A DNA stretch of 64,000 nucleotides from Paenibacillus dendritiformis (GTDB lineage Bacteria > Bacillota > Bacilli > Paenibacillales > Paenibacillaceae). How positions within the stretch are numbered: the stretch's first letter is position 1; each line of letters begins with the position of its first letter. The DNA lies in assembly GCF_945605565.1 (NCBI RefSeq), contig NZ_OX216966.1, forward strand, positions 2,181,501 to 2,245,500. Reading direction: 5' to 3'. Shown piece by piece: positions 1 through 64,000 of the stretch. A program made the position numbers and the translations under genes. The notes below the pieces were generated by a model that saw nothing but the letters and a program-made list of their open reading frames with translations, was not told the origin of the DNA and did no database searches.

Positions 1-1
1 C

Positions 2-202
2 CCCGAATTGGATCGCTACAACGCCTTGATGGAGGTCGGATCATATCTGGAGCAGCAGAACCGCCACGATCTGGCCTATACGGTTCAAAAAGAAGTCGAT
101 CTGCTCATTCAACCGGCGATCGAACGGCTGAAGGAAAAAGGCCGCATGCGGGATCGCATGACGGCGGAATATTTGGCTTCTTTGCAGGATGAAGAAGATT
201 GA
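2..202 (+). CDS. 3' end of a small unknown protein (5' truncated by window edge)
   Basis: The reading frame is open from the first bases of the window and ends with TGA at 200-202, leaving about 66 visible codons. A TTG at position 8 could be read as a start, but no ribosome binding site can be seen before it and the frame stays open upstream, so I treat this as the C-terminal part of a longer gene. The visible part is charged and helical, with many Glu, Arg and Lys and an acidic tail ending DEED; it has no membrane segment or recognised motif. A strong intrinsic terminator follows within 20 bp, so it is the last gene of its transcript. I do not recognise the family. Confidence 0.6.
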   Translation, partial: PELDRYNALMEVGSYLEQQNRHDLAYTVQKEVDLLIQPAIERLKEKGRMRDRMTAEYLASLQDEED

Positions 203-217
203 TTCAAGATGGGACAC

Positions 218-250
218 CGTCGCCGCAGTTCGATGCGGCGGCGTTTTTTT
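218..250 (+). terminator. Intrinsic terminator after the first gene
   Basis: A 10-bp stem (218-227 with 234-243, one G-T pair) with a 6-nt loop runs into a T-run at 243-250. It ends the transcript of the truncated upstream gene. Confidence 0.85.
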
Positions 251-414
251 TATCCAGACATAAATATTTTTGATTGATAATGATTTAAAACAACTATTTT
301 TTTTGATATCAATGGTCCGTGCTATAGTGTAACCAATCAGCTGATGCCTATGAGCTCATCCTTATCTGTTCGATTGCCCATGAGGCGGAAATCCTATTCG
401 GAGGTGGAAGCAGT

Positions 415-1833
415 TTGCGTATTACGCCAAATGAAAGCGGTGCCAACTTATCTGGACGCCTGGATCGGCTGCCTGTCAGTTCGATTCATCGCAAGACGTT
501 AGTGACGCTGGCCATCATTTATTTTTTTGAATATGCGGATTTGAATACGTTTTCTTTCGTTGCCCCGGTTTTGAAAAAGGAGTGGGGGATGTCCGTCACC
601 GAGATCGGCTGGATTACATCCAGCTCTTTTCTCGGGATGTTCATCGGTTCGGTATTTGGCGGATGGTTCGCGGACCGATACGGAAGAAAGCGGGCCATTA
701 TGATGATGACCTTATTTTTTTCCGTGTTCTCTATGCTTACGGCTGTGGCATGGAATCCGGTAATCCTCGGAATCTTCCGCTTCTTGACCGGCATGGGCGT
801 GTCGGCTGCCTTGATCAATTCGAGCACATATATCAGCGAGTTTTTCCCTTCCGCTTCCCGAGGCAAATATCAGGGCATCGCGCTCGTCGTCGGCTTGCTG
901 GGCATTCCGGTTACCGGCTGGGTGTCGACCTTGCTTATCGGGTTGGGCCCCTTCGGATGGAAATTCGTCTTCATCTGGGGCGGGATGGGTATCGTTGGCG
1001 TATGGTTTCTGCGCCAGCTACATGAAATTCCGCGCTGGCATGTCGCCCGGGGAGAAACGGCAAAAGCGGAGGCGATTGTCCGGCAGGTGGAAGAGCAGGT
1101 GCGGCGCGAGAAAGGGGAGCTTCCTCCCGTCCCGGAGCCTGCCTATCGGCCGCAAGCGCATAGGGAAGCCAAGGGCTACCGCGAATTGTTCAAGGGGAAA
1201 TACCGCAACCGGACGCTCATCCTCGCCATGGCCTGGATTTTCCAGACACTCGGCTTCTATGGCTTCGGATCCTGGGTTCCGACGCTGCTCGTTCAGAACG
1301 GGATTATGCTCGATAAATCGCTGTTGTACAGCACGTTGATTACGATCGGTGCCCCGCTTGGAGCTTTGCTGGGCGCGATGATCTCCGACCGCTATGAACG
1401 AAAGTGGAACTTGGTTGCCTCATCACTCTTTATCGCGATTTCCGTATTCTTGTACGGCATGACCGTCAATCCGCTGTTCCTGATCGCGTTCGGCTTCCTC
1501 GTGAACCTGATCGAGCGAACCTATTCCTCCAATTTATACACGTATACGTCTGAAATGTATCCGACATCGATTCGCGGGACGGGCTACGGGTTAACGTACG
1601 GGTTGGGGCGGTTCTCCAATGTGCTCGGGCCGATGCTGATCAGCTTGCTGCTGATTGAGTTCGGAAGCTTCAGCGTATTCGCCTTCATCTCGCTGTGCTG
1701 GATCGGTTCGGCGCTTGCCTTGAGCTTCGGTCCCGCCACCAACCGGCGCAGTCTGGATGAGTTAGAGAGCGGCGAAGAGTTCAGACCGTACGAGCGAACC
1801 CGGGCGGTAACGGCGATGGCCAAGAACGATTGA
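415..1833 (+). CDS. MFS metabolite transporter (sugar-porter/organic-acid type)
   Basis: A 472-aa polytopic protein with about 12 membrane segments. The signature loop after TM2 (GGWFADRYGRKRA) and its counterpart in the second half (SDRYERK) are those of the major facilitator superfamily, and the RGTGYGLTYGLGR stretch resembles metabolite:H+ symporters of the NiaP/BenK type. The start is TTG at 415, supported by GGAGGTGG at 400-407. The gene converges on a LysR regulator and lies near a PrpF-type isomerase, so import of a tricarboxylate or related unsaturated organic acid is a reasonable guess. The substrate cannot be read from the sequence. A terminator follows immediately. Confidence 0.85.
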   Translation: MRITPNESGANLSGRLDRLPVSSIHRKTLVTLAIIYFFEYADLNTFSFVAPVLKKEWGMSVTEIGWITSSSFLGMFIGSVFGGWFADRYGRKRAIMMMTLFFSVFSMLTAVAWNPVILGIFRFLTGMGVSAALINSSTYISEFFPSASRGKYQGIALVVGLLGIPVTGWVSTLLIGLGPFGWKFVFIWGGMGIVGVWFLRQLHEIPRWHVARGETAKAEAIVRQVEEQVRREKGELPPVPEPAYRPQAHREAKGYRELFKGKYRNRTLILAMAWIFQTLGFYGFGSWVPTLLVQNGIMLDKSLLYSTLITIGAPLGALLGAMISDRYERKWNLVASSLFIAISVFLYGMTVNPLFLIAFGFLVNLIERTYSSNLYTYTSEMYPTSIRGTGYGLTYGLGRFSNVLGPMLISLLLIEFGSFSVFAFISLCWIGSALALSFGPATNRRSLDELESGEEFRPYERTRAVTAMAKND

Positions 1834-1844
1834 GCAGGAAGCGA

Positions 1845-1889
1845 AGAAGATAGAGAGAGGCCGCGCAGGTTTCGCTCTATCTTCTTTTT
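1845..1889 (+). terminator. Terminator between convergent MFS and LysR genes
   Basis: A perfect 11-bp stem (1845-1855 with 1875-1885) followed by five T. It overlaps the last codons of the opposing LysR gene, so it stops transcription from the MFS gene just inside that gene. Confidence 0.8.
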
Positions 1890-2755
1890 GGCGTTTCCAA
1901 GTCTCTGCTTTTCATAAAATCCACGAATTCCTTAATGAGCGTCAAGTTAAGCGACTCTTTCCGGTAAATCATCCACGACTTCCGCTTCCATGGCTCGCCA
2001 TGCTTTGAGGTCAAATTAATTGTGTATAAATCCTCCTGACCGCCGAGCACGATAGTCGGCAATATGGCATATCCGAGCCCGTTCAACACCATTTCTTTGC
2101 CGGTCTCCATCTTGTCCACCTCCATCGCGATGTTCGGAGGCAGCGAATACCGCTCCTTCCACCACAGTTCGATCGTATTTTGCAGGGAAGGCTCTGTTTT
2201 ATAATTGATTCGCGGGAGGCTGGGCAGGTCCTGAAGATGAATTTCGTGCTTGGAGACGATGCAAATGTTCTCCTCCATCATTAAATGCTTCTCGTCCGGC
2301 CAATCATAATCGCCCCGAAGCATGCCGATATGGACATGCTGGCTGTAGACGGAATGAACGAGATTCGAGCTCCAGTCCGTCATGACCCTCACTTCCACGT
2401 CCGGGTACTGCTCCAGAAATTGCTTCAGAATGGAGGGGAGAATATAGGTCGCAATATTACTGGCTACACCCAAGCGAAGAATTCCCGTGACCTTATTATC
2501 CATATTGCGCAAAAATTCCTTCGTCTGACGAAGCTGCAGGCGCATATCTTTGGCGTATTTGACGAGATGCTCCCCCTGAGGCGTAAATTGAATGCCTCTT
2601 CTTCCCCGGTTGACGATTTTAACGCCGAATTCTTTTTCCAGCTGTTGTATCCGGTACGTTAGTGCCGGCTGAGAAATATAAAGCTTCTCCGCGGCCTTGG
2701 TAATGTTCTGCTCGTGGTGCAGCGTCTCCAAAATGATCCAATCTTTATCCTCCAT
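1877..2755 (-). CDS. LysR-family transcriptional regulator
   Basis: A 292-aa protein with the standard LysR layout: an N-terminal winged helix (about residues 1-60, with the helix containing ITKAAEKLYISQPALTYRIQQLE) and a C-terminal periplasmic-binding-like effector domain from about residue 90. The ATG at 2755-2753 is preceded by GAGGAGA on the minus strand. It is divergent from the PrpF gene across 142 bp that contain a perfect inverted repeat fitting a LysR operator. It probably controls the PrpF gene and perhaps the MFS gene, sensing the substrate or an intermediate of that pathway. The effector is unknown. Confidence 0.9.
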   Translation of the reverse strand: MEDKDWIILETLHHEQNITKAAEKLYISQPALTYRIQQLEKEFGVKIVNRGRRGIQFTPQGEHLVKYAKDMRLQLRQTKEFLRNMDNKVTGILRLGVASNIATYILPSILKQFLEQYPDVEVRVMTDWSSNLVHSVYSQHVHIGMLRGDYDWPDEKHLMMEENICIVSKHEIHLQDLPSLPRINYKTEPSLQNTIELWWKERYSLPPNIAMEVDKMETGKEMVLNGLGYAILPTIVLGGQEDLYTINLTSKHGEPWKRKSWMIYRKESLNLTLIKEFVDFMKSRDLETPKRR

Positions 2756-2788
2756 TATATTCTCCTCGCTTCAGACATCGAAAAAACT

Positions 2789-2813
2789 TATCGAAAATAA
2801 TAAAAGTTCGATA
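2789..2813. promoter_or_regulatory. Likely LysR operator (TATCGAA-N11-TTCGATA)
   Basis: A perfect 7-bp inverted repeat, TATCGAA at 2789-2795 and TTCGATA at 2807-2813, is separated by 11 nt, which also satisfies the T-N11-A rule for LysR regulators. A further ATCGAA copy lies at 2777-2782. Its place between the divergent lysR and prpF starts is where autoregulatory LysR sites normally lie. Confidence 0.65.
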
Positions 2814-2897
2814 TTTCATTTATTGCAAATACAGTAATACACTGAAATTAAAAAGTCAATTGAATCGACTGCAGCGACAGACAAGGAGTGAGGGGCA

Positions 2898-4064
2898 ATG
2901 TATGGCTTTGGACAAGTGGTCGGCATACCGGCGGTGATGATGCGGGGAGGAACAAGCAAAGGGCTTATATTGCGGACATGCGATCTTCCGTCCGATCGCG
3001 CGCTGCGGGATCAGGTCATTTTGCGCATGTTCGGCAGTCCGGACAGCAATCAGATCGACGGGCTCGGAGGAGGCAGCAGCCTGACCAGCAAGCTGGCCTT
3101 GGTCGGCCCGCCTTCCATTCCAGAGGCGCATATCGATTATACCTTCGGCCAAGTCAGCCTCGACAAGAACGTCATCGATTATAAAGTCACGTGCGGCAAT
3201 CTGACGGCGGCGGTCGGGCTGTATGCCGCGGAAGAAGGTTACGTCGCCTTGACCGAACCGATCACGGAAGTGAGGATATACAATACCAACATCGATAAAC
3301 TAATTATTGCCGAGATTCCGGTGGAGAACGGGGCCATCCAATATGAAGGCCGGTTCTCGATCGCCGGCGTTCCGGGCGAATCGTCCAAGATTATGCTGAA
3401 TTTCCCCGATGCGGGCGGCACGTTTACGGGCAAAACGCTGCCGACCGGGAATGCTGTCGACGCGGTGCAGGTGAGCGGCGGGCGGCGGATCGAGATCAGT
3501 ATCGTGGACTGCGTCAACACGATTGTCTTTGTCCACGCGCGGGATGTCGGGCTTGCGGGCACGGAGCTTCGGGAGGGCATCAACGGCAATGCGGCGCTGC
3601 TGGACACGCTGGAGCAGGTTCGCGTCGGGGGCGGCATTCTCGCCGGTCTGATCCGGCCGGACGAACCGGTCGGCCCGGGAACCCATTCGCTCCCCAAGCT
3701 CGTCCTCGTCGCGGAGCCGGCCGATTATGTCACGTCGGCTCATGAGATGATCCGGGCGGCGGACATCGATATTTTATCGCGCTATATTTCGATGGGAGGC
3801 CTTCATAAGGCGCATGCCGTCGGCGGGGCGTTGGCGCTTGCGGCCGCCTGCCAAATACCGGGGACGATCCCCAACCGGTTGGCTGCCTCCTCCGGTTCGG
3901 CCGTGCGCATCGGCCATCCGTCAGGCACGATGTATGCGGAAGCCGCCGTCGCCCGGACCGCTTCGGATTGGCTTGTCACGCGGGCGGCTTGCGGCCGAAC
4001 CGCCCGCAGATTAATGGCCGGCGACGCCTATATTCCGGCAGCCGTGCTGGCCTCCGCTACCTGA
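2898..4064 (+). CDS. PrpF-family isomerase (aconitate / oxalomesaconate tautomerase type)
   Basis: A 388-aa soluble protein starting IPAVMMRGGTSKG, the hallmark of the PrpF family, with DGLGGGSSLTSK further on and a double diaminopimelate-epimerase-like fold expected. Known members isomerise trans-aconitate or 2-methyl-cis-aconitate (PrpF) or tautomerise 4-oxalomesaconate (GalD). The length is normal. The ATG at 2898 follows AAGGAG at 2883-2888. No prpC/prpD or gallate-pathway gene lies nearby, so the true substrate is open. The adjoining LysR and MFS genes suggest a small uptake-and-isomerisation unit for an unsaturated tricarboxylic acid, which is inference. Confidence 0.85.
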   Translation: MYGFGQVVGIPAVMMRGGTSKGLILRTCDLPSDRALRDQVILRMFGSPDSNQIDGLGGGSSLTSKLALVGPPSIPEAHIDYTFGQVSLDKNVIDYKVTCGNLTAAVGLYAAEEGYVALTEPITEVRIYNTNIDKLIIAEIPVENGAIQYEGRFSIAGVPGESSKIMLNFPDAGGTFTGKTLPTGNAVDAVQVSGGRRIEISIVDCVNTIVFVHARDVGLAGTELREGINGNAALLDTLEQVRVGGGILAGLIRPDEPVGPGTHSLPKLVLVAEPADYVTSAHEMIRAADIDILSRYISMGGLHKAHAVGGALALAAACQIPGTIPNRLAASSGSAVRIGHPSGTMYAEAAVARTASDWLVTRAACGRTARRLMAGDAYIPAAVLASAT

Positions 4065-4078
4065 GCGGCTCATGGAAT

Positions 4079-4109
4079 AAAAAAACGGGAAGCCCCTGCG
4101 GGCTTCCCG
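4079..4109 (-). terminator. Terminator for hemQ (possibly also for prpF)
   Basis: A perfect 10-bp stem (4086-4095 with 4100-4109) and 4-nt loop. On the minus strand it is followed by seven U (A-run at 4079-4085), so it terminates hemQ. The plus-strand side lacks a clear U-run, but it may slow transcription from prpF. Confidence 0.8.
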
Positions 4110-4140
4110 GTCTGCGTTTATACGGCTAGCGCAGGCAACG

Positions 4141-4893
4141 TTATACCTTCATGATGTCGTTCAGCTTCTCCGGCGTGAGCAGGTTCCCGACGTAGAAGGA
4201 GCCGAATTCGCCGAAGCGGGCGCTCACTTCATCGAAGCGCATCTCGTAGACCAGCTTTTTGAATTGCAGCGCGTCGTCGCTGAACAGCGTGACGCCCCAT
4301 TCCCAATCGTCCAGGCCGACGGATCCGGTAATGATCTGCTTCACCTTGCCGGCATAGCTGCGGCCGATCATGCCGTGGCTTCGCATCATGGCGCGGCGAT
4401 CGTCCATCGACAGCATATACCAGTTGTCGGCGAGATCGCGCTTCTTGTTCATCGGATAGAAGCAGATATGCTTGCTCTTCGGCAGCGTCGGCTTCAGGCG
4501 GGCCGCCACTTCCGGATTATCCATCGGATCGCCGGTCGCCCCCGGCTTCGCCATATAATTGCTGAGCTCGACAATGCTCACGTACGAATAAGTCGGAATC
4601 GTATATTGTGCGAAGGAGGTTTTATTGAAGGCATGCTCCATCGCGTTCAATTCTTCCAAGGTCTCGCGCAGATGGAATTGAACGAGATCGGCCTTCTGCC
4701 CGACGATGCTGTATACAGCGGTGCTTCCCCGCTTCTCTTCCTCAGCCTTAGTCCAATCGGACCAGAGCGATTGCAGTTCGTCCAGCGCATGTGCCCGCTC
4801 CTCGTCATCCGCCTTGTTCCACTTCGTCCAGTCGATTAAGCGAAAATCATGGAGCGCATACCAGCCTTCCAATGTTAATGCGGCTTCATTCAT
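4141..4893 (-). CDS. hemQ: Coproheme decarboxylase HemQ (chlorite dismutase family)
   Basis: A 250-aa protein of the chlorite-dismutase-like family that in Firmicutes converts coproheme III to haem b with hydrogen peroxide, the last step of the coproporphyrin-dependent pathway. It begins [18 protein letters not shown], like Bacillus YwfI, and has the conserved MRSHG segment carrying the proximal haem histidine, the [12 protein letters not shown] strand with the reactive-tyrosine region, and the [14 protein letters not shown] strand. An in-frame ATG lies 45 bp upstream, but the one at 4893 has GGAGGT seven bases before it and gives the usual family length (about 250-254 aa), so I chose it. Confidence in the identity is high. 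Confidence 0.93.
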
Positions 4894-4955
4894 GTCGTGA
4901 ACCTCCAATGCTTTATTATATGAAAATGTCTTCATCATCGAACATGCACAAGGCC

Positions 4956-4985
4956 ATTGTAGCTTATCTGTCGGCCCAGGAGCAA
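4956..4985 (-). promoter_or_regulatory. SigA-type promoter for hemQ
   Basis: On the minus strand TTGCTC (4985-4980), an 18-bp spacer and TACAAT (4961-4956) lie about 60 bp before the hemQ start. Confidence 0.55.
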
Positions 4986-5016
4986 CTTGAAGGTGATAAA
5001 TGTCACTGAATGTTCG

Positions 5017-5045
5017 TTGATTTTTGGCTTCTGTGCCAGTACACT
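5017..5045 (+). promoter_or_regulatory. SigA-type promoter for the YuiB-like gene
   Basis: TTGATT (5017-5022), a 17-bp spacer and TACACT (5040-5045). It points into the YuiB-like gene and lies back to back with the hemQ promoter. Confidence 0.6.
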
Positions 5046-5126
5046 AATACTAATCAAGGCAAATTAGTGAATTTTGGATATGCGGCAGGCCGTCGGAGTA
5101 TCCATGTGGAGATAGGTTACAGGGGG

Positions 5127-5435
5127 ATGATGATAGACATGATGGGATGGATTATGGTCATCATTTTGATGATGCTGTTCTTCGTCATGATGTTCGGGAT
5201 CGGGTTTATTTTGAACATGCTGATGAAGACGACCTGGTTCCCAATCGGATTTTATATCGTTATTGTGCTGCCGGCGACCATTTGGATGCTGTGGAAGAGC
5301 GATCTGACCTTTATCGGCAATATCGGAAGCTATGGTCTTGTCGATTATTTGACGGCATTGGCGGGACTGGCAGGAGCCTTCGTCAGCGGCAAGACGATAG
5401 ACTTGCTTCGCAAGAGCGGCTACAAAATGTTTTGA
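5127..5435 (+). CDS. yuiB: YuiB-like small membrane protein
   Basis: A 102-aa hydrophobic protein with an N-terminal membrane helix rich in Met, the segment GIGFILNMLMK, a second hydrophobic stretch and a basic C-terminus ending LLRKSGYKMF. Length and these segments match my memory of Bacillus YuiB, a conserved membrane protein of unknown function. The frame opens further upstream (5010), but the part before 5127 is not membrane-like. Two close ATGs (5127, 5130) and a third at 5139 compete; AGGGGG at 5121-5126 best fits the third, so the exact start is uncertain by four codons. It has its own promoter and a terminator right after its stop. Confidence 0.6.
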   Translation: MMIDMMGWIMVIILMMLFFVMMFGIGFILNMLMKTTWFPIGFYIVIVLPATIWMLWKSDLTFIGNIGSYGLVDYLTALAGLAGAFVSGKTIDLLRKSGYKMF

Positions 5436-5447
5436 CTTGGTTTACTG

Positions 5448-5475
5448 GGCGTGGAACGGGGTTCCGCGCCTTTTT
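5448..5475 (+). terminator. Terminator after the YuiB-like gene
   Basis: A 10-bp stem (5448-5457 with 5461-5470, one G-T pair), a 3-nt loop and five T. Confidence 0.8.
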
Positions 5476-5524
5476 GGATCGGAGTGGAGCCGCGAGGGTG
5501 CGAAGCGCTGAAGCCCGAGGGTTC

Positions 5525-5556
5525 AACCGCTGAAGGGGAGGCTACAGCGGTTTTTT
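5525..5556 (+). terminator. Second intrinsic terminator, no gene directly upstream
   Basis: An 8-bp stem (5525-5532 with 5545-5552) and six T. It lies only 50 bp after the previous terminator and may be a backup. Confidence 0.6.
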
Positions 5557-5740
5557 GCGGCATCATGATGGCGCTTATGGGGCGCGCTCTCGCGCATCCG
5601 GATGCAGTTCGGCGGCGGTAGATGCCCGCCAGCATCATCATATCCGCCTGTGCGCAGAGCTCGCCTGTACCCTTGTCCACCTGCACACCCTCATGCCTTT
5701 ATGAAGCACGGACAGCGCCGGATGAGGCACAAATGGAAAA

Positions 5741-5927
5741 AATCCTGCGAAAGCGCAGTAATTTTGGTGTTTAAAGGGGGAAATTACAGAAATTCCTGCA
5801 AAAGTGCAGGAATCCGCCCCTCTCACTCCATTTGAGCCCGTTATCAGCCGAAATTGATGTATATTTGCAGGATCTTCTATTTCGAATAAGCGCCTCGGTA
5901 AGAATACTGCATTGTTGCAGTATTTCC
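5741..5927. repeat. Dispersed CTGCA/TGCAG hairpin repeat, copy A
   Basis: Three short hairpins occur in a row: CTGCG-AAAG-CGCAG (5744-5757), a perfect 9-bp stem ATTCCTGCA/TGCAGGAAT around 5792-5813, and a perfect 9-bp stem AATACTGCA/TGCAGTATT around 5903-5924. The last third (about 5851-5927) aligns with 34552-34627: both contain AATTGATG, TTTGCAGGA and a closing CTG...CAGTATT hairpin at similar spacing. It belongs to a family with further members at 58.9 and 60.4 kb. Confidence 0.65.
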
Positions 5928-6039
5928 ATAGAACCGCAATGACAGAAAGCACGACCTTACAGTGCCGGGGTCAGCAAAACAACAAGCACAATCCGTTGAA
6001 GGAAGCAAGAACGTATATTTCTCCGGACGCATTCTCTCT

Positions 6040-6330
6040 CAAAGCAGTTTTCCGAACTAGCTATCTCGATAGCTGCAATTTTCAAAGCAGTTCTCCGAAC
6101 TAGCTATCTCGATAGCTGGAATTTTCAAAGCAGTTATCTCCGAACTAGCTATCTCCAAAGCTGCAATCTCAGAACAGTTATCTCCAAAAGCATCCATTAC
6201 AAATGGAGCAAACTCCAAAGAACCTATCTCGAATGCATTAATCTCCAATGCAGTTATCTCTAGAGCGGCAATCTTTCAAGTAGTTATCTCTAACTGCAGC
6301 AATCTATAAAGCAGAAATTTTTAAAGTGAT
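6040..6330. repeat. Degenerate tandem array, 43-bp period
   Basis: Three units begin at 6040, 6083 and 6126, each with CAAAGCAGTT, CCGAACTAGCTATCTC and an AGCTG element. Downstream, shorter decayed pieces of the same motif (AGCAGTTATCTC) continue to about 6330. The minus strand is open for 63 codons here, but the translation is repetitive and has no ribosome binding site, so I take it as non-coding. Confidence 0.7.
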
Positions 6331-6647
6331 GATCTTTTTGAATTGATCTCTTCTAAGTTGTTCTCATCAAAGTCTTTCCCCCGCAGGGTAGAGTTCCTCT
6401 CCAGCGCCGTTATCCCGAATATAGAATAGTATCCCTGTGTGTAGATATTTATCCTTGTAGCCGGCCCGCATAGGGTGTTTTATTGGAATTATAGAGCTCC
6501 TGGGAATATTTTGCTCGGTATTGCTCGGTGGTAACAGAGACTGCAGCGGCCAGGAGGGGACGAAGTTGGAGGTGATGCAGCGAAGACGGAGACGTTGGCC
6601 TTCCCGAAGGCTTGATTCATGTTGATAAAAAGGAGGAATGTAATGAA

Positions 6648-9600
6648 ATGAGGGCAGCGAACCGCAAAGCTCTGGTTTTTCTATTCGTGCTCGCCTTGCT
6701 CTGTTCCGTATTCCCCGCAAGCGTATTTGCGGCGCCGTCATGGGCGCCGAATACCGATTATCGGGCTGGCGATGTCGTCACCTACGGCGGCGCCGACTAC
6801 AAGTGCATCCAGCCGCACACCTCGCTAAGCGGATGGGAGCCGCCGAATGCGCCGGCGCTTTGGACTCCTCATGCAGGCCCCGGACCGGACCCAGATCCGG
6901 ATCCGGATACCGAGCCGCCGACGGCTCCAGCGAATCTGGCCGTGACTGGCTTCACGTCCACGGCCGTGTCGTTAAGCTGGGACGCAGCGAGCGATAATGT
7001 CGGCGTCACCGGCTATGAGGTGTACCGGAACGGAACGCTCGCGGGAACGACCGCGATCACGTCGTATACCGTGACGGGACTGACGCCGGACACGTCGTAT
7101 TCGTTCACCGTGAAGGCGAAGGATGCGGCTGGCAATGCTTCTGCTCCGAGCGCGGCCGTGACCGCCACGACCGCGCCGGGAGGGCCTGGCCCGAACCCGG
7201 CTCCCGGCAAGCTGCTGATTGGCTACTGGCATAACTTCGACAACGGCTCGACCGCCCTGAAGCTGCGCGACGTATCGCCGCAGTATGACGTCATTCATGT
7301 CGCCTTCGCCGAGACGGTAGGGGGAGACCGCTCGACCTTGAGCTTCACGCCATACAACGCCACGGTCGAGGAATTCCGTTCGGATGTCGCCTATTTGCAC
7401 AGCCAGGGGAAGAAGGTGCTGATCTCCATCGGCGGGCAGAACGGCTCGGTTGAGCTTCACAGCAATCAGGACGTCCAAAATTTCGTCAATTCATTGGCAA
7501 GCATCATCCAGACCTATGGCTTTGACGGACTGGATATCGATTTGGAGGGCGGCTCCGTCTCGCTGGGCGCCGGGGATACGGATTACCGCCATCCGACGAC
7601 GCCGAAAATCGTGAATCTCATCGCCGCCGTCCGGCAGCTCAGCGATCGCGTCGGCCCGGGCTTCATGCTGACGATGGCGCCGGAGATCGCCTACGTCCAG
7701 GGCGGCATCGTCGCCTACGCCGGTCCATGGGGCGCTTACCTGCCTGTCATTCACGGGCTGCGCGACAAGCTGGATTTCATTCATGTCCAGCATTATAACG
7801 CCGGCGGCAACGAGGCGCTGGACGGCCGCGTCTACACGCAGGGGACGGCCGATTTCCAGGTGGCCATGGCGGAAATGCTGCTGCGGGGCTTCCCGATCGG
7901 ACGCAACCCGAACAATCTGTTCCAGCCGCTGCGGGAAGATCAGGTCGCAATCGGCCTCCCGGCCGTGCCTAGCGCCGCTCCTTCGGGCGGCTACACCTCG
8001 GGGGCGGATATCGCGAAGGCACTCCGCTATATAGTGAAGGGCACATCCTACGGCGGTGCGTATACGCTGCAGCAAGCCGGGGGCTATCCGAACTTCCGCG
8101 GCGTGATGACATGGTCGGTCAATTGGGACGCTACGAGCGGCTATGCCTTTGCCAATCAGGTCCGATCGGCCTTCAACGGATTAAGCAGCGCCTCCGGTCT
8201 TGCCGCTGGCCCGGAGCAGGCGGTCCGCATTCTGTCGTCGCCGTCAGCAATCGCCGAAGCGTCGCTATCAGCAGTCGTAAAAGCGCCGCCGGCTGCTGAC
8301 GGTGCTCTCGCCGCTGCCGCCTGGGCTCCGGGGGTGAGCTACGCCGCCGACGATCTCGTCTCGTATCAAGGGAAGATATACCGCTGCCGGCAGCCGCATA
8401 CGTCCCTGGCGGGCTGGGAGCCGCCCAACGTGCCGGCGCTCTGGAGCTACGTCAGCGAGGGGGAAGAGCCGGAGGATAACGAACCACCCAGCGCTCCGGC
8501 CGATCTGAGGCTGATCGGCAAGACGGCGACCAGCGTGTCGCTCGCCTGGAGCCCGGCGACAGACAATATCGGAGTAACGGGATATGAGGTGTACCGGGAT
8601 CAGACGTTGGCCACCACGACGAGCGGCACTACCGCGAATGTCACCGGATTGGCGCCGGAGACGGCGTATTCCTTTGCGGTGAAGGCGAAGGATGCGGCGG
8701 GCAATGTGTCACCGCCCAGCGCCGCCTTGAGCGTGACGACCTCCGCTGCCGGCGGGCCGGGTCCGCTGCCCGGCAAAGTATTGGTCGGCTACTGGCATAA
8801 CTTCGTGAACGGTGCGGGCTTCCTTTCGCTGCGGGAGGTCTCCGCCAATTTCGATGTTATCCATGTCGCATTTGCCGAGCCGGCGGACAACAGCGGGAAC
8901 ATTGAATTCACGCCTTACCAATATACCGATGCCGCCTTCAAGGAAGATGTCGCTTACTTGCAGAGTCTAGGCAAAAAAGTGACCATCTCGATCGGCGGCC
9001 AGAACGGCCACGTCGAATTGACGACTCCCGCCGCTCGCGACCGGTTCGTCCAATCGATGATCGCGATTATCGAGAAGTACGGCTTCGACGGATTGGACAT
9101 TGATTTCGAAGGGCAATCGCTTTATTTGAACCAGGGGGACACCGACCTCGAGCGCCCGACGACACCGGCTGTTATCCATCTGATTGAGGCGCTGCGCGCC
9201 ATTCATGATCATTTCGGATCGGATTTCCTGCTGACGATGGCGCCGGAGACGTTTTTCGTCCAGGTCGGGTATACGAATTATGGCGCCGGCCAATGGGGCG
9301 GCGATCGGCGCGCCGGGGCATACTTGCCCGTCATCCATGCCTTGCGCGACATCATCGCTTGGGTGCAGGTGCAGCATTACAATTCCGGACCGGTGACCGG
9401 CCTGGACAATCGGTATTATACGATGGGCAGTGCCGACTTCCATGTGGCGATGGCCGACATGCTGGTGACGGGCTTCCCGCTCGCCAAAGATCCGAACCGG
9501 GTCTTCCCGGGGCTGCGCCCGGATCAGGTCGTCATCGGCCTGCCTGCTGACAGCCAGGCGGGCAACGGCTATACGGGCGTCGCAGAAGTGCATAAGGCGC

Positions 9601-9809
9601 TCGATTATCTCATCAAGGGGCGAGCGTTCGGGGGCAGCTATACGCTGCGGAACCCGGCCGGTTATCCCGAGCTCCGCGGCTTGATGACGTGGTCGATCAA
9701 TTGGGACCGCTTCAATCGATTCGGCTTCTCCAATCCGCATCGCGCTTATCTGGACCAGTTGAATGGATTGTCCTCCGGAAGAGGAGGGCCGAACGGAGGG
9801 GACTTTTGA
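6648..9809 (+). CDS. Secreted tandem-duplicated GH18 chitinase (ChiD-type, twice CBM5-FnIII-GH18)
   Basis: A 1053-aa exported enzyme. Residues 1-29 form a signal peptide (basic start, hydrophobic core, cleavage near VFAAP). Two full modules follow. Module 1: chitin-binding CBM5/12 (about 30-75, ending HTSLSGWEPPNAPALW), a Pro-Asp linker, fibronectin III (about 92-176) and a GH18 catalytic domain (about 186-515) with FDGLDIDLE, catalytic acid E300. Module 2: CBM5 (about 556-600), FnIII (about 612-700) and GH18 (about 708-1040) with FDGLDIDFE, catalytic acid E821. Each module has the order seen in Bacillus ChiD. The frame extends upstream to a TTG at 6612, but the ATG at 6648 begins the signal peptide and has AGGAGG at 6631-6636 (11-nt spacing, slightly long). 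Both active-site motifs are intact, so two working hydrolytic centres are likely. Confidence 0.93.
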   Translation: MRAANRKALVFLFVLALLCSVFPASVFAAPSWAPNTDYRAGDVVTYGGADYKCIQPHTSLSGWEPPNAPALWTPHAGPGPDPDPDPDTEPPTAPANLAVTGFTSTAVSLSWDAASDNVGVTGYEVYRNGTLAGTTAITSYTVTGLTPDTSYSFTVKAKDAAGNASAPSAAVTATTAPGGPGPNPAPGKLLIGYWHNFDNGSTALKLRDVSPQYDVIHVAFAETVGGDRSTLSFTPYNATVEEFRSDVAYLHSQGKKVLISIGGQNGSVELHSNQDVQNFVNSLASIIQTYGFDGLDIDLEGGSVSLGAGDTDYRHPTTPKIVNLIAAVRQLSDRVGPGFMLTMAPEIAYVQGGIVAYAGPWGAYLPVIHGLRDKLDFIHVQHYNAGGNEALDGRVYTQGTADFQVAMAEMLLRGFPIGRNPNNLFQPLREDQVAIGLPAVPSAAPSGGYTSGADIAKALRYIVKGTSYGGAYTLQQAGGYPNFRGVMTWSVNWDATSGYAFANQVRSAFNGLSSASGLAAGPEQAVRILSSPSAIAEASLSAVVKAPPAADGALAAAAWAPGVSYAADDLVSYQGKIYRCRQPHTSLAGWEPPNVPALWSYVSEGEEPEDNEPPSAPADLRLIGKTATSVSLAWSPATDNIGVTGYEVYRDQTLATTTSGTTANVTGLAPETAYSFAVKAKDAAGNVSPPSAALSVTTSAAGGPGPLPGKVLVGYWHNFVNGAGFLSLREVSANFDVIHVAFAEPADNSGNIEFTPYQYTDAAFKEDVAYLQSLGKKVTISIGGQNGHVELTTPAARDRFVQSMIAIIEKYGFDGLDIDFEGQSLYLNQGDTDLERPTTPAVIHLIEALRAIHDHFGSDFLLTMAPETFFVQVGYTNYGAGQWGGDRRAGAYLPVIHALRDIIAWVQVQHYNSGPVTGLDNRYYTMGSADFHVAMADMLVTGFPLAKDPNRVFPGLRPDQVVIGLPADSQAGNGYTGVAEVHKALDYLIKGRAFGGSYTLRNPAGYPELRGLMTWSINWDRFNRFGFSNPHRAYLDQLNGLSSGRGGPNGGDF

Positions 9810-9835
9810 CAGAAGGCGGCCGCATCGCATACAAT
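9806..9835 (+). promoter_or_regulatory. Strong SigA-type promoter for the ABC-F leader
   Basis: Consensus TTGACA (9806-9811), an 18-bp spacer and TACAAT (9830-9835). The -35 box overlaps the chitinase stop codon. Transcription would begin near 9842, giving a leader of about 420 nt before the ABC-F start. Confidence 0.7.
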
Positions 9836-9956
9836 GAAGATATGCCTGCCGCAGCGAGACGGGCGGGCAAAACATTCGAAGGAAAGGGAAAGGTACATCG
9901 CCGATGATTAATTAATCCGAACTGAAGCGAATCATTTTGACTATATCGATCTCAAA

Positions 9957-9977
9957 ATGTACGTTCAGAGAGGATAG
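9957..9977 (+). other. Candidate leader peptide MYVQRG
   Basis: ATG TAC GTT CAG AGA GGA TAG lies in the ABC-F leader and its stop codon is inside the antiterminator strand. No strong ribosome binding site precedes it, so translation is uncertain. If it is translated, a ribosome here would mask the strand at 9966-9979. Confidence 0.3.
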
Positions 9978-10236
9978 ATCTGCCTGCTGGCGGATTGTCA
10001 CCGGCTATGTCTTGACCGAAATTCAAGGATATGATTGCTGCTGCGCGCTTCGGCGCAGTGAGACCCTGCGCTGACACGCGCGGAGGACTGGCTGCCTAAG
10101 CGGTGCAGGCGCTGCAAGATGCAGGCGGCTTCGGCCGCTTGCGAAGAGACGCTGCCTCTGGGGCACGCGCCGTCTTGCGGCTTGCCGGCAGCATGGCCAG
10201 CGGCCAGACATCCTTGAGCATTGCCGTAACATCTAT

Positions 10237-10264
10237 CCTCTCTGGAATCCAGGGAGGTTTTTTT
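10237..10264 (+). terminator. Attenuator terminator abutting the ABC-F start codon
   Basis: A 9-bp stem (10237-10245 with 10249-10257, one G-T pair), a 3-nt loop and seven T (10258-10264), then ATG at 10265. The 3' arm carries the GGAGG ribosome binding site, so the hairpin would both stop transcription and hide the site. Confidence 0.8.
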
Positions 10265-11995
10265 ATGAATTCAATCAGACATACCGAAGGCAGGCAGATG
10301 CCGCCTGCCGGCAAGCTTGTATTAGAGGCGAGCGGCCTGGCCGCCGAGGCCGGAGACCGCCGCCTGTTCACGATTCCCGAGACGCTGCGCGTCTATTCCG
10401 GCGAACGGATCGGACTGATCGGGGCAAACGGCGCTGGCAAGACGACGCTGATCCGGATATTGGCCGGGCTGCTGGAGCCCGCGCAAGGGAGTGTGCGGCA
10501 AATGGCGTCCTGCGCCTTCGTGCCCCAGCTCGACGATATTCGTGATGAAGTCTCGGCCGAGGCAACGCTTAGCGGCGGAGAACGGACGAAGCAGCGGCTC
10601 GAACAGGCGCTGCAGGGCGGCGCCGAGCTGCTGCTGCTCGACGAGCCGACCAGCCATCTCGATATGGAGCAGATGAAGCGGATGGAAGACCGGCTGCTCG
10701 ATTTCTCACGGACGGGCACGCTGCTGCTTATCTCGCATGACCGGACGCTCCTGAACCGGGTCTGCACGAAAATATGGGAGATGGAGAACGGGACCCTCCA
10801 TATTTATGCCGGCGGCTACGACGATTACTGCGTAGAGAAGGAACGGCTGCGTACGGAGCGCCAGCGCGAGTATGACCAGTACATCGCGGAGCGGGACCGG
10901 CTGCAGGAGATGATCGTCCAGACGAGGGTCATGGCGCAGGGCGTCGGCACCCCGCGTCCGCGCAAAGGATTGACCAGCAAGGAGATTCGTTCTGCGCGGC
11001 CCCACTTCAACCGCAAGCAGGGAAAGATGGACAAACGGGTCAAGGCGATGGAGACGCGGCTGGAGAAGCTGCCGCAGGTGGAGCGCCCGTTCGAGCTTCC
11101 GCCCGTCGCCTTCGATGCGGAATGCCATCGGCCGCTCCGGAGCAAGAGCGCGCTTGAGGTCAAGGAGCTGCGGCTGTGCGCCGGGGAGCGGGAACTGGTG
11201 CGGGACGGCAGCTTCCGCATCCGTCCGCAGATGAAGGTGGCCTTGCTCGGGCCGAACGGATCGGGGAAAACGACGCTGCTGCGGCTGCTGAAGCAGAGAA
11301 GCGAAGCGCTGGACGGCGGGCCGGAAGAGGGCGCTTCATCCGCTATGATCCGGTTCGCGCCGAATGCGCGCGTCGCCTATTTCGATCAGAAGCTGTACTC
11401 GCTTGACCTGCAGGAGAGCGCCTTGGCGAATGTGCAGAAGTCAAGCGCCTACGACCAGACCGCCATTCGCACGGCGCTGGCCCGGCTGCGGCTCCGCCGG
11501 GACGAGGCGTTGAAGCCGGTCTGGCAGCTGAGCGGCGGAGAGAAGGTCAAGACGCAGCTCGTCAAGCTGTTCTTGAGCGAAGCCAATGTGCTGCTGCTGG
11601 ATGAGCCGACGAATTACCTCGACATCGAGGCGCGCGAGGAGCTGGAGCGGGTGCTGGCCGCCTATCCGGGGACGCTACTGTTCGCGACCCATGACCGTAT
11701 GCTGCTGGAACGGACGGCCACGCATGTCCTCCGCTTCAGCGGACAGTCGCTGGAGCTGCTGCCGATCGAGATGCTGCATGCCGAGAAGAAGTCGCCGCAA
11801 CAGCCAGAGCCGCAAGCCGAAGGCTCCGCCCGAGAGGAAGCGGCCTGGACGGAGGAGCAGCGGATGATGGTCGAGCTGGAATGGTCCGAGCTGCTGTCCC
11901 GGCTGTCCCAGCCGGTTCGCCAGGACGAGGCCGAGAAGGAGCGGCTGGAGCGGCGTTATGCCGAATTGCTGGAGCTGCGCCGGGCGATGCGATGA
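10265..11995 (+). CDS. ABC-F ribosome-protection protein (VmlR/Msr/Vga-like)
   Basis: A 576-aa soluble protein with two ABC ATPase domains and no membrane segment. Domain 1: Walker A GANGAGKTT, signature LSGGERTKQ, Walker B LLLLDEPTSHLD, switch ISHDR. Domain 2: GPNGSGKTT, LSGGEKVKT, LLLDEPTNYLD, ATHDR. Between them lies a long charged linker (about residues 190-290) that in antibiotic-resistance ABC-F proteins reaches the ribosomal peptidyl-transferase centre and dislodges drugs. The first ATPase domain is short between Walker A and the signature, as in VmlR. The frame opens at 10103, but ATG 10265 with AGGGAGGT is the credible start and the upstream part is leader. Likely phenotype: tolerance to lincosamides, streptogramins A, pleuromutilins or macrolides. 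This is family knowledge, not seen here. Confidence 0.88.
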   Translation: MNSIRHTEGRQMPPAGKLVLEASGLAAEAGDRRLFTIPETLRVYSGERIGLIGANGAGKTTLIRILAGLLEPAQGSVRQMASCAFVPQLDDIRDEVSAEATLSGGERTKQRLEQALQGGAELLLLDEPTSHLDMEQMKRMEDRLLDFSRTGTLLLISHDRTLLNRVCTKIWEMENGTLHIYAGGYDDYCVEKERLRTERQREYDQYIAERDRLQEMIVQTRVMAQGVGTPRPRKGLTSKEIRSARPHFNRKQGKMDKRVKAMETRLEKLPQVERPFELPPVAFDAECHRPLRSKSALEVKELRLCAGERELVRDGSFRIRPQMKVALLGPNGSGKTTLLRLLKQRSEALDGGPEEGASSAMIRFAPNARVAYFDQKLYSLDLQESALANVQKSSAYDQTAIRTALARLRLRRDEALKPVWQLSGGEKVKTQLVKLFLSEANVLLLDEPTNYLDIEAREELERVLAAYPGTLLFATHDRMLLERTATHVLRFSGQSLELLPIEMLHAEKKSPQQPEPQAEGSAREEAAWTEEQRMMVELEWSELLSRLSQPVRQDEAEKERLERRYAELLELRRAMR

Positions 11996-12155
11996 GCGGG
12001 AGATCCGAACCGGCTGCCGCGGCTGCGGCGGCCGGACTGGACTTGTGCACGGGGCATCCCCAATAGCGGAACACCGGATTTTTCCCCGGACGGTTCGTCT
12101 CAAGTATGTTACAATAGGTGAACGTGACGTGCACGGATGAAAAGGAGAGAGTGTC

Positions 12156-13667
12156 ATGCGAATGTCCAACATGCATCATTTTACAGAGCACCATCGGTAT
12201 GTGGCTTACCGGGAATTCAGCCTCAGCGAGCTGGATCGGAAGATGCTGTCCCACGTCTATCAGCCGATGGTCGGAGCATTCGCGATTGGGTTATATCATT
12301 TATTGTACCAGCATGCGCCTGCGGACCGTGTCGGCTACTCGGGCGTCGATGCGCAGCGCCGGCTGTTTCTGCTGCTTGGGCTGGAGCCAAGCGAGAAGGG
12401 ACGGACCTATTTCGTCGAACAGACCTCGAAGCTGGAGGCGGTCGGATTGCTGCAGACGTCGCGGATGCTGCTTCCGGACATGGAGGAGCATATGTACGAA
12501 TACGAGCTTCAGCCTCCGCTTTCGCCTCATGAATTTTTCCGGACACAGCATCTGACCCTGCTGCTGCGCGATTTCGTCGGCAAGTACGCCGTGCTGAATC
12601 TGAGGGAGCAATTCAGTACGGGCGAGCCGTTCGATGCGACGGTGAAGGAGGCGGATCGTGAAAATATTTCGATTCCGTTCTATGAACTGTTCCGCTTGAA
12701 TACGCAGGTGATCGACGTTGAGCTGGAGCAGGCGCTGGATGAAGTGGCGCCGAGCCGGGCAACCGTCCGCCCTCCGGCGGTGAGCGAGGAATCGGAGACG
12801 CCGGCCTTGAACTATGCCGACATTATTATCCGCTTCCCGAAGCAGTCGGTTAACCGCAGTTTCGTCGAACGGCTGCGCTATGACCAGGAAGGGATCGGCG
12901 TCATCAATTATGTCGTCCGCAAGTTCGGGCTCACGCTGCAGGAGACGGTCCGGCTTCTCGATGAAGACGGCATCTTTGCGCAGGACGGCCGCATCGTCAT
13001 CGATGAGCTGCAGCACCGGGCGCATCTGCACTTCCGTCAGAACAAGCGCCGCGGGGAATGGCAGGAGCGGGAGCAGCAGCGCATCGGCCATCTCGGGGAG
13101 GAATCCGCGGCCCCGCAAGAGGAGGTCGCGGTCGAGATGGAGTTCTATGTTGACGTGCCCCCCCAGTTCAGCGGCAAATGCGATATTCACCAATACAATA
13201 TGATGCTTCGCAATACGCCGTACACCCAGCTGCTGGAGCGGTTTTTCCCGGGCGCGGTGCCGGACTCTTTTCTGGATATGTTCACCAAGATGGATATCAA
13301 TTATAAGCTGCCGGATGAAGTCATTAACGTACTCATTCATTATTTGATGACCATGCTCGCACAGGGGGCTGAGCAGCGGTTGAACCGCAACTTCGTCGAA
13401 GCGATTGTGTCCAATATGCTGGTGAAGCAGGTCAACACTTACGAGCAAGCGGTAATGTATATCCGCCAGCAATCCCAGGTGCAGGAGGCGGGCGCGGCCC
13501 GTTCGGGCGGGAAGGCCGCTTCGCAGCGGACGCGCAGCCGCTACGGGAAATCGGCGAAGCCGGCGATTCCGATCGTGACCCGCTCGCAGGATGCCCCCTC
13601 CTCGCTGTCACAGGAGGAGATCGACGCCGCACGGGCGCTCGCCCGCAGATTGGACGGACAAGCCTAA
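12156..13667 (+). CDS. dnaB: Replication initiation and membrane attachment protein DnaB
   Basis: A 503-aa protein of the Firmicute DnaB family (not the helicase), which with DnaD and DnaI loads the replicative helicase at oriC and at restarting forks. The N-terminal part (HHRYVAYREFSLSELDRKMLSHVYQPMVGA) is the dimerising winged-helix domain. The C-terminal region around residues 350-440 (YTQLLERFFPGAVPDSFLDMF ... LPDEVINVLIHYLM) is the DnaB/DnaD DDBH2 helical domain that binds DNA. A basic Ser/Arg-rich tail follows. ATG 12156 has GGAGAG about ten bases upstream. It is followed by dnaI after 70 bp, the usual operon order. Confidence 0.9.
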   Translation: MRMSNMHHFTEHHRYVAYREFSLSELDRKMLSHVYQPMVGAFAIGLYHLLYQHAPADRVGYSGVDAQRRLFLLLGLEPSEKGRTYFVEQTSKLEAVGLLQTSRMLLPDMEEHMYEYELQPPLSPHEFFRTQHLTLLLRDFVGKYAVLNLREQFSTGEPFDATVKEADRENISIPFYELFRLNTQVIDVELEQALDEVAPSRATVRPPAVSEESETPALNYADIIIRFPKQSVNRSFVERLRYDQEGIGVINYVVRKFGLTLQETVRLLDEDGIFAQDGRIVIDELQHRAHLHFRQNKRRGEWQEREQQRIGHLGEESAAPQEEVAVEMEFYVDVPPQFSGKCDIHQYNMMLRNTPYTQLLERFFPGAVPDSFLDMFTKMDINYKLPDEVINVLIHYLMTMLAQGAEQRLNRNFVEAIVSNMLVKQVNTYEQAVMYIRQQSQVQEAGAARSGGKAASQRTRSRYGKSAKPAIPIVTRSQDAPSSLSQEEIDAARALARRLDGQA

Positions 13668-13737
13668 GGCCGGCAGGCATGCTTGCAGGCTTCCCACACG
13701 ATGAATATCGAAGACAGAAGATAAGGAGGGCTCCCGC

Positions 13738-14694
13738 ATGGAATCGATAGGCGAACTGTTGAAGCAGCTGCCGCTTGGCAGCCGGCGCGCGCAAGCGGAG
13801 CAGAAGATGGCCGAGCTGATGAACCATCCGCTCGTCGCCGAATTCCGCAGCTCCCACCCCGAGCTGGACGAGCGCAGCCTTCGCATGAATATGAACAAAT
13901 TGTACCAGTACGTGAAGGAGGCGGGGCATTGCAGCCAATGCCCGGGCCTGGAGCAGTGCCCGAACGATTTCCACGGGCATTACACCCGGCTGAGCGCGGA
14001 GGAGGTCAACGGTCAGGCGTTCATTTATGACCGCAAGGTCCCGTGCCAGAAGTGGCTTGCACATGAGCGCCAGCAGTCGATCCATAACCGCGTCCGTTCC
14101 TTTTATGTGGATGAGACGGCTCTCAAGCAGGGATATTCCGCCCGGGAGATGCTGGAGATCGACATGGAGCGTGTGCCTGCGGTCAAAAAGGTGATGGAAT
14201 ATGTGATGCAGGCGAAGGAATCCGGGCTGACGCCGCATGGATTGTACCTGGTCGGACCGTTCGGGACCGGGAAGACCTTCCTGATGAGCTATGTGCTGTA
14301 CGAGCTGGCCCGCGCCGGATATACCGGGGTCATCGTCTACATGCCGGAATTCGTCGAGGAGCTCAAATCGATGTTCCAGGAGCCGCAGAAGCTGCGGGAG
14401 ACGATCGAGCTGATGAAGGAGACCGACCTGCTCGTATTTGACGATATCGGAGCGGAGAACATGTCGGCCTGGGTGCGCGATCATGTGCTCGGCTCGATTT
14501 TGAACTACCGGATGAACCGGAAGCCGACCTTCTATACGTCGAATTATGACACCAACTCGCTGCTGAAGCATTTCAGCTACACGCGCGACGGGGAAGATAT
14601 TTATAAGGCGGAGCGCCTGATGGACCGGATTAAGCCGTTTACGGACATCGTCCATGTGAATGGGCGCAACAAACGGGGAATGGAAGACACGTGA
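13738..14694 (+). CDS. dnaI: Primosomal helicase loader DnaI
   Basis: A 318-aa AAA+ ATPase that loads the replicative helicase. The N-terminal part has a cysteine/histidine cluster (CSQCPGLEQC ... FHGHY) for zinc, which contacts the helicase. The C-terminal domain has Walker A GPFGTGKT (about residue 177) and Walker B LLVFDDIGAE. ATG 13738 follows AAGGAGG. It is co-oriented with dnaB and its stop codon lies in the stem of a terminator, so the two genes form a unit. Confidence 0.93.
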   Translation: MESIGELLKQLPLGSRRAQAEQKMAELMNHPLVAEFRSSHPELDERSLRMNMNKLYQYVKEAGHCSQCPGLEQCPNDFHGHYTRLSAEEVNGQAFIYDRKVPCQKWLAHERQQSIHNRVRSFYVDETALKQGYSAREMLEIDMERVPAVKKVMEYVMQAKESGLTPHGLYLVGPFGTGKTFLMSYVLYELARAGYTGVIVYMPEFVEELKSMFQEPQKLRETIELMKETDLLVFDDIGAENMSAWVRDHVLGSILNYRMNRKPTFYTSNYDTNSLLKHFSYTRDGEDIYKAERLMDRIKPFTDIVHVNGRNKRGMEDT

Positions 14695-14711
14695 TGAGCG
14701 TGTCTTTTTTT
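14685..14711 (+). terminator. Terminator overlapping the dnaI stop codon
   Basis: A 7-bp stem (14685-14691 with 14699-14705), a loop holding the dnaI TGA, and seven T. Confidence 0.75.
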
Positions 14712-14719
14712 ATGCTGCG

Positions 14720-14749
14720 TTGACAGGATGAGCAAGACGAAATTATAAT
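14720..14749 (+). promoter_or_regulatory. Consensus promoter of marR
   Basis: TTGACA (14720-14725), an 18-bp spacer and TATAAT (14744-14749), both perfect consensus. The MarR-type operator starts inside the -10 box, which fits autorepression. Confidence 0.8.
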
Positions 14750-14764
14750 GGTCATAGCAACTAT
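14745..14764. promoter_or_regulatory. MarR operator O1
   Basis: A 20-bp sequence containing the dyad ATAG-CAA-CTAT (14754-14764). Its exact reverse complement recurs at 15255-15274, flanking the marR gene. It covers the -10 box and the likely transcription start of marR. Confidence 0.75.
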
Positions 14765-14790
14765 CGTCACATCAATAATGGAGGCCCGCT

Positions 14791-15216
14791 TTGGAATTAG
14801 AAAAATATATTGGCGTCATCGTGAGCCGTGCAGATTTGAAGTTGAGCAATTATTATCAAAAAGTAGTCAGCCCGTTCGGCATCACCGTCGATCAATGGGA
14901 GATTCTTGTCGTGCTGTGGGAGCAGGAGGGCATCACGCAAAAGGAGCTTGCCGAGCGCTTGTACAAGGATCAGACGAACATTGCGCGAATGTTGTTCAAG
15001 CTGGAGAAAAAGGGTTTTATCCATCGTGTCACCCATGAGACGGACAGAAGAGCTTTGCGCGTCTATTTAACCTCCAAAGGACGGGATATCAAGGACGAGA
15101 TTATGGAGCCTTCGATTGAAGCCTATAAAAAAACGATAGCCGGTTTAACTGAAGAGGAGGTAGACAACTTCAGACGGACGCTTGCGGTGATGTACAACAA
15201 TGTCAAGGATCTGTAG
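14791..15216 (+). CDS. MarR-family repressor
   Basis: A 141-aa winged-helix protein with the standard MarR order: dimerisation helix, recognition segment ITQKELAERLYKDQTNIARMLFKLEKKGFI and wing with HETDRRALRVYLT (the D-R pair is typical). It starts at TTG 14791, seven bases after GGAGG (14780-14784). It is followed by an MFS exporter in the same direction. Identical and related operator palindromes before both genes suggest that it represses itself and the exporter and is released by a toxic compound or phenolic ligand. The ligand is unknown. Confidence 0.9.
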   Translation: MELEKYIGVIVSRADLKLSNYYQKVVSPFGITVDQWEILVVLWEQEGITQKELAERLYKDQTNIARMLFKLEKKGFIHRVTHETDRRALRVYLTSKGRDIKDEIMEPSIEAYKKTIAGLTEEEVDNFRRTLAVMYNNVKDL

Positions 15217-15247
15217 CTTGCTTGTCTGGGCGAGGTCCTTCGTTTTA

Positions 15248-15277
15248 TGGACAAATAGTTGCTATGACCATTATCAT
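15248..15277 (+). promoter_or_regulatory. Promoter and MarR operator O2 before the MFS exporter
   Basis: The 20-bp operator at 15255-15274 is the exact reverse complement of O1. It lies within a plausible promoter, TGGACA (15248-15253), 18-bp spacer, TATCAT (15272-15277). Confidence 0.6.
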
Positions 15278-15352
15278 CACAACAAATAGATAGGCGGAGG
15301 TGAGGGCTGTTATTTTCAATTGAGCGGGAGATCCGATTATTTTTTTGGAAAA

Positions 15353-15372
15353 TTAATTGCTATAGCAATTAA
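15353..15372. promoter_or_regulatory. MarR operator O3, perfect 20-bp palindrome
   Basis: TTAATTGCTA/TAGCAATTAA is a perfect 20-bp palindrome sharing the TTGCTAT core with O1 and O2. It sits just before the ribosome binding site of the MFS exporter, where a bound repressor could act as a roadblock. Confidence 0.65.
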
Positions 15373-15385
15373 GGATGTGACAAGT

Positions 15386-16777
15386 ATGGTGGGTACACAG
15401 GTGGACACGGAATCGAAAAAGGCAGGGATCCTCGATGCTCCCTACCGGGCGTTAACCATCGGCATCGTTTTGATCGTTACGACGATGGCGTTTGAAGGGC
15501 TGGCCATCACGACCATTGCCCCCAAATTGGCGCAGCATTTAGAGGGCATCCATTTATATGGGTGGATATTCAGCGCCTTTCTGTTATCTCAAATTATCGG
15601 CACGATGATCATGGGGCAGCAGATTGACAGGAGGGGAGTCACTCGCTCCTTTATGGCGGCCATTATCATGTTTGTTATCGGCATTGCCGTCGCGGCATCA
15701 GCGGTCAATATGTATATGCTTATTGCCGGGAGAGCGCTTCAAGGCTTTGGCGCGGGCGCCAGCATCACTTGCGTGTATTACAGCATCACGCTGCGCTATC
15801 CTGATGCCCTGCGGACCAAAATCCTTGCGGCATTTTCCGGGGCCTATATCCTTCCTGCATTAATCGGTCCTTATCTGGCAGGAGTTATCGCCGAGCTCGC
15901 CTCGTGGAGATTTGTATTCTGGTTTGTGCTCCCTTTCGTTGTGCTGGCCGTGATTTTGACGATTCCCTCCTTTCGGCACATGCAGCAGACCGGGCGCACG
16001 TCATCGGGACAACGCCATCATAAAGAAATCTATGCCCTCATTTTGACGCTGGGCACGGGGCTGCTGCTGACCGGCTTAGGTTCTATATCCGAGTGGGGCG
16101 GCATCGCGTTGACGGTGGCGGGCATTATTCTGTTGGTGCATCCTTTGCGCAAGCTGCTCCCTTCCGGGTCCTTTCTTCTTCGCAAAGGCTTGCCTGCCAC
16201 CATTGTATCCAGAGGGTTCTATGTTGCCTGTTATGTCGCTACGGAGAGCTACGTTGTCTTGGCCTTGATCGAGGTGAAGGGTCTGTCTGCGGACATTGCC
16301 GGCTTAATTGTGGCTGCCGGAGCGTTGAGCTGGTCCACCGCGGCTTGGCTGCAATCCAAGCTTGACGAACGGGATGCCGGCAAGGGCAGGAAAAAGAGAG
16401 TGGTCACCGGGGTCGCCATGATGGTTAGCGGAGTGATGTGCGTAATGGCGGTAATCGGGCTGCCTGGCGGCATCATTGCCTTGGCGATTCTCTCCCAAAT
16501 ATGCACCGGATTCGGCATCGGGCTGGCCAACCCGACCACGGGAGCCATTGCGCTGCAGCATGCAGAGCCCGGCCAGGAAGGCGAGGTGTCGTCCCAGCTC
16601 CAATTCGTCGATGCGTTCGGGCCCGGATTAAGCGTAGGCATTGGCGGGGCGCTGATCGCCATCAGCGATTCGCTGCAATTGGGAATCTTTGCGGGCGTCA
16701 TGCTTGCCTTAACCGCCCAGTTGTTGTTCATCGTTATCAGCTTGGCCGCCGCCTGCCGCATTGCGGTCAAACGTTGA
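15386..16777 (+). CDS. MFS multidrug-type exporter
   Basis: A 463-aa membrane protein with 12-14 predicted helices. The loop MGQQIDRRGVTRSF after TM2 corresponds to MFS motif A, and GRALQGFGAGASI and GPYLAGVIAELASWRFVFWF are motifs of drug:H+ antiporters (antiporter motif C region). The frame opens at 15320 but the extra N-terminus is unlike the family. ATG 15386 is preceded by AAGGATG and gives a short cytoplasmic head before TM1. It is paired with the MarR repressor upstream through shared operators. Substrates cannot be read. Confidence 0.85.
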   Translation: MVGTQVDTESKKAGILDAPYRALTIGIVLIVTTMAFEGLAITTIAPKLAQHLEGIHLYGWIFSAFLLSQIIGTMIMGQQIDRRGVTRSFMAAIIMFVIGIAVAASAVNMYMLIAGRALQGFGAGASITCVYYSITLRYPDALRTKILAAFSGAYILPALIGPYLAGVIAELASWRFVFWFVLPFVVLAVILTIPSFRHMQQTGRTSSGQRHHKEIYALILTLGTGLLLTGLGSISEWGGIALTVAGIILLVHPLRKLLPSGSFLLRKGLPATIVSRGFYVACYVATESYVVLALIEVKGLSADIAGLIVAAGALSWSTAAWLQSKLDERDAGKGRKKRVVTGVAMMVSGVMCVMAVIGLPGGIIALAILSQICTGFGIGLANPTTGAIALQHAEPGQEGEVSSQLQFVDAFGPGLSVGIGGALIAISDSLQLGIFAGVMLALTAQLLFIVISLAAACRIAVKR

Positions 16778-16840
16778 AGCTAACCATTCGCCTTTGTCCG
16801 TTCGCATCGCGATGGATGCTGGAATGGCTTCGATAGCAGC

Positions 16841-16866
16841 AAAAAAAGCATGCATCGCTGCATGCT
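16841..16866 (-). terminator. Terminator for the 49-aa membrane-protein gene
   Basis: A perfect 8-bp stem (16847-16854 with 16859-16866) and 4-nt loop. On the minus strand it is followed by seven U. It may also mark the end of the MFS exporter on the plus strand, where the U-run is poor. Confidence 0.65.
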
Positions 16867-16988
16867 TTACCGGTATTGTTACTTGTGCAAGAACGGGTTG
16901 AACGGTTCGGACGCTTCCGCTTGACGCGGTTCCCGGCAGGCGGAACCAATCCGGACCTGCCCGCGGAACGACGTATGGCGATTGGATG

Positions 16989-17138
16989 TTACGATATCAT
17001 GAACTTAATGATCACCATACCGAAGAAGACGACGAACATAAACCCGAACATGGCGTTGAACCCGAACAACACGTCTGAAAAATCATTTCTCGGCTCTTCG
17101 TTGACATGTTCGCGAGGATCCATCGTATTGGCTTCCAT
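16989..17138 (-). CDS. Small single-pass membrane protein (49 aa), unknown function
   Basis: The frame continues upstream to 17288, but the codons before 17138 look untranslated. ATG 17138 has GGGAGGA on the minus strand at the right distance. The product has a polar head with several acidic residues (MDPREHVNEEPRNDFSD) and one hydrophobic helix (AMFGFMFVVFFGMVIIKFMI), so an N-out or N-in single-pass topology. The good ribosome binding site, clear amphipathic layout and own terminator support a real gene. I do not recognise the family. It is divergent from trxA. Confidence 0.55.
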   Translation of the reverse strand: MEANTMDPREHVNEEPRNDFSDVLFGFNAMFGFMFVVFFGMVIIKFMIS

Positions 17139-17306
17139 TAGCGCGTCCTCCCATCTGTCCGTCACGTTGCAATGATTCAGATCACAACATAGACAGGTAG
17201 TAAAACCCATTTTAACGCCTCTAGTATATCGAACGGCGGCGGAACTGTAAAGTCCGGGCTTTCTTATCCTGTGACAAATTCCTAACAAAATGCATCCCGC
17301 TCTGAT

Positions 17307-17336
17307 TTCACATAAAAGTCCGACTTGTGGTATACT
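17307..17336 (+). promoter_or_regulatory. Promoter of trxA (extended -10)
   Basis: TTCACA (17307-17312), an 18-bp spacer and TATACT (17331-17336) preceded by TGG, an extended -10. It lies about 50 bp before the trxA start. Confidence 0.6.
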
Positions 17337-17388
17337 TTACTTGTTGACTCAGATATTCTGTTTTTCACGATAAAGGAGGTTCTCTAAC

Positions 17389-17709
17389 ATGGCTATCGTA
17401 AATGTGTCCGACCAGTCGTTCAAGACCGAGGTAGAAGGTCAGCAGGGCGTTGTATTGGTCGACTTTTGGGCGCCTTGGTGCGGCCCTTGCAAGAGATTGG
17501 CTCCGATTCTTGAAGAATTGGACGGAGAAGTAAGCGGTCAAGCCACGATCGCGAAGGTGAACGTGGATGAGAATCCGGAATCCGCTTCCCGCTTCGGCGT
17601 GATGAGCATTCCGACGATCATCGTGTTCAAGGACGGCCAGCCAGTGGACAAAGTGGTCGGCCTGAACTCCAAGGATGCGCTCAAAGGCTTGATTGGCAAG
17701 CATCAATAA
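17389..17709 (+). CDS. trxA: Thioredoxin
   Basis: A 106-aa thioredoxin with the active site WCGPC in VDFWAPWCGPCK (about residues 24-35), the cis-proline segment MSIPTIIVFKDG and the terminal VVGLNSKDALKGLI helix. It is a cytoplasmic disulfide reductase working with thioredoxin reductase. ATG 17389 follows AAAGGAGGT. Its single-gene transcript has its own promoter and terminator, as usual. Confidence 0.97.
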   Translation: MAIVNVSDQSFKTEVEGQQGVVLVDFWAPWCGPCKRLAPILEELDGEVSGQATIAKVNVDENPESASRFGVMSIPTIIVFKDGQPVDKVVGLNSKDALKGLIGKHQ

Positions 17710-17739
17710 GCATCCGTGCGGATGAGCATGCGATAGAAG

Positions 17740-17771
17740 AGAAGCCTTCCTGTTTCAGGAAGGCTTCTTTG
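17740..17771 (+). terminator. Terminator after trxA
   Basis: A perfect 13-bp stem (17740-17752 with 17756-17768) with a 3-nt loop. The T-run is short, but the stem is very stable. Confidence 0.75.
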
Positions 17772-17896
17772 CGTTGAGCAGAAGCGCAGCGCCCTCTTTT
17801 TTGATAAAATAGAAGAGTCATGCATCTAAAGTGAACGGCGTGAGCCTTCACGCAGGGTGCCGAGGCAGGAACAATGATGGTAAGGAGGGAGCTCGC

Positions 17897-20074
17897 GTGA
17901 GCGACTCGGACAAGAACCGCCCGAACTGGCGCGCAGAGCGGTGGAAGGCCCGCTGGAATGAACGCTATGCCCCGGAACAGGAAGACGAACTGGATGCCGA
18001 AGCGTTGGCCGAACGCGCCCAGGCGCTGGAGAAGATTCACCACAAGCTCGCCTTGCTGCCCGATGCGCCAGGCTGCTATTTGATGAAGAACAGAGAGGGC
18101 ACAATTATTTATGTCGGCAAGGCCAAGGTGCTCAAGAACCGTGTCCGCTCCTATTTCTCGGGCAGCCATGACGGCAAAACCCAACGACTTGTAGCGGAAA
18201 TCCGCGATTTTGAATATATCGTCACCGGCAGCAATATGGAAGCCCTCATCTTGGAATGCAATCTTATTAAGAAGCATCACCCGCGTTACAATGTGCTGCT
18301 GAAGGATGACAAGACGTTCCCTTATATCAAAATAACAAATGAACGCCACCCGCGGCTGGAGGTGACGCGCCGGGTGCTGAAGGATAAGGCGAAATATTTC
18401 GGCCCTTATCCGAACGGCTTCGCTGCCCAGCAGACGAAGAAGCTGCTCGATCGCCTCTACCCGCTGCGCAAATGCTCCACGCTGCCGGACCGGGTCTGCT
18501 TGTATTATCATATTGGCCAGTGCTTGGCGCCGTGTGAATACGAGGTGACCGAGTCCGAATACGAAAACATGGTGCAGGAGATATCCAAATTTCTCAGCGG
18601 CGGACATGAAGAGATTAAACGCGAGCTGCAGCGGAAGATGGAGGAGGCGGCCGAAGAGCTGCAATTCGAGCGGGCCAAGGAATATCGCGACCAACTGATG
18701 GCGATCGCGGCGATTATGGAGAAGCAGAACATCAATACATCCGATCAGGTCGATCGGGATGTGTTCGGGTTCGCGGTGGACAAAGGCTGGATGTGCGTGC
18801 AGATTCTATATATCCGTCAAGGAAAAATGATCGAGCGCCATACGACCCAATTCCCGTTCTATGGGGAGCCTTATGCCGACTTCATGTCATTCGTGACGCA
18901 ATATTACAGCGAGAATCCGGCGGTGCCGAAGGAGATTCTGCTCCCGGATCCGGACGGATTGGCTGCGCTGGCGGCAGACGCGGCCGCTGAAGCCGCTCTG
19001 GCGGCGGTGGAGGCCCGGCAAGAGACGGACGGAGATTCGGATGAATCCGCCCGCATTCCGGATGCAGGCCAACCGGAGGATTCGACAGACGGCGACGACG
19101 CGGAAGAGGGGGCTAATCCGAAGGGTCTGGACGCCGTTCCGCATGCCGAAGAGAGCTTGGCGACGACAGAAGCGCTGCAGCAATGGCTGAAGGTGAAGGT
19201 CATCCTGCCGAAGCGCGGGTTGAAGAAGCAGATGATCTCGATGGCGATGGAAAATGCGCGCGTTGCCCTGGAAGAGAAGTTCAAGCTGGTCGAGCGGAGC
19301 GAGGAGCGGACGCAGCGGGCAGCCCAACGGCTCGGGGATGCGCTCGGGATCGGTGCGCTTCGCCGGATCGAAGCGTTCGACAACTCCAATATCCAGGGGG
19401 CCGACCCGGTCTCTGCGATGGTCGTCTTCACCGACGGCAAGCCGGACAAGAAGGAGTACCGGAAATACAAAGTGCGCACCGTCGTCGGCCCGGATGATTA
19501 CGAGACGATGCGCGAAGTCATCCGCCGCCGCTATGAACGGGTGCTGAAGGAGCAGCTGGATATGCCGGATCTCATTATCGTGGACGGCGGCCGCGGTCAG
19601 ATGTCGGCGGCGCTGGATGTGCTCGAGAATGAGCTTGGCCTCGACATCCCGGTATGCGGGCTTGTCAAGGACAACAAGCATAAGACGGCGCAGCTGATGG
19701 CCGGATTCCCGCCCGCCATCGTGCCGCTTGCGCGGGACAGCCAGGAGTTCTACCTGCTGCAGCGAATTCAGGATGAGGTTCACCGCTTCGCGATCTCGTT
19801 CCACCGCGAACGGCGGGCCAAATCGATGGTGACGTCGGCGCTCGATTCCATTCCGGGCATTGGCGAGAAGCGGCGGAAGCTGCTGCTGAAGCACTTCGGC
19901 TCCTTGAAGAAAATCCGGGAAGCATCGGTCGAGGATTTCCGGGAGATCGGGATCGGCGAGAAGCTGGCGACTACGATCTTGGCCTCGCTCCGGCAAGAGA
20001 AGGAACCGCACGAAGCGGAGCAGGATGCCCCGGACATGGAGGCTGCCGATGTGGACAACGATAACGATGAATAA
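17897..20074 (+). CDS. uvrC: Excinuclease ABC subunit C, enlarged
   Basis: The UvrC nuclease of nucleotide excision repair, 725 aa against about 590-610 in most Bacilli. In order: a charged N-terminal extension (1-45), the GIY-YIG 3'-incision domain ([18 protein letters not shown], about 59-77), the UvrB-binding UVR motif ([13 protein letters not shown]), an extra Ala-then-Asp/Glu-rich insert at about 354-430, the RNase H-like 5'-incision domain ([18 protein letters not shown]) and a C-terminal helix-hairpin-helix ([12 protein letters not shown]), then an acidic tail. The frame opens at 17831. GTG 17897 has a perfect AAGGAGG eight bases before it, so I chose it. The low-complexity insert lies between domains and should not disturb catalysis. 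Confidence 0.95.
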
Positions 20075-20086
20075 CAAGACTCAAGC

Positions 20087-20123
20087 GAAGCTTTGCAGGC
20101 TGTTCCTGCAAAGCTTCTTTTTT
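20087..20123 (+). terminator. Terminator after uvrC
   Basis: A perfect 13-bp stem (20087-20099 with 20105-20117), a 5-nt loop and six T. Confidence 0.9.
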
Positions 20124-21009
20124 GGGGACGGTTCCGGTTGAAACGTACTTGCTTCCGCTTGGCCGTAGAACCGGGTTGACTCGGTCCCTCTTCGCAAGGG
20201 TTCGGAGTTCCTTATAAGCAATCTCCCCTCCGCTCAGAATCGAAGCTCGGCACGACTTGCTTCCTGTTAGCACCTTGCCGCTTCAACCTTGTTGATATGG
20301 GTGAAGATGCCGAAGACTCTGGCCTAGGGAAATGGGAAGGGGAGGCGGGAACCGAGGACTATAGCTGCCCCGAACCAGCTGAAGCTGATGGAATCGGATC
20401 CGCAGGAATCTGGAAGAGGAGCCTCCTGAATAGATGGGATAGGTTCCGAAGAAGTGAAGAGCGGGAAGCCTTCTGACTGGATGGGATAGGACCCTAAGGA
20501 ATGCGGAGCGCGAAGCATTTCTGACTGGATGGGATGGTCACCCTAAGGAATGCAGAACGGGAAGCCATCTGACTAGATGGGATAATCGCCCTAAGGAATG
20601 CAGAACGGGAAGCCTTCTGACTGGATGGGATAACCGCCCTAAGGAATGCAGAGCGGGAAGCCTCCTGACTGGATGGGATAGCTACCCTAAGGAATGCGGA
20701 GCGGGAAGCCTTTCTGAGTGGATGGGATAGCTACCCTAAGGAATGCAGAGCAGGTAGCCTCCTGACGAGATGGGAGAGTGCGCAAAAGGAAGCGGAAAGG
20801 CCCCCCGGGACGGAAACTGAGCCAAGGGGAGAATGTCTCTAAGGATAAAAGATGGGATGAACCTAACCTTGGGGAAAGAAAAGAAGGCAGAGAGGCGGTG
20901 CTGCTCTCTAGCGGTCAGCGCGGCCTTTCACGTTTATAGACCGTTCATCCGGGGAATGTTATGATGTTGGTCAAGAAATAAGCATTGAGCCGGTAAAGGG
21001 TGTGTTGTC
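20124..21009. other. Gene-free stretch dominated by a 48-bp tandem array
   Basis: No credible coding frame. The first 250 bp are irregular GA-rich sequence, the middle is the 48-bp array (20426-20800), and the last 150 bp lead to the AraC-fusion gene. I see no clear promoter. Confidence 0.6.
20426..20800. repeat. Tandem array of eight 48-bp units
   Basis: Units begin at 20426, 20473, 20521, 20569, 20617, 20665, 20714 and 20762, so the period is 47-49 bp. Each unit has CTGACTGGATGGGATA, then a variable 4-5 nt, CCCTAAGGAATGC, and GAGCGGGAAGCC. The inner units are the most alike and the outer ones are decayed. Although 48 is divisible by three, no frame is open across the array, so it is not a protein repeat. 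There is no spacer diversity, which rules out a CRISPR array. Confidence 0.9.
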
Positions 21010-22209
21010 GTGTATTTCGACCGCGGGACGATAAGAACGAAGCTGCAATCACAGATCCAGGCGAACGGGCATATTATTGGCGTAGCAGCCGGGGCGGGCA
21101 TCACCGCGAAATATGCGGTAAAGGGCGGAGCGGATTTCATTTTAGCCTTAAATTCAGGCCGGTTCCGGCAGATGGGATTGAGCTCGCTTGGCGGGCTGCT
21201 TCCCTTTTCGAACAGCAACGATCTCGTGATGGAATTCGGAACGAGGGAAATTATCCCTATCGTCAGAGATGTTCCCGTTATCTTCGGGCTGTGCGCGACG
21301 GATCCGACTATTGAGTTAGAGCCATATATTGAATCGATTCGGGAACAGGGCTTTTCTGGAATAAATAACTATCCGACCGTCGGATTAATGGGTGGTCTTT
21401 TTGGTGAGGCTTTGAAGGAAGAAGGGACTTGCTTCGACATCGAAATCGAGGCGATTCAGATAGCGCATGAGAAAGGCTTGTTTACGATCGCGTTCGTGTT
21501 CGAAGAAGAGCAGGCTCGGCGTATGGCCAATGCCGGAGCGGATATCGTGTGCGCGCATTTGGGCTTTACGAAGGGCGGCGTTCTCGGCGCCAAAAAGGTA
21601 TTGTCGCTCAAAGCGGCGGCGGAGCTGGCAAAAGCTATTTTTAAAGCCTGCGATGAGGTCAATCCCGGCGTTATGAAAATGGTCTACGGCGGGCCGGTCA
21701 ACACGCCTTCCGACGTGGAGTATATGTACGACAATACCGGAGCCGTGGGCTATTTGGGCGGATCGTCCTTCGAGCGAATCCCTTCCGAAGCGGCGATTAC
21801 GCAGACGGCCAGCGAGTTCAAGGAGGCGGGGCTGACCGAGCAGGACAAGCTCCTTCGCCATATGCTGGAGGGCGTGGCCAAGCATTATGATTATGTGCAG
21901 TTCGTGAAGGAGTATGTGGCCGCGAATTACATGAATGAGATTTCGTTTACGGAACTCGCTTTGGTAGCCCATATTTCGCGTACGCATTTAAGCTATTTGT
22001 TCAAAAAAGAGGTGGGGTGCACGTTCCCCGAATACGTGACGAGATTCCGAATCAACAAGGCCATGGAGTTCATGAAGCAGGACCATATCGAGCTGTCCGA
22101 GGTGTCGGCGCTGGCCGGATATAATGACTACGCCCATTTCAGCAAAACATTCAAAAAACTGACGGGGCTGTCCCCGCGAGAATATCGACGTCAGTACAAA
22201 AACACATAA
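21010..22209 (+). CDS. AraC-type regulator with TIM-barrel (PEP-hydrolase-like) sensor domain
   Basis: A 399-aa fusion. Residues 1 to about 280 are a TIM barrel of the PEP-hydrolase/TIM-barrel signal family, clearly paralogous to the stand-alone protein encoded at 23545-24378 (shared segments: GAGITAKYA against [18 protein letters not shown] against [15 protein letters not shown] against FPTVGL, GADIVCAHLG against [10 protein letters not shown]). Residues about 298-397 are a two-helix-turn-helix AraC domain (SFTELALVAHISRTHLSYLF and SEVSALAGYNDYAHFSKTF). It starts at GTG 21010 after AAAGGG. Placed directly before the UPF0261/TIM-barrel pair, it is likely their activator, with the barrel sensing the pathway's substrate or product. 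The ligand is unknown. Confidence 0.88.
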   Translation: MYFDRGTIRTKLQSQIQANGHIIGVAAGAGITAKYAVKGGADFILALNSGRFRQMGLSSLGGLLPFSNSNDLVMEFGTREIIPIVRDVPVIFGLCATDPTIELEPYIESIREQGFSGINNYPTVGLMGGLFGEALKEEGTCFDIEIEAIQIAHEKGLFTIAFVFEEEQARRMANAGADIVCAHLGFTKGGVLGAKKVLSLKAAAELAKAIFKACDEVNPGVMKMVYGGPVNTPSDVEYMYDNTGAVGYLGGSSFERIPSEAAITQTASEFKEAGLTEQDKLLRHMLEGVAKHYDYVQFVKEYVAANYMNEISFTELALVAHISRTHLSYLFKKEVGCTFPEYVTRFRINKAMEFMKQDHIELSEVSALAGYNDYAHFSKTFKKLTGLSPREYRRQYKNT

Positions 22210-22315
22210 ACGCCGTACAAATTCACATGAATTGCCCCTTTGAAAGCTCTATACTTGAATTGTAAGCAAGTTCAGCAATCTTGAATACTTCCACTTTACC
22301 GAGGAGGTTATGCCA

Positions 22316-23548
22316 TTGAAAACAGTCGCGATAGTCGGAACGTTTGATTCCAAAGGTACCGAGTTTTCTTTTGTCAGAGATATGCTTCAAGGTCTTGGGC
22401 TGAATACGCTTATGATCCATAGCGGAGTGTTCGAGCCTATGTTCGTCCCGGACGTCTCGAATGAGGAAGTAGCGAGGGAAGCTGGAGCGGATATTCGTGA
22501 AATCGCCTCCAAACGGGACCGATCGTTAGCAACGGAAGTACTTGCGAAGGGCATGGAAAAGCTGGTTCCGAGACTGTACGCGGAAGGGAAATTCGATGGA
22601 ATCATCTCCTTCGGCGGCAGCGGCGGCACATCTATCGTTACGCCCGGAATGAGAGCGCTCCCAATCGGCGTGCCGAAGATAATGGTGTCGACCGTCGCTT
22701 CCGGGAACGTCTCGCAATATGTCGGGACGAGCGATATTATGATGTATCCATCTATCGTCGACGTGTCGGGCCTGAACTCGATTTCGACCAAAATATTTAC
22801 GAACGCGGCCCTGGCGATAGCCGGCATGCTGAAGTTCGAGGTGGAGCATGCCGTGGAGAAAAAGCCGCTCATCGCCGCGACGATGTTCGGGCTGACGACG
22901 CCTTGCGTCAATCAAGCCCGCGAGTATTTGGAGGAACAAGGCTATGAAGTCGTCGTGTTCCATGCCACCGGCGCCGGCGGCAAGACGATGGAACGGTTGA
23001 TCGATTCCGGATTCTTCGATGGCGTTCTCGATATCACCACTACGGAGTGGTGCGACGAGCTGGTCGGCGGCGTGCTCAATGCGGGACCGAATCGGCTCGA
23101 AGCAGCCGTGCGGGCGCGCGTGCCTCAAGTGGTCTCGACAGGAGCATTGGACATGGTGAACTTCGGCCCGTTCGAGACGGTGCCGGAGAAGTTCGCGAAT
23201 CGAACGTTCTACAAGCATAATCCGACCGTCACGTTGATGAGAACAACCGTGGAGGAAAATACAGAGCTCGGCAAAATTATCGCCGGGAAGTTGAATGAGG
23301 CGATCGCCCCGACCGCGCTCATGCTGCCCTTGAAGGGCGTATCCGGTCTGGATGTGGAAGGGCAGCCATTCTACGGACCGGAAGAGGATCGGGCGTTGTT
23401 CGATACGCTTAGACAGGAGATTGACCGCAATGCCATAGAGCTCATCGAACTGGATGCGGACATCAATGACAAGAGCTTTGCGCTGGCCGCAGCCCGGAAG
23501 CTGGTCGAACTGATGCGGAAGCACACACAAGAGGAGGATGCAAAATGA
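22316..23548 (+). CDS. Tm-1-like ATP-binding protein (UPF0261)
   Basis: A 410-aa soluble protein of the UPF0261/Tm-1-like family, whose plant member is the N-terminal half of the tomato Tm-1 virus-resistance protein. It starts [16 protein letters not shown] and has FGGSGGTSI and GASxxG-like glycine loops. An ATG at 22310 is only two bases after GAGGAGG. The in-frame TTG at 22316 has the ideal eight-base spacing and matches the family start, so I chose it. The stop overlaps the next start (ATGA), implying translational coupling with the TIM-barrel enzyme. In plants the two parts are fused, so a physical or metabolic partnership is likely. The reaction is not known. Confidence 0.85.
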
Positions 23549-24378
23549 AACAAACTCGTCAGGAAATCATCAGCCAACTGAAAGCGCAAGTCGCCAAAGG
23601 CGACATGATCTTGGGCGCCGGAGCGGGAACCGGCATCTCCGCCAAGAGCGGCGAAGCGGGCGGCGTCGATTTGATCATCATTTACAACTCGGGAAGATAT
23701 AGAATGGCCGGCCGGGGCTCGCTGGCGGGATTGATGCCTTACGGGGATGCCAACCAGATCGTGGTCGATATGGGGGCGGAAGTATTGCCGGTCGTGAAGC
23801 GCGCTCCGGTGCTGGCGGGCGTGTGCGGCACCGATCCGTTCCGCATCATGGATGTGTTCCTGAAGCAGTTGAAGGAACAAGGCTTCGCGGGCGTGCAGAA
23901 CTTCCCGACCGTCGGCTTGATCGACGGCGTCTTCCGGGCGAATCTGGAGGAGACAGGCATGGGCTATGATCTGGAAGTAGACATGATTCGCAAGGCCCAT
24001 GAGCTTGATCTGCTCACGACGCCGTATGTGTTCGACGAAGAGCAGGCGATCAAGATGGCCAAGGCGGGCGCGGATATTTTGGTCGCGCATATGGGCTTGA
24101 CGACCAAAGGGACGATCGGCGCGAAGACCGCGCTCACTCTTGACGATTGCGCCAAGAGAATTCAGGCCATCGCCGATGCGGGCCGTTCGGTGAATCCGGA
24201 TATTTTGGTCATCTGCCACGGCGGTCCGATTGCGGAGCCGGAGGATGCCCGCTATATTTTCGAGCATACGACCGGCATTGATGGATTTTTCGGCGCTTCC
24301 AGCATCGAGCGGTTCGCCGCCGAGGTTGGCATCCGCCAGCAAGCCGAAGCGTTCAAACATGTTAAATTGAAATCGTAA
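23545..24378 (+). CDS. TIM-barrel protein, PEP-hydrolase-like family
   Basis: A 277-aa TIM-barrel protein equivalent to the C-terminal half of plant Tm-1-like proteins. Conserved stretches: [58 protein letters not shown] and [11 protein letters not shown]. Family members are annotated as phosphoenolpyruvate-hydrolase-like, but the true reaction is uncertain. It overlaps the preceding UPF0261 gene by 4 bp, and its start is served by GAGGAGG inside that gene. A paralogous barrel is the sensor of the AraC regulator upstream, so enzyme and sensor probably bind related ligands. Confidence 0.85.
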
Positions 24379-24428
24379 ATAAAGAAAAACAGCATTGCTG
24401 GGCCTGTCCCGCAACGCTGTTATAAATA

Positions 24429-24485
24429 AGACGTGTACACGGATAACCCCGCCGCAAGGAGGTTACGCCGTACACGTCTTTTTTT
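24429..24485 (+). terminator. Terminator after the Tm-1-like operon
   Basis: A perfect 10-bp outer stem (24429-24438 with 24470-24479) with an inner GGATAACC/GGTTACG stem, then seven T. It lies between convergent genes. Confidence 0.8.
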
Positions 24486-26125
24486 CATAGCAGCCTTGTT
24501 CTATACCGATGGAGACGGCGTATGCCGTACACGATCAATACCGGCAGCGCCAGATAGAATACGCCGAGCCCGAGGCCGGCTGCCGTTCCCTCCAGCAGGT
24601 AAGAGATGCTCATCAGCACGTTGTCGAGCATGAGATGGGCGAACATGGCGGTCCAGAAGCCATGGCGCAGCATGATCGCGAGGAACAGGAAGCCGATAAT
24701 GAGCAGCTCCACCGGCCGTGAATAGTACGGGTATATCGGATACGTCACATGGCCGAAAGCCCACACCAAGGTCGGGATGACGCCGGCTGCCCATGGGTTC
24801 CGAATCCAGCGGTTCAGCAGGCCGGTCCCGAACCAGCGGAATACGCCTTCCTCCGAAATCGCCGCCATCCAGGCGAGGAGCGGATAGAGGGCAGGCACGG
24901 TCAGATTGAGCGGCGACATGGAGGCGTCGGTAGCCGACCAGGCGCCGAAGCCCGTCTCCAGCGTCAGGAAGATGACGCTCTGTATGCCGAGCAGTACGCC
25001 CGCGTACAGTGTTCCGAGGCGGAAGGACCCGGTCAAGACCGTGCCGAAGGACGGATCGCGCCAAGTCGGCAGCAGATCGGTTCGCCCCTCCTCTCTCCAC
25101 AAATAGGAGCCTGATACAAGCGAAAAATAGAGGAACAGCCCTTGGGTGACCATAATGGCCCCTTGCAGCACGAGCGCCGCAGTCAGGTTCAGTTCCGTAC
25201 GGGGCACTCCGAACTGCAGGACGACCAGCCCGGGCATCATATTCCACATATGGAGCACAGAGATCGCGCACGACAGGATCGACAACGCGATCAGCGTTCC
25301 TGAGCTGAAGCGGATCCGCCGCCGGTAATAGATGCAGGCCCAGAGGGCGAGCATGCTGAGCATGATCGACATCCACCGGTAGCCGAAGCGGTATACGGAG
25401 CCGGCGGTCTCGATCTGTGTCTGGTCAAGTGCCTGATAGTCGGGCGGAACGCTCCAGACGGGATGCAGCGCAACGACGCGATCTGAGCGCATGCGCACGA
25501 CCAGTTCGAGCCGGGCCGCTCCGATCTCGCCCTGCTTGACGGTATAGCGCAGTTCATCTGGCCGGGACGGGTGAACGTTCTGCAGCACCAGCTTGGAAGG
25601 GTCCCAGCCGAGCGCGCTCAGCTCGCGGGCGGCAATCGGCCGTGCCTTCTCTTCTGCGAGCGCGGGCAGCTCCGATTGTGGCCTCCCCGGCATCGCGGCT
25701 AATTCATACCCCACCACGCTGCCGCTTGTCATATGTACGTCAATCTTCAAAATGTCCTTCCCGTCGGGTGTCGTGACGCCGAGCAGGACTTGATAAATGT
25801 CAATCGGGGCCTGGCTGTCCCAGTCAGCATAGCTTGCGGCCAATCTTTCCCGGTTCATATAGCCTGCCGCCAGCCTGTCGGTCTTGTAGACGACCGTCGG
25901 CTCCTGTTCCGACACCATCATGAGGCTTCTCCACGGCTCGCGACTCACAAATTCAAGTGCCCGTTCGGCAGCCTGTCGCTTCGTCAGAAGCGTTCGCTCC
26001 TGCTCTGGCCCGGTCCGGTTCGCTTCCTGAAGCGAGGGAATAACAATCTGCAGGAGCACAAACACTATAAATCCAATGATCGAAGCCAGCAATAAACGTT
26101 TCGTTGAATGATGGGACACAGGCAT
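24485..26125 (-). CDS. CPBP-family intramembrane metalloprotease with long extracytoplasmic domain
   Basis: A 546-aa membrane protein. After one N-terminal membrane helix (residues about 10-30) comes a roughly 230-residue soluble, probably extracytoplasmic region, then about eight membrane helices. The C-terminal part has the CPBP (Abi) motifs in order: EEGVFRWF (EExxxR), FGHVTYP (FxxxH) and HLMLDN (HxxxN/D), the glutamate and histidine residues that bind the catalytic metal. An upstream ATG (26197) exists, but GGAGGT precedes the ATG at 26125. CPBP proteases process prenylated proteins, signal peptides or self-immunity targets. The large N-terminal domain is longer than usual, and its role is unknown. 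Confidence 0.8.
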   Translation of the reverse strand: MPVSHHSTKRLLLASIIGFIVFVLLQIVIPSLQEANRTGPEQERTLLTKRQAAERALEFVSREPWRSLMMVSEQEPTVVYKTDRLAAGYMNRERLAASYADWDSQAPIDIYQVLLGVTTPDGKDILKIDVHMTSGSVVGYELAAMPGRPQSELPALAEEKARPIAARELSALGWDPSKLVLQNVHPSRPDELRYTVKQGEIGAARLELVVRMRSDRVVALHPVWSVPPDYQALDQTQIETAGSVYRFGYRWMSIMLSMLALWACIYYRRRIRFSSGTLIALSILSCAISVLHMWNMMPGLVVLQFGVPRTELNLTAALVLQGAIMVTQGLFLYFSLVSGSYLWREEGRTDLLPTWRDPSFGTVLTGSFRLGTLYAGVLLGIQSVIFLTLETGFGAWSATDASMSPLNLTVPALYPLLAWMAAISEEGVFRWFGTGLLNRWIRNPWAAGVIPTLVWAFGHVTYPIYPYYSRPVELLIIGFLFLAIMLRHGFWTAMFAHLMLDNVLMSISYLLEGTAAGLGLGVFYLALPVLIVYGIRRLHRYRTRLL

Positions 26126-26331
26126 AGCGCTACCTCCGTTATCCATTCCGGTGCTTTTCATTATTGTATCCACTCTCTTGGCGGAAAGTCCAGGCATGCA
26201 AATTATGGAAGAAAACAGCTACACGTTGAAATAGTAAGCGTGAAAGACACAGTGGGAGATTAGGATAGGATGTAAGCGCTATTTGAAGTCTTTTTCCTGT
26301 ATTTTTTGTTTATTTTGTGGCTGCATCGACT

Positions 26332-26360
26332 TTGTGCCCTTGTCATGAAACGTATATAAT
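26332..26360 (+). promoter_or_regulatory. Promoter of ktrBA
   Basis: TTGTGC (26332-26337), a 17-bp spacer and TATAAT (26355-26360), about 20 bp before the riboswitch. Confidence 0.7.
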
Positions 26361-26377
26361 CTCGTTATGAATTGAAT

Positions 26378-26512
26378 ACAGCCGAATTTCGTGAATACGA
26401 AAGCGGGGGACCCGATCATTGGGGTGAATTTTGCGCCGATCCGCGTTAAGGATCGACGCAAATAGGGCGGCCTGGACGCGCCCGAATCCGTCAGCTAACC
26501 TCGTAGGCATTG
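26378..26512 (+). ncRNA. ydaO/yuaA riboswitch (c-di-AMP)
   Basis: The sequence has the conserved order of the ydaO/yuaA class: GCCGAAT, CGGGGGACCCGA, TTGGGGTGAA, TTGCGCC, TTAAGGATCGACGC, then CCCGAATCCGTCAGCTAACC and TCGTAGGC. A terminator follows at 26533-26558. The class binds c-di-AMP and turns off downstream potassium-uptake genes, which fits the ktrB-ktrA genes here. Confidence 0.95.
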
Positions 26513-26532
26513 AACGTCAGGATACCAGCGTT

Positions 26533-26558
26533 AGCATTGGATTTCCAGTGCTTTTTTT
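26533..26558 (+). terminator. Expression-platform terminator of the c-di-AMP riboswitch
   Basis: An 8-bp stem (26533-26540 with 26545-26552, one G-T pair), a 4-nt loop and seven T, lying 25 bp before the ktrB start. Confidence 0.85.
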
Positions 26559-26582
26559 CGTGCTGAAAATGAGGTGATTTCG

Positions 26583-27941
26583 ATGAAATCCATTAAAAAA
26601 GCATCCCGGTGGCAGCTCACCCCGCCGCAAATTCTGGTGATGGGGTTCGGGACGATTATTCTCATCGGGGCGCTGCTGCTGATGCTTCCGATAGCCAATT
26701 CGGATGGTCAGCCTCTCCCCTTCATCGATGCGCTGTTCACAGCCACGTCGGCAACTTGCGTAACGGGGCTTGTCGTGGTGGATACGGGCACGCATTTCAC
26801 CTTGTTCGGGCAGATCGTCATTATTACGCTGATTCAGGTTGGCGGACTCGGCTTCATGACGATGGCGACGCTGTTCGCTCTTGCTTTTCGCAAGCGTATT
26901 TCGTTGAAGGAACGGCTCATTTTGCAGGAAGCGCTGAATCAAGGCAGCATGGAGGGCATCGTCCGCCTGATTCGCAAGGTGCTGCTGTACGCGTTCTGCA
27001 TCGAAGGGGCAGCAGCGGTCCTGTTCACGCTGCGCTGGGCCTTTGACCTGCCGTTCGGCAAGGCACTGTACTACGGCATTTTTCACGCAATCTCGCTATT
27101 CAATAACGCCGGCTTCGATCTGTTCGGCTCCGTCTCGGGACCGTTCAGCAGCCTGACCCTGTATGTTGGCGACCCGATCGTGAATATCGTCGCGATACTG
27201 CTTATCGTGCTGGGCGGAATCGGGTTCATCGTCCTGTCCGATGTGGCGGATTACCGGCGCACCCGCAGGCTATCGCTGCATTCCAAGGTCGTGTTGACGA
27301 TGACGGGCTTGCTCATCGTATTGGGCGCCATCGTCATTCTCGTCTTCGAATTCACGAATCCGGCGACGCTGGGCGGTCTGAACGGCTGGCAGAAGATGTG
27401 GGCGGCGCTCTTCCAATCGGTCAGCCCGCGTACAGCCGGAGCGAACACCGTCGACATCGGAGCAATGCGGCAGGCAACGCAGTTCTTCATTGTCGTGCTG
27501 ATGTTCATCGGCGCCTCTCCCGGTTCGACGGGCGGCGGAATCAAGACGACGACGTTCGCCATTCTTATCGGCGCCGTCATCACGATGATTCGCGGGAAGG
27601 AGGACATCGTCATCTTCCGTCATCGGCTGGGCAAAGACCGGATATTTAAGGCGGTCACGATCACGTTGATGGCCTTGTTCATGGTAATCGGGGTAACGAT
27701 GGTATTGTCCACGACCGAGGATCATCCTTTTTTGATGATATTGTTCGAGACGACCTCGGCCTTCGGCACCGTCGGATTGACTGCGGGCCTGACGAGCGAT
27801 TTGACCGTGGTCGGCAAATTATTGATCTGTCTGATGATGTTCGCGGGGCGGCTCGGTCCGATCACGCTGGCCTATGCCTTAGGTCCGAAAAGCGAACGTG
27901 AGCTATACAAGCACCCGGAAGGCAAAATTACGATTGGATAA
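26583..27941 (+). CDS. ktrB: Potassium-uptake channel subunit KtrB
   Basis: A 452-aa TrkH/KtrB membrane protein with four M1-P-M2 repeats. The four selectivity-filter glycines are visible in SATCVTGL, FNNAGFDLF, SPRTAGAN and SAFGTVGLT. ATG 26583 has GAGGTGA seven bases upstream; an in-frame GTG at 26574 is itself part of that site. It forms a K+ (Na+-stimulated) transporter with the KtrA ring encoded 60 bp downstream. The c-di-AMP riboswitch controls its expression, and c-di-AMP usually also binds KtrA. Confidence 0.95.
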   Translation: MKSIKKASRWQLTPPQILVMGFGTIILIGALLLMLPIANSDGQPLPFIDALFTATSATCVTGLVVVDTGTHFTLFGQIVIITLIQVGGLGFMTMATLFALAFRKRISLKERLILQEALNQGSMEGIVRLIRKVLLYAFCIEGAAAVLFTLRWAFDLPFGKALYYGIFHAISLFNNAGFDLFGSVSGPFSSLTLYVGDPIVNIVAILLIVLGGIGFIVLSDVADYRRTRRLSLHSKVVLTMTGLLIVLGAIVILVFEFTNPATLGGLNGWQKMWAALFQSVSPRTAGANTVDIGAMRQATQFFIVVLMFIGASPGSTGGGIKTTTFAILIGAVITMIRGKEDIVIFRHRLGKDRIFKAVTITLMALFMVIGVTMVLSTTEDHPFLMILFETTSAFGTVGLTAGLTSDLTVVGKLLICLMMFAGRLGPITLAYALGPKSERELYKHPEGKITIG

Positions 27942-28002
27942 TCGGTGTGCATTCCGGGGTTACCTATAAAAGAAGAGTAATGGGCGAAGGAGCAATACGA
28001 AC

Positions 28003-28671
28003 ATGGAGTTACAGCAATTTGCAGTCGTGGGGATGGGCAGATTCGGGTCGAGTCTGGCGCAGGAGCTGGTCGAGCTTGGCCATCAGGTGCTGGGGATCGA
28101 CAAGGATGAAGAGGTTGTGTCGGAGATGAACAACGTCTTGACGCACGCCGTCGTTGCCGATGCGGCGGATGAGGATGTGCTTCGTTCGCTCGGCATCCGG
28201 AATTTCGATTGCGCGATTGTCGCGATCGGGAATGATCTGCAGACGAGCATTCTCGTCAGTATCCAGATGAAGGAGCTTGGCGTCAAAAAAGTGGTGGCCA
28301 AAGCCGTCTCGGAGCTGCACGGGCGCGTGCTGGAGCGAATCGGCGTCGACCGGGTCATCTACCCGGAACGGGATATGGGGATCCGGGTGGCCCACCAGCT
28401 GGTGTCGCCGAACCTGCTGGATTATATCGAGCTGTCCAAGGATTACACGATTGCGGAGCTGAGTGTTCCCGGCACCTTGAGCGGCAAGACGCTCAAGGAT
28501 GTCAACCCGAGAGCCCGGTACGGCTGCAGCATCGTGGCCTTGCATAAGCCGAACGGCGTTATTATTGCTCCGTCGGCTGAGGATGTCCTTCAGGATGATG
28601 ACGTCATGGTCGTCATCGGGACGAATGCCCAGATTGATCAATTCGAAGATTCGATTGGGAAGCGCAGATAG
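28003..28671 (+). CDS. ktrA: Potassium-channel regulatory subunit KtrA
   Basis: A 222-aa cytosolic RCK protein. The N-terminal Rossmann fold has VVGMGRFGSSLAQEL and the acidic residue of GIDKDEE for ATP/ADP binding. The C-terminal RCK_C domain (from about residue 140, ELSVPGTLSGKTLKD) is where c-di-AMP binds in homologues. An octameric ring of KtrA gates KtrB. The start is ATG 28003 with AAGGAG about twelve bases upstream. It is in one operon with ktrB. Confidence 0.95.
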   Translation: MELQQFAVVGMGRFGSSLAQELVELGHQVLGIDKDEEVVSEMNNVLTHAVVADAADEDVLRSLGIRNFDCAIVAIGNDLQTSILVSIQMKELGVKKVVAKAVSELHGRVLERIGVDRVIYPERDMGIRVAHQLVSPNLLDYIELSKDYTIAELSVPGTLSGKTLKDVNPRARYGCSIVALHKPNGVIIAPSAEDVLQDDDVMVVIGTNAQIDQFEDSIGKRR

Positions 28672-28677
28672 ATAGAA

Positions 28678-28712
28678 CAAAGCCCTCCAGGCCATTCCGG
28701 CGGAGGGCTTTG
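28678..28712. terminator. Terminator between convergent ktrA and zinc-ribbon gene
   Basis: A perfect 11-bp stem (28678-28688 with 28702-28712) with a 13-nt loop. The T-run is interrupted (TTGTTGT). It may serve both directions. Confidence 0.6.
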
Positions 28713-28729
28713 TTGTATGCAGAACGGGA

Positions 28730-29521
28730 TTAGAACAAAATTTTGGTCATGATCAATAAGAGCAGGAAGTAGCCGCTGAGGCTGGCCAGCACGTATACGA
28801 AGCGGTTGTTCCGTGACACTTGGGCTTGCTCCAGCGATTCATAGATGGTCATCATGATCGATACGAGCCAGGCGAGGCCGGCGATGGAGAGCGCCAAGGA
28901 ATAGAATGACAGCAGCGTGATGATTCCGGCGATCGCATAGATTGGCCCGTAAGGCATTTGCATCGCGGCTAATTGCACGAAGAAGGTCTTGGCGTCGAGC
29001 TTCCGACCGCCTTTCCAGCGGTTCACGAAGTAGAGTGAGCCGAAGAGGGCGGCCAAGGCAACGAGATGGAGCAGCATCAGCTGCAGAAAATACGAAAACG
29101 GCGGAGCCGTGCTGCCCAGTCCGATCGGCAGGGAGCCGAACAGAAACTTCGCGAATTGGTTCAGGAATAGATACCCGAAGAGCGCAAATCCGATCGCAGA
29201 CGCGGCAGCCCCGATCACGCCGTACAAATAATCGGCTCCCGTCGTCATATAGCTTGCCGCCTGCGGCTCTTTCATGAGGCGGACGACGCGCGCCATGTCG
29301 ATATTCGGCGTCGATGTCTTCGGCGAGCCATAACCCGGCGCCGGCGGCTGTACAGGTTCCTGCGCGGGGCGGATCGGGAACGGCTGCTCCGCCGCAGCGG
29401 CAGTCTCCCGCCGATCCGGCGAGGACGCCGGGTCTTCGTCTGCCGGCCGTCCGTCATGAACCCGGCACGTATGTACTTCGTGGTCCTGCAGCGGTTCGCC
29501 GCATCGATTGCATACTTTCAT
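28730..29521 (-). CDS. Zinc-ribbon polytopic membrane protein (Yip1-like)
   Basis: A 263-aa protein. It opens with a zinc-ribbon-like cluster (CNRCGEPLQDHEVHTC), followed by a Pro-rich, charged linker (about 25-85) and then five or so membrane helices filling residues about 105-263. This layout resembles Yip1/YIF1-like bacterial membrane proteins of unknown function. ATG 29521 is preceded by GGAGGT on the minus strand. The gene lies downstream of a LysR regulator in the same direction but 94 bp away, so co-transcription is possible but not shown. Confidence 0.65.
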   Translation of the reverse strand: MKVCNRCGEPLQDHEVHTCRVHDGRPADEDPASSPDRRETAAAAEQPFPIRPAQEPVQPPAPGYGSPKTSTPNIDMARVVRLMKEPQAASYMTTGADYLYGVIGAAASAIGFALFGYLFLNQFAKFLFGSLPIGLGSTAPPFSYFLQLMLLHLVALAALFGSLYFVNRWKGGRKLDAKTFFVQLAAMQMPYGPIYAIAGIITLLSFYSLALSIAGLAWLVSIMMTIYESLEQAQVSRNNRFVYVLASLSGYFLLLLIMTKILF

Positions 29522-29615
29522 CTTATCTACCTCCTAGATTTCCCCCATCATGCATGAACATATCGGGTTTCGTTTCTCTGTATGTGTAACAAAATTAGAT
29601 TCGACACATCCTCTC

Positions 29616-30530
29616 CTATTCCTGCTTCGATTGGATATTCCATCCGGAGGCAGCCCGGGCCGTCTCTTCAATGAACCGCCTTGCGGTCAGACTGAGGGCG
29701 GCTTGCTTCGCATAGACAAGGGAGGTGATTCGCTCCGTCTGCACCAGCTCCTTCAGATGAATGGCCACGAGCCCGTTGTCGTCCAGCCATTCGGAGCGCA
29801 AGTACGATTTGGGGAGCAGCGCTGCGGCATGGCAGGGGGACAGCAGGCGGACGATCGCTTCGAAGGAGTCGATCTCCATCCGGATGTCGGGCACGATGTG
29901 GTGGCGCCGGAACAGATCGTCAATCAGCTTGCGGTACCAGGTGCCTTTGGAGAACAGCAGCATCGGAAGACCGTTCAGCCGGGCGATCGAACCATGAACG
30001 CCGGAGGCCAGCTCATGCTCCCGCGGCACGACCAGTTCCAAGTGGTCGGAGAACAGAGGGAGGCAGACGAGGCTCGGATCGCGGATCGCGTCGGCGACCA
30101 ATCCGACATCGACCTTCTGATCCCGGATGAAGGAAATGATCTCGTGTGTCTTCCCGGTTACGGTTTTCAATTGCGCTTCCGGATATTTTTCTACAAATAA
30201 AGAAACAAACAGCGGCAGCGTCGTCTGGAGCGTCGTCAAGCTCGCCCCGATCGTAACGGAGGCATGGCCTTCGATCTTGTAATCCGCGATCGACTTCAAG
30301 AAGTCAAGCTGCCGATTGCGGATGTCGAGCGCGAACTCATACGTAATCTGACCGACCCGGGTGAGCTCCAGCCGCTTGCCGTTCCGGATGAACAGATCGA
30401 CGCCGAGCTCGCTCTCCAGCTTCGCGATCTGGCGGGAGAGCGCGGGCTGAGACAGATTGAGACGCTTGGACGCCTGATTCAAGGTTGATAACTCAACGAC
30501 GGTAGCGAATGATTCCAGCAAATCGAGCAC
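29616..30530 (-). CDS. LysR-family regulator, divergent from sdhCAB
   Basis: A 304-aa LysR protein: winged helix at residues 1-60 (STLNQASKRLNLSQPALSRQIAKLE) and effector domain from about residue 90. The start is GTG at 30530, with GAGGAGGA before it. It is divergent from the succinate dehydrogenase operon across a 330-bp, AT-rich region, so control of sdhCAB or of itself in response to a TCA-cycle metabolite is a fair guess. CcpE-type LysR regulators do this in other Firmicutes. I cannot pick out a definite T-N11-A dyad. Confidence 0.85.
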   Translation of the reverse strand: MLDLLESFATVVELSTLNQASKRLNLSQPALSRQIAKLESELGVDLFIRNGKRLELTRVGQITYEFALDIRNRQLDFLKSIADYKIEGHASVTIGASLTTLQTTLPLFVSLFVEKYPEAQLKTVTGKTHEIISFIRDQKVDVGLVADAIRDPSLVCLPLFSDHLELVVPREHELASGVHGSIARLNGLPMLLFSKGTWYRKLIDDLFRRHHIVPDIRMEIDSFEAIVRLLSPCHAAALLPKSYLRSEWLDDNGLVAIHLKELVQTERITSLVYAKQAALSLTARRFIEETARAASGWNIQSKQE

Positions 30531-30862
30531 CGGGATTCCTCCTCATGTCACGTAATAAAATGATAGAATTCCAGATAAATGAATTTGATATGCATAAAAG
30601 TTATTAAAATTATAAAAACATTGCAATACCATTATAAGAGAAAAAGAGGTAACATGAGAAGTGTCACAACTTAGTCACAAGTATGGAGAGCGGTTACATC
30701 GGCATCACCCTAGAGATTCCGTCGTATGGCATAATGTGGATCGCCTCCGATTTCGCAAAAATGACAAAATGTTGACGCTTTCGACAGGCACGAGTAAAAT
30801 GAGGGTTGTTTCAATTACCAAAATCTACTGGTACGTACATGGAAAGGGGAAACGGCACGCTT
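30531..30862. other. Divergent control region between LysR gene and sdhC
   Basis: AT-rich near the LysR gene, with several TATAAT-like pieces on the minus strand. The plus strand carries the sdhC promoter at 30772-30800. No small gene is seen. Confidence 0.5.
30772..30800 (+). promoter_or_regulatory. Promoter of sdhCAB
   Basis: TTGACG (30772-30777), a 17-bp spacer and TAAAAT (30795-30800), about 60 bp before the sdhC start. Confidence 0.75.
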
Positions 30863-31537
30863 ATGAAACGAGGTTATTTTTACTCGCGGAAGTTGCATTC
30901 GCTTCTCGGGATTATCCCGCTCGGCTTCTTTCTTGTGGAGCATATGCTGACCAACTTCGCGGCATTTGACGGCGGGAAGGAAGCGTTTCAGAGCAGCGTC
31001 AAGATGTTGAATGATCTGCCGCTCATATTCTTCCTCGAGCTGTTCGGCATCTGGCTTCCGCTTCTGTATCATGGAGTGTATGGCCTCTATATCGCCTACA
31101 CGGCGCGGAACAATGTAGGGAATTTCAATTATGGGCGCAACGTGGCATTTCTATGGCAGCGGATTACGGGGGTCATCACGTTTATTTTCGTCACATGGCA
31201 TGTGTTCGAGACGCGCTTCCAGATTACGCTCGGCAATGTGACGCATGAAGAGCTGGGCACCCATATGAACAGCATCGTGTCTCAGCCGCTCATGTTCGCC
31301 GTCTATACGATCGGGGTCATCTCCGCGTCGTACCATTTCACGAACGGACTGTGGGCCTTCCTCGTCAGCTGGGGAATCACGATTGGCCCGCGCGCGCAGA
31401 AGGTGTCGGCCAAGATTTGCATGGGCTTGTTCGTGATTATGTCCGTCTTGTTCGTCTTGTCGCTGATCGGCTTCCGCGGAGAAGAGTTCCAGGCGGCTTC
31501 CGTTATGATGGATACAGTGAAATCGGTTATTGGTTAA
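30863..31537 (+). CDS. sdhC: Succinate dehydrogenase cytochrome b558 subunit
   Basis: A 224-aa, five-helix membrane anchor of the Bacillus type (type B) succinate:quinone reductase that binds two haems b. The candidate haem-ligand histidines are seen in SRKLHSLLG, LVEHML, LLYHGVYG, VTWHVFE and ASYHFTNGLW, one per helix region. The frame opens at 30806. Start ATG 30863 is chosen because MKRGYFYSRKLHSLL matches the Bacillus N-terminus and AAAGGGG lies about eleven bases before it. It is the first gene of sdhCAB. Confidence 0.93.
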   Translation: MKRGYFYSRKLHSLLGIIPLGFFLVEHMLTNFAAFDGGKEAFQSSVKMLNDLPLIFFLELFGIWLPLLYHGVYGLYIAYTARNNVGNFNYGRNVAFLWQRITGVITFIFVTWHVFETRFQITLGNVTHEELGTHMNSIVSQPLMFAVYTIGVISASYHFTNGLWAFLVSWGITIGPRAQKVSAKICMGLFVIMSVLFVLSLIGFRGEEFQAASVMMDTVKSVIG

Positions 31538-31552
31538 GGGGGAGGACGCATA

Positions 31553-33319
31553 ATGGCTAAGCAGAAAATCATCGTCGTCGGCGGCGGTCTCGCCGGTCTG
31601 ATGGCTGTCGTAAAAGCAGCGGAGGCAGGCGTGCACGTTGACCTGTTCTCTCTGGTTCCCGTCAAGCGGTCCCACTCCGTATGCGCTCAGGGCGGAATCA
31701 ACGGGGCGGTCAACACGAAGGGGGAAGGCGACTCGCCATGGGAGCATTTTGACGATACGGTATACGGCGGGGACTTCCTCGCGAACCAGCCTCCGGTCAA
31801 GGCAATGTGCGAAGCGGCGCCCGGCATCATCCATTTGATGGACCGGATGGGCGTCATGTTCAGCCGCACGCCGGAAGGGCTGCTTGATTTCCGCCGCTTC
31901 GGCGGCACGCAGTATCACCGGACAGCGTTCGCCGGAGCAACGACCGGCCAGCAACTGTTGTATGCACTTGACGAGCAGGTGCGCCGTTGGGAAGCCGCCG
32001 GTCTCGTCACGAAGTATGAGCATTGGGAATTCCTGTCGGCCGTTATCGATGAGGATGAAGTGTGCCGCGGCATCACGGCGCAGGATCTCCGCTCGATGGA
32101 GGTCAAGTCGTTCGCGGCCGATGCGGTCATTCTCGCGACTGGCGGTCCCGGCATTATTTTCGGCAAGACGACGAACTCGGTCATCAATACCGGCACGGCA
32201 GCCAGCGCCGTCTACCAGCAGGGCGTCCGCTATGCGAACGGGGAATTCATTCAGATTCACCCGACGGCCATTCCGGGAGACGACAAGCTGCGCCTCATGT
32301 CCGAATCGGCGCGCGGCGAAGGCGGGCGGATCTGGACCTACAAGGACGGCAAGCCATGGTATTTCCTCGAGGAGAAGTACCCGGCATACGGGAACCTCGT
32401 GCCGCGTGATATCGCGACTCGGGAGATTTTCCATGTCTGCGTCGATTTGAAGCTCGGCGTCAACGGCGAGAACATGGTCTACCTCGATCTGTCGCATAAG
32501 GATCCGAAGGAGCTTGACGTCAAGCTCGGCGGCATTATCGAGATTTACGAGAAGTTCATGGGGGACGACCCGCGCAAGATTCCGATGAAGATCTTCCCGG
32601 CGGTCCACTATTCGATGGGCGGCATGTGGGTCGACTACAACCAGATGACGAATATCAAAGGCCTGTTCGCTGCAGGGGAATGCGAATACCAGTATCACGG
32701 GGCGAACCGTCTCGGCGCCAATTCCCTCCTGTCGGCCATTTTCGGCGGCATGGTCGCGGGGCCGAAGGCCGTGGAATATATTCGCGGACTGGATAAGTCC
32801 GTTGAGGATATCTCCTCCAGCGTATTCGACCGTGAAGTCAAGCTGAGAGCGGACCGGTACGATAATCTGCTCAAGATGGACGGCAGCGAGAATGCCTATG
32901 TTCTCCATAAAGAGCTGGGCGAGTGGATGACGAACAATATGACCGTCGTCCGCTACAATTCGAAGCTGGAAGAGACCGTCGTGAAGATTAAAGAGCTGAA
33001 GCAGCGCTATGCGAACATTAATATGTCGGATACGGCACGCTGGAACAACCAGGCCGCCAGCTTCACCCGCCAGCTGTGGAACATGCTCGAGCTGGCCGAA
33101 GCGATGACGAAGAGCGCCCTGCTTCGCAACGAGAGCCGCGGCGCTCACTACAAGCCGGACTTCCCGGAGCGGAACGATGAGGACTTCCTCAAGACGACGA
33201 TTGCCGCCTGGACGCCGGAAGGACCGGAGATCAGCTACGAAGAGGTAGACGTATCGCTTATTCAACCGCGGAAGCGCGATTATACGACGGATAAAAAAAG
33301 TAAAAAGAAAGGAGAATAA
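31553..33319 (+). CDS. sdhA: Succinate dehydrogenase flavoprotein subunit
   Basis: A 588-aa flavoprotein. The N-terminal dinucleotide fold is VVGGGLAGLMA, the covalent-FAD histidine lies in KRSHSVCAQGG, and the substrate-site elements include HRTAFAGATTG and the C-terminal HYKPDFPERND. The length is normal. ATG 31553 follows AAGGGGGAGG, 15 bp after the sdhC stop. It oxidises succinate to fumarate and passes electrons to SdhB. The antisense strand is also open over nearly the whole gene, which is a composition effect. Confidence 0.96.
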   Translation: MAKQKIIVVGGGLAGLMAVVKAAEAGVHVDLFSLVPVKRSHSVCAQGGINGAVNTKGEGDSPWEHFDDTVYGGDFLANQPPVKAMCEAAPGIIHLMDRMGVMFSRTPEGLLDFRRFGGTQYHRTAFAGATTGQQLLYALDEQVRRWEAAGLVTKYEHWEFLSAVIDEDEVCRGITAQDLRSMEVKSFAADAVILATGGPGIIFGKTTNSVINTGTAASAVYQQGVRYANGEFIQIHPTAIPGDDKLRLMSESARGEGGRIWTYKDGKPWYFLEEKYPAYGNLVPRDIATREIFHVCVDLKLGVNGENMVYLDLSHKDPKELDVKLGGIIEIYEKFMGDDPRKIPMKIFPAVHYSMGGMWVDYNQMTNIKGLFAAGECEYQYHGANRLGANSLLSAIFGGMVAGPKAVEYIRGLDKSVEDISSSVFDREVKLRADRYDNLLKMDGSENAYVLHKELGEWMTNNMTVVRYNSKLEETVVKIKELKQRYANINMSDTARWNNQAASFTRQLWNMLELAEAMTKSALLRNESRGAHYKPDFPERNDEDFLKTTIAAWTPEGPEISYEEVDVSLIQPRKRDYTTDKKSKKKGE

Positions 33320-33321
33320 CG

Positions 33322-34086
33322 ATGGCGGAAGCAGTGGCATCATCCAAGAAGATTAAGTTCATTGTGACGCGTCAGGATTCGCCTGATGCGGCTCCTTATA
33401 CCGAAGAGTTCGAAATTCCGTATCGTCCGAACATGAACGTCATCAGCGCCCTGATGGAGATTCAGCGGAATCCCGTCAACGCATCGGGCAAAGAGACGGC
33501 CCCGGTCTGCTGGGAGTCGAACTGCCTGGAAGAAGTGTGCGGGGCCTGCTCGATGGTGATCAACGGCAAGCCGCGCCAAGCCTGCTCGGCCTTGATCGAC
33601 AAGCTGGAGCAGCCGATTCGCCTCGCTCCGATGAAGACGTTCCCGATCGTTCGCGACCTGGTCATCAACCGGGAGCGGATGTTCAATGCGCTCAAGCGCG
33701 TCAAGGCCTGGATTCCGATTGACGGCACGTATGATCTGGGGCCGGGGCCGCGCATGGCGGAGACGAAGCGGCAGTGGGCGTATGAGCTGTCCAAGTGCAT
33801 GACCTGCGGCGTATGTCTCGAAGCTTGCCCGAACGTGAATGACAAGACAAGCTTCATCGGACCGGCGCCGATATCGCAAGTCCGTCTGTTCAACGCGCAT
33901 CCGACGGGCGAGATGAACAAGGATGAGCGCCTGGAAGCGCTGCTGGACGATGGCGGCATTGAAGGCTGCGGCAACTCGCAGAACTGCGTCCGCTCCTGTC
34001 CGAAGGAGATTCCATTGACCACATCCATCGCGGAAATGAATAAAGACACGACCAAACTGATGTTCAAGCGCTGGTTCAAAATGTAA
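33322..34086 (+). CDS. sdhB: Succinate dehydrogenase iron-sulfur subunit
   Basis: A 254-aa protein starting two bases after the sdhA stop, with AAAGGAG inside the end of sdhA. It has the N-terminal 2Fe-2S ferredoxin motif (CWESNCLEEVCGACSM ... C) and the C-terminal 4Fe-4S/3Fe-4S motifs (CMTCGVCLEACP and CGNSQNCVRSCPKEIP). It carries electrons from FAD to the quinone site in SdhC. Confidence 0.96.
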   Translation: MAEAVASSKKIKFIVTRQDSPDAAPYTEEFEIPYRPNMNVISALMEIQRNPVNASGKETAPVCWESNCLEEVCGACSMVINGKPRQACSALIDKLEQPIRLAPMKTFPIVRDLVINRERMFNALKRVKAWIPIDGTYDLGPGPRMAETKRQWAYELSKCMTCGVCLEACPNVNDKTSFIGPAPISQVRLFNAHPTGEMNKDERLEALLDDGGIEGCGNSQNCVRSCPKEIPLTTSIAEMNKDTTKLMFKRWFKM

Positions 34087-34109
34087 CCAAGGCTGCGTCA
34101 GGCCACAGG

Positions 34110-34137
34110 GCGTCCCGGGAGCGGGGCGCTCTTTTTT
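34110..34137 (+). terminator. Terminator of sdhCAB
   Basis: An 8-bp GC-rich stem (34110-34117 with 34122-34129, one G-T pair), a 4-nt loop and a T-run at 34132-34137. Confidence 0.8.
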
Positions 34138-34197
34138 GTTCCGTGCCTCGGTATGCGGGCCTTGGTGGTCATAAGTTTTCCCTCCGCCTCGTGCTGT

Positions 34198-34360
34198 GAT
34201 AGGCCGCCACGCGATAGGCCGGCACCGCGAACTGCGTGCCGTGGATAGGCCGCCACGCGATAGGCCGGCACCGCGAACTGCGTGCCGTGGATAGGCCGCC
34301 ACGCGATAGGCCGCCACCGCGAACTGCGTGCCGTGATAGGCCGCCAACGCGATATGGTGA
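34198..34360. repeat. Tandem array of 46-bp units (3.5 copies)
   Basis: Units start at 34198, 34244, 34290 and 34335 (period 46, 46, 45). Each contains GATAGGCCGCCACGC, a second GATAGGCCGGCAC half-copy and CGCGAACTGCGTGCCGTG. The first two units are nearly identical. No frame is convincingly coding. Confidence 0.9.
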
Positions 34361-34441
34361 GGCATGCGATATAGGAGGGGACGATGCTGTCAATCCGATC
34401 CCCGTCGGGCAAAATGGTAATCGGCGAGGCAAGAACGGGTG

Positions 34442-34627
34442 AATCCTGCAAATCTGCAGTATTTTTCTCCTTTGGAAGCTGGTTTCGATGAAATTGCTGC
34501 AAATATACATCTTTTCGCCCGTCGAATCTCAAATCCAAGCCTAAAAGCATAAAATTGATGCGCTTTTGCAGGAATCTATTTTTCAAAATAGAGCTTCACC
34601 GGGAATGCTGTATTTCTGCAGTATTGG
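34442..34627. repeat. Dispersed CTGCA/TGCAG hairpin repeat, copy B
   Basis: Contains CTGCA-AATC-TGCAG (34446-34459), GAAATTGCTGCAAATATAC, AATTGATG followed by TTTTGCAGGAATC, and a closing CTG-TATTT-CTGCAGTATT hairpin near 34604-34625. The second half aligns with 5851-5927. Confidence 0.6.
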
Positions 34628-34814
34628 CCCGGGGATCGCAAGCTGCGCGGAGCAATATGCTTCCGGCCGCAGCAATAATTTTGACGAATTCGTGAATTTC
34701 ATATTTCCGTAAACAGCAATTTCCTTTATAGTAATGGTAAATATAAGCAGCACCTTTGCAGCACCTCTGCATCACCTTGAGTCTGGAACAGACAGGATAG
34801 AGGAGGGATTCTCA

Positions 34815-35204
34815 TTGCGTGAATCATTTGCGAACTGCGAAAGCGCAGCTACGGCGTGCTCCCGGTTGTTCTTCCCGCACATTAAGGAAGCGGTTGATCG
34901 GTGGGATCCTATCGGCCTGCTGTCCCTGGGCGCGCCGTCTGACGAGTATGACAGCTTGTCGCTGCATATTACGCTGCTGTACGCAAAGCGTCCGGAGCCG
35001 GATGGCATGGCTGCGCAATTGGAGCGATACATGGAGGAGCAATTCGGCCTCGGTCCGGCAGCCATGCCGCGAGAGCGAGGGGAAGCGTGGACGCGAAGCA
35101 TTCGGACATTTTGTCAGCGCTTACTTCAGGATGAACGGCTGTTCGAGCGGTATGAGCATTGGCAGCTTCACCGCGGGCGCTGCCATACGACCGAGGTATG
35201 CTGA
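34815..35204 (+). CDS. DUF1871-like small protein
   Basis: A 129-aa soluble protein. The segment DRWDPIGLLSLGAPSDEYDS resembles the DUF1871 family (Bacillus YugE type), whose role is unknown. The frame extends upstream to 34734, but TTG 34815 is the best start because GAGGAGGG lies eight bases before it and the upstream codons look non-coding. The protein is rich in Cys, Glu and Arg with no membrane helix. No operon partner is evident. Confidence 0.6.
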   Translation: MRESFANCESAATACSRLFFPHIKEAVDRWDPIGLLSLGAPSDEYDSLSLHITLLYAKRPEPDGMAAQLERYMEEQFGLGPAAMPRERGEAWTRSIRTFCQRLLQDERLFERYEHWQLHRGRCHTTEVC

Positions 35205-35239
35205 CAGCTGACGGCTGCAGGCCAGCCTGTCTGGAAATG

Positions 35240-35295
35240 AAGAAAGCACTCTGCCCTCCCGGCCGGATATCGGCATCGGGTAGGGCAGGGCTTGC
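35240..35295 (-). terminator. Possible terminator of the ALDH gene
   Basis: On the minus strand CTGCCCT-a-CCCG pairs with CGGG-AGGGCAG across a 15-nt loop, followed by a weak U-rich stretch (GCTTTCTTC). It lies 25-80 bp after the ALDH stop. Confidence 0.4.
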
Positions 35296-35318
35296 ATGCC
35301 GTTGCCGCGGCTGTCCGG

Positions 35319-36686
35319 TTAACGGAACAGCCGCTTGATGATATCCAGCCTCCGGGCGGCACCCGGATAGCGGAAGGAGAAATCAAAAGCCGTCGTCTGA
35401 TAGAGGACGCTCTTCCGATGGCTGAACGTATTGAAGCTGTGAACGCCGTGATAGCTGCCGATTCCGCTCTCGCCCACCCCGCCGAACGGGAGATAAGGCG
35501 TAGCCAGATGCATGAGCGTATCATTGATGCAGCCGCCGCCGAAGGACAGCTGCCGGACGACGCGCTGCTGCAAGGCCCGATCGGCCGTGAACAGATAGAG
35601 CGCGAGCGGCTTCGGCCGATCGAGGATCGCTTGCTCGGCTTCCTCGTACGACTCGTAAGTGAGAATGGGCAGGATCGGGCCGAATATCTCCTCCTGCATG
35701 ACCGGCGACGACCAGTCCGCTTCCGTCATGACGGTCGGGGCCAAGCGGAGCCGCTTCCGGTCGGATTCGCCGCCGAAGGCGATGCGGCCGTTGTCCAGGA
35801 AGCCGTGCAGCCGCTCCCAATGCCGCTCGCTGACGATGGATGCGTACTCTTCGCTGTCGAGCGGCGGTGGCCCGAAGAATTGGCCAACCGTCCGCTCCAG
35901 CTCGCGGATTAGCTCATCGCGGCGGGATTGATGGACATATACGTAATCCGGCGCGACACAGGTCTGCCCGGCATTCGTCCATTTGCCGAAGGCGATCCGC
36001 CTGGCCGCGAGCTTCATATCGGCGTCATGATGGACGATGCAGGGGCTCTTGCCGCCAAGCTCCAGCGTGACCGGAATCAGGCGGGAGGCCGCCGCCTCCA
36101 TGACAAGCTTGCCGACCGGGACGCTGCCGGTGAAGAAAATATAATCGAACGGCCAGGCCAACAGCTGCCGGGCCGTCTCGGCGTCCCCTTGCACGACGGT
36201 GACATGACCCGGATCGAACGTCTCCCGAACGAGCCGTTCCAGCACCGCGCCGGTGTGCGGCGTCAGCTCCGACGGCTTCAGCACCGCTGTATTGCCGGCG
36301 GCAATCGCGCCGATAAGCGGGGCAAGGGCCAACTGGAACGGATAATTCCAGGGCGCGATGATGAGCGCGCTGCCGTACGGCTCGGGCACGATCATGCCCC
36401 GGCTTCCCAGATGGGTGAGCGCCGTCTTGGCACGGCGCGGCTTCGCCCAGCGGCTGACCCGCCGAGCAGCCAGCCGCGCTTCCTCCAGCACGATGCCGAT
36501 CTCGGTCATGTACGCTTCCGACGCGCTCTTCCCCAAGTCCTGCCGAAGCGCGGCGGTAATATCCTGCTCCATCCCGCGCACACGGTCAGCGAGGCGGATA
36601 AGGGCTGCGCGCCGCTCCTTCACGTCACGGGTGCGCCCTTCACGGTAATACGTTTTTTGCATTTCCAACAGAGCCGGATCTGCCAT
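35319..36686 (-). CDS. Aldehyde dehydrogenase, class-3 (YwdH-like)
   Basis: A 455-aa NAD(P)+-dependent aldehyde dehydrogenase. It has IIAPWNYPFQL and FTGSVPVGK (cofactor site), LELGGKSP with the general-base Glu, NAGQTCVAPDYV with the catalytic Cys, and EEIFGPILP. The short length without a long C-terminal arm and the hydrophobic tail point to class 3, as in Bacillus YwdH (456 aa), which oxidises medium or long-chain and aromatic aldehydes. ATG 36686 is preceded by GAGGAGG on the minus strand; an ATG 36 bp upstream is less likely. Confidence 0.9.
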   Translation of the reverse strand: MADPALLEMQKTYYREGRTRDVKERRAALIRLADRVRGMEQDITAALRQDLGKSASEAYMTEIGIVLEEARLAARRVSRWAKPRRAKTALTHLGSRGMIVPEPYGSALIIAPWNYPFQLALAPLIGAIAAGNTAVLKPSELTPHTGAVLERLVRETFDPGHVTVVQGDAETARQLLAWPFDYIFFTGSVPVGKLVMEAAASRLIPVTLELGGKSPCIVHHDADMKLAARRIAFGKWTNAGQTCVAPDYVYVHQSRRDELIRELERTVGQFFGPPPLDSEEYASIVSERHWERLHGFLDNGRIAFGGESDRKRLRLAPTVMTEADWSSPVMQEEIFGPILPILTYESYEEAEQAILDRPKPLALYLFTADRALQQRVVRQLSFGGGCINDTLMHLATPYLPFGGVGESGIGSYHGVHSFNTFSHRKSVLYQTTAFDFSFRYPGAARRLDIIKRLFR

Positions 36687-37070
36687 GGATGACGCCTCCT
36701 CTTCCCAATCGCAATGCTTCATGACCTCATTACATCATATTTTATTGCGGTTTGCATTGAACTTCTTGCTGATTCATAATAAAAGTACATAATTCAATGA
36801 TATTTCGATTATTTTTTCCTGGCGATTGCGGCACGCATGGCGATTGCGGCACGGTTATGGAATGCGGGAGGGGAATGTCGATCGCCCAGCTTCGCTGCCC
36901 AATCGGAACCAAATGCGCGTCGGCCTAGCCGCCGCCGATTCGCTTGTTCTGTCCTCCGGAATGGGCGCTGCTTACTTTGACAAGAGAAAGGGTATCATAA
37001 CTCGGATTGCCCGCGCATAACACAGAACAAGACACCGACATTCATAGTCTAGAGAGGAGACAATAACATT
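36687..37070. other. Gene-free region between divergent ALDH and phosphoesterase genes
   Basis: The half near the ALDH gene is AT-rich and probably holds its promoter. A short direct repeat (GGCGATTGCGGCACG, 36822-36836 and 36839-36853) follows. TTGACA at 36979 has no good -10 partner. A 64-codon frame at 36826-37020 lacks a ribosome binding site and looks random. Confidence 0.4.
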
Positions 37071-37823
37071 ATGCAATCCATCGCTATCATTTCAGATATA
37101 CATGGGAATTTGCAGGCATTGGAAGCGGTGCTGCAGGATGTGGAGCGCCAAGGCGCCGACCGGATCTACTGTCTTGGCGATGTCGTCGGGAAGGGCCCGA
37201 ATCCGGCCGAGGCTGTCGATCTCATCTGGGAGCATTGCGATGTGATCGTGCGCGGCAATTGGGATGAACTTGTCCTGCGGATGGAAGAGGACATTCAATT
37301 CCGCTGGCATGCCGAACGGCTGGGCGAGAAGCGCCGGAGCATGCTGGCCGCGCTGCCGTTCTCTCATGACTTCATCATGAGCGGCCGGCATATCCGTCTC
37401 GTCCATGCGTCTCCGCAGAGCGTCTATCATCGGGTACAGCCGTGGGATGCGGAGGAGAGAAGACTCGGCATGTTCGAATTCACCTCCTCCCTGAACGAGC
37501 CTCTTCATCCGTGCCAATCGCCGGATGTTGTTATATACGGGGATATTCATAATGCTTATTTACAGCATCTTCAGGGCCGTACGCTGGTCAATTGCGGCAG
37601 CGTGGGCAATCCGCTCGACATTACTCAGGCGTCCTATATTATGCTGCAAGGCAGCTTGGGCCAGGTGACGACAAGCGAATTTTCGATTCATTTTCACCGG
37701 GTGCCCTATGATATCGAACGGGCCGTCAGGGCTGCCCAGGAGGCGGATATCCCGGGCCTCCAGCCGTATGTGCGGGAGCTGCGCACCGGAGTATACCGGG
37801 GGCTTCAGAGCGGAGAAGCATAG
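37071..37823 (+). CDS. Calcineurin-like metallophosphoesterase
   Basis: A 250-aa protein with all the motifs of the calcineurin-like superfamily: SDIHGN (residues 8-13), GDVVGKGP, GNWDE, H in LVHASP and GDIHNAY. Two metal ions should be bound. The short form with YfcE/YmdB-like spacing suggests a cytoplasmic phosphodiesterase or phosphatase; the substrate is unknown. ATG 37071 has AGAGGAG about twelve bases upstream. Confidence 0.88.
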   Translation: MQSIAIISDIHGNLQALEAVLQDVERQGADRIYCLGDVVGKGPNPAEAVDLIWEHCDVIVRGNWDELVLRMEEDIQFRWHAERLGEKRRSMLAALPFSHDFIMSGRHIRLVHASPQSVYHRVQPWDAEERRLGMFEFTSSLNEPLHPCQSPDVVIYGDIHNAYLQHLQGRTLVNCGSVGNPLDITQASYIMLQGSLGQVTTSEFSIHFHRVPYDIERAVRAAQEADIPGLQPYVRELRTGVYRGLQSGEA

Positions 37824-37966
37824 ACTCGGAAGCGCGGCATCACCTGACATGCGAGCCTGAGCGGACGATGAGGACAGCCCGGAACGGTCTGTCCTGTTTG
37901 TCATGCGGCGGCCGAAGTCATGGACTCCTTTTCCATATCATGCTATGCTGTGTAGCGGTGATATCG

Positions 37967-38794
37967 ATGTTCCGAATCGGAGAATTTTCAAAATTAACGC
38001 AAGTGTCCATCCGAATGCTGCGATATTATGATGAAGTCGGTCTGTTGAAGCCGGCCCGGGTTGACAAGCTTACAGGCTATCGGCTCTATTCCGTTGACCA
38101 AATACCCGTGATACAGCAAATTATCCTTTTGCGGGATATGGAATTCAATGTTTCTGAAATCGCTTACGCCCTTGCCAACTGGGACGAGTCCTTCATTATC
38201 GGGCTATTGGAGAATAAAAAGAAAGAAATACAAACGGCGATCCGGCGGGAATTAGAGCACATCGCCAAAATCGACGTCGCGATAAAAGATATCCGGGAGG
38301 AGAATCTGGCGGTTCATCACAATGTAACGGTAAAAAACATACCGAGCTATAAAATATTGTCCCTGCGAAAAGTCATTCCCAACTATGATCGGGAGGGCGA
38401 GTTGTGGAAGGAGCTATTTGCATTTATTGAAGAAGAACGGATTGATATACCAAAAGGAGCGGGCAATATCGCTATTTTTCATGATTCGGATCGTAAGGAT
38501 GCCGATGTGGATGTGGAAGTAGGCGTGATCGTCAATCAACTGGGCGAGAATAAAGGCGGATTCGAGTACAGGGAGACCGAAGCGGTCGATACGATGGCTT
38601 GCGTCATGGTATATGGCCCGTTCGACAACATTGCCCGCGCGTATCATTCCTTCGCTCATTGGCTTGAACAGCACCAGCAGTACCAATTGGCAGGATTGAC
38701 CCGTCAAATTTCCCATAAAGGTCCCTTTAACGAATCCGATCCCGCATATTATCTCACGGAAGTTCAAACGCCTGTCTTGCGCAATACGAAATAG
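37967..38794 (+). CDS. MerR-family regulator with GyrI-like ligand domain
   Basis: A 275-aa one-component regulator of the BmrR type. Residues 1-70 are a MerR winged helix (MFRIGEFSKLTQVSIRMLRYYDEVGLLKP), residues about 75-110 a coiled-coil dimer helix, and residues about 118-275 a GyrI-like/BmrR effector domain that binds lipophilic cations or other drugs in relatives. The frame opens at 37868. ATG 37967 is chosen from the family's N-terminus, since no strong ribosome binding site is present. The next gene, trmO, has a promoter with a MerR-type 19-bp spacer and dyad, so it may be a target. Confidence 0.85.
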   Translation: MFRIGEFSKLTQVSIRMLRYYDEVGLLKPARVDKLTGYRLYSVDQIPVIQQIILLRDMEFNVSEIAYALANWDESFIIGLLENKKKEIQTAIRRELEHIAKIDVAIKDIREENLAVHHNVTVKNIPSYKILSLRKVIPNYDREGELWKELFAFIEEERIDIPKGAGNIAIFHDSDRKDADVDVEVGVIVNQLGENKGGFEYRETEAVDTMACVMVYGPFDNIARAYHSFAHWLEQHQQYQLAGLTRQISHKGPFNESDPAYYLTEVQTPVLRNTK

Positions 38795-38826
38795 ATTTTC
38801 TTGCTCTAACCGGCGATATTTCAGGA

Positions 38827-38857
38827 TTGACTCTCACACGATGTGAGGGCATAACGT
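38827..38857 (+). promoter_or_regulatory. MerR-type promoter (19-bp spacer) with dyad before trmO
   Basis: TTGACT (38827-38832), a 19-bp spacer and TAACGT (38852-38857). The spacer and the end of the -35 box hold the dyad CTCTCACA-CGA-TGTGAGGG (38831-38849, one mismatch). Over-long spacers with a central dyad are the mark of promoters that MerR proteins untwist. It lies 30 bp after the merR stop. Confidence 0.6.
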
Positions 38858-38889
38858 AAAATGGCATCATAAAACGAGGAGGACATGCT

Positions 38890-39375
38890 ATGAAGCCATT
38901 GATGTTGAATCCGATTGGAAAAATCCGTATCGGCCGTGAGGGGATGAGGATCGAAGTCGAGCAGAAGTATACCCCGGCATTAAAGGAACTGGATGGATTC
39001 AGCCATCTTCAAGTGCTGTGGTGGTTCGACGGCTGCGACAACGCAAGTGCCAGAAATACGCTGGAAACGGAAAAGCCCTATAAAAAAGGGCCTGACACGC
39101 TTGGAATCTTTGCGACCCGCTCCCCGTACAGACCGAATCCAATCGGCCTGTCGACCGCTCGAATCCTAGCGATTGACGAGGAGAACGGGATCATTCAGCT
39201 TGCGTATCTTGACGCGCATGAAGGCAGCCCGGTCCTTGATCTGAAGCCTTATACTCCTAGCCTCGACAGGGTGGAAATCCCGCATGTGCCGGAGTGGTGC
39301 GCCCACTGGCCACAAAGCCTGGAGGAATCGGCCTCGTTCGATTGGTCCAATGAGTTTCGCTGGAGCGATGAATGA
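38890..39375 (+). CDS. trmO: TrmO/TsaA-like tRNA m6t6A methyltransferase
   Basis: A 161-aa protein of the YaeB/TsaA/TrmO beta-barrel family. Conserved pieces are PIGKIRI at the start, FSHLQVLWWFDG, GIFATRSPYRPNPIGLS and YLDAHEGSPVLDLKPY. In E. coli TrmO uses S-adenosylmethionine to methylate t6A37 of tRNA-Thr. This is the short form with the TsaA domain and little else, and some short homologues are only annotated as methyltransferase-like. ATG 38890 follows GAGGAGG. It probably responds to the MerR regulator just upstream. Confidence 0.8.
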   Translation: MKPLMLNPIGKIRIGREGMRIEVEQKYTPALKELDGFSHLQVLWWFDGCDNASARNTLETEKPYKKGPDTLGIFATRSPYRPNPIGLSTARILAIDEENGIIQLAYLDAHEGSPVLDLKPYTPSLDRVEIPHVPEWCAHWPQSLEESASFDWSNEFRWSDE

Positions 39376-39474
39376 GAGAGCGTCAATTGGACGCCACAGA
39401 CTACGAAAAGCGATTCGATCATCGAATTTTCATCATTTGTTACACAACGGTAATATTTCTGTTAACGGAGGTTA

Positions 39475-39513
39475 ATGTTGAGAGGGTATATTGATAACAA
39501 GACCCCCTTTTGA
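39475..39513 (+). other. Possible 12-codon peptide (MLRGYIDNKTPF)
   Basis: ATG 39475 (or the next codon, TTG 39478) follows CGGAGG at 39467-39472, and the frame ends with TGA at 39511-39513, directly before an intrinsic terminator. With the TTG start the spacing is good. It could be a tiny protein gene or chance. Confidence 0.25.
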
Positions 39514-39534
39514 TGAATATATATCCCTTGAGTC

Positions 39535-39564
39535 GGACCTGAATGTTCAGGTCCTCTTTTTTTT
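39535..39564 (+). terminator. Strong terminator downstream of trmO
   Basis: A perfect 8-bp stem (39535-39542 with 39547-39554), a 4-nt loop and a run of eight T at 39557-39564. Confidence 0.85.
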
Positions 39565-39607
39565 GCCTCCTGACGGTCAGGAGCGGCCGGAAGGACCCCA
39601 CGCCGCT

Positions 39608-40420
39608 CTATGCGAGCGGCACTTCTTGTCTCTTTTTCTGTTTGTAGTAGACCCAGGACGTGAAGCCGATCTCCAGGAGCCGCTTGCGAACTTGCTCCCA
39701 TTCGTCGCCGACGCGGAACGGCTTGTGGGCATCGGAGCCGAACGTGACATCGACGCCGAAGTGAAGGGCCCGTTCGAGAATATCGTCGGATGGATACCAG
39801 CCGCCGCTCAGCTTCGTCTTGCCTGATGTATTGATCTCAATCGCCACGCCGCAATCGGCGATGACGGACAGCGTCTCATCGATCGCCTCGGCGGCCACGA
39901 TATCCGAGAATTCTGGATAGTTGCCTTTCATCGCGTCGATGTGGCCCAGAATCTGGAACATGCCGGTGCGGGCCGAATCGCGGATGAGTTCATAATACGT
40001 AATCTTCTGGGCGACGCGTTCTTCCTCGGACAGCTTTTTCCACCGGTTCTTGTTGAAAATGCTGATCCCGTTCGTATAATGAACGGATCCGATAATATAA
40101 TCGAACGGATACCGGTCGAGCATCTGCCGGTATGTCTCGGCATGCGGGGGAAAATAGTCGGACTCGATGCCGAGCAGCACGTCGATGCGTCCTTCATATT
40201 CCCGCTTCAGATCCAGCACTTCGTTCACGTAATTCTCGAAGTCGCTCTTGGCCATCGCGATATTGGGAAAGGCCTGATCTTCCTCTCTGCCGAAGTACGG
40301 GGTATGATCGGAAATGCCGATCACATCCAGCCCGTTCGCGATCCCGGCTTCGATATAATCCCGGATATTCCCGTCCGCATGCCCGCAGCGGAAATGATGT
40401 GTATGCAAGTCGAATTTCAT
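39608..40420 (-). CDS. hisJ: Histidinol-phosphatase, PHP family
   Basis: A 270-aa PHP-domain phosphatase with the metal-binding signatures FDLHTHHFRCGHA (start), GISDHTPY, GIESDYFP, GSVHYTNG, LGHIDAMK, EINTSG and GSDAHKP. It removes phosphate from L-histidinol phosphate in histidine biosynthesis (the HisJ/HisK type). No other his gene is close. It starts 12 bp after a LysR gene on the same strand, with GGAGGAAGAGAAG before ATG 40420, so the two are probably co-transcribed. Confidence 0.9.
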   Translation of the reverse strand: MKFDLHTHHFRCGHADGNIRDYIEAGIANGLDVIGISDHTPYFGREEDQAFPNIAMAKSDFENYVNEVLDLKREYEGRIDVLLGIESDYFPPHAETYRQMLDRYPFDYIIGSVHYTNGISIFNKNRWKKLSEEERVAQKITYYELIRDSARTGMFQILGHIDAMKGNYPEFSDIVAAEAIDETLSVIADCGVAIEINTSGKTKLSGGWYPSDDILERALHFGVDVTFGSDAHKPFRVGDEWEQVRKRLLEIGFTSWVYYKQKKRQEVPLA

Positions 40421-40432
40421 CTTCTCTTCCTC

Positions 40433-41335
40433 CTATTCTGACCCGATGAATTGCGTTTCCGGCATGCCTTTCAGGTCATTCAGGAACTGCTGCATCGCGG
40501 AATTCAAATATCGGCCCGTACGGTACATGACGCCGACCGGGTGGGCGATCTCCAATTCATGGATATGTACAATCTGAAGGGTTCCCCGCCTCAGCTCGTT
40601 GCTGACGGACAGCTTCGAGATGATAGCGGCCCCAAGATTCAGCTCCACCATCCGCTTCACCTCCTCGCTGCTGTTCAATTCCATCACAATATGAGGCTGA
40701 ATGCCGTGACGGCGGAATGTCTCGTCCGCGAACCGGCGGCCGAGCGTGTCGGTGGACAGCATGATGAGAGGGATATCCCGGAGCAGTTCCATGGTGCCGT
40801 GCTTATGCTCGGCTAGCGGATGGTTCGGATTGACAACCAGTTCGAACGTGTCGTAGTAGAGAACGGATGAGACAAGATTCGGATTCTGCTCATTCAAATA
40901 CCCGATTCCGATATCCACGGTGCCGTTTTCGATCTGGCTCATGACTTGGGTTGAGGACATGGACAAGATGGTGGTCTTGATGAGCGGGAACTGATCCTGG
41001 AAATAGGAAAGCACCCGCGGGAGAATTTGAATGGCAATCGATGTCGTCGTTCCGAGCACGATATGTCCCTGCGGAATTTGCTGCAAGTCGGTCAGCTTCT
41101 GCTTCAAATCATCGACGATTTGGAGGATGCGCTCGGCATGTTCAAGAAACAATCGGCCGCTGTCGGTCAGCGTGACCGGCTGATTTCGATCAATGAGAAT
41201 GGTTTTGAACTCATCTTCCAAGCTTTTGATTTGCGCGGATACGGCGGGCTGAGTCAGGTTCAGCAATTCGCCGGCTTTGCGGAAACTCATTGTCTTGGAG
41301 ATCGTGATGAGCGTTTCCAATTGGCTCAAATTCAT
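40433..41335 (-). CDS. LysR-family regulator (CysL/CbbR-like)
   Basis: A 300-aa LysR protein: winged helix at residues 1-60 (MSFRKAGELLNLTQPAVSAQIKSLE) and effector domain from about residue 88. ATG 41335 has AAAGGAGA before it; the 25 codons upstream are hydrophobic read-through of an AT-rich leader and not part of the gene. It is upstream of hisJ in the same direction with 12 bp between. A role linked to histidine or to an unlinked target is possible, but nothing in the sequence shows it. Confidence 0.85.
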   Translation of the reverse strand: MNLSQLETLITISKTMSFRKAGELLNLTQPAVSAQIKSLEDEFKTILIDRNQPVTLTDSGRLFLEHAERILQIVDDLKQKLTDLQQIPQGHIVLGTTTSIAIQILPRVLSYFQDQFPLIKTTILSMSSTQVMSQIENGTVDIGIGYLNEQNPNLVSSVLYYDTFELVVNPNHPLAEHKHGTMELLRDIPLIMLSTDTLGRRFADETFRRHGIQPHIVMELNSSEEVKRMVELNLGAAIISKLSVSNELRRGTLQIVHIHELEIAHPVGVMYRTGRYLNSAMQQFLNDLKGMPETQFIGSE

Positions 41336-41618
41336 TGAAGCTCTCCTTTCCCGTGCAATGAAATGAATCATAAATGCCGGAATTATAAAAATTTTTATCA
41401 ATAATAACATAGCAATAAATTTGTTTTGTCATTATATCTTAGATTATAGAGGAAGCCGCTGGCCGGAGCAATGTTTGCTCCTGTTTCCATGCTGCCGCAA
41501 GAAGGCATGTCCGAATTTTTCCCCATAACGCGCGATATGATTCCACCGGAAATTTTTGGCCGGACAAACGCTCCTGCCTAACGCCTTCCCTTTTGCACCG
41601 GCTTGGACGGCGAGCATC
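41336..41618. other. AT-rich region upstream of the LysR/hisJ unit
   Basis: The first 120 bp are strongly AT-rich and should contain the promoter of the LysR gene on the minus strand. The rest is GC-richer with no coding frame, and a terminator of the DUF4127 gene follows. Confidence 0.4.
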
Positions 41619-41652
41619 AAAAACAGCCCGTTCCAGTCAACGGAACGGGCTG
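41619..41652 (-). terminator. Terminator of the DUF4127 gene
   Basis: A perfect 11-bp stem (41624-41634 with 41642-41652) and 7-nt loop, followed on the minus strand by five U (A-run 41619-41623). Confidence 0.8.
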
Positions 41653-41666
41653 CTGCGGTTCTAGGG

Positions 41667-43373
41667 TCAATGCAGTGCTATGGCAGGATACAAGGTGATT
41701 TCGAAGGCGCGCCCCCACAGGAAGTCCGGGTTGTCATAGTCTAGCGACGCATGGGCATAGGCCGCCAGCGACCAGAAAGCTCCGCGAATTTGTCGTATAT
41801 TATGCGAAGCCCCCGGGCAGCCGATCCCAAATGCGTTTTTGCCGGCAAGTACGGCGCTATGCGTCTGCATCCGCTTGCGGAGCATCGCCAGGAGACAGGC
41901 ATAATCGGCCCCCGTGTTGAAGAGGATCATGTTTTGGTCAGCCATTGCCGCCACATTGGAATACATGCAGCGGTCTCTCGAATAAGTTCGGATTTCGCCG
42001 ATTGCGGTTGCTTTATAATAATAGTCTTTCAAGAAACGCTTGAAGAGCAGCGAGCCATGCGCATTGACGGCCCGGGCGAGGGCGGCCGGACGCCTCTCTG
42101 TAACGAGGAAGGCATAGCGCGCTTGCCCCATGCCGAGCGCAATCCCGATTTTATTCCCCGGAGTGTTCCATGCGCTGTAGCCAAGCAGGCATCCCGTATC
42201 CGGGCTGTCCAGCAGCGCTTCGGTCACGGCCGCGTTGGCCGGGCCACGTCCCACGAAATCGATGGCGACCGTCGGAACGCGGTTCGACACATTCGCCTCC
42301 ATCCGGCTTACGGCGGCGGACACCTGCTCTGAAGCGGTAATGGCAATGATCTCGATGTCAGGTGAACCAGGGACAAGCTGGCCGCCGATAATATCGATAT
42401 GGCGACGGATATTGTCATCTACATTCATATATTCGTAGGGGTTCGTGATGGTGGAGCCGTCAGGCCCGTAATATTGCACCGCGTAGCGCGGCTTGGCCCC
42501 GCCACGATACAATTGGTTCGCCATGCGGGCCATCAGCGCATGCCCCAGTCCGTCCGCATCCGGAAGAATAATGGCGCGGTCGGGATTTTGACCGCTGGCT
42601 CCGCCGCCCAGCCAAGCATTGATACGCCCTTCGACGAATCGGATCTCGTTGAGCTGCACGCCTTGCGTATAAGCATCATCCACGCCAATCGCCAGGAAGT
42701 CGATATAACCTGACCGGGCAAGCTGCTCCAGAATATAATAGTTCGTTTTGAATTTATGCCGGCGTGCATTGTAATACTGTTCCTTGTCGAAATGGACGGT
42801 GCTTCCGTACGACCCGTCAGGGGACAGGTCATAACCCTGCACAATATCGTCAAACTCGGTAAAGCTTCTTCGGGGCTGCTGCATGAAGCTGCGCGCCTCC
42901 GTATAAGCCTCGTAGGTCAGACCATCCACGAATGTCGTCGTCGCCAACCGCATGATGGTGTCGAGAACATAGACCGGCTTGCGCGGATATGATTGCTTCA
43001 CGAGGCGAATCACGTCCAGCAGCTTCGCAGCAGCGGGATCGTAGTAAGGGTACATGCCGCCCCCGCACGCTCTTAACCGCCGGCTGCCGATTAATCCCCC
43101 ATAGACGAGCATGTCTGCGGAGATAATGAAGCCGTCAACCGCTCCTGCCTGATGGAGAATAAAGCGCCGAATGTTGTTCGGATTGCCGACGGCCGGGGAA
43201 GACGTGCTTTCCAGGATGCCGTCCGCTGCTGTTTTTTCCGAGTCCAGCCGGTTGCGAATATCGCTTAGGCACGGGGTGATGACGTTGAGACCTGCCGAGC
43301 GCCCTTGCATCATCACATCATCCACATTGACGGGCCGGTCGTCGAGCGGCACATACAGAACGGTTTTCATCAT
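41667..43373 (-). CDS. DUF4127 family protein
   Basis: A 568-aa soluble protein. It begins KTVLYVPLDDRPVNVD, the typical start of DUF4127 proteins, and later has SADMLVYGGLIGSR, IGVDDAYTQG, ILPDADGLGHALMAR and YSAWNTPGNKIG. The function is unknown, though the conserved Asp/His-rich stretches suggest a metal-dependent enzyme. No signal peptide is seen. ATG 43373 is preceded by GGGAG about nine bases upstream on the minus strand; a longer frame to 43415 lacks a site. It stands alone with its own terminator. Confidence 0.75.
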   Translation of the reverse strand: MMKTVLYVPLDDRPVNVDDVMMQGRSAGLNVITPCLSDIRNRLDSEKTAADGILESTSSPAVGNPNNIRRFILHQAGAVDGFIISADMLVYGGLIGSRRLRACGGGMYPYYDPAAAKLLDVIRLVKQSYPRKPVYVLDTIMRLATTTFVDGLTYEAYTEARSFMQQPRRSFTEFDDIVQGYDLSPDGSYGSTVHFDKEQYYNARRHKFKTNYYILEQLARSGYIDFLAIGVDDAYTQGVQLNEIRFVEGRINAWLGGGASGQNPDRAIILPDADGLGHALMARMANQLYRGGAKPRYAVQYYGPDGSTITNPYEYMNVDDNIRRHIDIIGGQLVPGSPDIEIIAITASEQVSAAVSRMEANVSNRVPTVAIDFVGRGPANAAVTEALLDSPDTGCLLGYSAWNTPGNKIGIALGMGQARYAFLVTERRPAALARAVNAHGSLLFKRFLKDYYYKATAIGEIRTYSRDRCMYSNVAAMADQNMILFNTGADYACLLAMLRKRMQTHSAVLAGKNAFGIGCPGASHNIRQIRGAFWSLAAYAHASLDYDNPDFLWGRAFEITLYPAIALH

Positions 43374-43547
43374 TTGATCAGCTCCCTGACATTGATAGGC
43401 TGCGCCCAATTTCATTATCTTGGCCTATGTGTGCTCATGCCTTCACTTATATAGGCAATGCAGGAACAACCAATACAACCAATCGGGCAAAAAAATATTG
43501 GGAAGACGCGGGCCCGGTTCGTTGCGAAAACTTAATATTTGAAACAG

Positions 43548-43577
43548 TTGACCCGCCAGCCTGCGATGCCTCACAAT
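43548..43577 (+). promoter_or_regulatory. Possible promoter of the UMF1-type transporter
   Basis: TTGACC (43548-43553), an 18-bp spacer and CACAAT (43572-43577), 65 bp before the start codon. Confidence 0.35.
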
Positions 43578-43641
43578 AAATGAAGACGCTCTCATCGGAG
43601 CGGAATGCGGAGATGATAAGTTGAATTTAGGGGGACACGCA

Positions 43642-44961
43642 ATGCGTACGAAAGAAGTTCGCAGCTGGATGATGTACGATTGGGCGAATTCCGCTTTTGC
43701 GACCACGATGCTGGCGGCGGTGCTGCCGATTTTTTACCAGACGGTCGCCGCCTCGAATCTGCCCGGACATCAGGCGACAAGCTACTGGGCCTTCACCCAG
43801 ACGGCAGGCATGATTCTCGTCGCGGTGCTCTCGCCGATACTGGGGGCGATGGCCGATCTGTCGCAGCGGAAGATGGCGTTCCTCCGCGTATTTGCCTGGA
43901 TGGGAGCCTTGGCCTGCATCCTGATGGTGTTCGCGGGCGAGGGAGACTGGCTCTATGTATCGGTGCTGTTCGTCTTCGCGACGCTCGGCTTTTCCGGCGG
44001 CAATACATTCTATGACTCGCTCCTTCCGGATATCGCTCCGCCTGAAGCACGGGACGAGATTTCTGCCAAAGGCTATATGTACGGCTATATCGGCGGCGGG
44101 GCCCTGCTGGCCGTCAATATTGTGATGCTGGAAATGTGGGAGACGTTCGGCTTCGCCAGCAAGGTGGCGGCGACCCAGGCGGTGTTCCTCACGGTCGGCG
44201 TCTGGTGGCTTCTGTTCTCGCTGCCGTTGTTCCGCACCCTGCGCGACCCGGCCCGAATCGAACGGCGATCGGTGGTTTATTACACGAAGCATGGGTTCGG
44301 CCGTATTTTCTACACCTTGAAGCGGGTGAAGCATTATCCGGAGCTGTTGAAATATATTTTGTCCTTCTGGTTCTTCAATGACGGGATATCGACCATCATC
44401 GCCATGTCGGCCATCTATGGAGCCGAGATCGGCATCAAGACGAGCCATCTCATTATTGCCCTGCTCATTACGCAGTTCGTGGGCATTCCGTTCACGTTCC
44501 TGTTCGCGAAGTTCGCCAGACAGCTCGGCTCGAAGCGATCGCTCTATATTTCGCTCAGCACGTATATCGTAATCGTGTTCCTCGGCTACTTCATGATGTC
44601 AGCGCTTCATTTTTATATTCTGGCCTTCCTCGTCGGCATGGTTCAAGGGGGCAGCCAGGCCGTGGCCCGCTCCGTCTTCAGCCAGATGGTGCCGCGCAGC
44701 CGGGCGTCCGAGTTCTTCGGCTTCCTGAGCCTGTCGAGCAAAGTGTCGGCCTCCATCGGTCCGGCCGTATTCGGGATGGTCGGCCTGTTGACCGGATCCA
44801 CCCGGTTGGCGATCTTATCGATTCTCGCCTTCTTCATTATCGGTATTCTGCTCCTCGTCTTCGTCGATATCGAGAAGGGGCGCAGAGAGGCGGAACAGGA
44901 AGAGAGTCGGTTCACGGGAGGCTCGATCAACTCGCCAGCCCCCGGCGTTCCGGTGAAATGA
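43642..44961 (+). CDS. MFS transporter, UMF1/Atg22-like
   Basis: A 439-aa membrane protein with about 12 helices. MYDWANSAFATTML near the N-terminus, GAMADLSQRKMAFLR after TM2 and GNTFYDSLLPDIAPPEARDEISAKGYMYGYIGGG are characteristic of the UMF1 (Atg22-like) MFS family, linked to amino-acid efflux in yeast. In bacteria the substrate is unknown. A TTG at 43621 is possible, but ATG 43642 has AGGGGG seven bases before it. The gene converges on the Ca2+-ATPase gene. Confidence 0.85.
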   Translation: MRTKEVRSWMMYDWANSAFATTMLAAVLPIFYQTVAASNLPGHQATSYWAFTQTAGMILVAVLSPILGAMADLSQRKMAFLRVFAWMGALACILMVFAGEGDWLYVSVLFVFATLGFSGGNTFYDSLLPDIAPPEARDEISAKGYMYGYIGGGALLAVNIVMLEMWETFGFASKVAATQAVFLTVGVWWLLFSLPLFRTLRDPARIERRSVVYYTKHGFGRIFYTLKRVKHYPELLKYILSFWFFNDGISTIIAMSAIYGAEIGIKTSHLIIALLITQFVGIPFTFLFAKFARQLGSKRSLYISLSTYIVIVFLGYFMMSALHFYILAFLVGMVQGGSQAVARSVFSQMVPRSRASEFFGFLSLSSKVSASIGPAVFGMVGLLTGSTRLAILSILAFFIIGILLLVFVDIEKGRREAEQEESRFTGGSINSPAPGVPVK

Positions 44962-45002
44962 GGCGGAGCGGGCGGGATCCTTAGTTGAATGGAAGAAAGA
45001 GC

Positions 45003-45036
45003 AGGGCGTCATCCCGCGATTGCGGTATGACGCCCT
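45003..45036. terminator. Hairpin between convergent transporter and ATPase genes
   Basis: A perfect 10-bp outer stem (45003-45012 with 45027-45036) with an inner CCGC/GCGG stem. There is no good T-run on either side, so it may act as a bidirectional stop only weakly. Confidence 0.5.
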
Positions 45037-45130
45037 TGGTGCCGTTCCTGAAGCCAGGCCGCCACGTCCTGCCGGCTTGGCGGTGTGAGGCTGTCAGTCG
45101 AATCGGACGACGGAGATTGCTGCTGCCGTA

Positions 45131-47827
45131 TTACTCCCGGTTCGTTCTGACTGCCCGTCTGCGGGAGAACAGCTTCACGATCTCCACGATTGGAATCATG
45201 GACAGCGATGCGGCGACGACGATGAGCCACTGCTCGCGGTTCAACGCCACGACACTGAACAGATCGCGCAGGAACGGAAGCGCGATGACGAGCACGATAA
45301 GCAGCCCGGACACAATCACGGCGAAATTCAGCTTCCGGTTCGTGAACCATCCGATTTGGAACAGCGACTGCTTGCTGGAACGGACATTGAACGCATGCGT
45401 AAGCTGGATCAAACCTAATGTGGCGAAGGCCATCGTAATGGCTACATCCTCGGAATAATGCGTATGTCCCCAGTAGTAGGTGATCAGCGTCAGCAAGGCT
45501 TCAAGCAGCCCCTGATAGACGAGGCTGACGCCGATTCCGCCGGCGAAGATGCTGGCCGAGGCTTGGCGCGGCTCCTGCTTCATCAGGTCTTCCTCGGCCC
45601 GTTCGAAGCCGAGTGCCAGCGCGGGCAGCGTGTCGGTGACGAGATTGACCCATAAAATATGGATCGGAAAGAGAATTTTCCAGTTCAGCATCGTCGCCAC
45701 GAACAGGGTGACAACTTCACCGAGATTGGCAGACAGCAAATATTGAATCGTCTTGCGGATGTTGCTGTAGACCTTCCGCCCTTCCTCGACGGCGAGAACG
45801 ATCGTCGAGAAATTGTCGTCCGCCAGCACCATATCCGAAGCGCCCTTCGCCACATCCGTGCCGGTAATGCCCATTCCGACACCGATATCGGCCGCCTTCA
45901 AGGCCGGAGCATCATTCACTCCGTCCCCCGTCATGGCTACGATTCTGCCTTTCTTCTTCCACGCCTTCACGATCCGCACCTTATGCTCAGGCGACACGCG
46001 CGCATAGACGGAGTATTGCTCCACCTTCGCTTCGAATTCTGCGTCATCGAGGCGGCTCAGCTCCGCTCCAGTCAGCACGGCGCCTTCCTGGTCGATGATG
46101 CCCAACTCCATCGCGATCGCGGCGGCCGTGTCCCCGTGATCGCCCGTAATCATCACCGGACGAATGCCGGCCAGCTTGCAGATGCGCACCGCTTCCTTCA
46201 CCTCTTCGCGCGGCGGATCGATCATGCCGACGAGGCCGGCGAAGACGAGATCGTTCTCAAGCGCATCTACCGTCAGGCTGTCCGGTACCCGCTCCGCATC
46301 CCGGTAGGCGAGCGCCAGCACACGCAGCGCCTTGTCGGCCATCGCTTTATTGGCGGCGGCGATGTTCCGGAGGTGCTCCTCTGTCATCGGCTCAACGCGG
46401 CCGTCCCGGAGAATATGGGTGCACCGGGCCGTCAGCACGTCAGGCGCGCCCTTCGTCATGATGCGGCATCGGCTCCCGTCCTCCCCGTTCTCTTCAGCGG
46501 GAAGCTGATGAACGGTCGTCATCCGCTTGCGGTCCGAATCGAACGGCAGCTCGGCGATGCGCGGCAAGCGGCGTTCGGCCTCGCGCTTGTCGATGCCGTT
46601 CAACAGCGCATAGTCGATCAGCGCCGTCTCGGTCGGATCGCCGATCGCTCCGGCAGTCTGCCCGCCGGCGGCTTCTGCCAGCCGGGCGTCATTGCATAGC
46701 ACCATTACTTGCATGAGCCGTTCGGCCGCGGGAGTCCGGATCCAATCATCTCCGGATGGGCGGAGGGTGTTCTCGGCGTAGATCTCCTTGACGGTCATCC
46801 GGTTCTGCGTCAAGGTTCCCGTCTTGTCCGAGCAGATAATATCCGTGCTGCCGAGCGTCTCCACCGCAGGCAGCTTGCGGATAATCGCTTTGCGTCGGGC
46901 CATCGTCTGCACGCCAAGCGCCAAAATAATCGTGACGATGGCAGGCAAGCCTTCCGGAATGGCCGCGACCGCAAGCGAGATGGAGGTGAGCAGCATGTCG
47001 AACAGCTCCCTGCCTTCGATAAGCCCGACGGTGAACATAACGAGCGCCACAGCCACGATAATGATGGTGAACGTTTTGCCCAGCTCGTTCAGCTTGCGCT
47101 GAAGCGGCGTCACCTCATCCTCTTCCTGCGACAAAAATCCCGCGATCGAACCGACCTCGGTGGCTCCTCCGGTGGCCGTAACGACACCGAGGCCCCGGCC
47201 GTAAGAGATTTGGCTCGTCATATACGCCATATTGATGCGATCCCCGATCACGAGATCGGCCTCGTCTAACGGCTCCGTCCTTTTTTCAACCGGGACCGAT
47301 TCTCCGGTCAAGGCCGCCTCTTCAATCTTCAGCGAGGCGGATTCGATAAGTCGCAGATCGGCAGGCACGACATTGCCGGCCTCCAGCAGGACGATGTCGC
47401 CGGGGACAAGCTCTTCGGCCTTGATGTCGCGCGCCTGCCCCTCGCGCATGACGCGGGCATGGGGCGTGGACATCTCCTTCAGGGCGCTCAACGCCTGCTC
47501 CGCCTTATACTCCTGAATGACGCCAAGCACGGCGTTCAGGACGACGACAACGAGAATGATGACAGAGTCGGTCCATTCGCCCAACAGGCCGGAGACGATG
47601 GCGGCGGCAAGCAGGATGAGAATCATGACGTCTTTGAATTGGGCGAGCAGCTTCGCCAGCAGGGACGGGCCGGCGGCTTCCTGAAGCGCATTGCGCCCAT
47701 ATTGCTGCTGCCGCTGCTCCGCTTCCTGCCCGGTCAGGCCTTCCCGTCGCGAGCCAAGCCGCTGTATAGCCGCTTCGGCGGTCAATGTATGAAAAGCGGC
47801 CGGTTGATGTTCTTGTTCCTTCTTCAT
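45131..47827 (-). CDS. Calcium-translocating P-type ATPase
   Basis: An 898-aa P2A-type ATPase with about ten membrane helices. Motifs: LTGESVPVEK (actuator), AAIPEGLPA in M4, the phosphorylation site CSDKTGTLTQ, MTKGAPD (nucleotide site) and MTGDGVNDAPALKAADIG (hinge). The M6 region LWVNLVTDTLPALALG has the Asn/Asp residues that bind Ca2+ in SERCA-type pumps. It is similar in length and order to Bacillus YloB. It exports Ca2+ from the cytoplasm at the cost of ATP. ATG 47827 follows AGGAGCTGAGG on the minus strand. Confidence 0.92.
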   Translation of the reverse strand: MKKEQEHQPAAFHTLTAEAAIQRLGSRREGLTGQEAEQRQQQYGRNALQEAAGPSLLAKLLAQFKDVMILILLAAAIVSGLLGEWTDSVIILVVVVLNAVLGVIQEYKAEQALSALKEMSTPHARVMREGQARDIKAEELVPGDIVLLEAGNVVPADLRLIESASLKIEEAALTGESVPVEKRTEPLDEADLVIGDRINMAYMTSQISYGRGLGVVTATGGATEVGSIAGFLSQEEDEVTPLQRKLNELGKTFTIIIVAVALVMFTVGLIEGRELFDMLLTSISLAVAAIPEGLPAIVTIILALGVQTMARRKAIIRKLPAVETLGSTDIICSDKTGTLTQNRMTVKEIYAENTLRPSGDDWIRTPAAERLMQVMVLCNDARLAEAAGGQTAGAIGDPTETALIDYALLNGIDKREAERRLPRIAELPFDSDRKRMTTVHQLPAEENGEDGSRCRIMTKGAPDVLTARCTHILRDGRVEPMTEEHLRNIAAANKAMADKALRVLALAYRDAERVPDSLTVDALENDLVFAGLVGMIDPPREEVKEAVRICKLAGIRPVMITGDHGDTAAAIAMELGIIDQEGAVLTGAELSRLDDAEFEAKVEQYSVYARVSPEHKVRIVKAWKKKGRIVAMTGDGVNDAPALKAADIGVGMGITGTDVAKGASDMVLADDNFSTIVLAVEEGRKVYSNIRKTIQYLLSANLGEVVTLFVATMLNWKILFPIHILWVNLVTDTLPALALGFERAEEDLMKQEPRQASASIFAGGIGVSLVYQGLLEALLTLITYYWGHTHYSEDVAITMAFATLGLIQLTHAFNVRSSKQSLFQIGWFTNRKLNFAVIVSGLLIVLVIALPFLRDLFSVVALNREQWLIVVAASLSMIPIVEIVKLFSRRRAVRTNRE

Positions 47828-47892
47828 GTTCCTCAGCTCCTATCAAGGCTAGTGTGAGAGAACATGCGGTAAAATATGTATGCGATCGCCCC

Positions 47893-48873
47893 TCATCTGC
47901 GGGCGGCGTCATCCCATATCGGATCCTCGACGGTAATGGCCCGGTTCCGATCCAGCGGCAGCCCGGTCTCATAGGAGCGGTTGCCGATAGCTGCCGTCAA
48001 CGCGGCATCGGCCTGGCGCGCGCCGGCGCTGTCGGCGCCCTCCGTCCTGCGGGCGTGCCAATAGTTCTTCACGGCCTCCAAGGCGACGGCCGCATCCGTC
48101 CGGGCGGCTTCCCACATCTCCCATACCGTCGTCGCGAAGCGCTCGCCGCTTCCCGTCGGGTCAAGCCATGGACGGCGGGCGAGATTCATTACATCGTAAG
48201 GCGGCGTGACCTTGCGGTAGACGAACGGATCGAGGTGCTTGCCGGCGAGACGGAGCTTCATGCCAGTCGGATCATGGAATAGCTTCTGCGCGCGAATCAT
48301 CGCCCGGTAAGCGGCATTCCACGAAGATGGCGCGACGCCTGCGGCCAGCTTCGGATAATAGGTCCGCGACAGCGCGGACAGATGGCCAATGACATCCGCC
48401 GGCAAGGTAGGGCCTGCGTGGATCTCCTTCCATACGGGAATCTTCCACGAGGGGATGCCCCTCTTTTCCCGCAGCACATGCGTATCCATCAACACTTCGA
48501 ACCGCTGATGATCCCACTTCCGGAATCCGGAGCGGGAGAACACGTACGGGTGCATATTCCGATCCAACACATGATGAAGCAGGAAGCCGAGCGCGTATAA
48601 GCGGCTGTCCTCCCCGGCTGTGAGGTCCGGGCTTGCCGCGCGGATCAGACCGGTAAGGAACGGCCCGCAATGCTCATTATGCATTGCGCTTCCCAACTCG
48701 TTCATGACGCTCGCAGGCTGCCACGGGAAAAAATGATGGTAAAATAAAAAATCAGGCCCCTGGCAGCCGAGATTGAACAGCCGCCGGCTCCGGTCCTCTT
48801 CAATGGAACGGCCAAGGCCCGCCGCGGCGAGCGCCTCCTGGCCGAACAGCAAATGCGTCCACACATTCGGCAT
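47893..48873 (-). CDS. Zinc-dependent phospholipase C-like protein
   Basis: A 326-aa protein with features of the zinc-dependent phospholipase C family: MPNVWTHLLFGQEAL at the start, QGPDFLFYHHFFPW, HNEHCGPF, LGFLLHHVLDRNMHPYVF and FEVLMDTHVLR, giving the Trp/His/Asp ligands of a tri-zinc site. Unlike the secreted enzymes it has no signal peptide, so it is probably cytoplasmic, and its substrate is unknown. ATG 48873 has AAAGGAG before it on the minus strand. It lies 65 bp upstream of the Ca2+-ATPase gene in the same direction, so co-transcription is possible. Confidence 0.75.
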   Translation of the reverse strand: MPNVWTHLLFGQEALAAAGLGRSIEEDRSRRLFNLGCQGPDFLFYHHFFPWQPASVMNELGSAMHNEHCGPFLTGLIRAASPDLTAGEDSRLYALGFLLHHVLDRNMHPYVFSRSGFRKWDHQRFEVLMDTHVLREKRGIPSWKIPVWKEIHAGPTLPADVIGHLSALSRTYYPKLAAGVAPSSWNAAYRAMIRAQKLFHDPTGMKLRLAGKHLDPFVYRKVTPPYDVMNLARRPWLDPTGSGERFATTVWEMWEAARTDAAVALEAVKNYWHARRTEGADSAGARQADAALTAAIGNRSYETGLPLDRNRAITVEDPIWDDAARR

Positions 48874-49031
48874 CGATATATCTCCTTTGTCAGTTCAGCG
48901 TTAAGTTCAAGATGACGCTTTCTAGGCAAAGTTGTCAACCTTTTTGTATAATGGGAACCGTTGATGTATATGCCGGGCCGCAGAAGAAGGATACGGCCTC
49001 GCGTGCAAGCTTGGAAAAGGAGACGATGCAT

Positions 49032-50777
49032 ATGGGGCGCATCAGGCCCTTTGTCAGTCTGCAGTCGAAAATATTGAGATTTACCGTCTTGCTCGTCTGT
49101 ATTCCCATTCTGCTCATCGGCCTGTTCTCTTATTGGAAATCATCCGAGATCGTAGAGCAAAAAGTATCGGCGTCCGATCTGAATGCCGTTACCCAGGTCG
49201 GGTTGAATATTCAGTTCATGACGGACTATGTGCATGATACATCGCTGTTCCTGATTCAATCGGATGAGGTGCGCCGCTTCCTGCTCAGCGGAACTCAGTC
49301 GCAGGACAATATCGCGAAGGAGCAGGCGGTCATGGAACGCTTTTTTCTCCATCTTATCAATATGAAAGATTTCATTCATTCCATCTATTTGCGAGGGGAG
49401 AACGGCATGACCTTCTCTACCTCGCCCGAAGCCGTCGGCTTGGACGGCCTGATGCTCGATGAGGTGAAGCGGCTGCGCGGCAAGCCGCTCTGGTTCGTGC
49501 AGAGGCGGGGCGGGCATGAGACGCTGTCCTTCATACGCGAGATCCGGGATGTGAATAATGTTGGCCGCCGGCTGGGCATGGTTCAGATCAACATCGACCT
49601 GCCGTATGTGCGCGATCTGATGAAGCAGCAGCGTATCGGTACGCAGGATAACTATTATTTGCTCAATGAAGAGAGACTCGTGCTGGCCTCGACCGGGGAC
49701 GCACATGTCTATTCCCGGCTCCCGGCGGCGCTGGACTACGATAATGAGGCCGAGGGCGGGCACGGATATTATACGGTCGCGATGGGCGGTCAACGCTATC
49801 TGGTAACCTACGCCGGCATGGGCAAGTCCGGATGGCAGATCGTCCATGCGGTGCCGCTGAATGAAGTGCTTCAGGAGAATAGCGCGATCCCGCAGCTGAT
49901 GCTGCTGGCGATGGTGATCTCCTTCGTCTTATGCGTCATTACCGCGCTTCTGTTCTCCCGCCGCATTATTCGCCCGATTAGGCAGCTGCGCAGCATGATG
50001 CTGAAGGTCGAGCGGGGCCAGTTCCAGGGACGGGTTGAAATCGGCAGCAACGATGAGATTACACAGCTCGGCCGCAGCTTCAACCGGATGAACGAGCGGC
50101 TGCATCAGATGATCAAGCTCGTCTATGAGGCGGAGCTGAAGAAAAAGGAAGCGGAGCTCAAGGCGTTCCAGGCGCAGATTAACCCGCATTTTCTCTATAA
50201 TACGCTCGATACGATCTACTGGATGAGCCGCATGGAGAAGGCGTACGATACGGCGCAGCTCGTCGAGGCGCTCTCCAAGCTGTTCCGCCTCAGCCTGAAC
50301 AGCGGCAAGGAGCTGACGACGGTGCGGGATGAAGTGAATCACGTAACGAATTATATGATTATTCAACGCAAGCGCTATGAAGAATTAATTGATTTCGCGC
50401 TTGAGGTCGATGAAGAAGATACACTGAACGGAATGACAGTGAAGCTCATTTTGCAGCCGTTCGTGGAGAACGCAATCGTTCATGGCATCGAGAAGCTGGG
50501 CGAACCGGGAACAATCCGCGTTCGCATCTTCCGGCGGGACGAACAGCTCGTCTTCCGGATCGAGGATACGGGCACGGGGGTCGATATCGCGGAGATGGAA
50601 CGGCTGATGCGCGAGAGCGGCGGCAATAACCGAGGGTTCGCGATCAAGAATGTGAACGATCGCATCCAGCTCAATTACGGTCAGGAGTATGGGGTAAGCT
50701 TCATGAACAGGAAGGAAGGCGGGACGATCGCAGAAATCATCCAGCCTTGGCGCTACGGGGAGGGCAAGCCAGCATGA
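49032..50777 (+). CDS. YesM-type sensor histidine kinase
   Basis: A 581-aa membrane kinase. TM1 is near residues 18-40 (FTVLLVCIPILLIGLFSYW), an extracytoplasmic sensor domain follows to about 295, TM2 is LMLLAMVISFVLCVITALLF, then HAMP (IIRPIRQLRSMMLKVERGQF). The kinase core is the His_kinase type with QINPHFLYNTLD (phospho-acceptor His), and the ATPase part has FVENAIVHGIE and EDTGTGVD. The frame opens at 48912. AAGGAG at 49016-49021 best serves ATG 49032, although ATG 49026 is close. A TATAAT box lies at 48947. Such kinases sense sugars at the surface, often with a partner binding protein. It overlaps the regulator gene by 4 bp. Confidence 0.92.
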   Translation: MGRIRPFVSLQSKILRFTVLLVCIPILLIGLFSYWKSSEIVEQKVSASDLNAVTQVGLNIQFMTDYVHDTSLFLIQSDEVRRFLLSGTQSQDNIAKEQAVMERFFLHLINMKDFIHSIYLRGENGMTFSTSPEAVGLDGLMLDEVKRLRGKPLWFVQRRGGHETLSFIREIRDVNNVGRRLGMVQINIDLPYVRDLMKQQRIGTQDNYYLLNEERLVLASTGDAHVYSRLPAALDYDNEAEGGHGYYTVAMGGQRYLVTYAGMGKSGWQIVHAVPLNEVLQENSAIPQLMLLAMVISFVLCVITALLFSRRIIRPIRQLRSMMLKVERGQFQGRVEIGSNDEITQLGRSFNRMNERLHQMIKLVYEAELKKKEAELKAFQAQINPHFLYNTLDTIYWMSRMEKAYDTAQLVEALSKLFRLSLNSGKELTTVRDEVNHVTNYMIIQRKRYEELIDFALEVDEEDTLNGMTVKLILQPFVENAIVHGIEKLGEPGTIRVRIFRRDEQLVFRIEDTGTGVDIAEMERLMRESGGNNRGFAIKNVNDRIQLNYGQEYGVSFMNRKEGGTIAEIIQPWRYGEGKPA

Positions 50778-52390
50778 ACAGGGACAGGATCAAAGTATTG
50801 ATCGTTGACGATGAGTTGATTATCCGCAAAGGGATACGAACGTCCATCGATTGGGAGCAGCTCGGCATCGAGATCGTCGGCGAGGCGAAGAATGGGCAGG
50901 AGGCGTTGGAGCTGTCCAGCCGTCTGGAGCCTGATATCGTCATGACAGATATCCGGATGCCGGTCATGGACGGACTCGCCTTGGCCGGGGCGCTGCGCGA
51001 ACGGCAGGCGCAAGTCAAGATTATCATCGTATCGGGCTATGATGATTTTGACTATGCGCGGCAGGCGCTCAAAATCGGCGTCAGCGAATATTTGACCAAG
51101 CCGGTCGGCGCCGAGGAGTTAACGAAGCTGATGCTCAAGCTGGGCGATCAGATTCACGAGGAACGGGATCGTTCTTACGACGAGCGGAATAAGGGCATGC
51201 TGCTGCGCGAGAGCCTGCCGTTCATCCAGAGCAAATGGCTGCTCCGTCTCCTGCAAGGAGAGGCGAAGCTCGATGAGGAGATGCTGGACCGGGCGCGCCA
51301 GCTTCAGATTACGCTCGAAGGCCCGGAATATGCCGTCGCCGTCGTCGATATGGACGATTACTTGCTCCTGATGGGCCAGGCGTCCGACCGGGAAAAGGAG
51401 CTGCTTATGTTCGCACTATATAATGTGGCGGACGAGCTGTTAACGGAACGGTATCCAAGCGCCCTCTGCCAAATGGATGAAAGCTCGATCGCGATTCTTC
51501 TCAACGTCAATATAATGAACAGGCACCGGATCCTGTCCGTGTGCGAGGAACTGAGCGACTGCATCCGCCGCTACGTCAAAGTCTCCGTCACCATCGGCAT
51601 CGGAAGCGTCGTTCCTTCGCTCCATCAGGTGAACGAGAGCATGAACGAAGCGCTTAGCGCCCTCTCGGGCAAAGCATATCGCGGCAAAGGGCAGGTTATC
51701 CCCTTCCAGCCGGGGGAGCATGCGGATAATGATGAACCGGTGTTCGTATCCGCCAAGGAGGAAGCCGAGCTGCTTCAATGTCTGACGGCGTTGGATACTG
51801 CCGGCATACAGGAGCGGCTCAACACCTGGTTCCGGCATTTTGCGGAAGCGGGCGCATCCTATCCGCATGTGCGGTCGCTGTGCGTGAAGCTGATCGTGCT
51901 AGCGACGAATCATGTGGAGCAGATGGGGGTGCAGCGCAGCGAGCTGGAGCCGGTGCTGCTGCGGCCCTACGAGGAGGTTCACAAGTACGAGACGATCTTC
52001 GATCTGCGAAGCTGGGTCGGCCGTATCTTCGATTCGTTCGTCGATCATCTTACCCGCCACAAGACCGGGCGTTACCGCAATATCGTCGCGGTGGCGATCC
52101 AGTATATGCAGGAACACTATGCCCAGGATCTGAAGCTGGAGGACGTGGCCGGACAGGTGTATGTTACCCCGAATTATTTCAGCCGTGTATTCAAGGAAGA
52201 GACCGGGGAGCATTTCTCGGAATGGTTGAACAAGCTCCGGGTGGAGAAGGCGAAGCAGCTGCTGAAGGATGTCGGGCTCAAGGTATACGAGGTCGCCGAG
52301 CGAGTAGGTTATAATGACTATAAATATTTCGCGCATATCTTCAAAAAATATACCGGCATCACTCCAAAGCAGTACCGCAATGAATTGTAG
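50774..52390 (+). CDS. YesN-type response regulator with AraC output domain
   Basis: A 538-aa regulator. The receiver domain (1-125) has VLIVDDE, phospho-acceptor Asp in DIVMTDIRMP and Lys in YLTKPV. A long middle region (about 130-430) links it to a C-terminal AraC domain with two helix-turn-helices (LEDVAGQVYVTPNYFSRVF and EVAERVGYNDYKYFAHIFKK). ATG 50774 overlaps the kinase stop (ATGA) and has GGGAGGG before it. It should activate the ABC transporter and enzyme genes directly downstream. Confidence 0.93.
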   Translation: MNRDRIKVLIVDDELIIRKGIRTSIDWEQLGIEIVGEAKNGQEALELSSRLEPDIVMTDIRMPVMDGLALAGALRERQAQVKIIIVSGYDDFDYARQALKIGVSEYLTKPVGAEELTKLMLKLGDQIHEERDRSYDERNKGMLLRESLPFIQSKWLLRLLQGEAKLDEEMLDRARQLQITLEGPEYAVAVVDMDDYLLLMGQASDREKELLMFALYNVADELLTERYPSALCQMDESSIAILLNVNIMNRHRILSVCEELSDCIRRYVKVSVTIGIGSVVPSLHQVNESMNEALSALSGKAYRGKGQVIPFQPGEHADNDEPVFVSAKEEAELLQCLTALDTAGIQERLNTWFRHFAEAGASYPHVRSLCVKLIVLATNHVEQMGVQRSELEPVLLRPYEEVHKYETIFDLRSWVGRIFDSFVDHLTRHKTGRYRNIVAVAIQYMQEHYAQDLKLEDVAGQVYVTPNYFSRVFKEETGEHFSEWLNKLRVEKAKQLLKDVGLKVYEVAERVGYNDYKYFAHIFKKYTGITPKQYRNEL

Positions 52391-52414
52391 AGGCAGGAGA
52401 AATGATGCGGCCGA

Positions 52415-52476
52415 TGGGGCAGAATACAATAAGGCAAGGCTGGCGGCGGCGCCGGCTTTGCCTTATTTGCGTCTTC
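52415..52476 (+). terminator. Possible terminator after the response-regulator gene
   Basis: ATAAGGCAA (52429-52437) pairs perfectly with TTGCCTTAT near 52457-52465, with a GC-rich inner stem. The T-run is weak. Confidence 0.4.
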
Positions 52477-52632
52477 CTACTTCGCCGCAGTTCCGCATGA
52501 GGCGGGAAGAAGGTTAAAAAATCGGATAATTTGATATAATCCTCTACTTACGAGCCGGGTCCGATTACCTATACTTAAGATTGTAAACGGTCGCACACAT
52601 AATGATTGCACAACTTAAAGGGGTGTACACAA

Positions 52633-53961
52633 ATGAAAAAAGGCATCAAACGTTGGACCTCGATTCTGCTGATCAGCTGTCTGGCGGTAGCGGTCGCTGG
52701 CTGCGGCTCGTCCAAGCCGGCTGCAGAGACGGGCAAGGACAAAGGCCCGTCCGATCCGATTACGTTCATGCACATGTTCGACAAGAACGCCGAAGGCGGG
52801 GGGCTCCATCAAGCGGAGCTGCTCGACAAGTTCACGGCGGATAATCCGGACCTTAAGCTGGATCAAGAGATTCAGTCGCATGACAACTATGAGACGAAGA
52901 TTAAGACGCTGGCCGCTGCCAACGAACTGCCGGACGTATTCTTGATGAAGAGCTCGATGGTAACGACCTTCGTCGAGAACGGATTGGTAAGACCGGTAGA
53001 CGATCTGCTGGATAAAGATCCGGATTGGAAGAACGGCTTCGTAGACGGGGCGCTGGATACGTACCAAGTCGACGGCCAAACATACGGCATTCAATTTTCG
53101 GGCGGACCGACCCATGTCATTTATTACAACAAAGATTTGGTTGCCAAAGCCGGCTTCTCCGAATTCCCGAAAACATGGGATGACTTCCTGAAGCTGATCG
53201 ACAACCTGAAAGCCGAGAACATTACGCCGATTGCCTTCGGCAACAAAGGCAAATGGCTTGCGAACTCGAGCTACATGTCGACGCTGGGCGACCGCTTCAC
53301 CGGAACGCAATGGTTCGAGAGCCTCGCGAACCACAAGGGCGCCAAGTTCACCGATAAGGAGTTCGTGCAAGCGATGGCATTGTTCCAGGATCTGGCCAAG
53401 CGCGGAGCGTTCAACAACGACATGAACTCGATCGACAACAATCAGATGAAGACGCTCTACTATAACGGCAAGGCGGCGATGTTCATCGAAGGCGCCTGGG
53501 CGAGCAACGCGGTGGAGACCGGCGGCCCGCAAGAGATTTTGGACAAGACGGAATTGGCTGTCTTCCCGGCTATCGACGGCGCCAAGGGCGACCAGAACGG
53601 CGTGTCCGGCGGCGGCGGATGGGCCTATGCCATCAATGCCAACATCGACGAGTCGAAGCTCGACGATATCGCCAAGCTGATGAAGACCTTGTCCGACAAG
53701 GAAGCAGCCAAAGTCATTCTGAAATATGGCGACATTCCTTCCAGCAAGGTGGACAATATCAACGAGCTGGATCTGTCTCCGCTCACCAAAAAAATGGTGA
53801 AGCTGCTTGAAACGACGAAATATGTTCCTATCTACGATTCCCGTCTGTCCCCAGGTCTGACGGAAGCGATGAATTCCGCGATGCAGGAAATGCTCATCGG
53901 GCAGCTGACGCCGGAAAAAGCGGCCGAAGTGATGCAAAAGGAATACGAGAACGAAATGTAA
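52633..53961 (+). CDS. Sugar ABC transporter solute-binding lipoprotein
   Basis: A 442-aa family-1 type solute-binding protein. The signal sequence ends in the lipobox VAGC, so the mature N-terminal Cys (about residue 24) is lipid-anchored at the outer face of the membrane. The body has the usual features (LPDVFLMKSSMV, ITPIAFGNKGKW, MKTLYYNGKAAMFIEGAWA). The frame opens at 52606, but ATG 52633 begins the signal peptide and has AAAGGGG before it. TATAAT at 52535-52540 may be its -10 box. The two permeases follow; the nearby sulfatase and GH125 genes suggest it binds manno-oligosaccharides, which is inference. Confidence 0.93.
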   Translation: MKKGIKRWTSILLISCLAVAVAGCGSSKPAAETGKDKGPSDPITFMHMFDKNAEGGGLHQAELLDKFTADNPDLKLDQEIQSHDNYETKIKTLAAANELPDVFLMKSSMVTTFVENGLVRPVDDLLDKDPDWKNGFVDGALDTYQVDGQTYGIQFSGGPTHVIYYNKDLVAKAGFSEFPKTWDDFLKLIDNLKAENITPIAFGNKGKWLANSSYMSTLGDRFTGTQWFESLANHKGAKFTDKEFVQAMALFQDLAKRGAFNNDMNSIDNNQMKTLYYNGKAAMFIEGAWASNAVETGGPQEILDKTELAVFPAIDGAKGDQNGVSGGGGWAYAINANIDESKLDDIAKLMKTLSDKEAAKVILKYGDIPSSKVDNINELDLSPLTKKMVKLLETTKYVPIYDSRLSPGLTEAMNSAMQEMLIGQLTPEKAAEVMQKEYENEM

Positions 53962-54036
53962 TCCCGGCTTGGCAGGCAAGCTGGCTTATAACCAAGATAG
54001 AGATGCAACAGTTGGATAGAAGACGGACGGACCCTT

Positions 54037-54059
54037 CTCCTGAACGCCATGTTCGGGAG
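54037..54059 (+). other. Stem-loop between binding-protein and permease genes
   Basis: A 9-bp stem CTCCTGAAC/GTTCGGGAG (one G-T pair) with a 5-nt loop and no T-run. Such intergenic hairpins often stabilise the binding-protein part of the mRNA, so that more of it is made than of the permeases. Confidence 0.5.
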
Positions 54060-54111
54060 GAGTCTGTCTTGTCTGTCGTTCTGCATGTGCAAAAGAGAGG
54101 AGAGAGCCGTG

Positions 54112-54996
54112 ATGAATAACTCCGCGATTCGGCCCAAGCGCTGGACATTTTTCGCCTATTTGCTGCCGAGCGTGCTGCTGTACGCGTTCATGGTCCTTGT
54201 TCCGTTGGTGCTCGCCTTGCGATACAGCTTCTATAAATGGTCGGGCGGACCGAAGATGGAATGGATCGGGCTCCGCAACTATGAGGTGCTTCTTCAAGAT
54301 GCGAAATTTTGGGGCGCTTTTCTCAATAACTTAATTATTGTCGGCTTCAGTGTCGTCGGCCAGATCGGGATCGCGTTCATCATCGCGGTCTTCCTGATGA
54401 ACAAGTGGGTGAAGTGGCGCGAATTCCATCGGACCGTCATCTTTATCCCCGTCGTCCTGTCCTCGGTCGTCATCGGCTTCCTGTGGTCCATGATCTTCAA
54501 CAATGACGCGGGACTGCTGAACTGGCTGCTGACTTCCCTGGGACTCGAATCCTGGATCAAGCCGTGGCTGGACGATCCGAACGTCGTCATGTACTCCGTA
54601 ACAGCACCGATTGTGTGGCAATATATCGGTTTCTACCTGATTATATTTATGGCTTCGATGCAAAGCATCAACGGGGAAGTGTACGAGATGGCGGAGATCG
54701 ATGGAGCCACCGGCTTCAAGAAGACGATGTACATTACGCTGCCCCTGCTTAAGGATACGATGAAAATTGCCGTGATGCTCTGTATTGCGGGGAACATGAA
54801 GGCGTTCGACAGCATCTTCGTCATGACGGGAGGCGGACCGGGCAATTCCTCCACAGTCATGGCGCAATATGCATATGACACGTCGTTCAAAGCGTTCAAG
54901 CTTGGATACGGCAGTGCGATCTCCATCGGCATTATGGTGCTCAGCGTCTTCCTTATCCTGTTGAGCCGCCTGATTGGAGGGAAGAACAATGACTAA
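54112..54996 (+). CDS. Sugar ABC transporter permease 1 (MalF-like)
   Basis: A 294-aa membrane protein with six helices. It carries the EAA loop of sugar permeases (EVYEMAEIDGATGFKKTMYITLPLL), which docks with the ATPase. AGAGGAGAG precedes ATG 54112 (GTG 54109 is an alternative). Its stop overlaps the start of the second permease. No ATPase gene lies in the cluster, so a shared MsiK-type ATPase encoded elsewhere probably powers it, as is common in this group. Confidence 0.93.
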   Translation: MNNSAIRPKRWTFFAYLLPSVLLYAFMVLVPLVLALRYSFYKWSGGPKMEWIGLRNYEVLLQDAKFWGAFLNNLIIVGFSVVGQIGIAFIIAVFLMNKWVKWREFHRTVIFIPVVLSSVVIGFLWSMIFNNDAGLLNWLLTSLGLESWIKPWLDDPNVVMYSVTAPIVWQYIGFYLIIFMASMQSINGEVYEMAEIDGATGFKKTMYITLPLLKDTMKIAVMLCIAGNMKAFDSIFVMTGGGPGNSSTVMAQYAYDTSFKAFKLGYGSAISIGIMVLSVFLILLSRLIGGKNND

Positions 54997-55822
54997 AGCG
55001 ATGCGGTTCATTCCGCGGTTCTTGATTAACCTGTTCCTGTGGGTCATGTCGTTGTCCTGCATATTCCCGGTCATCTGGATGATCTATTCCTCGCTGAAAA
55101 CCCAGCAGGAATTCAATCTGAATATTATTTCATTGCCAACGTCGCTGAATTTCCAGAACTATATTGACGCCTTCCGCATCGGGAAGATGGATACGTATTT
55201 CGTGAACAGCGTATTCGTCACCGTGCTGACGGTTATCTTCACGGTCGTATTGAGCTTCCTGGCCGCCTATATTTTGGCGCGCTTCGACTTCCCGGGGCGC
55301 AATCTGGTCTACTTCATGTTCCTGGCAGGAATGCTCATTCCGATTCACGGGCTGCTTATCCCGGTCTTCGTCGAGTTCAAGGCGCTGGGGCTGCTCGATC
55401 AGCGGATAACGCTCGTGCTGCCGTACGTCGCCTTCAACCTGTCGATGGGGATATTCCTGTTCGAGAACTTCATCAAATCGGTTCCGCTCGAGGTCGAGGA
55501 AGCGGCGGCGATTGACGGAAGCAGCACGACGCGGCGGGTGCTTACGATCGTGCTCCCGATGTGTCTTCCGGTCATCTCGACGGCCATCATCCTGTACTTC
55601 CTGGGCGCCTGGAACGAGTTCCCGTTCGCGCTCGTGCTGATTAAGAGCCCGGAGCTGCGGACGCTTCCGGTCGGTCTGACGAATTTCAACGGACAGTTCA
55701 CCGTGAACTATCCGCAAATGATGGCAGCGATGGTCATCGTCGTATTGCCGGTCATTTTGACTTATCTCGCATTCTATAAGAAAATTATGCAAGGAATGAC
55801 GGCGGGGGCCGTCAAAGGCTAA
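54989..55822 (+). CDS. Sugar ABC transporter permease 2 (MalG-like)
   Basis: A 277-aa, six-helix permease with the EAA loop EVEEAAAIDGSSTTRRVLTIVLP. It overlaps the end of permease 1 by 8 bp (ATG 54989, GGAGGG before it) and so is translationally coupled. The C-terminal part (WNEFPFALVLIKSPELRTLPVGL) is typical of MalG-type subunits. Confidence 0.93.
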   Translation: MTKAMRFIPRFLINLFLWVMSLSCIFPVIWMIYSSLKTQQEFNLNIISLPTSLNFQNYIDAFRIGKMDTYFVNSVFVTVLTVIFTVVLSFLAAYILARFDFPGRNLVYFMFLAGMLIPIHGLLIPVFVEFKALGLLDQRITLVLPYVAFNLSMGIFLFENFIKSVPLEVEEAAAIDGSSTTRRVLTIVLPMCLPVISTAIILYFLGAWNEFPFALVLIKSPELRTLPVGLTNFNGQFTVNYPQMMAAMVIVVLPVILTYLAFYKKIMQGMTAGAVKG

Positions 55823-55866
55823 CGGACTCCCGTCTATTGACATAATGAGCAGATAGGGGCGGATGA

Positions 55867-57249
55867 ATGATGGATAAGCATTCTGCGCGGCGGCCGAATG
55901 TGATCGTGCTCGTCGCCGATGACCACCGGTATGAGTCGATTCGGGCGCACGGCAACCCCGAGGTGCTGACTCCGACGCTGGACCGATTGGCCGAGCGCGG
56001 CGTCAGCTACCAGAGCACGAACATCATTGGCGGGATGGACGGAGCGGTATGCTCGCCATGCCGGGCCTGCCTGAACACCGGCTCCTCGATATTCGGGGCG
56101 ACGGTGAAGCAGGAGCTGGGCGACACGGTGGAGAAGATGACGCTGTCTCCGGAGAAGCGCACCTTGGGCGAGACGTTCCAACAGCATGGTTACTATGCGT
56201 ATGCGGTCGGGAAGTGGCATAATGACACCGCCAGCTTCAACCGCAGCTTTGCCGGCGGCAACCGCATCTTCTTCGGCGGAATGAGCCATCATCGGGAGGT
56301 CCCTGTCTATGCCTATGATCCGGCGGGAACTTATTCGTCCTCCCAGCGCACCGTCGAGAGCACGTTCTCGACCGAGCTGTTCACGGATGAAGCGGAGTCG
56401 TTCATCCGGAGATATGACCGGGAGGATCCGTTTTTCCTCTATGTCGCCTATACTTCTCCTCATGATCCGCGGACGGCGCCCGAGCCGTATGCGTCGCATT
56501 ATGAGGGCGACCGCGTCACCGTGCCCGGCAATTTTTTGCCGGAGCATCCTTTTGACAATGGAGAGATGCATATCCGGGATGAAGGGCTCGCGGGCCTGCC
56601 GCGCACGAGGGATGAGGTTCGGCGCCATATCGCCGATTATTACGCGATGATCACCCATATGGATGCGCAGATGGGGCGGTTAATGCAAGCGCTGGAGGAG
56701 ACCGGACGAATGGACGACACGATCGTCGTCTATACGTCTGACCACGGGCTCGCCGTCGGGCAGCATGGCTTGATGGGCAAGCAAAATTTGTACGAGCACA
56801 GTATCCGCATTCCATGGCTGATGGCAGGGCCTGGCGTGCCGGCCAAGGGGCCGATACGCGGGCAAGTGTATCAGATGGATATTTATCCGACCTTATGCGA
56901 GCTGGCTGGCATTCCAGTTCCGGCGTCCGTGGAAGGACGCAGCATGGCAGGCCTGATGCGCGGAGAAGCCGGCGCGGAGGAGCGGAATACCGTCTATGCG
57001 CTGTACAAGGACACGCAGCGGATGGTGAAGGACGGCCGCTACAAGCTCATTCGCTACCGGAAGTCCGGCGTAACCGGCGAAGGTACGGACATGGTGCAGC
57101 TGTTCGACCTGCTTGAAGATCCCTTGGAGCTGCGCAATCTGGCGCAGGAACCGGAGATGCAGCAGCATATCCGCCGCTTGGACGAGGCGATGCAGGCGTG
57201 GATGAGGCAGGTCGGCGACCCGTTCGCGGATTCATTTGCGATAAGCTGA
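55867..57249 (+). CDS. Type I sulfatase (cytoplasmic)
   Basis: A 460-aa arylsulfatase-family enzyme. The N-terminal metal site is VLVADDHRYESI, the formylglycine motif is CSPCR (within AVCSPCRACLNTG, about residue 61), and the second metal site is YTSDHGLAVGQHGLMGK. The Cys of CSPCR must be converted to formylglycine to act. No signal peptide is present, so it works in the cytoplasm on imported sulfated sugars. It follows permease 2 by 44 bp and precedes the GH125 gene, pointing to a sulfated mannose-containing glycan. The exact bond is unknown. Confidence 0.9.
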   Translation: MMDKHSARRPNVIVLVADDHRYESIRAHGNPEVLTPTLDRLAERGVSYQSTNIIGGMDGAVCSPCRACLNTGSSIFGATVKQELGDTVEKMTLSPEKRTLGETFQQHGYYAYAVGKWHNDTASFNRSFAGGNRIFFGGMSHHREVPVYAYDPAGTYSSSQRTVESTFSTELFTDEAESFIRRYDREDPFFLYVAYTSPHDPRTAPEPYASHYEGDRVTVPGNFLPEHPFDNGEMHIRDEGLAGLPRTRDEVRRHIADYYAMITHMDAQMGRLMQALEETGRMDDTIVVYTSDHGLAVGQHGLMGKQNLYEHSIRIPWLMAGPGVPAKGPIRGQVYQMDIYPTLCELAGIPVPASVEGRSMAGLMRGEAGAEERNTVYALYKDTQRMVKDGRYKLIRYRKSGVTGEGTDMVQLFDLLEDPLELRNLAQEPEMQQHIRRLDEAMQAWMRQVGDPFADSFAIS

Positions 57250-57413
57250 TGAAGTTCCGGCGCAGAGGGTAGCGATAACCTGCGTTTGCATGTAAACTAA
57301 GAAGAGCCGCGGGCAGGATAAGGCAGAGGAGCGGCTTCGCTCTTCCCGCTGTCCGTGCCGGCGCATATCATCCCAATATATACATCAAGTGGAACAGGTG
57401 GAGGATACCCAAG

Positions 57414-58739
57414 ATGGAACAATTCCGATTGCCCAAAATCGACGTGCCGAAGTTCGAGCTTCCCCAAGCGGTGAAGCAGGTGCTGGCGGAGGCAGAGCAG
57501 AAGCTGGCGCATCGCCCGAAGCTGTTGAAGCAGTTCAAGAACTGCTTCCCGAATACGCTGGAGACGACGACGAAGCTGCTGGAGGACGGCACGACCTTCG
57601 TGCTGACCGGAGACATTCCGGCTATGTGGCTGCGCGACTCGGTGGAGCAAGTCATTCACTATGTCCCGTTCGCCAAGGATGACGCCGATTTGCAGCGCAT
57701 CATCGGCGGCCTGATTAAGCGCCATATGTTCTATATCAATATCGATCCGTATGCGAACGCATTCAATGAAGGCCCGAACGACTGGCACTGGGATGCGAAT
57801 GACCAGACCGACATGTCCCCATGGGTATGGGAGCGCAAATATGAGCTCGATTCGATGTGCTTCACGATTCGTCTTGCTTATATGTATTGGAAAGAGACGG
57901 GGCGCACCGATATTTTCGATACGAACTTCAAATCCGCCATGCGCAAAATCGTCGACGTCTGGAAGACGGAGCAGCGCCATTTCGAGCAATCGCCGTACCG
58001 CTTCATGCGCGAGAATTGCCCGGATATCGATACGCTGCGCAACGACGGCCTTGGCATGCCGGTCAACTATACGGGGATGACGTGGTCCGGCTTCCGTCCG
58101 AGCGACGATGCCTGCGACTTCCATTATAATATTCCTTCCAACATGTTCGCGGCCGTCTCGCTGCGCCAGATGCAGGAGATTGCGAAATACGGCTTCCGCG
58201 ATGAAGCGTTCGTGAAGGAAATGCACAAGCTCGAAAAAGAAATCGAGCACGGCATCCAGCTGTACGGCACCTACAATCACCCGGCCTACGGCAAAATGTA
58301 CGTGTACGAGACGGACGGCTTCGGCAACTTCTGTCTGATGGACGATGCGGGGACGCCGAGTCTGATGTCGATTCCGTATCTCGGCTATACGGACGCTGCA
58401 GATCCGATCTACCAGAATACGCGCCGCTTCATCCTGAGCAAGGAGAATCCGTACTACTTCGAAGGCAAGGCCGCCTCGGGAATCGGCAGCCCGCATACGC
58501 CGGACGGCTATATATGGCATATGGCGCTCTCGATGCAGGGCTTGACGGCGATCAGCGATGAGGAGATCGTGTCGCTCATCGCCACGTTGGAAGCGACCGA
58601 TGCCGATACCGGCTTCATGCATGAAGGCTTCCACGCGGACGATCCGGCCATCTTCACCCGCCCTTGGTTCGCTTGGTCGAACAGTCTGTTCTCCCAGCTC
58701 GTGTGGAAAGCGATGCAGCGGGGATTGCTGGACAAATAA
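57414..58739 (+). CDS. GH125 exo-alpha-1,6-mannosidase
   Basis: A 441-aa enzyme of glycoside hydrolase family 125. TGDIPAMWLRDS (about residues 65-76), DPYANAFNEGPND, KYELDSMCFTIRLAY, GMTWSGFRPSDDACDFHYNIPSNMFA and GSPHTPDGYIWHMALSMQGLT are family hallmarks. Members are inverting enzymes that release mannose from alpha-1,6-linked non-reducing ends, as found in N-glycans and yeast mannan. No signal peptide is present, so it acts on imported oligosaccharides. ATG 57414 follows GGAGG. It closes the ABC-sulfatase operon and is followed by two terminator hairpins. Confidence 0.93.
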   Translation: MEQFRLPKIDVPKFELPQAVKQVLAEAEQKLAHRPKLLKQFKNCFPNTLETTTKLLEDGTTFVLTGDIPAMWLRDSVEQVIHYVPFAKDDADLQRIIGGLIKRHMFYINIDPYANAFNEGPNDWHWDANDQTDMSPWVWERKYELDSMCFTIRLAYMYWKETGRTDIFDTNFKSAMRKIVDVWKTEQRHFEQSPYRFMRENCPDIDTLRNDGLGMPVNYTGMTWSGFRPSDDACDFHYNIPSNMFAAVSLRQMQEIAKYGFRDEAFVKEMHKLEKEIEHGIQLYGTYNHPAYGKMYVYETDGFGNFCLMDDAGTPSLMSIPYLGYTDAADPIYQNTRRFILSKENPYYFEGKAASGIGSPHTPDGYIWHMALSMQGLTAISDEEIVSLIATLEATDADTGFMHEGFHADDPAIFTRPWFAWSNSLFSQLVWKAMQRGLLDK

Positions 58740-58770
58740 AGGACAAGCCGAAGTTCCTGAGATACGAACA

Positions 58771-58834
58771 AGGCGGAGCAGGTTTACTGCTCCGCCTAAG
58801 ACTGTCGACAAAGTCCTGTCGACAGTCTTTTTTT
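58771..58834 (+). terminator. Double hairpin terminator after the GH125 gene
   Basis: A perfect 11-bp stem (58771-58781 with 58787-58797) is followed at once by a second perfect 11-bp stem (58799-58809 with 58818-58828) and seven T. Confidence 0.9.
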
Positions 58835-58919
58835 CTTAGGAAGGGCGGGGCCGGGGGAGGCAGGACAGGTTATGTTATGGCAAGCAGGTCCGCGCATGAA
58901 GCAAGCTAGTCCCCGCTTG

Positions 58920-58987
58920 AAAATGCTGCACAGGCGCAGCATTTTTAACCTCAAGAGGCTAAATTCCGAGAAAATCCTGCAAAATCG
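58920..58987. repeat. Dispersed CTGCA/TGCAG hairpin repeat, copy C
   Basis: A perfect 10-bp stem AAAATGCTGC/GCAGCATTTT (58920-58929 with 58936-58945), then a lone GAAAATCCTGCAAAAT that matches half of the other copies. It sits at the left edge of the IS3-family element. Confidence 0.5.
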
Positions 58988-59061
58988 GCTAGGCCCCTCA
59001 TATCTGGGGTCATGCCCACCAAAAAATATGCGTTCTTAGAATTGCTTCCTATTTCGCGTGA

Positions 59062-60030
59062 TTACATGGCCCGATGATATTTTGATCGGTCTTCCAGCGT
59101 CATGACCCACTTCGAGAATTGCGATGGTGACATGCTCTTTAGGCTACCATGCATTCTGCGGTTGTTGTAGAAATCCATATAACGATCAAGTGCTTCATAG
59201 GCCTCTTCAAATGTCATAAATTCCGTCAGGCTGAACAGATCACGTTCGAGTATGCTATGAAATGACTCAATGTACGCGTTCATATTCGGGCTACGCGGCG
59301 GGATCCGTTCATGGACGATCTCCAGACTCTCGCACGTATCACCAAACAGCTTGCTGACAAACTGAGGCCCGTTGTCGGTGCGGATGGTAGGTAAGTCATC
59401 GCCGGGATTCAGACGTTCTTGCAGCGCACGGCATAGTGTCTGCACGACGTGCTTGGCCTCACAGACGGAACCCCGGTATTGTCCGACGACGACGCGGTCA
59501 AATACGTCGATGATACTGAGCACGAAAAAGAATCGCTGACGCCCAACCACGTACCCATATTTAATGTCAATTTGCCATAGCTGATTCACCCCGGTTACCG
59601 TTCGGTTTCTCGGTACTCTGCGAGGATGTTTGCTTGTTTTCTTTCGTTGTTTCTGAAGAATTCCTAACTCCTTGCAAATGCGGTACGCCTTTTTCTTGTT
59701 TAGGATCAAGCCACGTTGTCTGCGGAGGCACAGCGCCAAATTCTTGTACCCATACACGTGCTCTTCTCCTTCCAGGAGTTCGAGCATCCATTCTTTAATC
59801 TGTTCATCTGCAACTTTCCGGCCCGTGTTCGTAGAGGAAAATCCAGGTACAGGACGCCCTTTTAGGCCGCATGAAGCACGTTCTTCGGTGTTGGATGCCT
59901 CTCGTTTCTTCCGGCCATAGTACGTCGATTCGTGAACTTTTAGGATACGCAGAACCTTAGCTGTTGCATGCCCCCGCTTAATAAACGATTCTGCTACTTC
60001 AAGTCTTTCAGATAAGCGGGGTTCTTCTTT
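59062..60030 (-). CDS. IS3-family transposase OrfB (integrase domain, made by -1 frameshift)
   Basis: In the -1 frame relative to orfA the sequence is open without a stop from the slippery site down to TAA at 59064-59062, about 320 codons. The product has a helical HTH_21-like region and then an rve integrase core with the D-D-E residues in WQIDIKYGYV, IRTDNGPQF and SPNMNAYIESFHS. As in other IS3 elements, OrfB should be made as an OrfAB fusion. The first in-frame ATG (59787) lies well inside the gene and has no ribosome binding site, which supports frameshifting. Confidence 0.85.
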   Translation of the reverse strand, partial: KEEPRLSERLEVAESFIKRGHATAKVLRILKVHESTYYGRKKREASNTEERASCGLKGRPVPGFSSTNTGRKVADEQIKEWMLELLEGEEHVYGYKNLALCLRRQRGLILNKKKAYRICKELGILQKQRKKTSKHPRRVPRNRTVTGVNQLWQIDIKYGYVVGRQRFFFVLSIIDVFDRVVVGQYRGSVCEAKHVVQTLCRALQERLNPGDDLPTIRTDNGPQFVSKLFGDTCESLEIVHERIPPRSPNMNAYIESFHSILERDLFSLTEFMTFEEAYEALDRYMDFYNNRRMHGSLKSMSPSQFSKWVMTLEDRSKYHRAM

Positions 60031-60314
60031 TTTACGAGTTCTCGCAGGATTTCGATCTCAAGTTCTTTTTCACCCAGGAGCTTTTTTGCCTGTTCGAACT
60101 TGGCCTCCACCTCTTGAAGTCGACGGAGTTCTTGCAGATGCTCGTCTGCTGCAGGTATCTCCTCTTGACTAATTTCGTCACGGTGGTCTCTAACCCAAAC
60201 ACGTATAGTCTCCGGATGTACACCGTACATTCGGGCGAGAGTTCCCACCTTAATGCCGGCCAGTGCTTCCTTTACGATTTCCAAGCGTATTTCTTTGCTA
60301 AAGTGCTTTCCCAT
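59994..60314 (-). CDS. IS3-family transposase OrfA
   Basis: A 106-aa protein with an N-terminal helix-turn-helix (KEIRLEIVKEALAGIKVGTLARMYGVHPETIRVWV) that binds the element's ends, and a leucine-zipper-like coiled coil (about 65-95). Near its end the mRNA has AAAAAAG (60033-60027), the classic -1 slippage site of IS3 elements, leading into orfB. Confidence 0.88.
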   Translation of the reverse strand: MGKHFSKEIRLEIVKEALAGIKVGTLARMYGVHPETIRVWVRDHRDEISQEEIPAADEHLQELRRLQEVEAKFEQAKKLLGEKELEIEILRELVKKKNPAYLKDLK

Positions 60315-60438
60315 ACTTATTACCCCCTCTGATAACAGCTTATAATATTGGGGCCAAGAGCTCCAGTTTAATTAGGGGGCCTAGGAGAAATTACATTATT
60401 TCGCCATTTTGAACGCTATATATGCTTTGCCGTAGGGG

Positions 60439-60511
60439 AATTGCTGTATTTTTGCAGCAATCTTATTTTCGCAACCTCGTGTCAATGAAATTGCTGCATT
60501 TTTACAGTATT
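60439..60511. repeat. Dispersed CTGCA/TGCAG hairpin repeat, copy D
   Basis: Two hairpins: ATTGCTG-TATTTTT-GCAGCAAT (near 60440-60461) and ATTGCTG-CATTTTT-ACAGTAT (near 60490-60510). The second ends in the CAGTATT seen in copies A and B. Confidence 0.5.
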
Positions 60512-60740
60512 GGCGGAGCAGGTGCATAGAGTGTCGGGAGATAATGCAGCTTTGGCGGAGCAGGTGAATAGACTGGCGGGAGATAATACAGCTTTGGCGG
60601 AGCAGATGAAAAAGCCATCGGCCACCGATTTTGCGTTCAATTCATCCAGCGCGCTGAGGATCATCAATCCGTATTTGCAGCGCAGCCAATCGCTTGGTGC
60701 AGCGGATGATGATATTCTCGCGGCGGGAGAGTACGCCTGA
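60510..60740 (+). pseudogene. Fragment with 14-aa coiled-coil repeats
   Basis: The frame encodes LAEQVHRVSGDNAA, LAEQVNRLAGDNTA and LAEQMKK, a 14-residue (42-bp) tandem repeat with heptad character, followed by about 45 residues ending GAADDDILAAGEYA. No ribosome binding site is present and the upstream part is a dispersed repeat. It looks like the C-terminal end of a lost coiled-coil protein. The family is unknown. Confidence 0.35.
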
Positions 60741-60931
60741 GAAGTGGACCTCTCCGTCCCCGGCGAGCCGAGCCGGCATACGTGGAAGCCGTTGATCACG
60801 ATCGGCAAAGCCAAGGAGGCTTGCATGCCGATGTTCAGGATCAACTGCGGCATGTGGAGAGGGTGTGCCCCTTTCGCTATTTGCGAGCTCATAGCATCTT
60901 CGACGATGAGATGATGGTATACGATGAAGAC

Positions 60932-61226
60932 GAGGCGGATCACCTTCGCCATAGAGAAGAAAACAAACGGATTTATGCGCAGAGGAAAGAAACAATAGGG
61001 CGGGTTTTTGCTGATTTAAAGGAGAAGCATGGGATGCGGTGGACGACCTTACGCGGGTTAAAAAGAATGTCTGTGCAAGCGATGCTTGTTTTTGCTGCCA
61101 TGAACTTCAAAAAAATGGCGACCTGGCTCTGGAAGACCGGTCGCACCTCTCCTGAGTTCTCTTTCGTATTTGTAAATATGGATAAAAAACGTAAAGAACT
61201 CCCGCGGTTGCAGTATTTCGCGGGAG
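60932..61226 (+). pseudogene. C-terminal remnant of an IS1182-family transposase
   Basis: The translated segment EENKRIYAQRKETIGRVFAD, LKEKHGMRWTTLRGLKRMSV and QAMLVFAAMNFKKMATWLW is the C-terminal DDE region of IS1182-type transposases (the RVFAD-KEKHGMR motif carries the catalytic Glu region). The N-terminal two thirds are missing, and the frame upstream is unrelated. A hairpin at 61197-61228 may be the old right end. Confidence 0.7.
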
Positions 61227-61228
61227 TT
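61197..61228 (-). terminator. Hairpin that may terminate the chemotaxis gene
   Basis: A perfect 10-bp stem (61197-61206 with 61219-61228). On the minus strand it is followed by CTTTACG and six U. It lies 50 bp beyond the end of the chemoreceptor gene and may derive from the IS1182 remnant. Confidence 0.5.
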
Positions 61229-61279
61229 TGTCTTCGATCTGGGCGGAGCTGGTTTCCTGCTCCCCCTTGCTGCGTTCTC

Positions 61280-63334
61280 TTAAATTTTATACCGGCTTAT
61301 CATCTCGTTCAGCGTTTGCGCCATTTGATTCAATTGCTCCGCGTTCTTCAACAGTGTGCCCATATCGAGCAGCTGCTGATCCGTGAACTTCACCAGCTTC
61401 GTGGCATGCTCCGCGTTCTTTTCGGCGATGTGCGCAATCTCATTCACGGAAGCAAGCACTTCCTCGGAGCCGGCGGACATTTCTTCCGTCACGGCCGACG
61501 TGTCCTGAATCTGGCCTGCAATATCCGTAATGTCCGTTAAGATGCGTTCGAAGGTCGCGCCCGAATTTTGCACTTTTTCAATGCCGTCGGCGACGCTATC
61601 CCGCACGAGATCCATCGATTCCACGGCTTTGCGGGCATCGTGTCTCGTCTCCTCGATCAGATCGGAGATTTCACGGGCCGATTCGGCCGAGCGCTCCGCC
61701 AGCTTCCTGACTTCATGGGCGACGACGGCGAAGCCTTGGCCATGTTCTCCGGCCCGGGATGCTTCAATCGCCGCATTGAGGGCAAGCAGGTTCGTCTGCG
61801 ATGCGATCTGGGTGATGACATCGACGATATGGGCCATCTGCTCCGACCGCTCGCCGAGAGTCTGCACCAATCCTCCCGAATGCTTCACCGATTCATCGAT
61901 CGTATTCATCTGCCGCACCGCTTCCTGGAGCAGCATATTGCCCTGCTTCGCCTGGTCGGTCGTATCGATGGACGTCTCGGATATGTTGGTTGTGCTTTCC
62001 GCGATGCGCTGAATGCCGATGGCCATCTCTTCCATCGCCTTGGCTCCTTCCTCCGTGCCCCGCATTTGCGTCTCGGCGCCGCTCGCGACGATCTTGACAA
62101 TGGAATCGACTTCCTGAATCTGAGCCGTGCTTGCCGCCGTATGGGCTGACAACTGCTCCGAAGATGCGGCCAATGTATTCGCGGCGCTGCGTATCTCTCC
62201 GACGAGATGGCGGATGGAGGCTTGCATCACTTGGAGCGATTGTCCCAGCACGCCGACTTCATCCTTTTTCCGCTGAATAGAGGCAGGGACCTCGCCTGTG
62301 AAATCCCCGGCGCTGATTTCCTTCAGATTGGCGACGACGGTCTGAATCGGCTTCGTAATGTTCGATGCCACTCCAAGCGCCAGCAGCACGGATAAGAGGG
62401 CGCATATCGAGCTGGTGATCAGATTGATCATTCCGATCTTGTCGGCTTCTTGTGTCAGCTCGCTTTTTTCAACGATAGACAAGTATTTCCACCCGGTCGT
62501 CTGTGACGTATACAAGTTGGTCATATAGTCTGTGCCATCGACTTGAATCTCGAAATGATCCGCCGTTTTTTCTTTGATATCCGCAAATTGAGGGACGCCG
62601 ATGTCCGCAATGTTTTTGGAGATCAGCTCCGGGTTGCGGGGATGCGCGAGAATCGTTCCGTCTTTGGAGAGCAGAACGACATAGCCGGTCTCCCGGATTT
62701 TGATGCTCTGGAGCTGTTCGGCCAGCTTGCTGAGGCTCGTATCCATCCCGAGTACGCCCAGCGGCTTGCCGTTATCGTCGTGGACGACCGCTACGCTGCT
62801 CATATTCAAGTCGCCGGTTACTGAATCGACATACGGATCGGTAATCGTCACTTGGTCCGGCTTCGCCATCGCGTTCGTATACCAAGGACGGGTGCGCGGG
62901 TCATACTTGGCGGCCATTTCTTTTTCCGGCCACTGCACGTAACCGCCATGATTAGCGGCCAAAAATACGGTAGAGGTGTTTGGATGCGTCTGGGCAAAGC
63001 GTTCAAATTCCTTATAAATTTGACTTTCAATGCCGCCATTTTGCGCAAATGTCGATTTTTTGTTCTCCGTTTGCTTCATGTATGAGGTGATGCTGTCATC
63101 GGCTTGATTGATAATCGGGCTGTCCGCCAGAAACTTGACATTCTCTTTTACCGTGTCGAAAAAAAGCGACATTCTGCCGTCCACCTGCGCGACTTCGTTG
63201 GTCGTCGACGTCACGAATGCGGAGGTGATTTCTTTGATCATACTATTATTAACAATAATGCCAATAATAGAAATTGGAATCAGGATCGTAACTAAAAAGG
63301 CAAGAACCAGTTTCATTTTAATGCTTTTTAACAT
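61280..63334 (-). CDS. Methyl-accepting chemotaxis protein with dCACHE sensor
   Basis: A 684-aa membrane chemoreceptor. TM1 (about residues 8-30) is followed by a large extracytoplasmic dCACHE-like domain (about 35-300; [21 protein letters not shown] and [16 protein letters not shown] are typical), TM2 (about 305-328), HAMP (about 330-385) and a long cytoplasmic coiled coil. The conserved signalling tip is [20 protein letters not shown]. dCACHE domains of this kind bind amino acids or organic acids. ATG 63334 has GAGGAGGGG before it. A SigD-like promoter lies upstream, and a CheX-like gene starts on the other strand. Confidence 0.92.
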
Positions 63335-63802
63335 AGCTGCCCCTCCTCTAAGATGTTTGCACAAACAGATTCGACATTAATTAAGGAAATTCGACATCCT
63401 CTCTATTCTATTTATCGCCCAAAAAAAGGTCTTTCTTAATACCTATTATAAGTAGAAGGGAGTTTTCTCCTGAATAATTTTGCATTTCATATTTTGCTTG
63501 AAGATTAGGTCTTTGGTCATGATAGACAGCTTGATGGAAACAGCGGCAATCTTTTCGGAGCAGCGTCATCCGCGATTGCATAGGCAAAAGCGATTGGTTG
63601 TCCAGCAATATAAAGCTGGAGGAATCGTTCTTTATGCTCGGAAATATATAAATATACAAAATTAATGAAATTGAGATAAATGTTTTAGTGATCGATGCGA
63701 GTGTTTTTAGTATAATAGTCATATAAAAGTGGGTATGTAGGACGTTCGAATGAGGTTCGGACATTACTCCCTTACTGTCGGAAAGGGGCGAAAGATACAA
63801 AG
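63335..63802. other. Region between divergent chemoreceptor and cheX-like genes
   Basis: It holds the SigD-like promoter of the chemoreceptor at 63412-63438 and a TATAAT-type -10 box near 63708 pointing at the cheX-like gene, with no convincing -35. Short frames on both strands lack ribosome binding sites. Confidence 0.4.
63412..63438 (-). promoter_or_regulatory. SigD-type (flagellar/chemotaxis) promoter of the chemoreceptor
   Basis: On the minus strand TAAG (63438-63435), a 15-bp spacer and GGCGATAA (63419-63412), against the SigD consensus TAAA-N15-GCCGATAT. It fits the usual control of chemotaxis genes. Confidence 0.6.
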
Positions 63803-64000
63803 ATGAAAGCCGAGTGGATTCATCCTTTTTTGCAATCGGCGTGCACGGTCATTGAGCAAGTCGTGCAAGTCCGTCCGGAACGGGGAGAACTTGAGATGCT
63901 ATCTTGGAGCGGGTCTCATGATTTTCGTATCCAGATAGGGATGACAGGGCAATTATCGGGCCATGTGGCGTTCGGATTAAATGAAGATGTTGCGATTAAG
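63803..64000 (+). CDS. cheX: CheX-like chemotaxis phosphatase (3' truncated by window edge)
   Basis: The frame from ATG 63803 is open to the window end (66 codons). It begins MKAEWIHPFLQSACTVIEQVV and continues with an Ile/Gly-rich beta region (FRIQIGMTGQLSGHVAFGLNED), which matches the start of CheX/CheC-family proteins that dephosphorylate CheY-P. The active-site helix (ExxN) would lie beyond the window. The ribosome binding site is weak (AAAGGGG is too far upstream). The neighbouring chemoreceptor supports the call. Confidence 0.7.
   Translation, partial: MKAEWIHPFLQSACTVIEQVVQVRPERGELEMLSWSGSHDFRIQIGMTGQLSGHVAFGLNEDVAIK

Follow-up and report, generated by a model that had tools for sequence, protein, structure and literature searches.

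A probable ribosome-mediated attenuator of the vmlR/Rli53 kind before an ABC-F gene of Paenibacillus dendritiformis, with homologous leaders before other resistance genes

The DNA analysed here (the window; a stretch of 64,000 nucleotides from a 6.7-Mb genome of Paenibacillus dendritiformis) contains an ABC-F gene preceded by a promoter and a leader of ~420 nt (Table 1). The consensus promoter that an earlier, sequence-only reading had placed at the head of this leader is indeed there, and its start is overlapped by the stop codon of a long ORF (6612-9809) that by eye resembles a secreted chitinase. Elsewhere in the window, a c-di-AMP riboswitch (RF00379, 85.9 bits) was found at 26370-26525. 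Family models described the ABC-F protein as a Vga-like ribosomal-protection ABC-F that passed the general ribo_prot_ABC_F cut-off and, of the 25 families shown, fell below the cut-offs of Vga and of all further ARE classes that bear a name. The nearest solved structures by sequence were 7nhl, a lincosamide-streptogramin A resistance protein of the VgaA type that we take to be VgaA itself, and 7nhn, Lmo0919. In named records, the closest ABC-F genes came from a Paenibacillus sp. and from P. dendritiformis (95% and 92% identity, respectively, over the best segment). Lincomycin MICs of 32 and 64 μg/ml appear for two P. dendritiformis honey isolates in a table of PMC8116656, its columns taken in footnote order; these values agree with intrinsic resistance, without tying that resistance to the ABC-F gene of the window.

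Table 1. Positions in the window of the ABC-F gene and of the observed and predicted elements of its leader.
Feature	Position	Strand	Basis or remark
Sigma-A-type promoter, TTGACA-18-TACAAT	9806-9835	+	11/12 to consensus
SD region of uORF, GGAAAGGGAAAGG	9881-9893	+	Sequence; GAAAGGG-like block conserved in alignment A1
Tripeptide uORF, Met-Ile-Asn-stop (MIN), proposed drug sensor	9904-9915	+	Sequence, conservation
Predicted anti-antiterminator, 5' strand: AUCC (9915-9918) and CUGAA (9922-9926)	9915-9926	+	Fold; starts at last base of uORF stop
Predicted anti-antiterminator, inner hairpin CAUUUUGA/UCAAAAUG	9933-9959	+	Fold
Predicted anti-antiterminator, 3' strand: UUCAG (9964-9968) and GGAU (9972-9975)	9964-9975	+	Fold; overlaps antiterminator strand
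MYVQRG frame of the sequence-only reading	9957-9977	+	Present; judged not to be the sensor
Predicted antiterminator strand, CAGAGAGGATAGAT	9966-9979	+	Exact reverse complement of 10231-10244
Spacer, variable and GC-rich	9980-10230	+	Alignment; TCTGCC near start common to many relatives
Target of antiterminator strand, including terminator 5' arm	10231-10244	+	Complementarity, covariation test
Intrinsic terminator: 9-bp stem (10237-10257) and U7 (10258-10264)	10237-10264	+	Sequence, fold; ATG at 10265
RBS of ABC-F gene, GGGAGG, within terminator 3' arm	10252-10257	+	Sequence
ARE-type ABC-F gene, 576 codons	10265-11995	+	ORF, family models, structure neighbours

The sequence-only reading had interpreted the leader as an attenuator in which an upstream strand, perfectly complementary over 14 nt to the terminator region, competes with a terminator that ends at the start codon and holds the RBS in its 3' arm. 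This much is supported by the fold, the complementarity and the relatives described below. The seven T residues end immediately before the ATG, the RBS lies within the 3' arm, and the 14-nt match is exact. That such a match was very unlikely by chance also held up, as no match of 14 nt appeared when the upstream leader was dinucleotide-shuffled 5000 times and set against the real terminator region (longest match 12), and 2 of 1000 shuffled leaders contained, at any position, an inverted repeat of at least 14 nt whose arms were separated by 100 nt or more. Absent from that reading was a tripeptide uORF, reading ATG ATT AAT TAA and located ten bases 3' of a strong SD. In the fold of the window leader an anti-antiterminator is also present, in which AUCC and CUGAA, next to this uORF, pair with the strand that would otherwise disrupt the terminator.

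We modelled the window leader from 9842 to 10264, with a ribosome represented as a footprint block that covered 9889-9920 when placed on MIN. In free RNA the antiterminator had a probability of 0.001 and the terminator of 0.988, and a footprint on MIN inverted this balance (antiterminator 0.838, terminator 0.071), as did footprints one or two codons beyond MIN (0.90 and 0.001). Release of the RBS in the induced state was also looked for in the fold models and was not found: the RBS stayed paired in the ribosome-placed models (median unpaired probability 0.003 to 0.03), its accessibility hardly shifting.

Conservation was assessed in 29 leaders, comprising that of the window and 28 of 29 other ABC-F loci fetched. 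The remaining locus was left out since its terminator lies ~180 nt upstream of the gene, although an MHN uORF, an antiterminator strand and a terminator can be made out in it by eye; two leaders missed by the search pattern (L015 and L022) were included by hand. A terminator or RBS-hiding hairpin stood at the gene start in 29 of the 30 ABC-F loci, window included. The U-run abutted the start codon in 23/29 leaders, lay one to seven bases from it in five and was lacking in L022. Tripeptide uORFs were present in 26 leaders (MxN in 20, MxK in 4 and MxY in 2), with tetrapeptides in two and a frame extended to 12 residues in one. This last, in L015 (about 3235, - strand), has lost the uORF stop codon and retains the remainder of the switch. 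The invariant columns of the alignment include the start codon of the uORF and the GGAT of the antiterminator strand, and a promoter-like site (8-12 of 12 by a simple pattern) preceded the uORF in 23/29 leaders, window included. The NusG pause motif TTNTTT was absent from the window spacer and present somewhere in the spacer of 18/29 leaders. Directly 3' of the antiterminator strand (9976-9984 in the window), many relatives carry a block, TCTGYCYATTT, at which a polymerase pause is possible.

Pairing between the antiterminator strand and its target was conserved, with 80.9% of alignment cells paired compared to at most 52.4% in slid registers, and in a duplex test of single leaders the observed pairing fell within the best 5% of shuffles in 23/29 leaders. 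Covariation between the two strands, which the sequence-only reading had proposed as a check, gave a divided answer. A total of 39 cells were changed on both sides, relative to 16.5 in shuffles (0/500 as high) and at most 14 in slid registers, whereas the two measures that relatedness affects least did not exceed shuffles, namely pairs changed on both sides (6 cf. 5.6; 308/500 as high) and further pair types (14 cf. 16.0; 491/500 as high). The anti-antiterminator was paired in 75.8% of A1 cells (at most 52.0% in slid registers) without covariation above shuffles (42/500 and 69/500 as high), and its 16 both-side changes compare with up to 20 in slid registers. Its pairing extends into the third and stop codons of the uORF, fully in four leaders (L010-L013) and with mismatches in the others, including the window.

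When all 29 leaders were folded at full length to equilibrium, at least six antiterminator pairs formed in 2/29 free transcripts, 15/29 with a ribosome on the uORF and 0/29 for the average of the controls, and the ribosome reduced the terminator by half or more in only 5/29. Equilibrium folding of the full-length leader is a weak test, and transcripts cut just before the 3' arm of the terminator are nearer to the moment of decision. Here, the controls were a block just 5' of the footprint, over the SD region, and a block of at most 32 nt placed in the spacer so as to overlap neither strand. The median number of antiterminator pairs in truncated transcripts was 0.61 when free and 18.03 with a ribosome, compared to 0.86 with the spacer block and 3.87 with the upstream block, and at least six pairs formed in 6/29, 28/29, 7/29 and 14/29 leaders, respectively. 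Randomly placed blocks, which in L020 and L021 were able to fall on part of the antiterminator strand, gave a median of 1.7 and at least six pairs in 6/29. One leader (L029) formed no antiterminator even when truncated. A rise of at least three pairs was seen with the upstream block in 11/29 leaders and with the ribosome in 25/29. Since the upstream block also raised the antiterminator, specificity for the position of the uORF is partial in these models, which is unsurprising given that this block covers the SD region.

Taken together, the sequence and the models make it very probable that the window leader is a ribosome-mediated transcription attenuator of the vmlR/Rli53 kind. Its anatomy, its conservation and the switch between modelled folds are direct results of the analysis; from homologous leaders that have been tested we infer the translation of the uORF, stalling by drug, termination and induction. 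Without drug, ribosomes would translate the MIN uORF fast and depart, upon which the anti-antiterminator would form and sequester the antiterminator strand, and polymerase would stop in the U-run at the ABC-F start codon. A drug that binds the peptidyl transferase centre (a lincosamide, pleuromutilin or streptogramin A) would hold the ribosome on the start codon of the uORF or immediately beyond it, with its footprint over the uORF stop codon and AUCC, so that the anti-antiterminator could not form. The freed antiterminator strand would then pair with its target before the 3' arm of the terminator exists, leading to read-through. Because that arm carries the RBS of the gene, the same hairpin may also hide the RBS on transcripts that have read through.

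The last point bears on the principal alternative, a mainly translational attenuator in which hiding of the RBS is primary and termination secondary. Such control would be in keeping with cplR of C. difficile, where regulation is described as surviving mutation of the U-run (PMC10201436), with L022 (1250-1494), whose RBS-hiding hairpin without a U-run suggests translation-only control, and with a plasmid vga(A) leader in which the antiterminator strand directly adjoins the start codon. Retention of a U-run of five or more in 28/29 leaders and the nearly unchanged accessibility of the RBS in the models argue against it, and we regard it as unlikely for the window. A constitutive terminator with a complementary strand arising by accident would fit the 24/29 full-length folds that kept at least half of the terminator pairs in the presence of a ribosome, yet the complementarity exceeds shuffles and recurs in relatives, which leaves this explanation scarcely tenable. 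We give equally little credence to a small-molecule riboswitch or another described RNA family. The leader is long and structured (z -4.29), as such an RNA might be, but no Rfam family reached its gathering threshold in the leader, the only match at E≤1 being an antisense one to RAGATH-35 below its threshold, and the uORF start codon is among the invariant columns along with the antiterminator GGAT.

The sequence-only reading had itself named a different sensor, the MYVQRG frame that overlaps the antiterminator strand, with the position of the ribosome on it setting the choice between folds. The frame exists, one of the same shape (ATG, five codons, TAG) occurs in 10/29 leaders, window included, and the position of a ribosome is the likely signal. 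As the sensing frame, however, MYVQRG is very improbable. A footprint there hid the antiterminator strand and preserved the terminator (probabilities of 0.000 and 0.989), the opposite of the result with MIN; no SD is visible by eye before the frame, its AUG lies within a hairpin stem, and no frame of this shape was found in 19/29 leaders, the conserved element being instead the tripeptide uORF. The models and the sequence thus indicate that MIN is likely to be the sensor. A leader peptide of the macrolide type, which is longer and has an RLR or similar stalling motif, was also considered and rejected, as the uORF encodes three residues and MYVQRG has no RLR.

We then searched for leaders homologous to that of the window using a covariance model (R1) of the 5' domain alone, built from 22 of the 29 leaders, without the terminator and without Bacillus vmlR leaders. 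At E≤0.1, R1 matched in 42 of 197 genomes of the family and in 95 of 398 genomes of the class Bacilli (57 of 146 genera); E-values were calculated per genome and hence some of these matches are due to chance. At E≤1e-3, matches remained in 70 of the 398 Bacilli genomes and 43 of the 146 genera. Among Bacillus-type leaders with MIN, R1 recovered the vmlR-type leaders L086 (8e-14) and L088 (7e-13), the latter with a GCTATTT hairpin and TTATTT pause motif as described for vmlR (PMC9226507). Since R1 does not contain the terminator, antiterminator pairing in its matches is an independent test. This was carried out on 75 of 83 class-level leaders from outside the set on which R1 was built, 8 having been left out (6 in which no uORF was found and 2 in which no terminator was found, one of these a Cfr leader, L149). 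The median number of antiterminator pairs was 0.1 in free transcripts and 12.83 with a ribosome, compared to 0.96 with the upstream block and 0.15 with the spacer block, and at least six pairs formed in 8/75, 71/75, 10/75 and 5/67, respectively. The upstream block raised the antiterminator by at least three pairs in 11/75 class-level leaders and in 2/17 leaders of genes other than ABC-F.

The downstream gene was examined for all 87 class-level matches at E≤1e-3. ABC-F genes, recognised by a BLASTP match to the window protein, made up 62 of these, followed by 10 genes of a second MFS family, 6 Vat, 2 Vgb, and one each of Cfr, Lnu and a Tet-like MFS, with 4 others. The second MFS family consists of L140 and nine others that are 64-95% identical to it. 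Assignments other than ABC-F were made by HMM, by BLASTP or, for L081 and L098, by eye from the N-terminal sequence, with family models run on one or two members each of Cfr, Vat, Vgb, Lnu and Tet-like MFS and on three of the second MFS family. Curated cut-offs were exceeded by Cfr (L063), Vat(I) (L070), Vat (L099) and Lnu(G) (L101). The names of Vgb and of the two MFS groups come from their best NCBIfam matches, which lay below such cut-offs. In the family search, for which the downstream gene was examined in 46 of 53 matches (30 in L040-L069 and 16 in L070-L085, with 7 weak ones left out), further leaders were found before Vat, Vat-Vgb, Vgb, Cfr and MFS genes; no ORF was found behind L068. 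Between them, leaders L063, L069, L101, L147, L149, L162, L064, L072, L073, L122, L140 and others precede Cfr, Vgb, Lnu(G) and the two MFS families. Among the 87 class-level matches, the genes behind L120, L127, L145 and L173 could not be tied to drug resistance, and these matches may be false positives or, for L120, may reflect a gene fragment.

A terminator was found in 17 of the 18 non-ABC-F leaders tested. These 17, which include two with broken Vat genes (L074 and L084) and a doubtful one before a peptidase gene (L082), all formed at least six antiterminator pairs with a ribosome on the uORF, compared to 1/17 when free, 4/17 with the upstream block and 1/16 with the spacer block. One such leader is a second copy of the attenuator in the genome that carries the window (G000:C1:3424107-3424201; L070 508-602). 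It has an MIY uORF, precedes a gene for a Vat(I)-type streptogramin A acetyltransferase (L070 758-1396) and formed 0.7 antiterminator pairs when free and 14.9 with a ribosome (1.5 and 3.3 in controls). In L074 and L084, from two relatives of the same genus, the Vat gene looks broken and the leader is retained, and L075 looks like a remnant without a terminator. Weak R1 matches also occurred before a RidA-like gene (L076 and L083), an Erm gene (L085) and another ABC-F-like gene of the same genome as the window (L117), in which longer frames are followed by a block resembling GGGAT..GTCTGYCCATTT. These are perhaps leaders for another drug class that have the antiterminator motif in common, and those before the RidA-like and Erm genes were not counted as the same switch.

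On balance, we think it more likely than not that these homologous tripeptide-uORF attenuators act across Bacilli as one portable sensor, shared between otherwise unrelated resistance genes (ABC-F, Vat acetyltransferase, Vgb lyase, Cfr methyltransferase, Lnu(G) nucleotidyltransferase and MFS pumps), of drugs that target the peptidyl transferase centre. A single genome such as that of the window could in this way run a cis-encoded multi-gene regulon without a protein regulator. If true, one ancestral RNA switch and one signal, the stalling of a ribosome at a start codon, would turn on chemically unrelated mechanisms, namely protection and methylation of the target, acetylation and cleavage of the drug, and efflux. 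The common ending of these uORFs in AAC or TAC followed by TAA (Asn or Tyr, then stop) may owe as much to RNA pairing as to the peptide, since the third and stop codons lie on or beside the anti-antiterminator strand. For the window, the intrinsic Paenibacillus ABC-F gene is probably silent until a drug reaches the ribosome, with the candidate sensor now corrected to MIN, and R1 would allow such genes to be recognised from sequence as probably inducible. Among the papers listed by full-text searches, no title or abstract dealt with such a leader in front of Vat, Vgb, Cfr, Lnu(G) or MFS genes, most subscription journals lying outside the coverage; the whole words vat, vgb, lnu and cfr do not occur in the main text of PMC9226507, nor the word "leader" in the main text of PMC5155152, which deals with VatI and VgbC of a Paenibacillus. 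Within the bounds of those searches, which are not proof of novelty, what appears to be new here is that homologous leaders precede, in addition to ABC-F genes, those for Vat, Vgb, Cfr, Lnu(G) and MFS proteins.

The sequence-only reading took the arrangement in the window to be undescribed, and this does not stand, as it matches a type known from several bacteria. Among these is the Listeria leader Rli53, for which Dar et al. 2016 is reportedly the primary paper. By published description, Rli53 (before lmo0919) has a three-codon ORF that overlaps the anti-antiterminator/antiterminator, and lincomycin relieves termination (PMC8079631); a further likeness is that Lmo0919 is one of the proteins of solved structure nearest to the window ABC-F. 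The vmlR uORF of B. subtilis encodes the same three residues as that of the window; toeprinting showed a start site there, and mutation showed that expression with lincomycin requires the uORF (PMC9226507). As described there, the vmlR leader also resembles that of the window in having an SD before the uORF, the uORF within an anti-antiterminator (SL-1), and an antiterminator that competes with the terminator (PMC9226507). The two differ in that vmlR has first a terminator (SL-3) and then a separate SL-4 that hides the RBS, whereas one hairpin serves for both in the window, and in that vmlR has the NusG pause motif whereas the window spacer does not (PMC9226507). A terminator hairpin that sequesters the RBS, with transcription stopping at the start codon, is described for cplR, which differs in its uORF (MRI) and in its leader of 212 nt cf. 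~420 nt (PMC10201436). The plasmid vga(A) leader mentioned above (staphylococcal; NC_019304.1, L118 303-437; R1 E 1e-4 in a 22-kb search) shares the MIN uORF, the SD GAAAGGG and a GGATAGGAT strand; unlike in the window, this strand directly adjoins the start codon of vga(A) with no terminator between, and hence the anti-antiterminator hairpin may itself hide the vga(A) RBS in a shortened form of the switch. A hairpin at the start codon that both terminates and hides the RBS is already known from the account of cplR (PMC10201436), and the three-codon ORF with an anti-antiterminator from that of Rli53 (PMC8079631). Four features of the vmlR/Rli53 type are present in the window, namely a three-codon uORF with its SD, an overlapping anti-antiterminator, an antiterminator that excludes the terminator, and leader homology, and a fifth, the favouring of the antiterminator by a ribosome on the uORF, was seen in models, where full-length relatives were mixed. 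Overall, by its sequence and modelled folds, the window leader belongs to the known vmlR/Rli53/cplR kind of attenuator.
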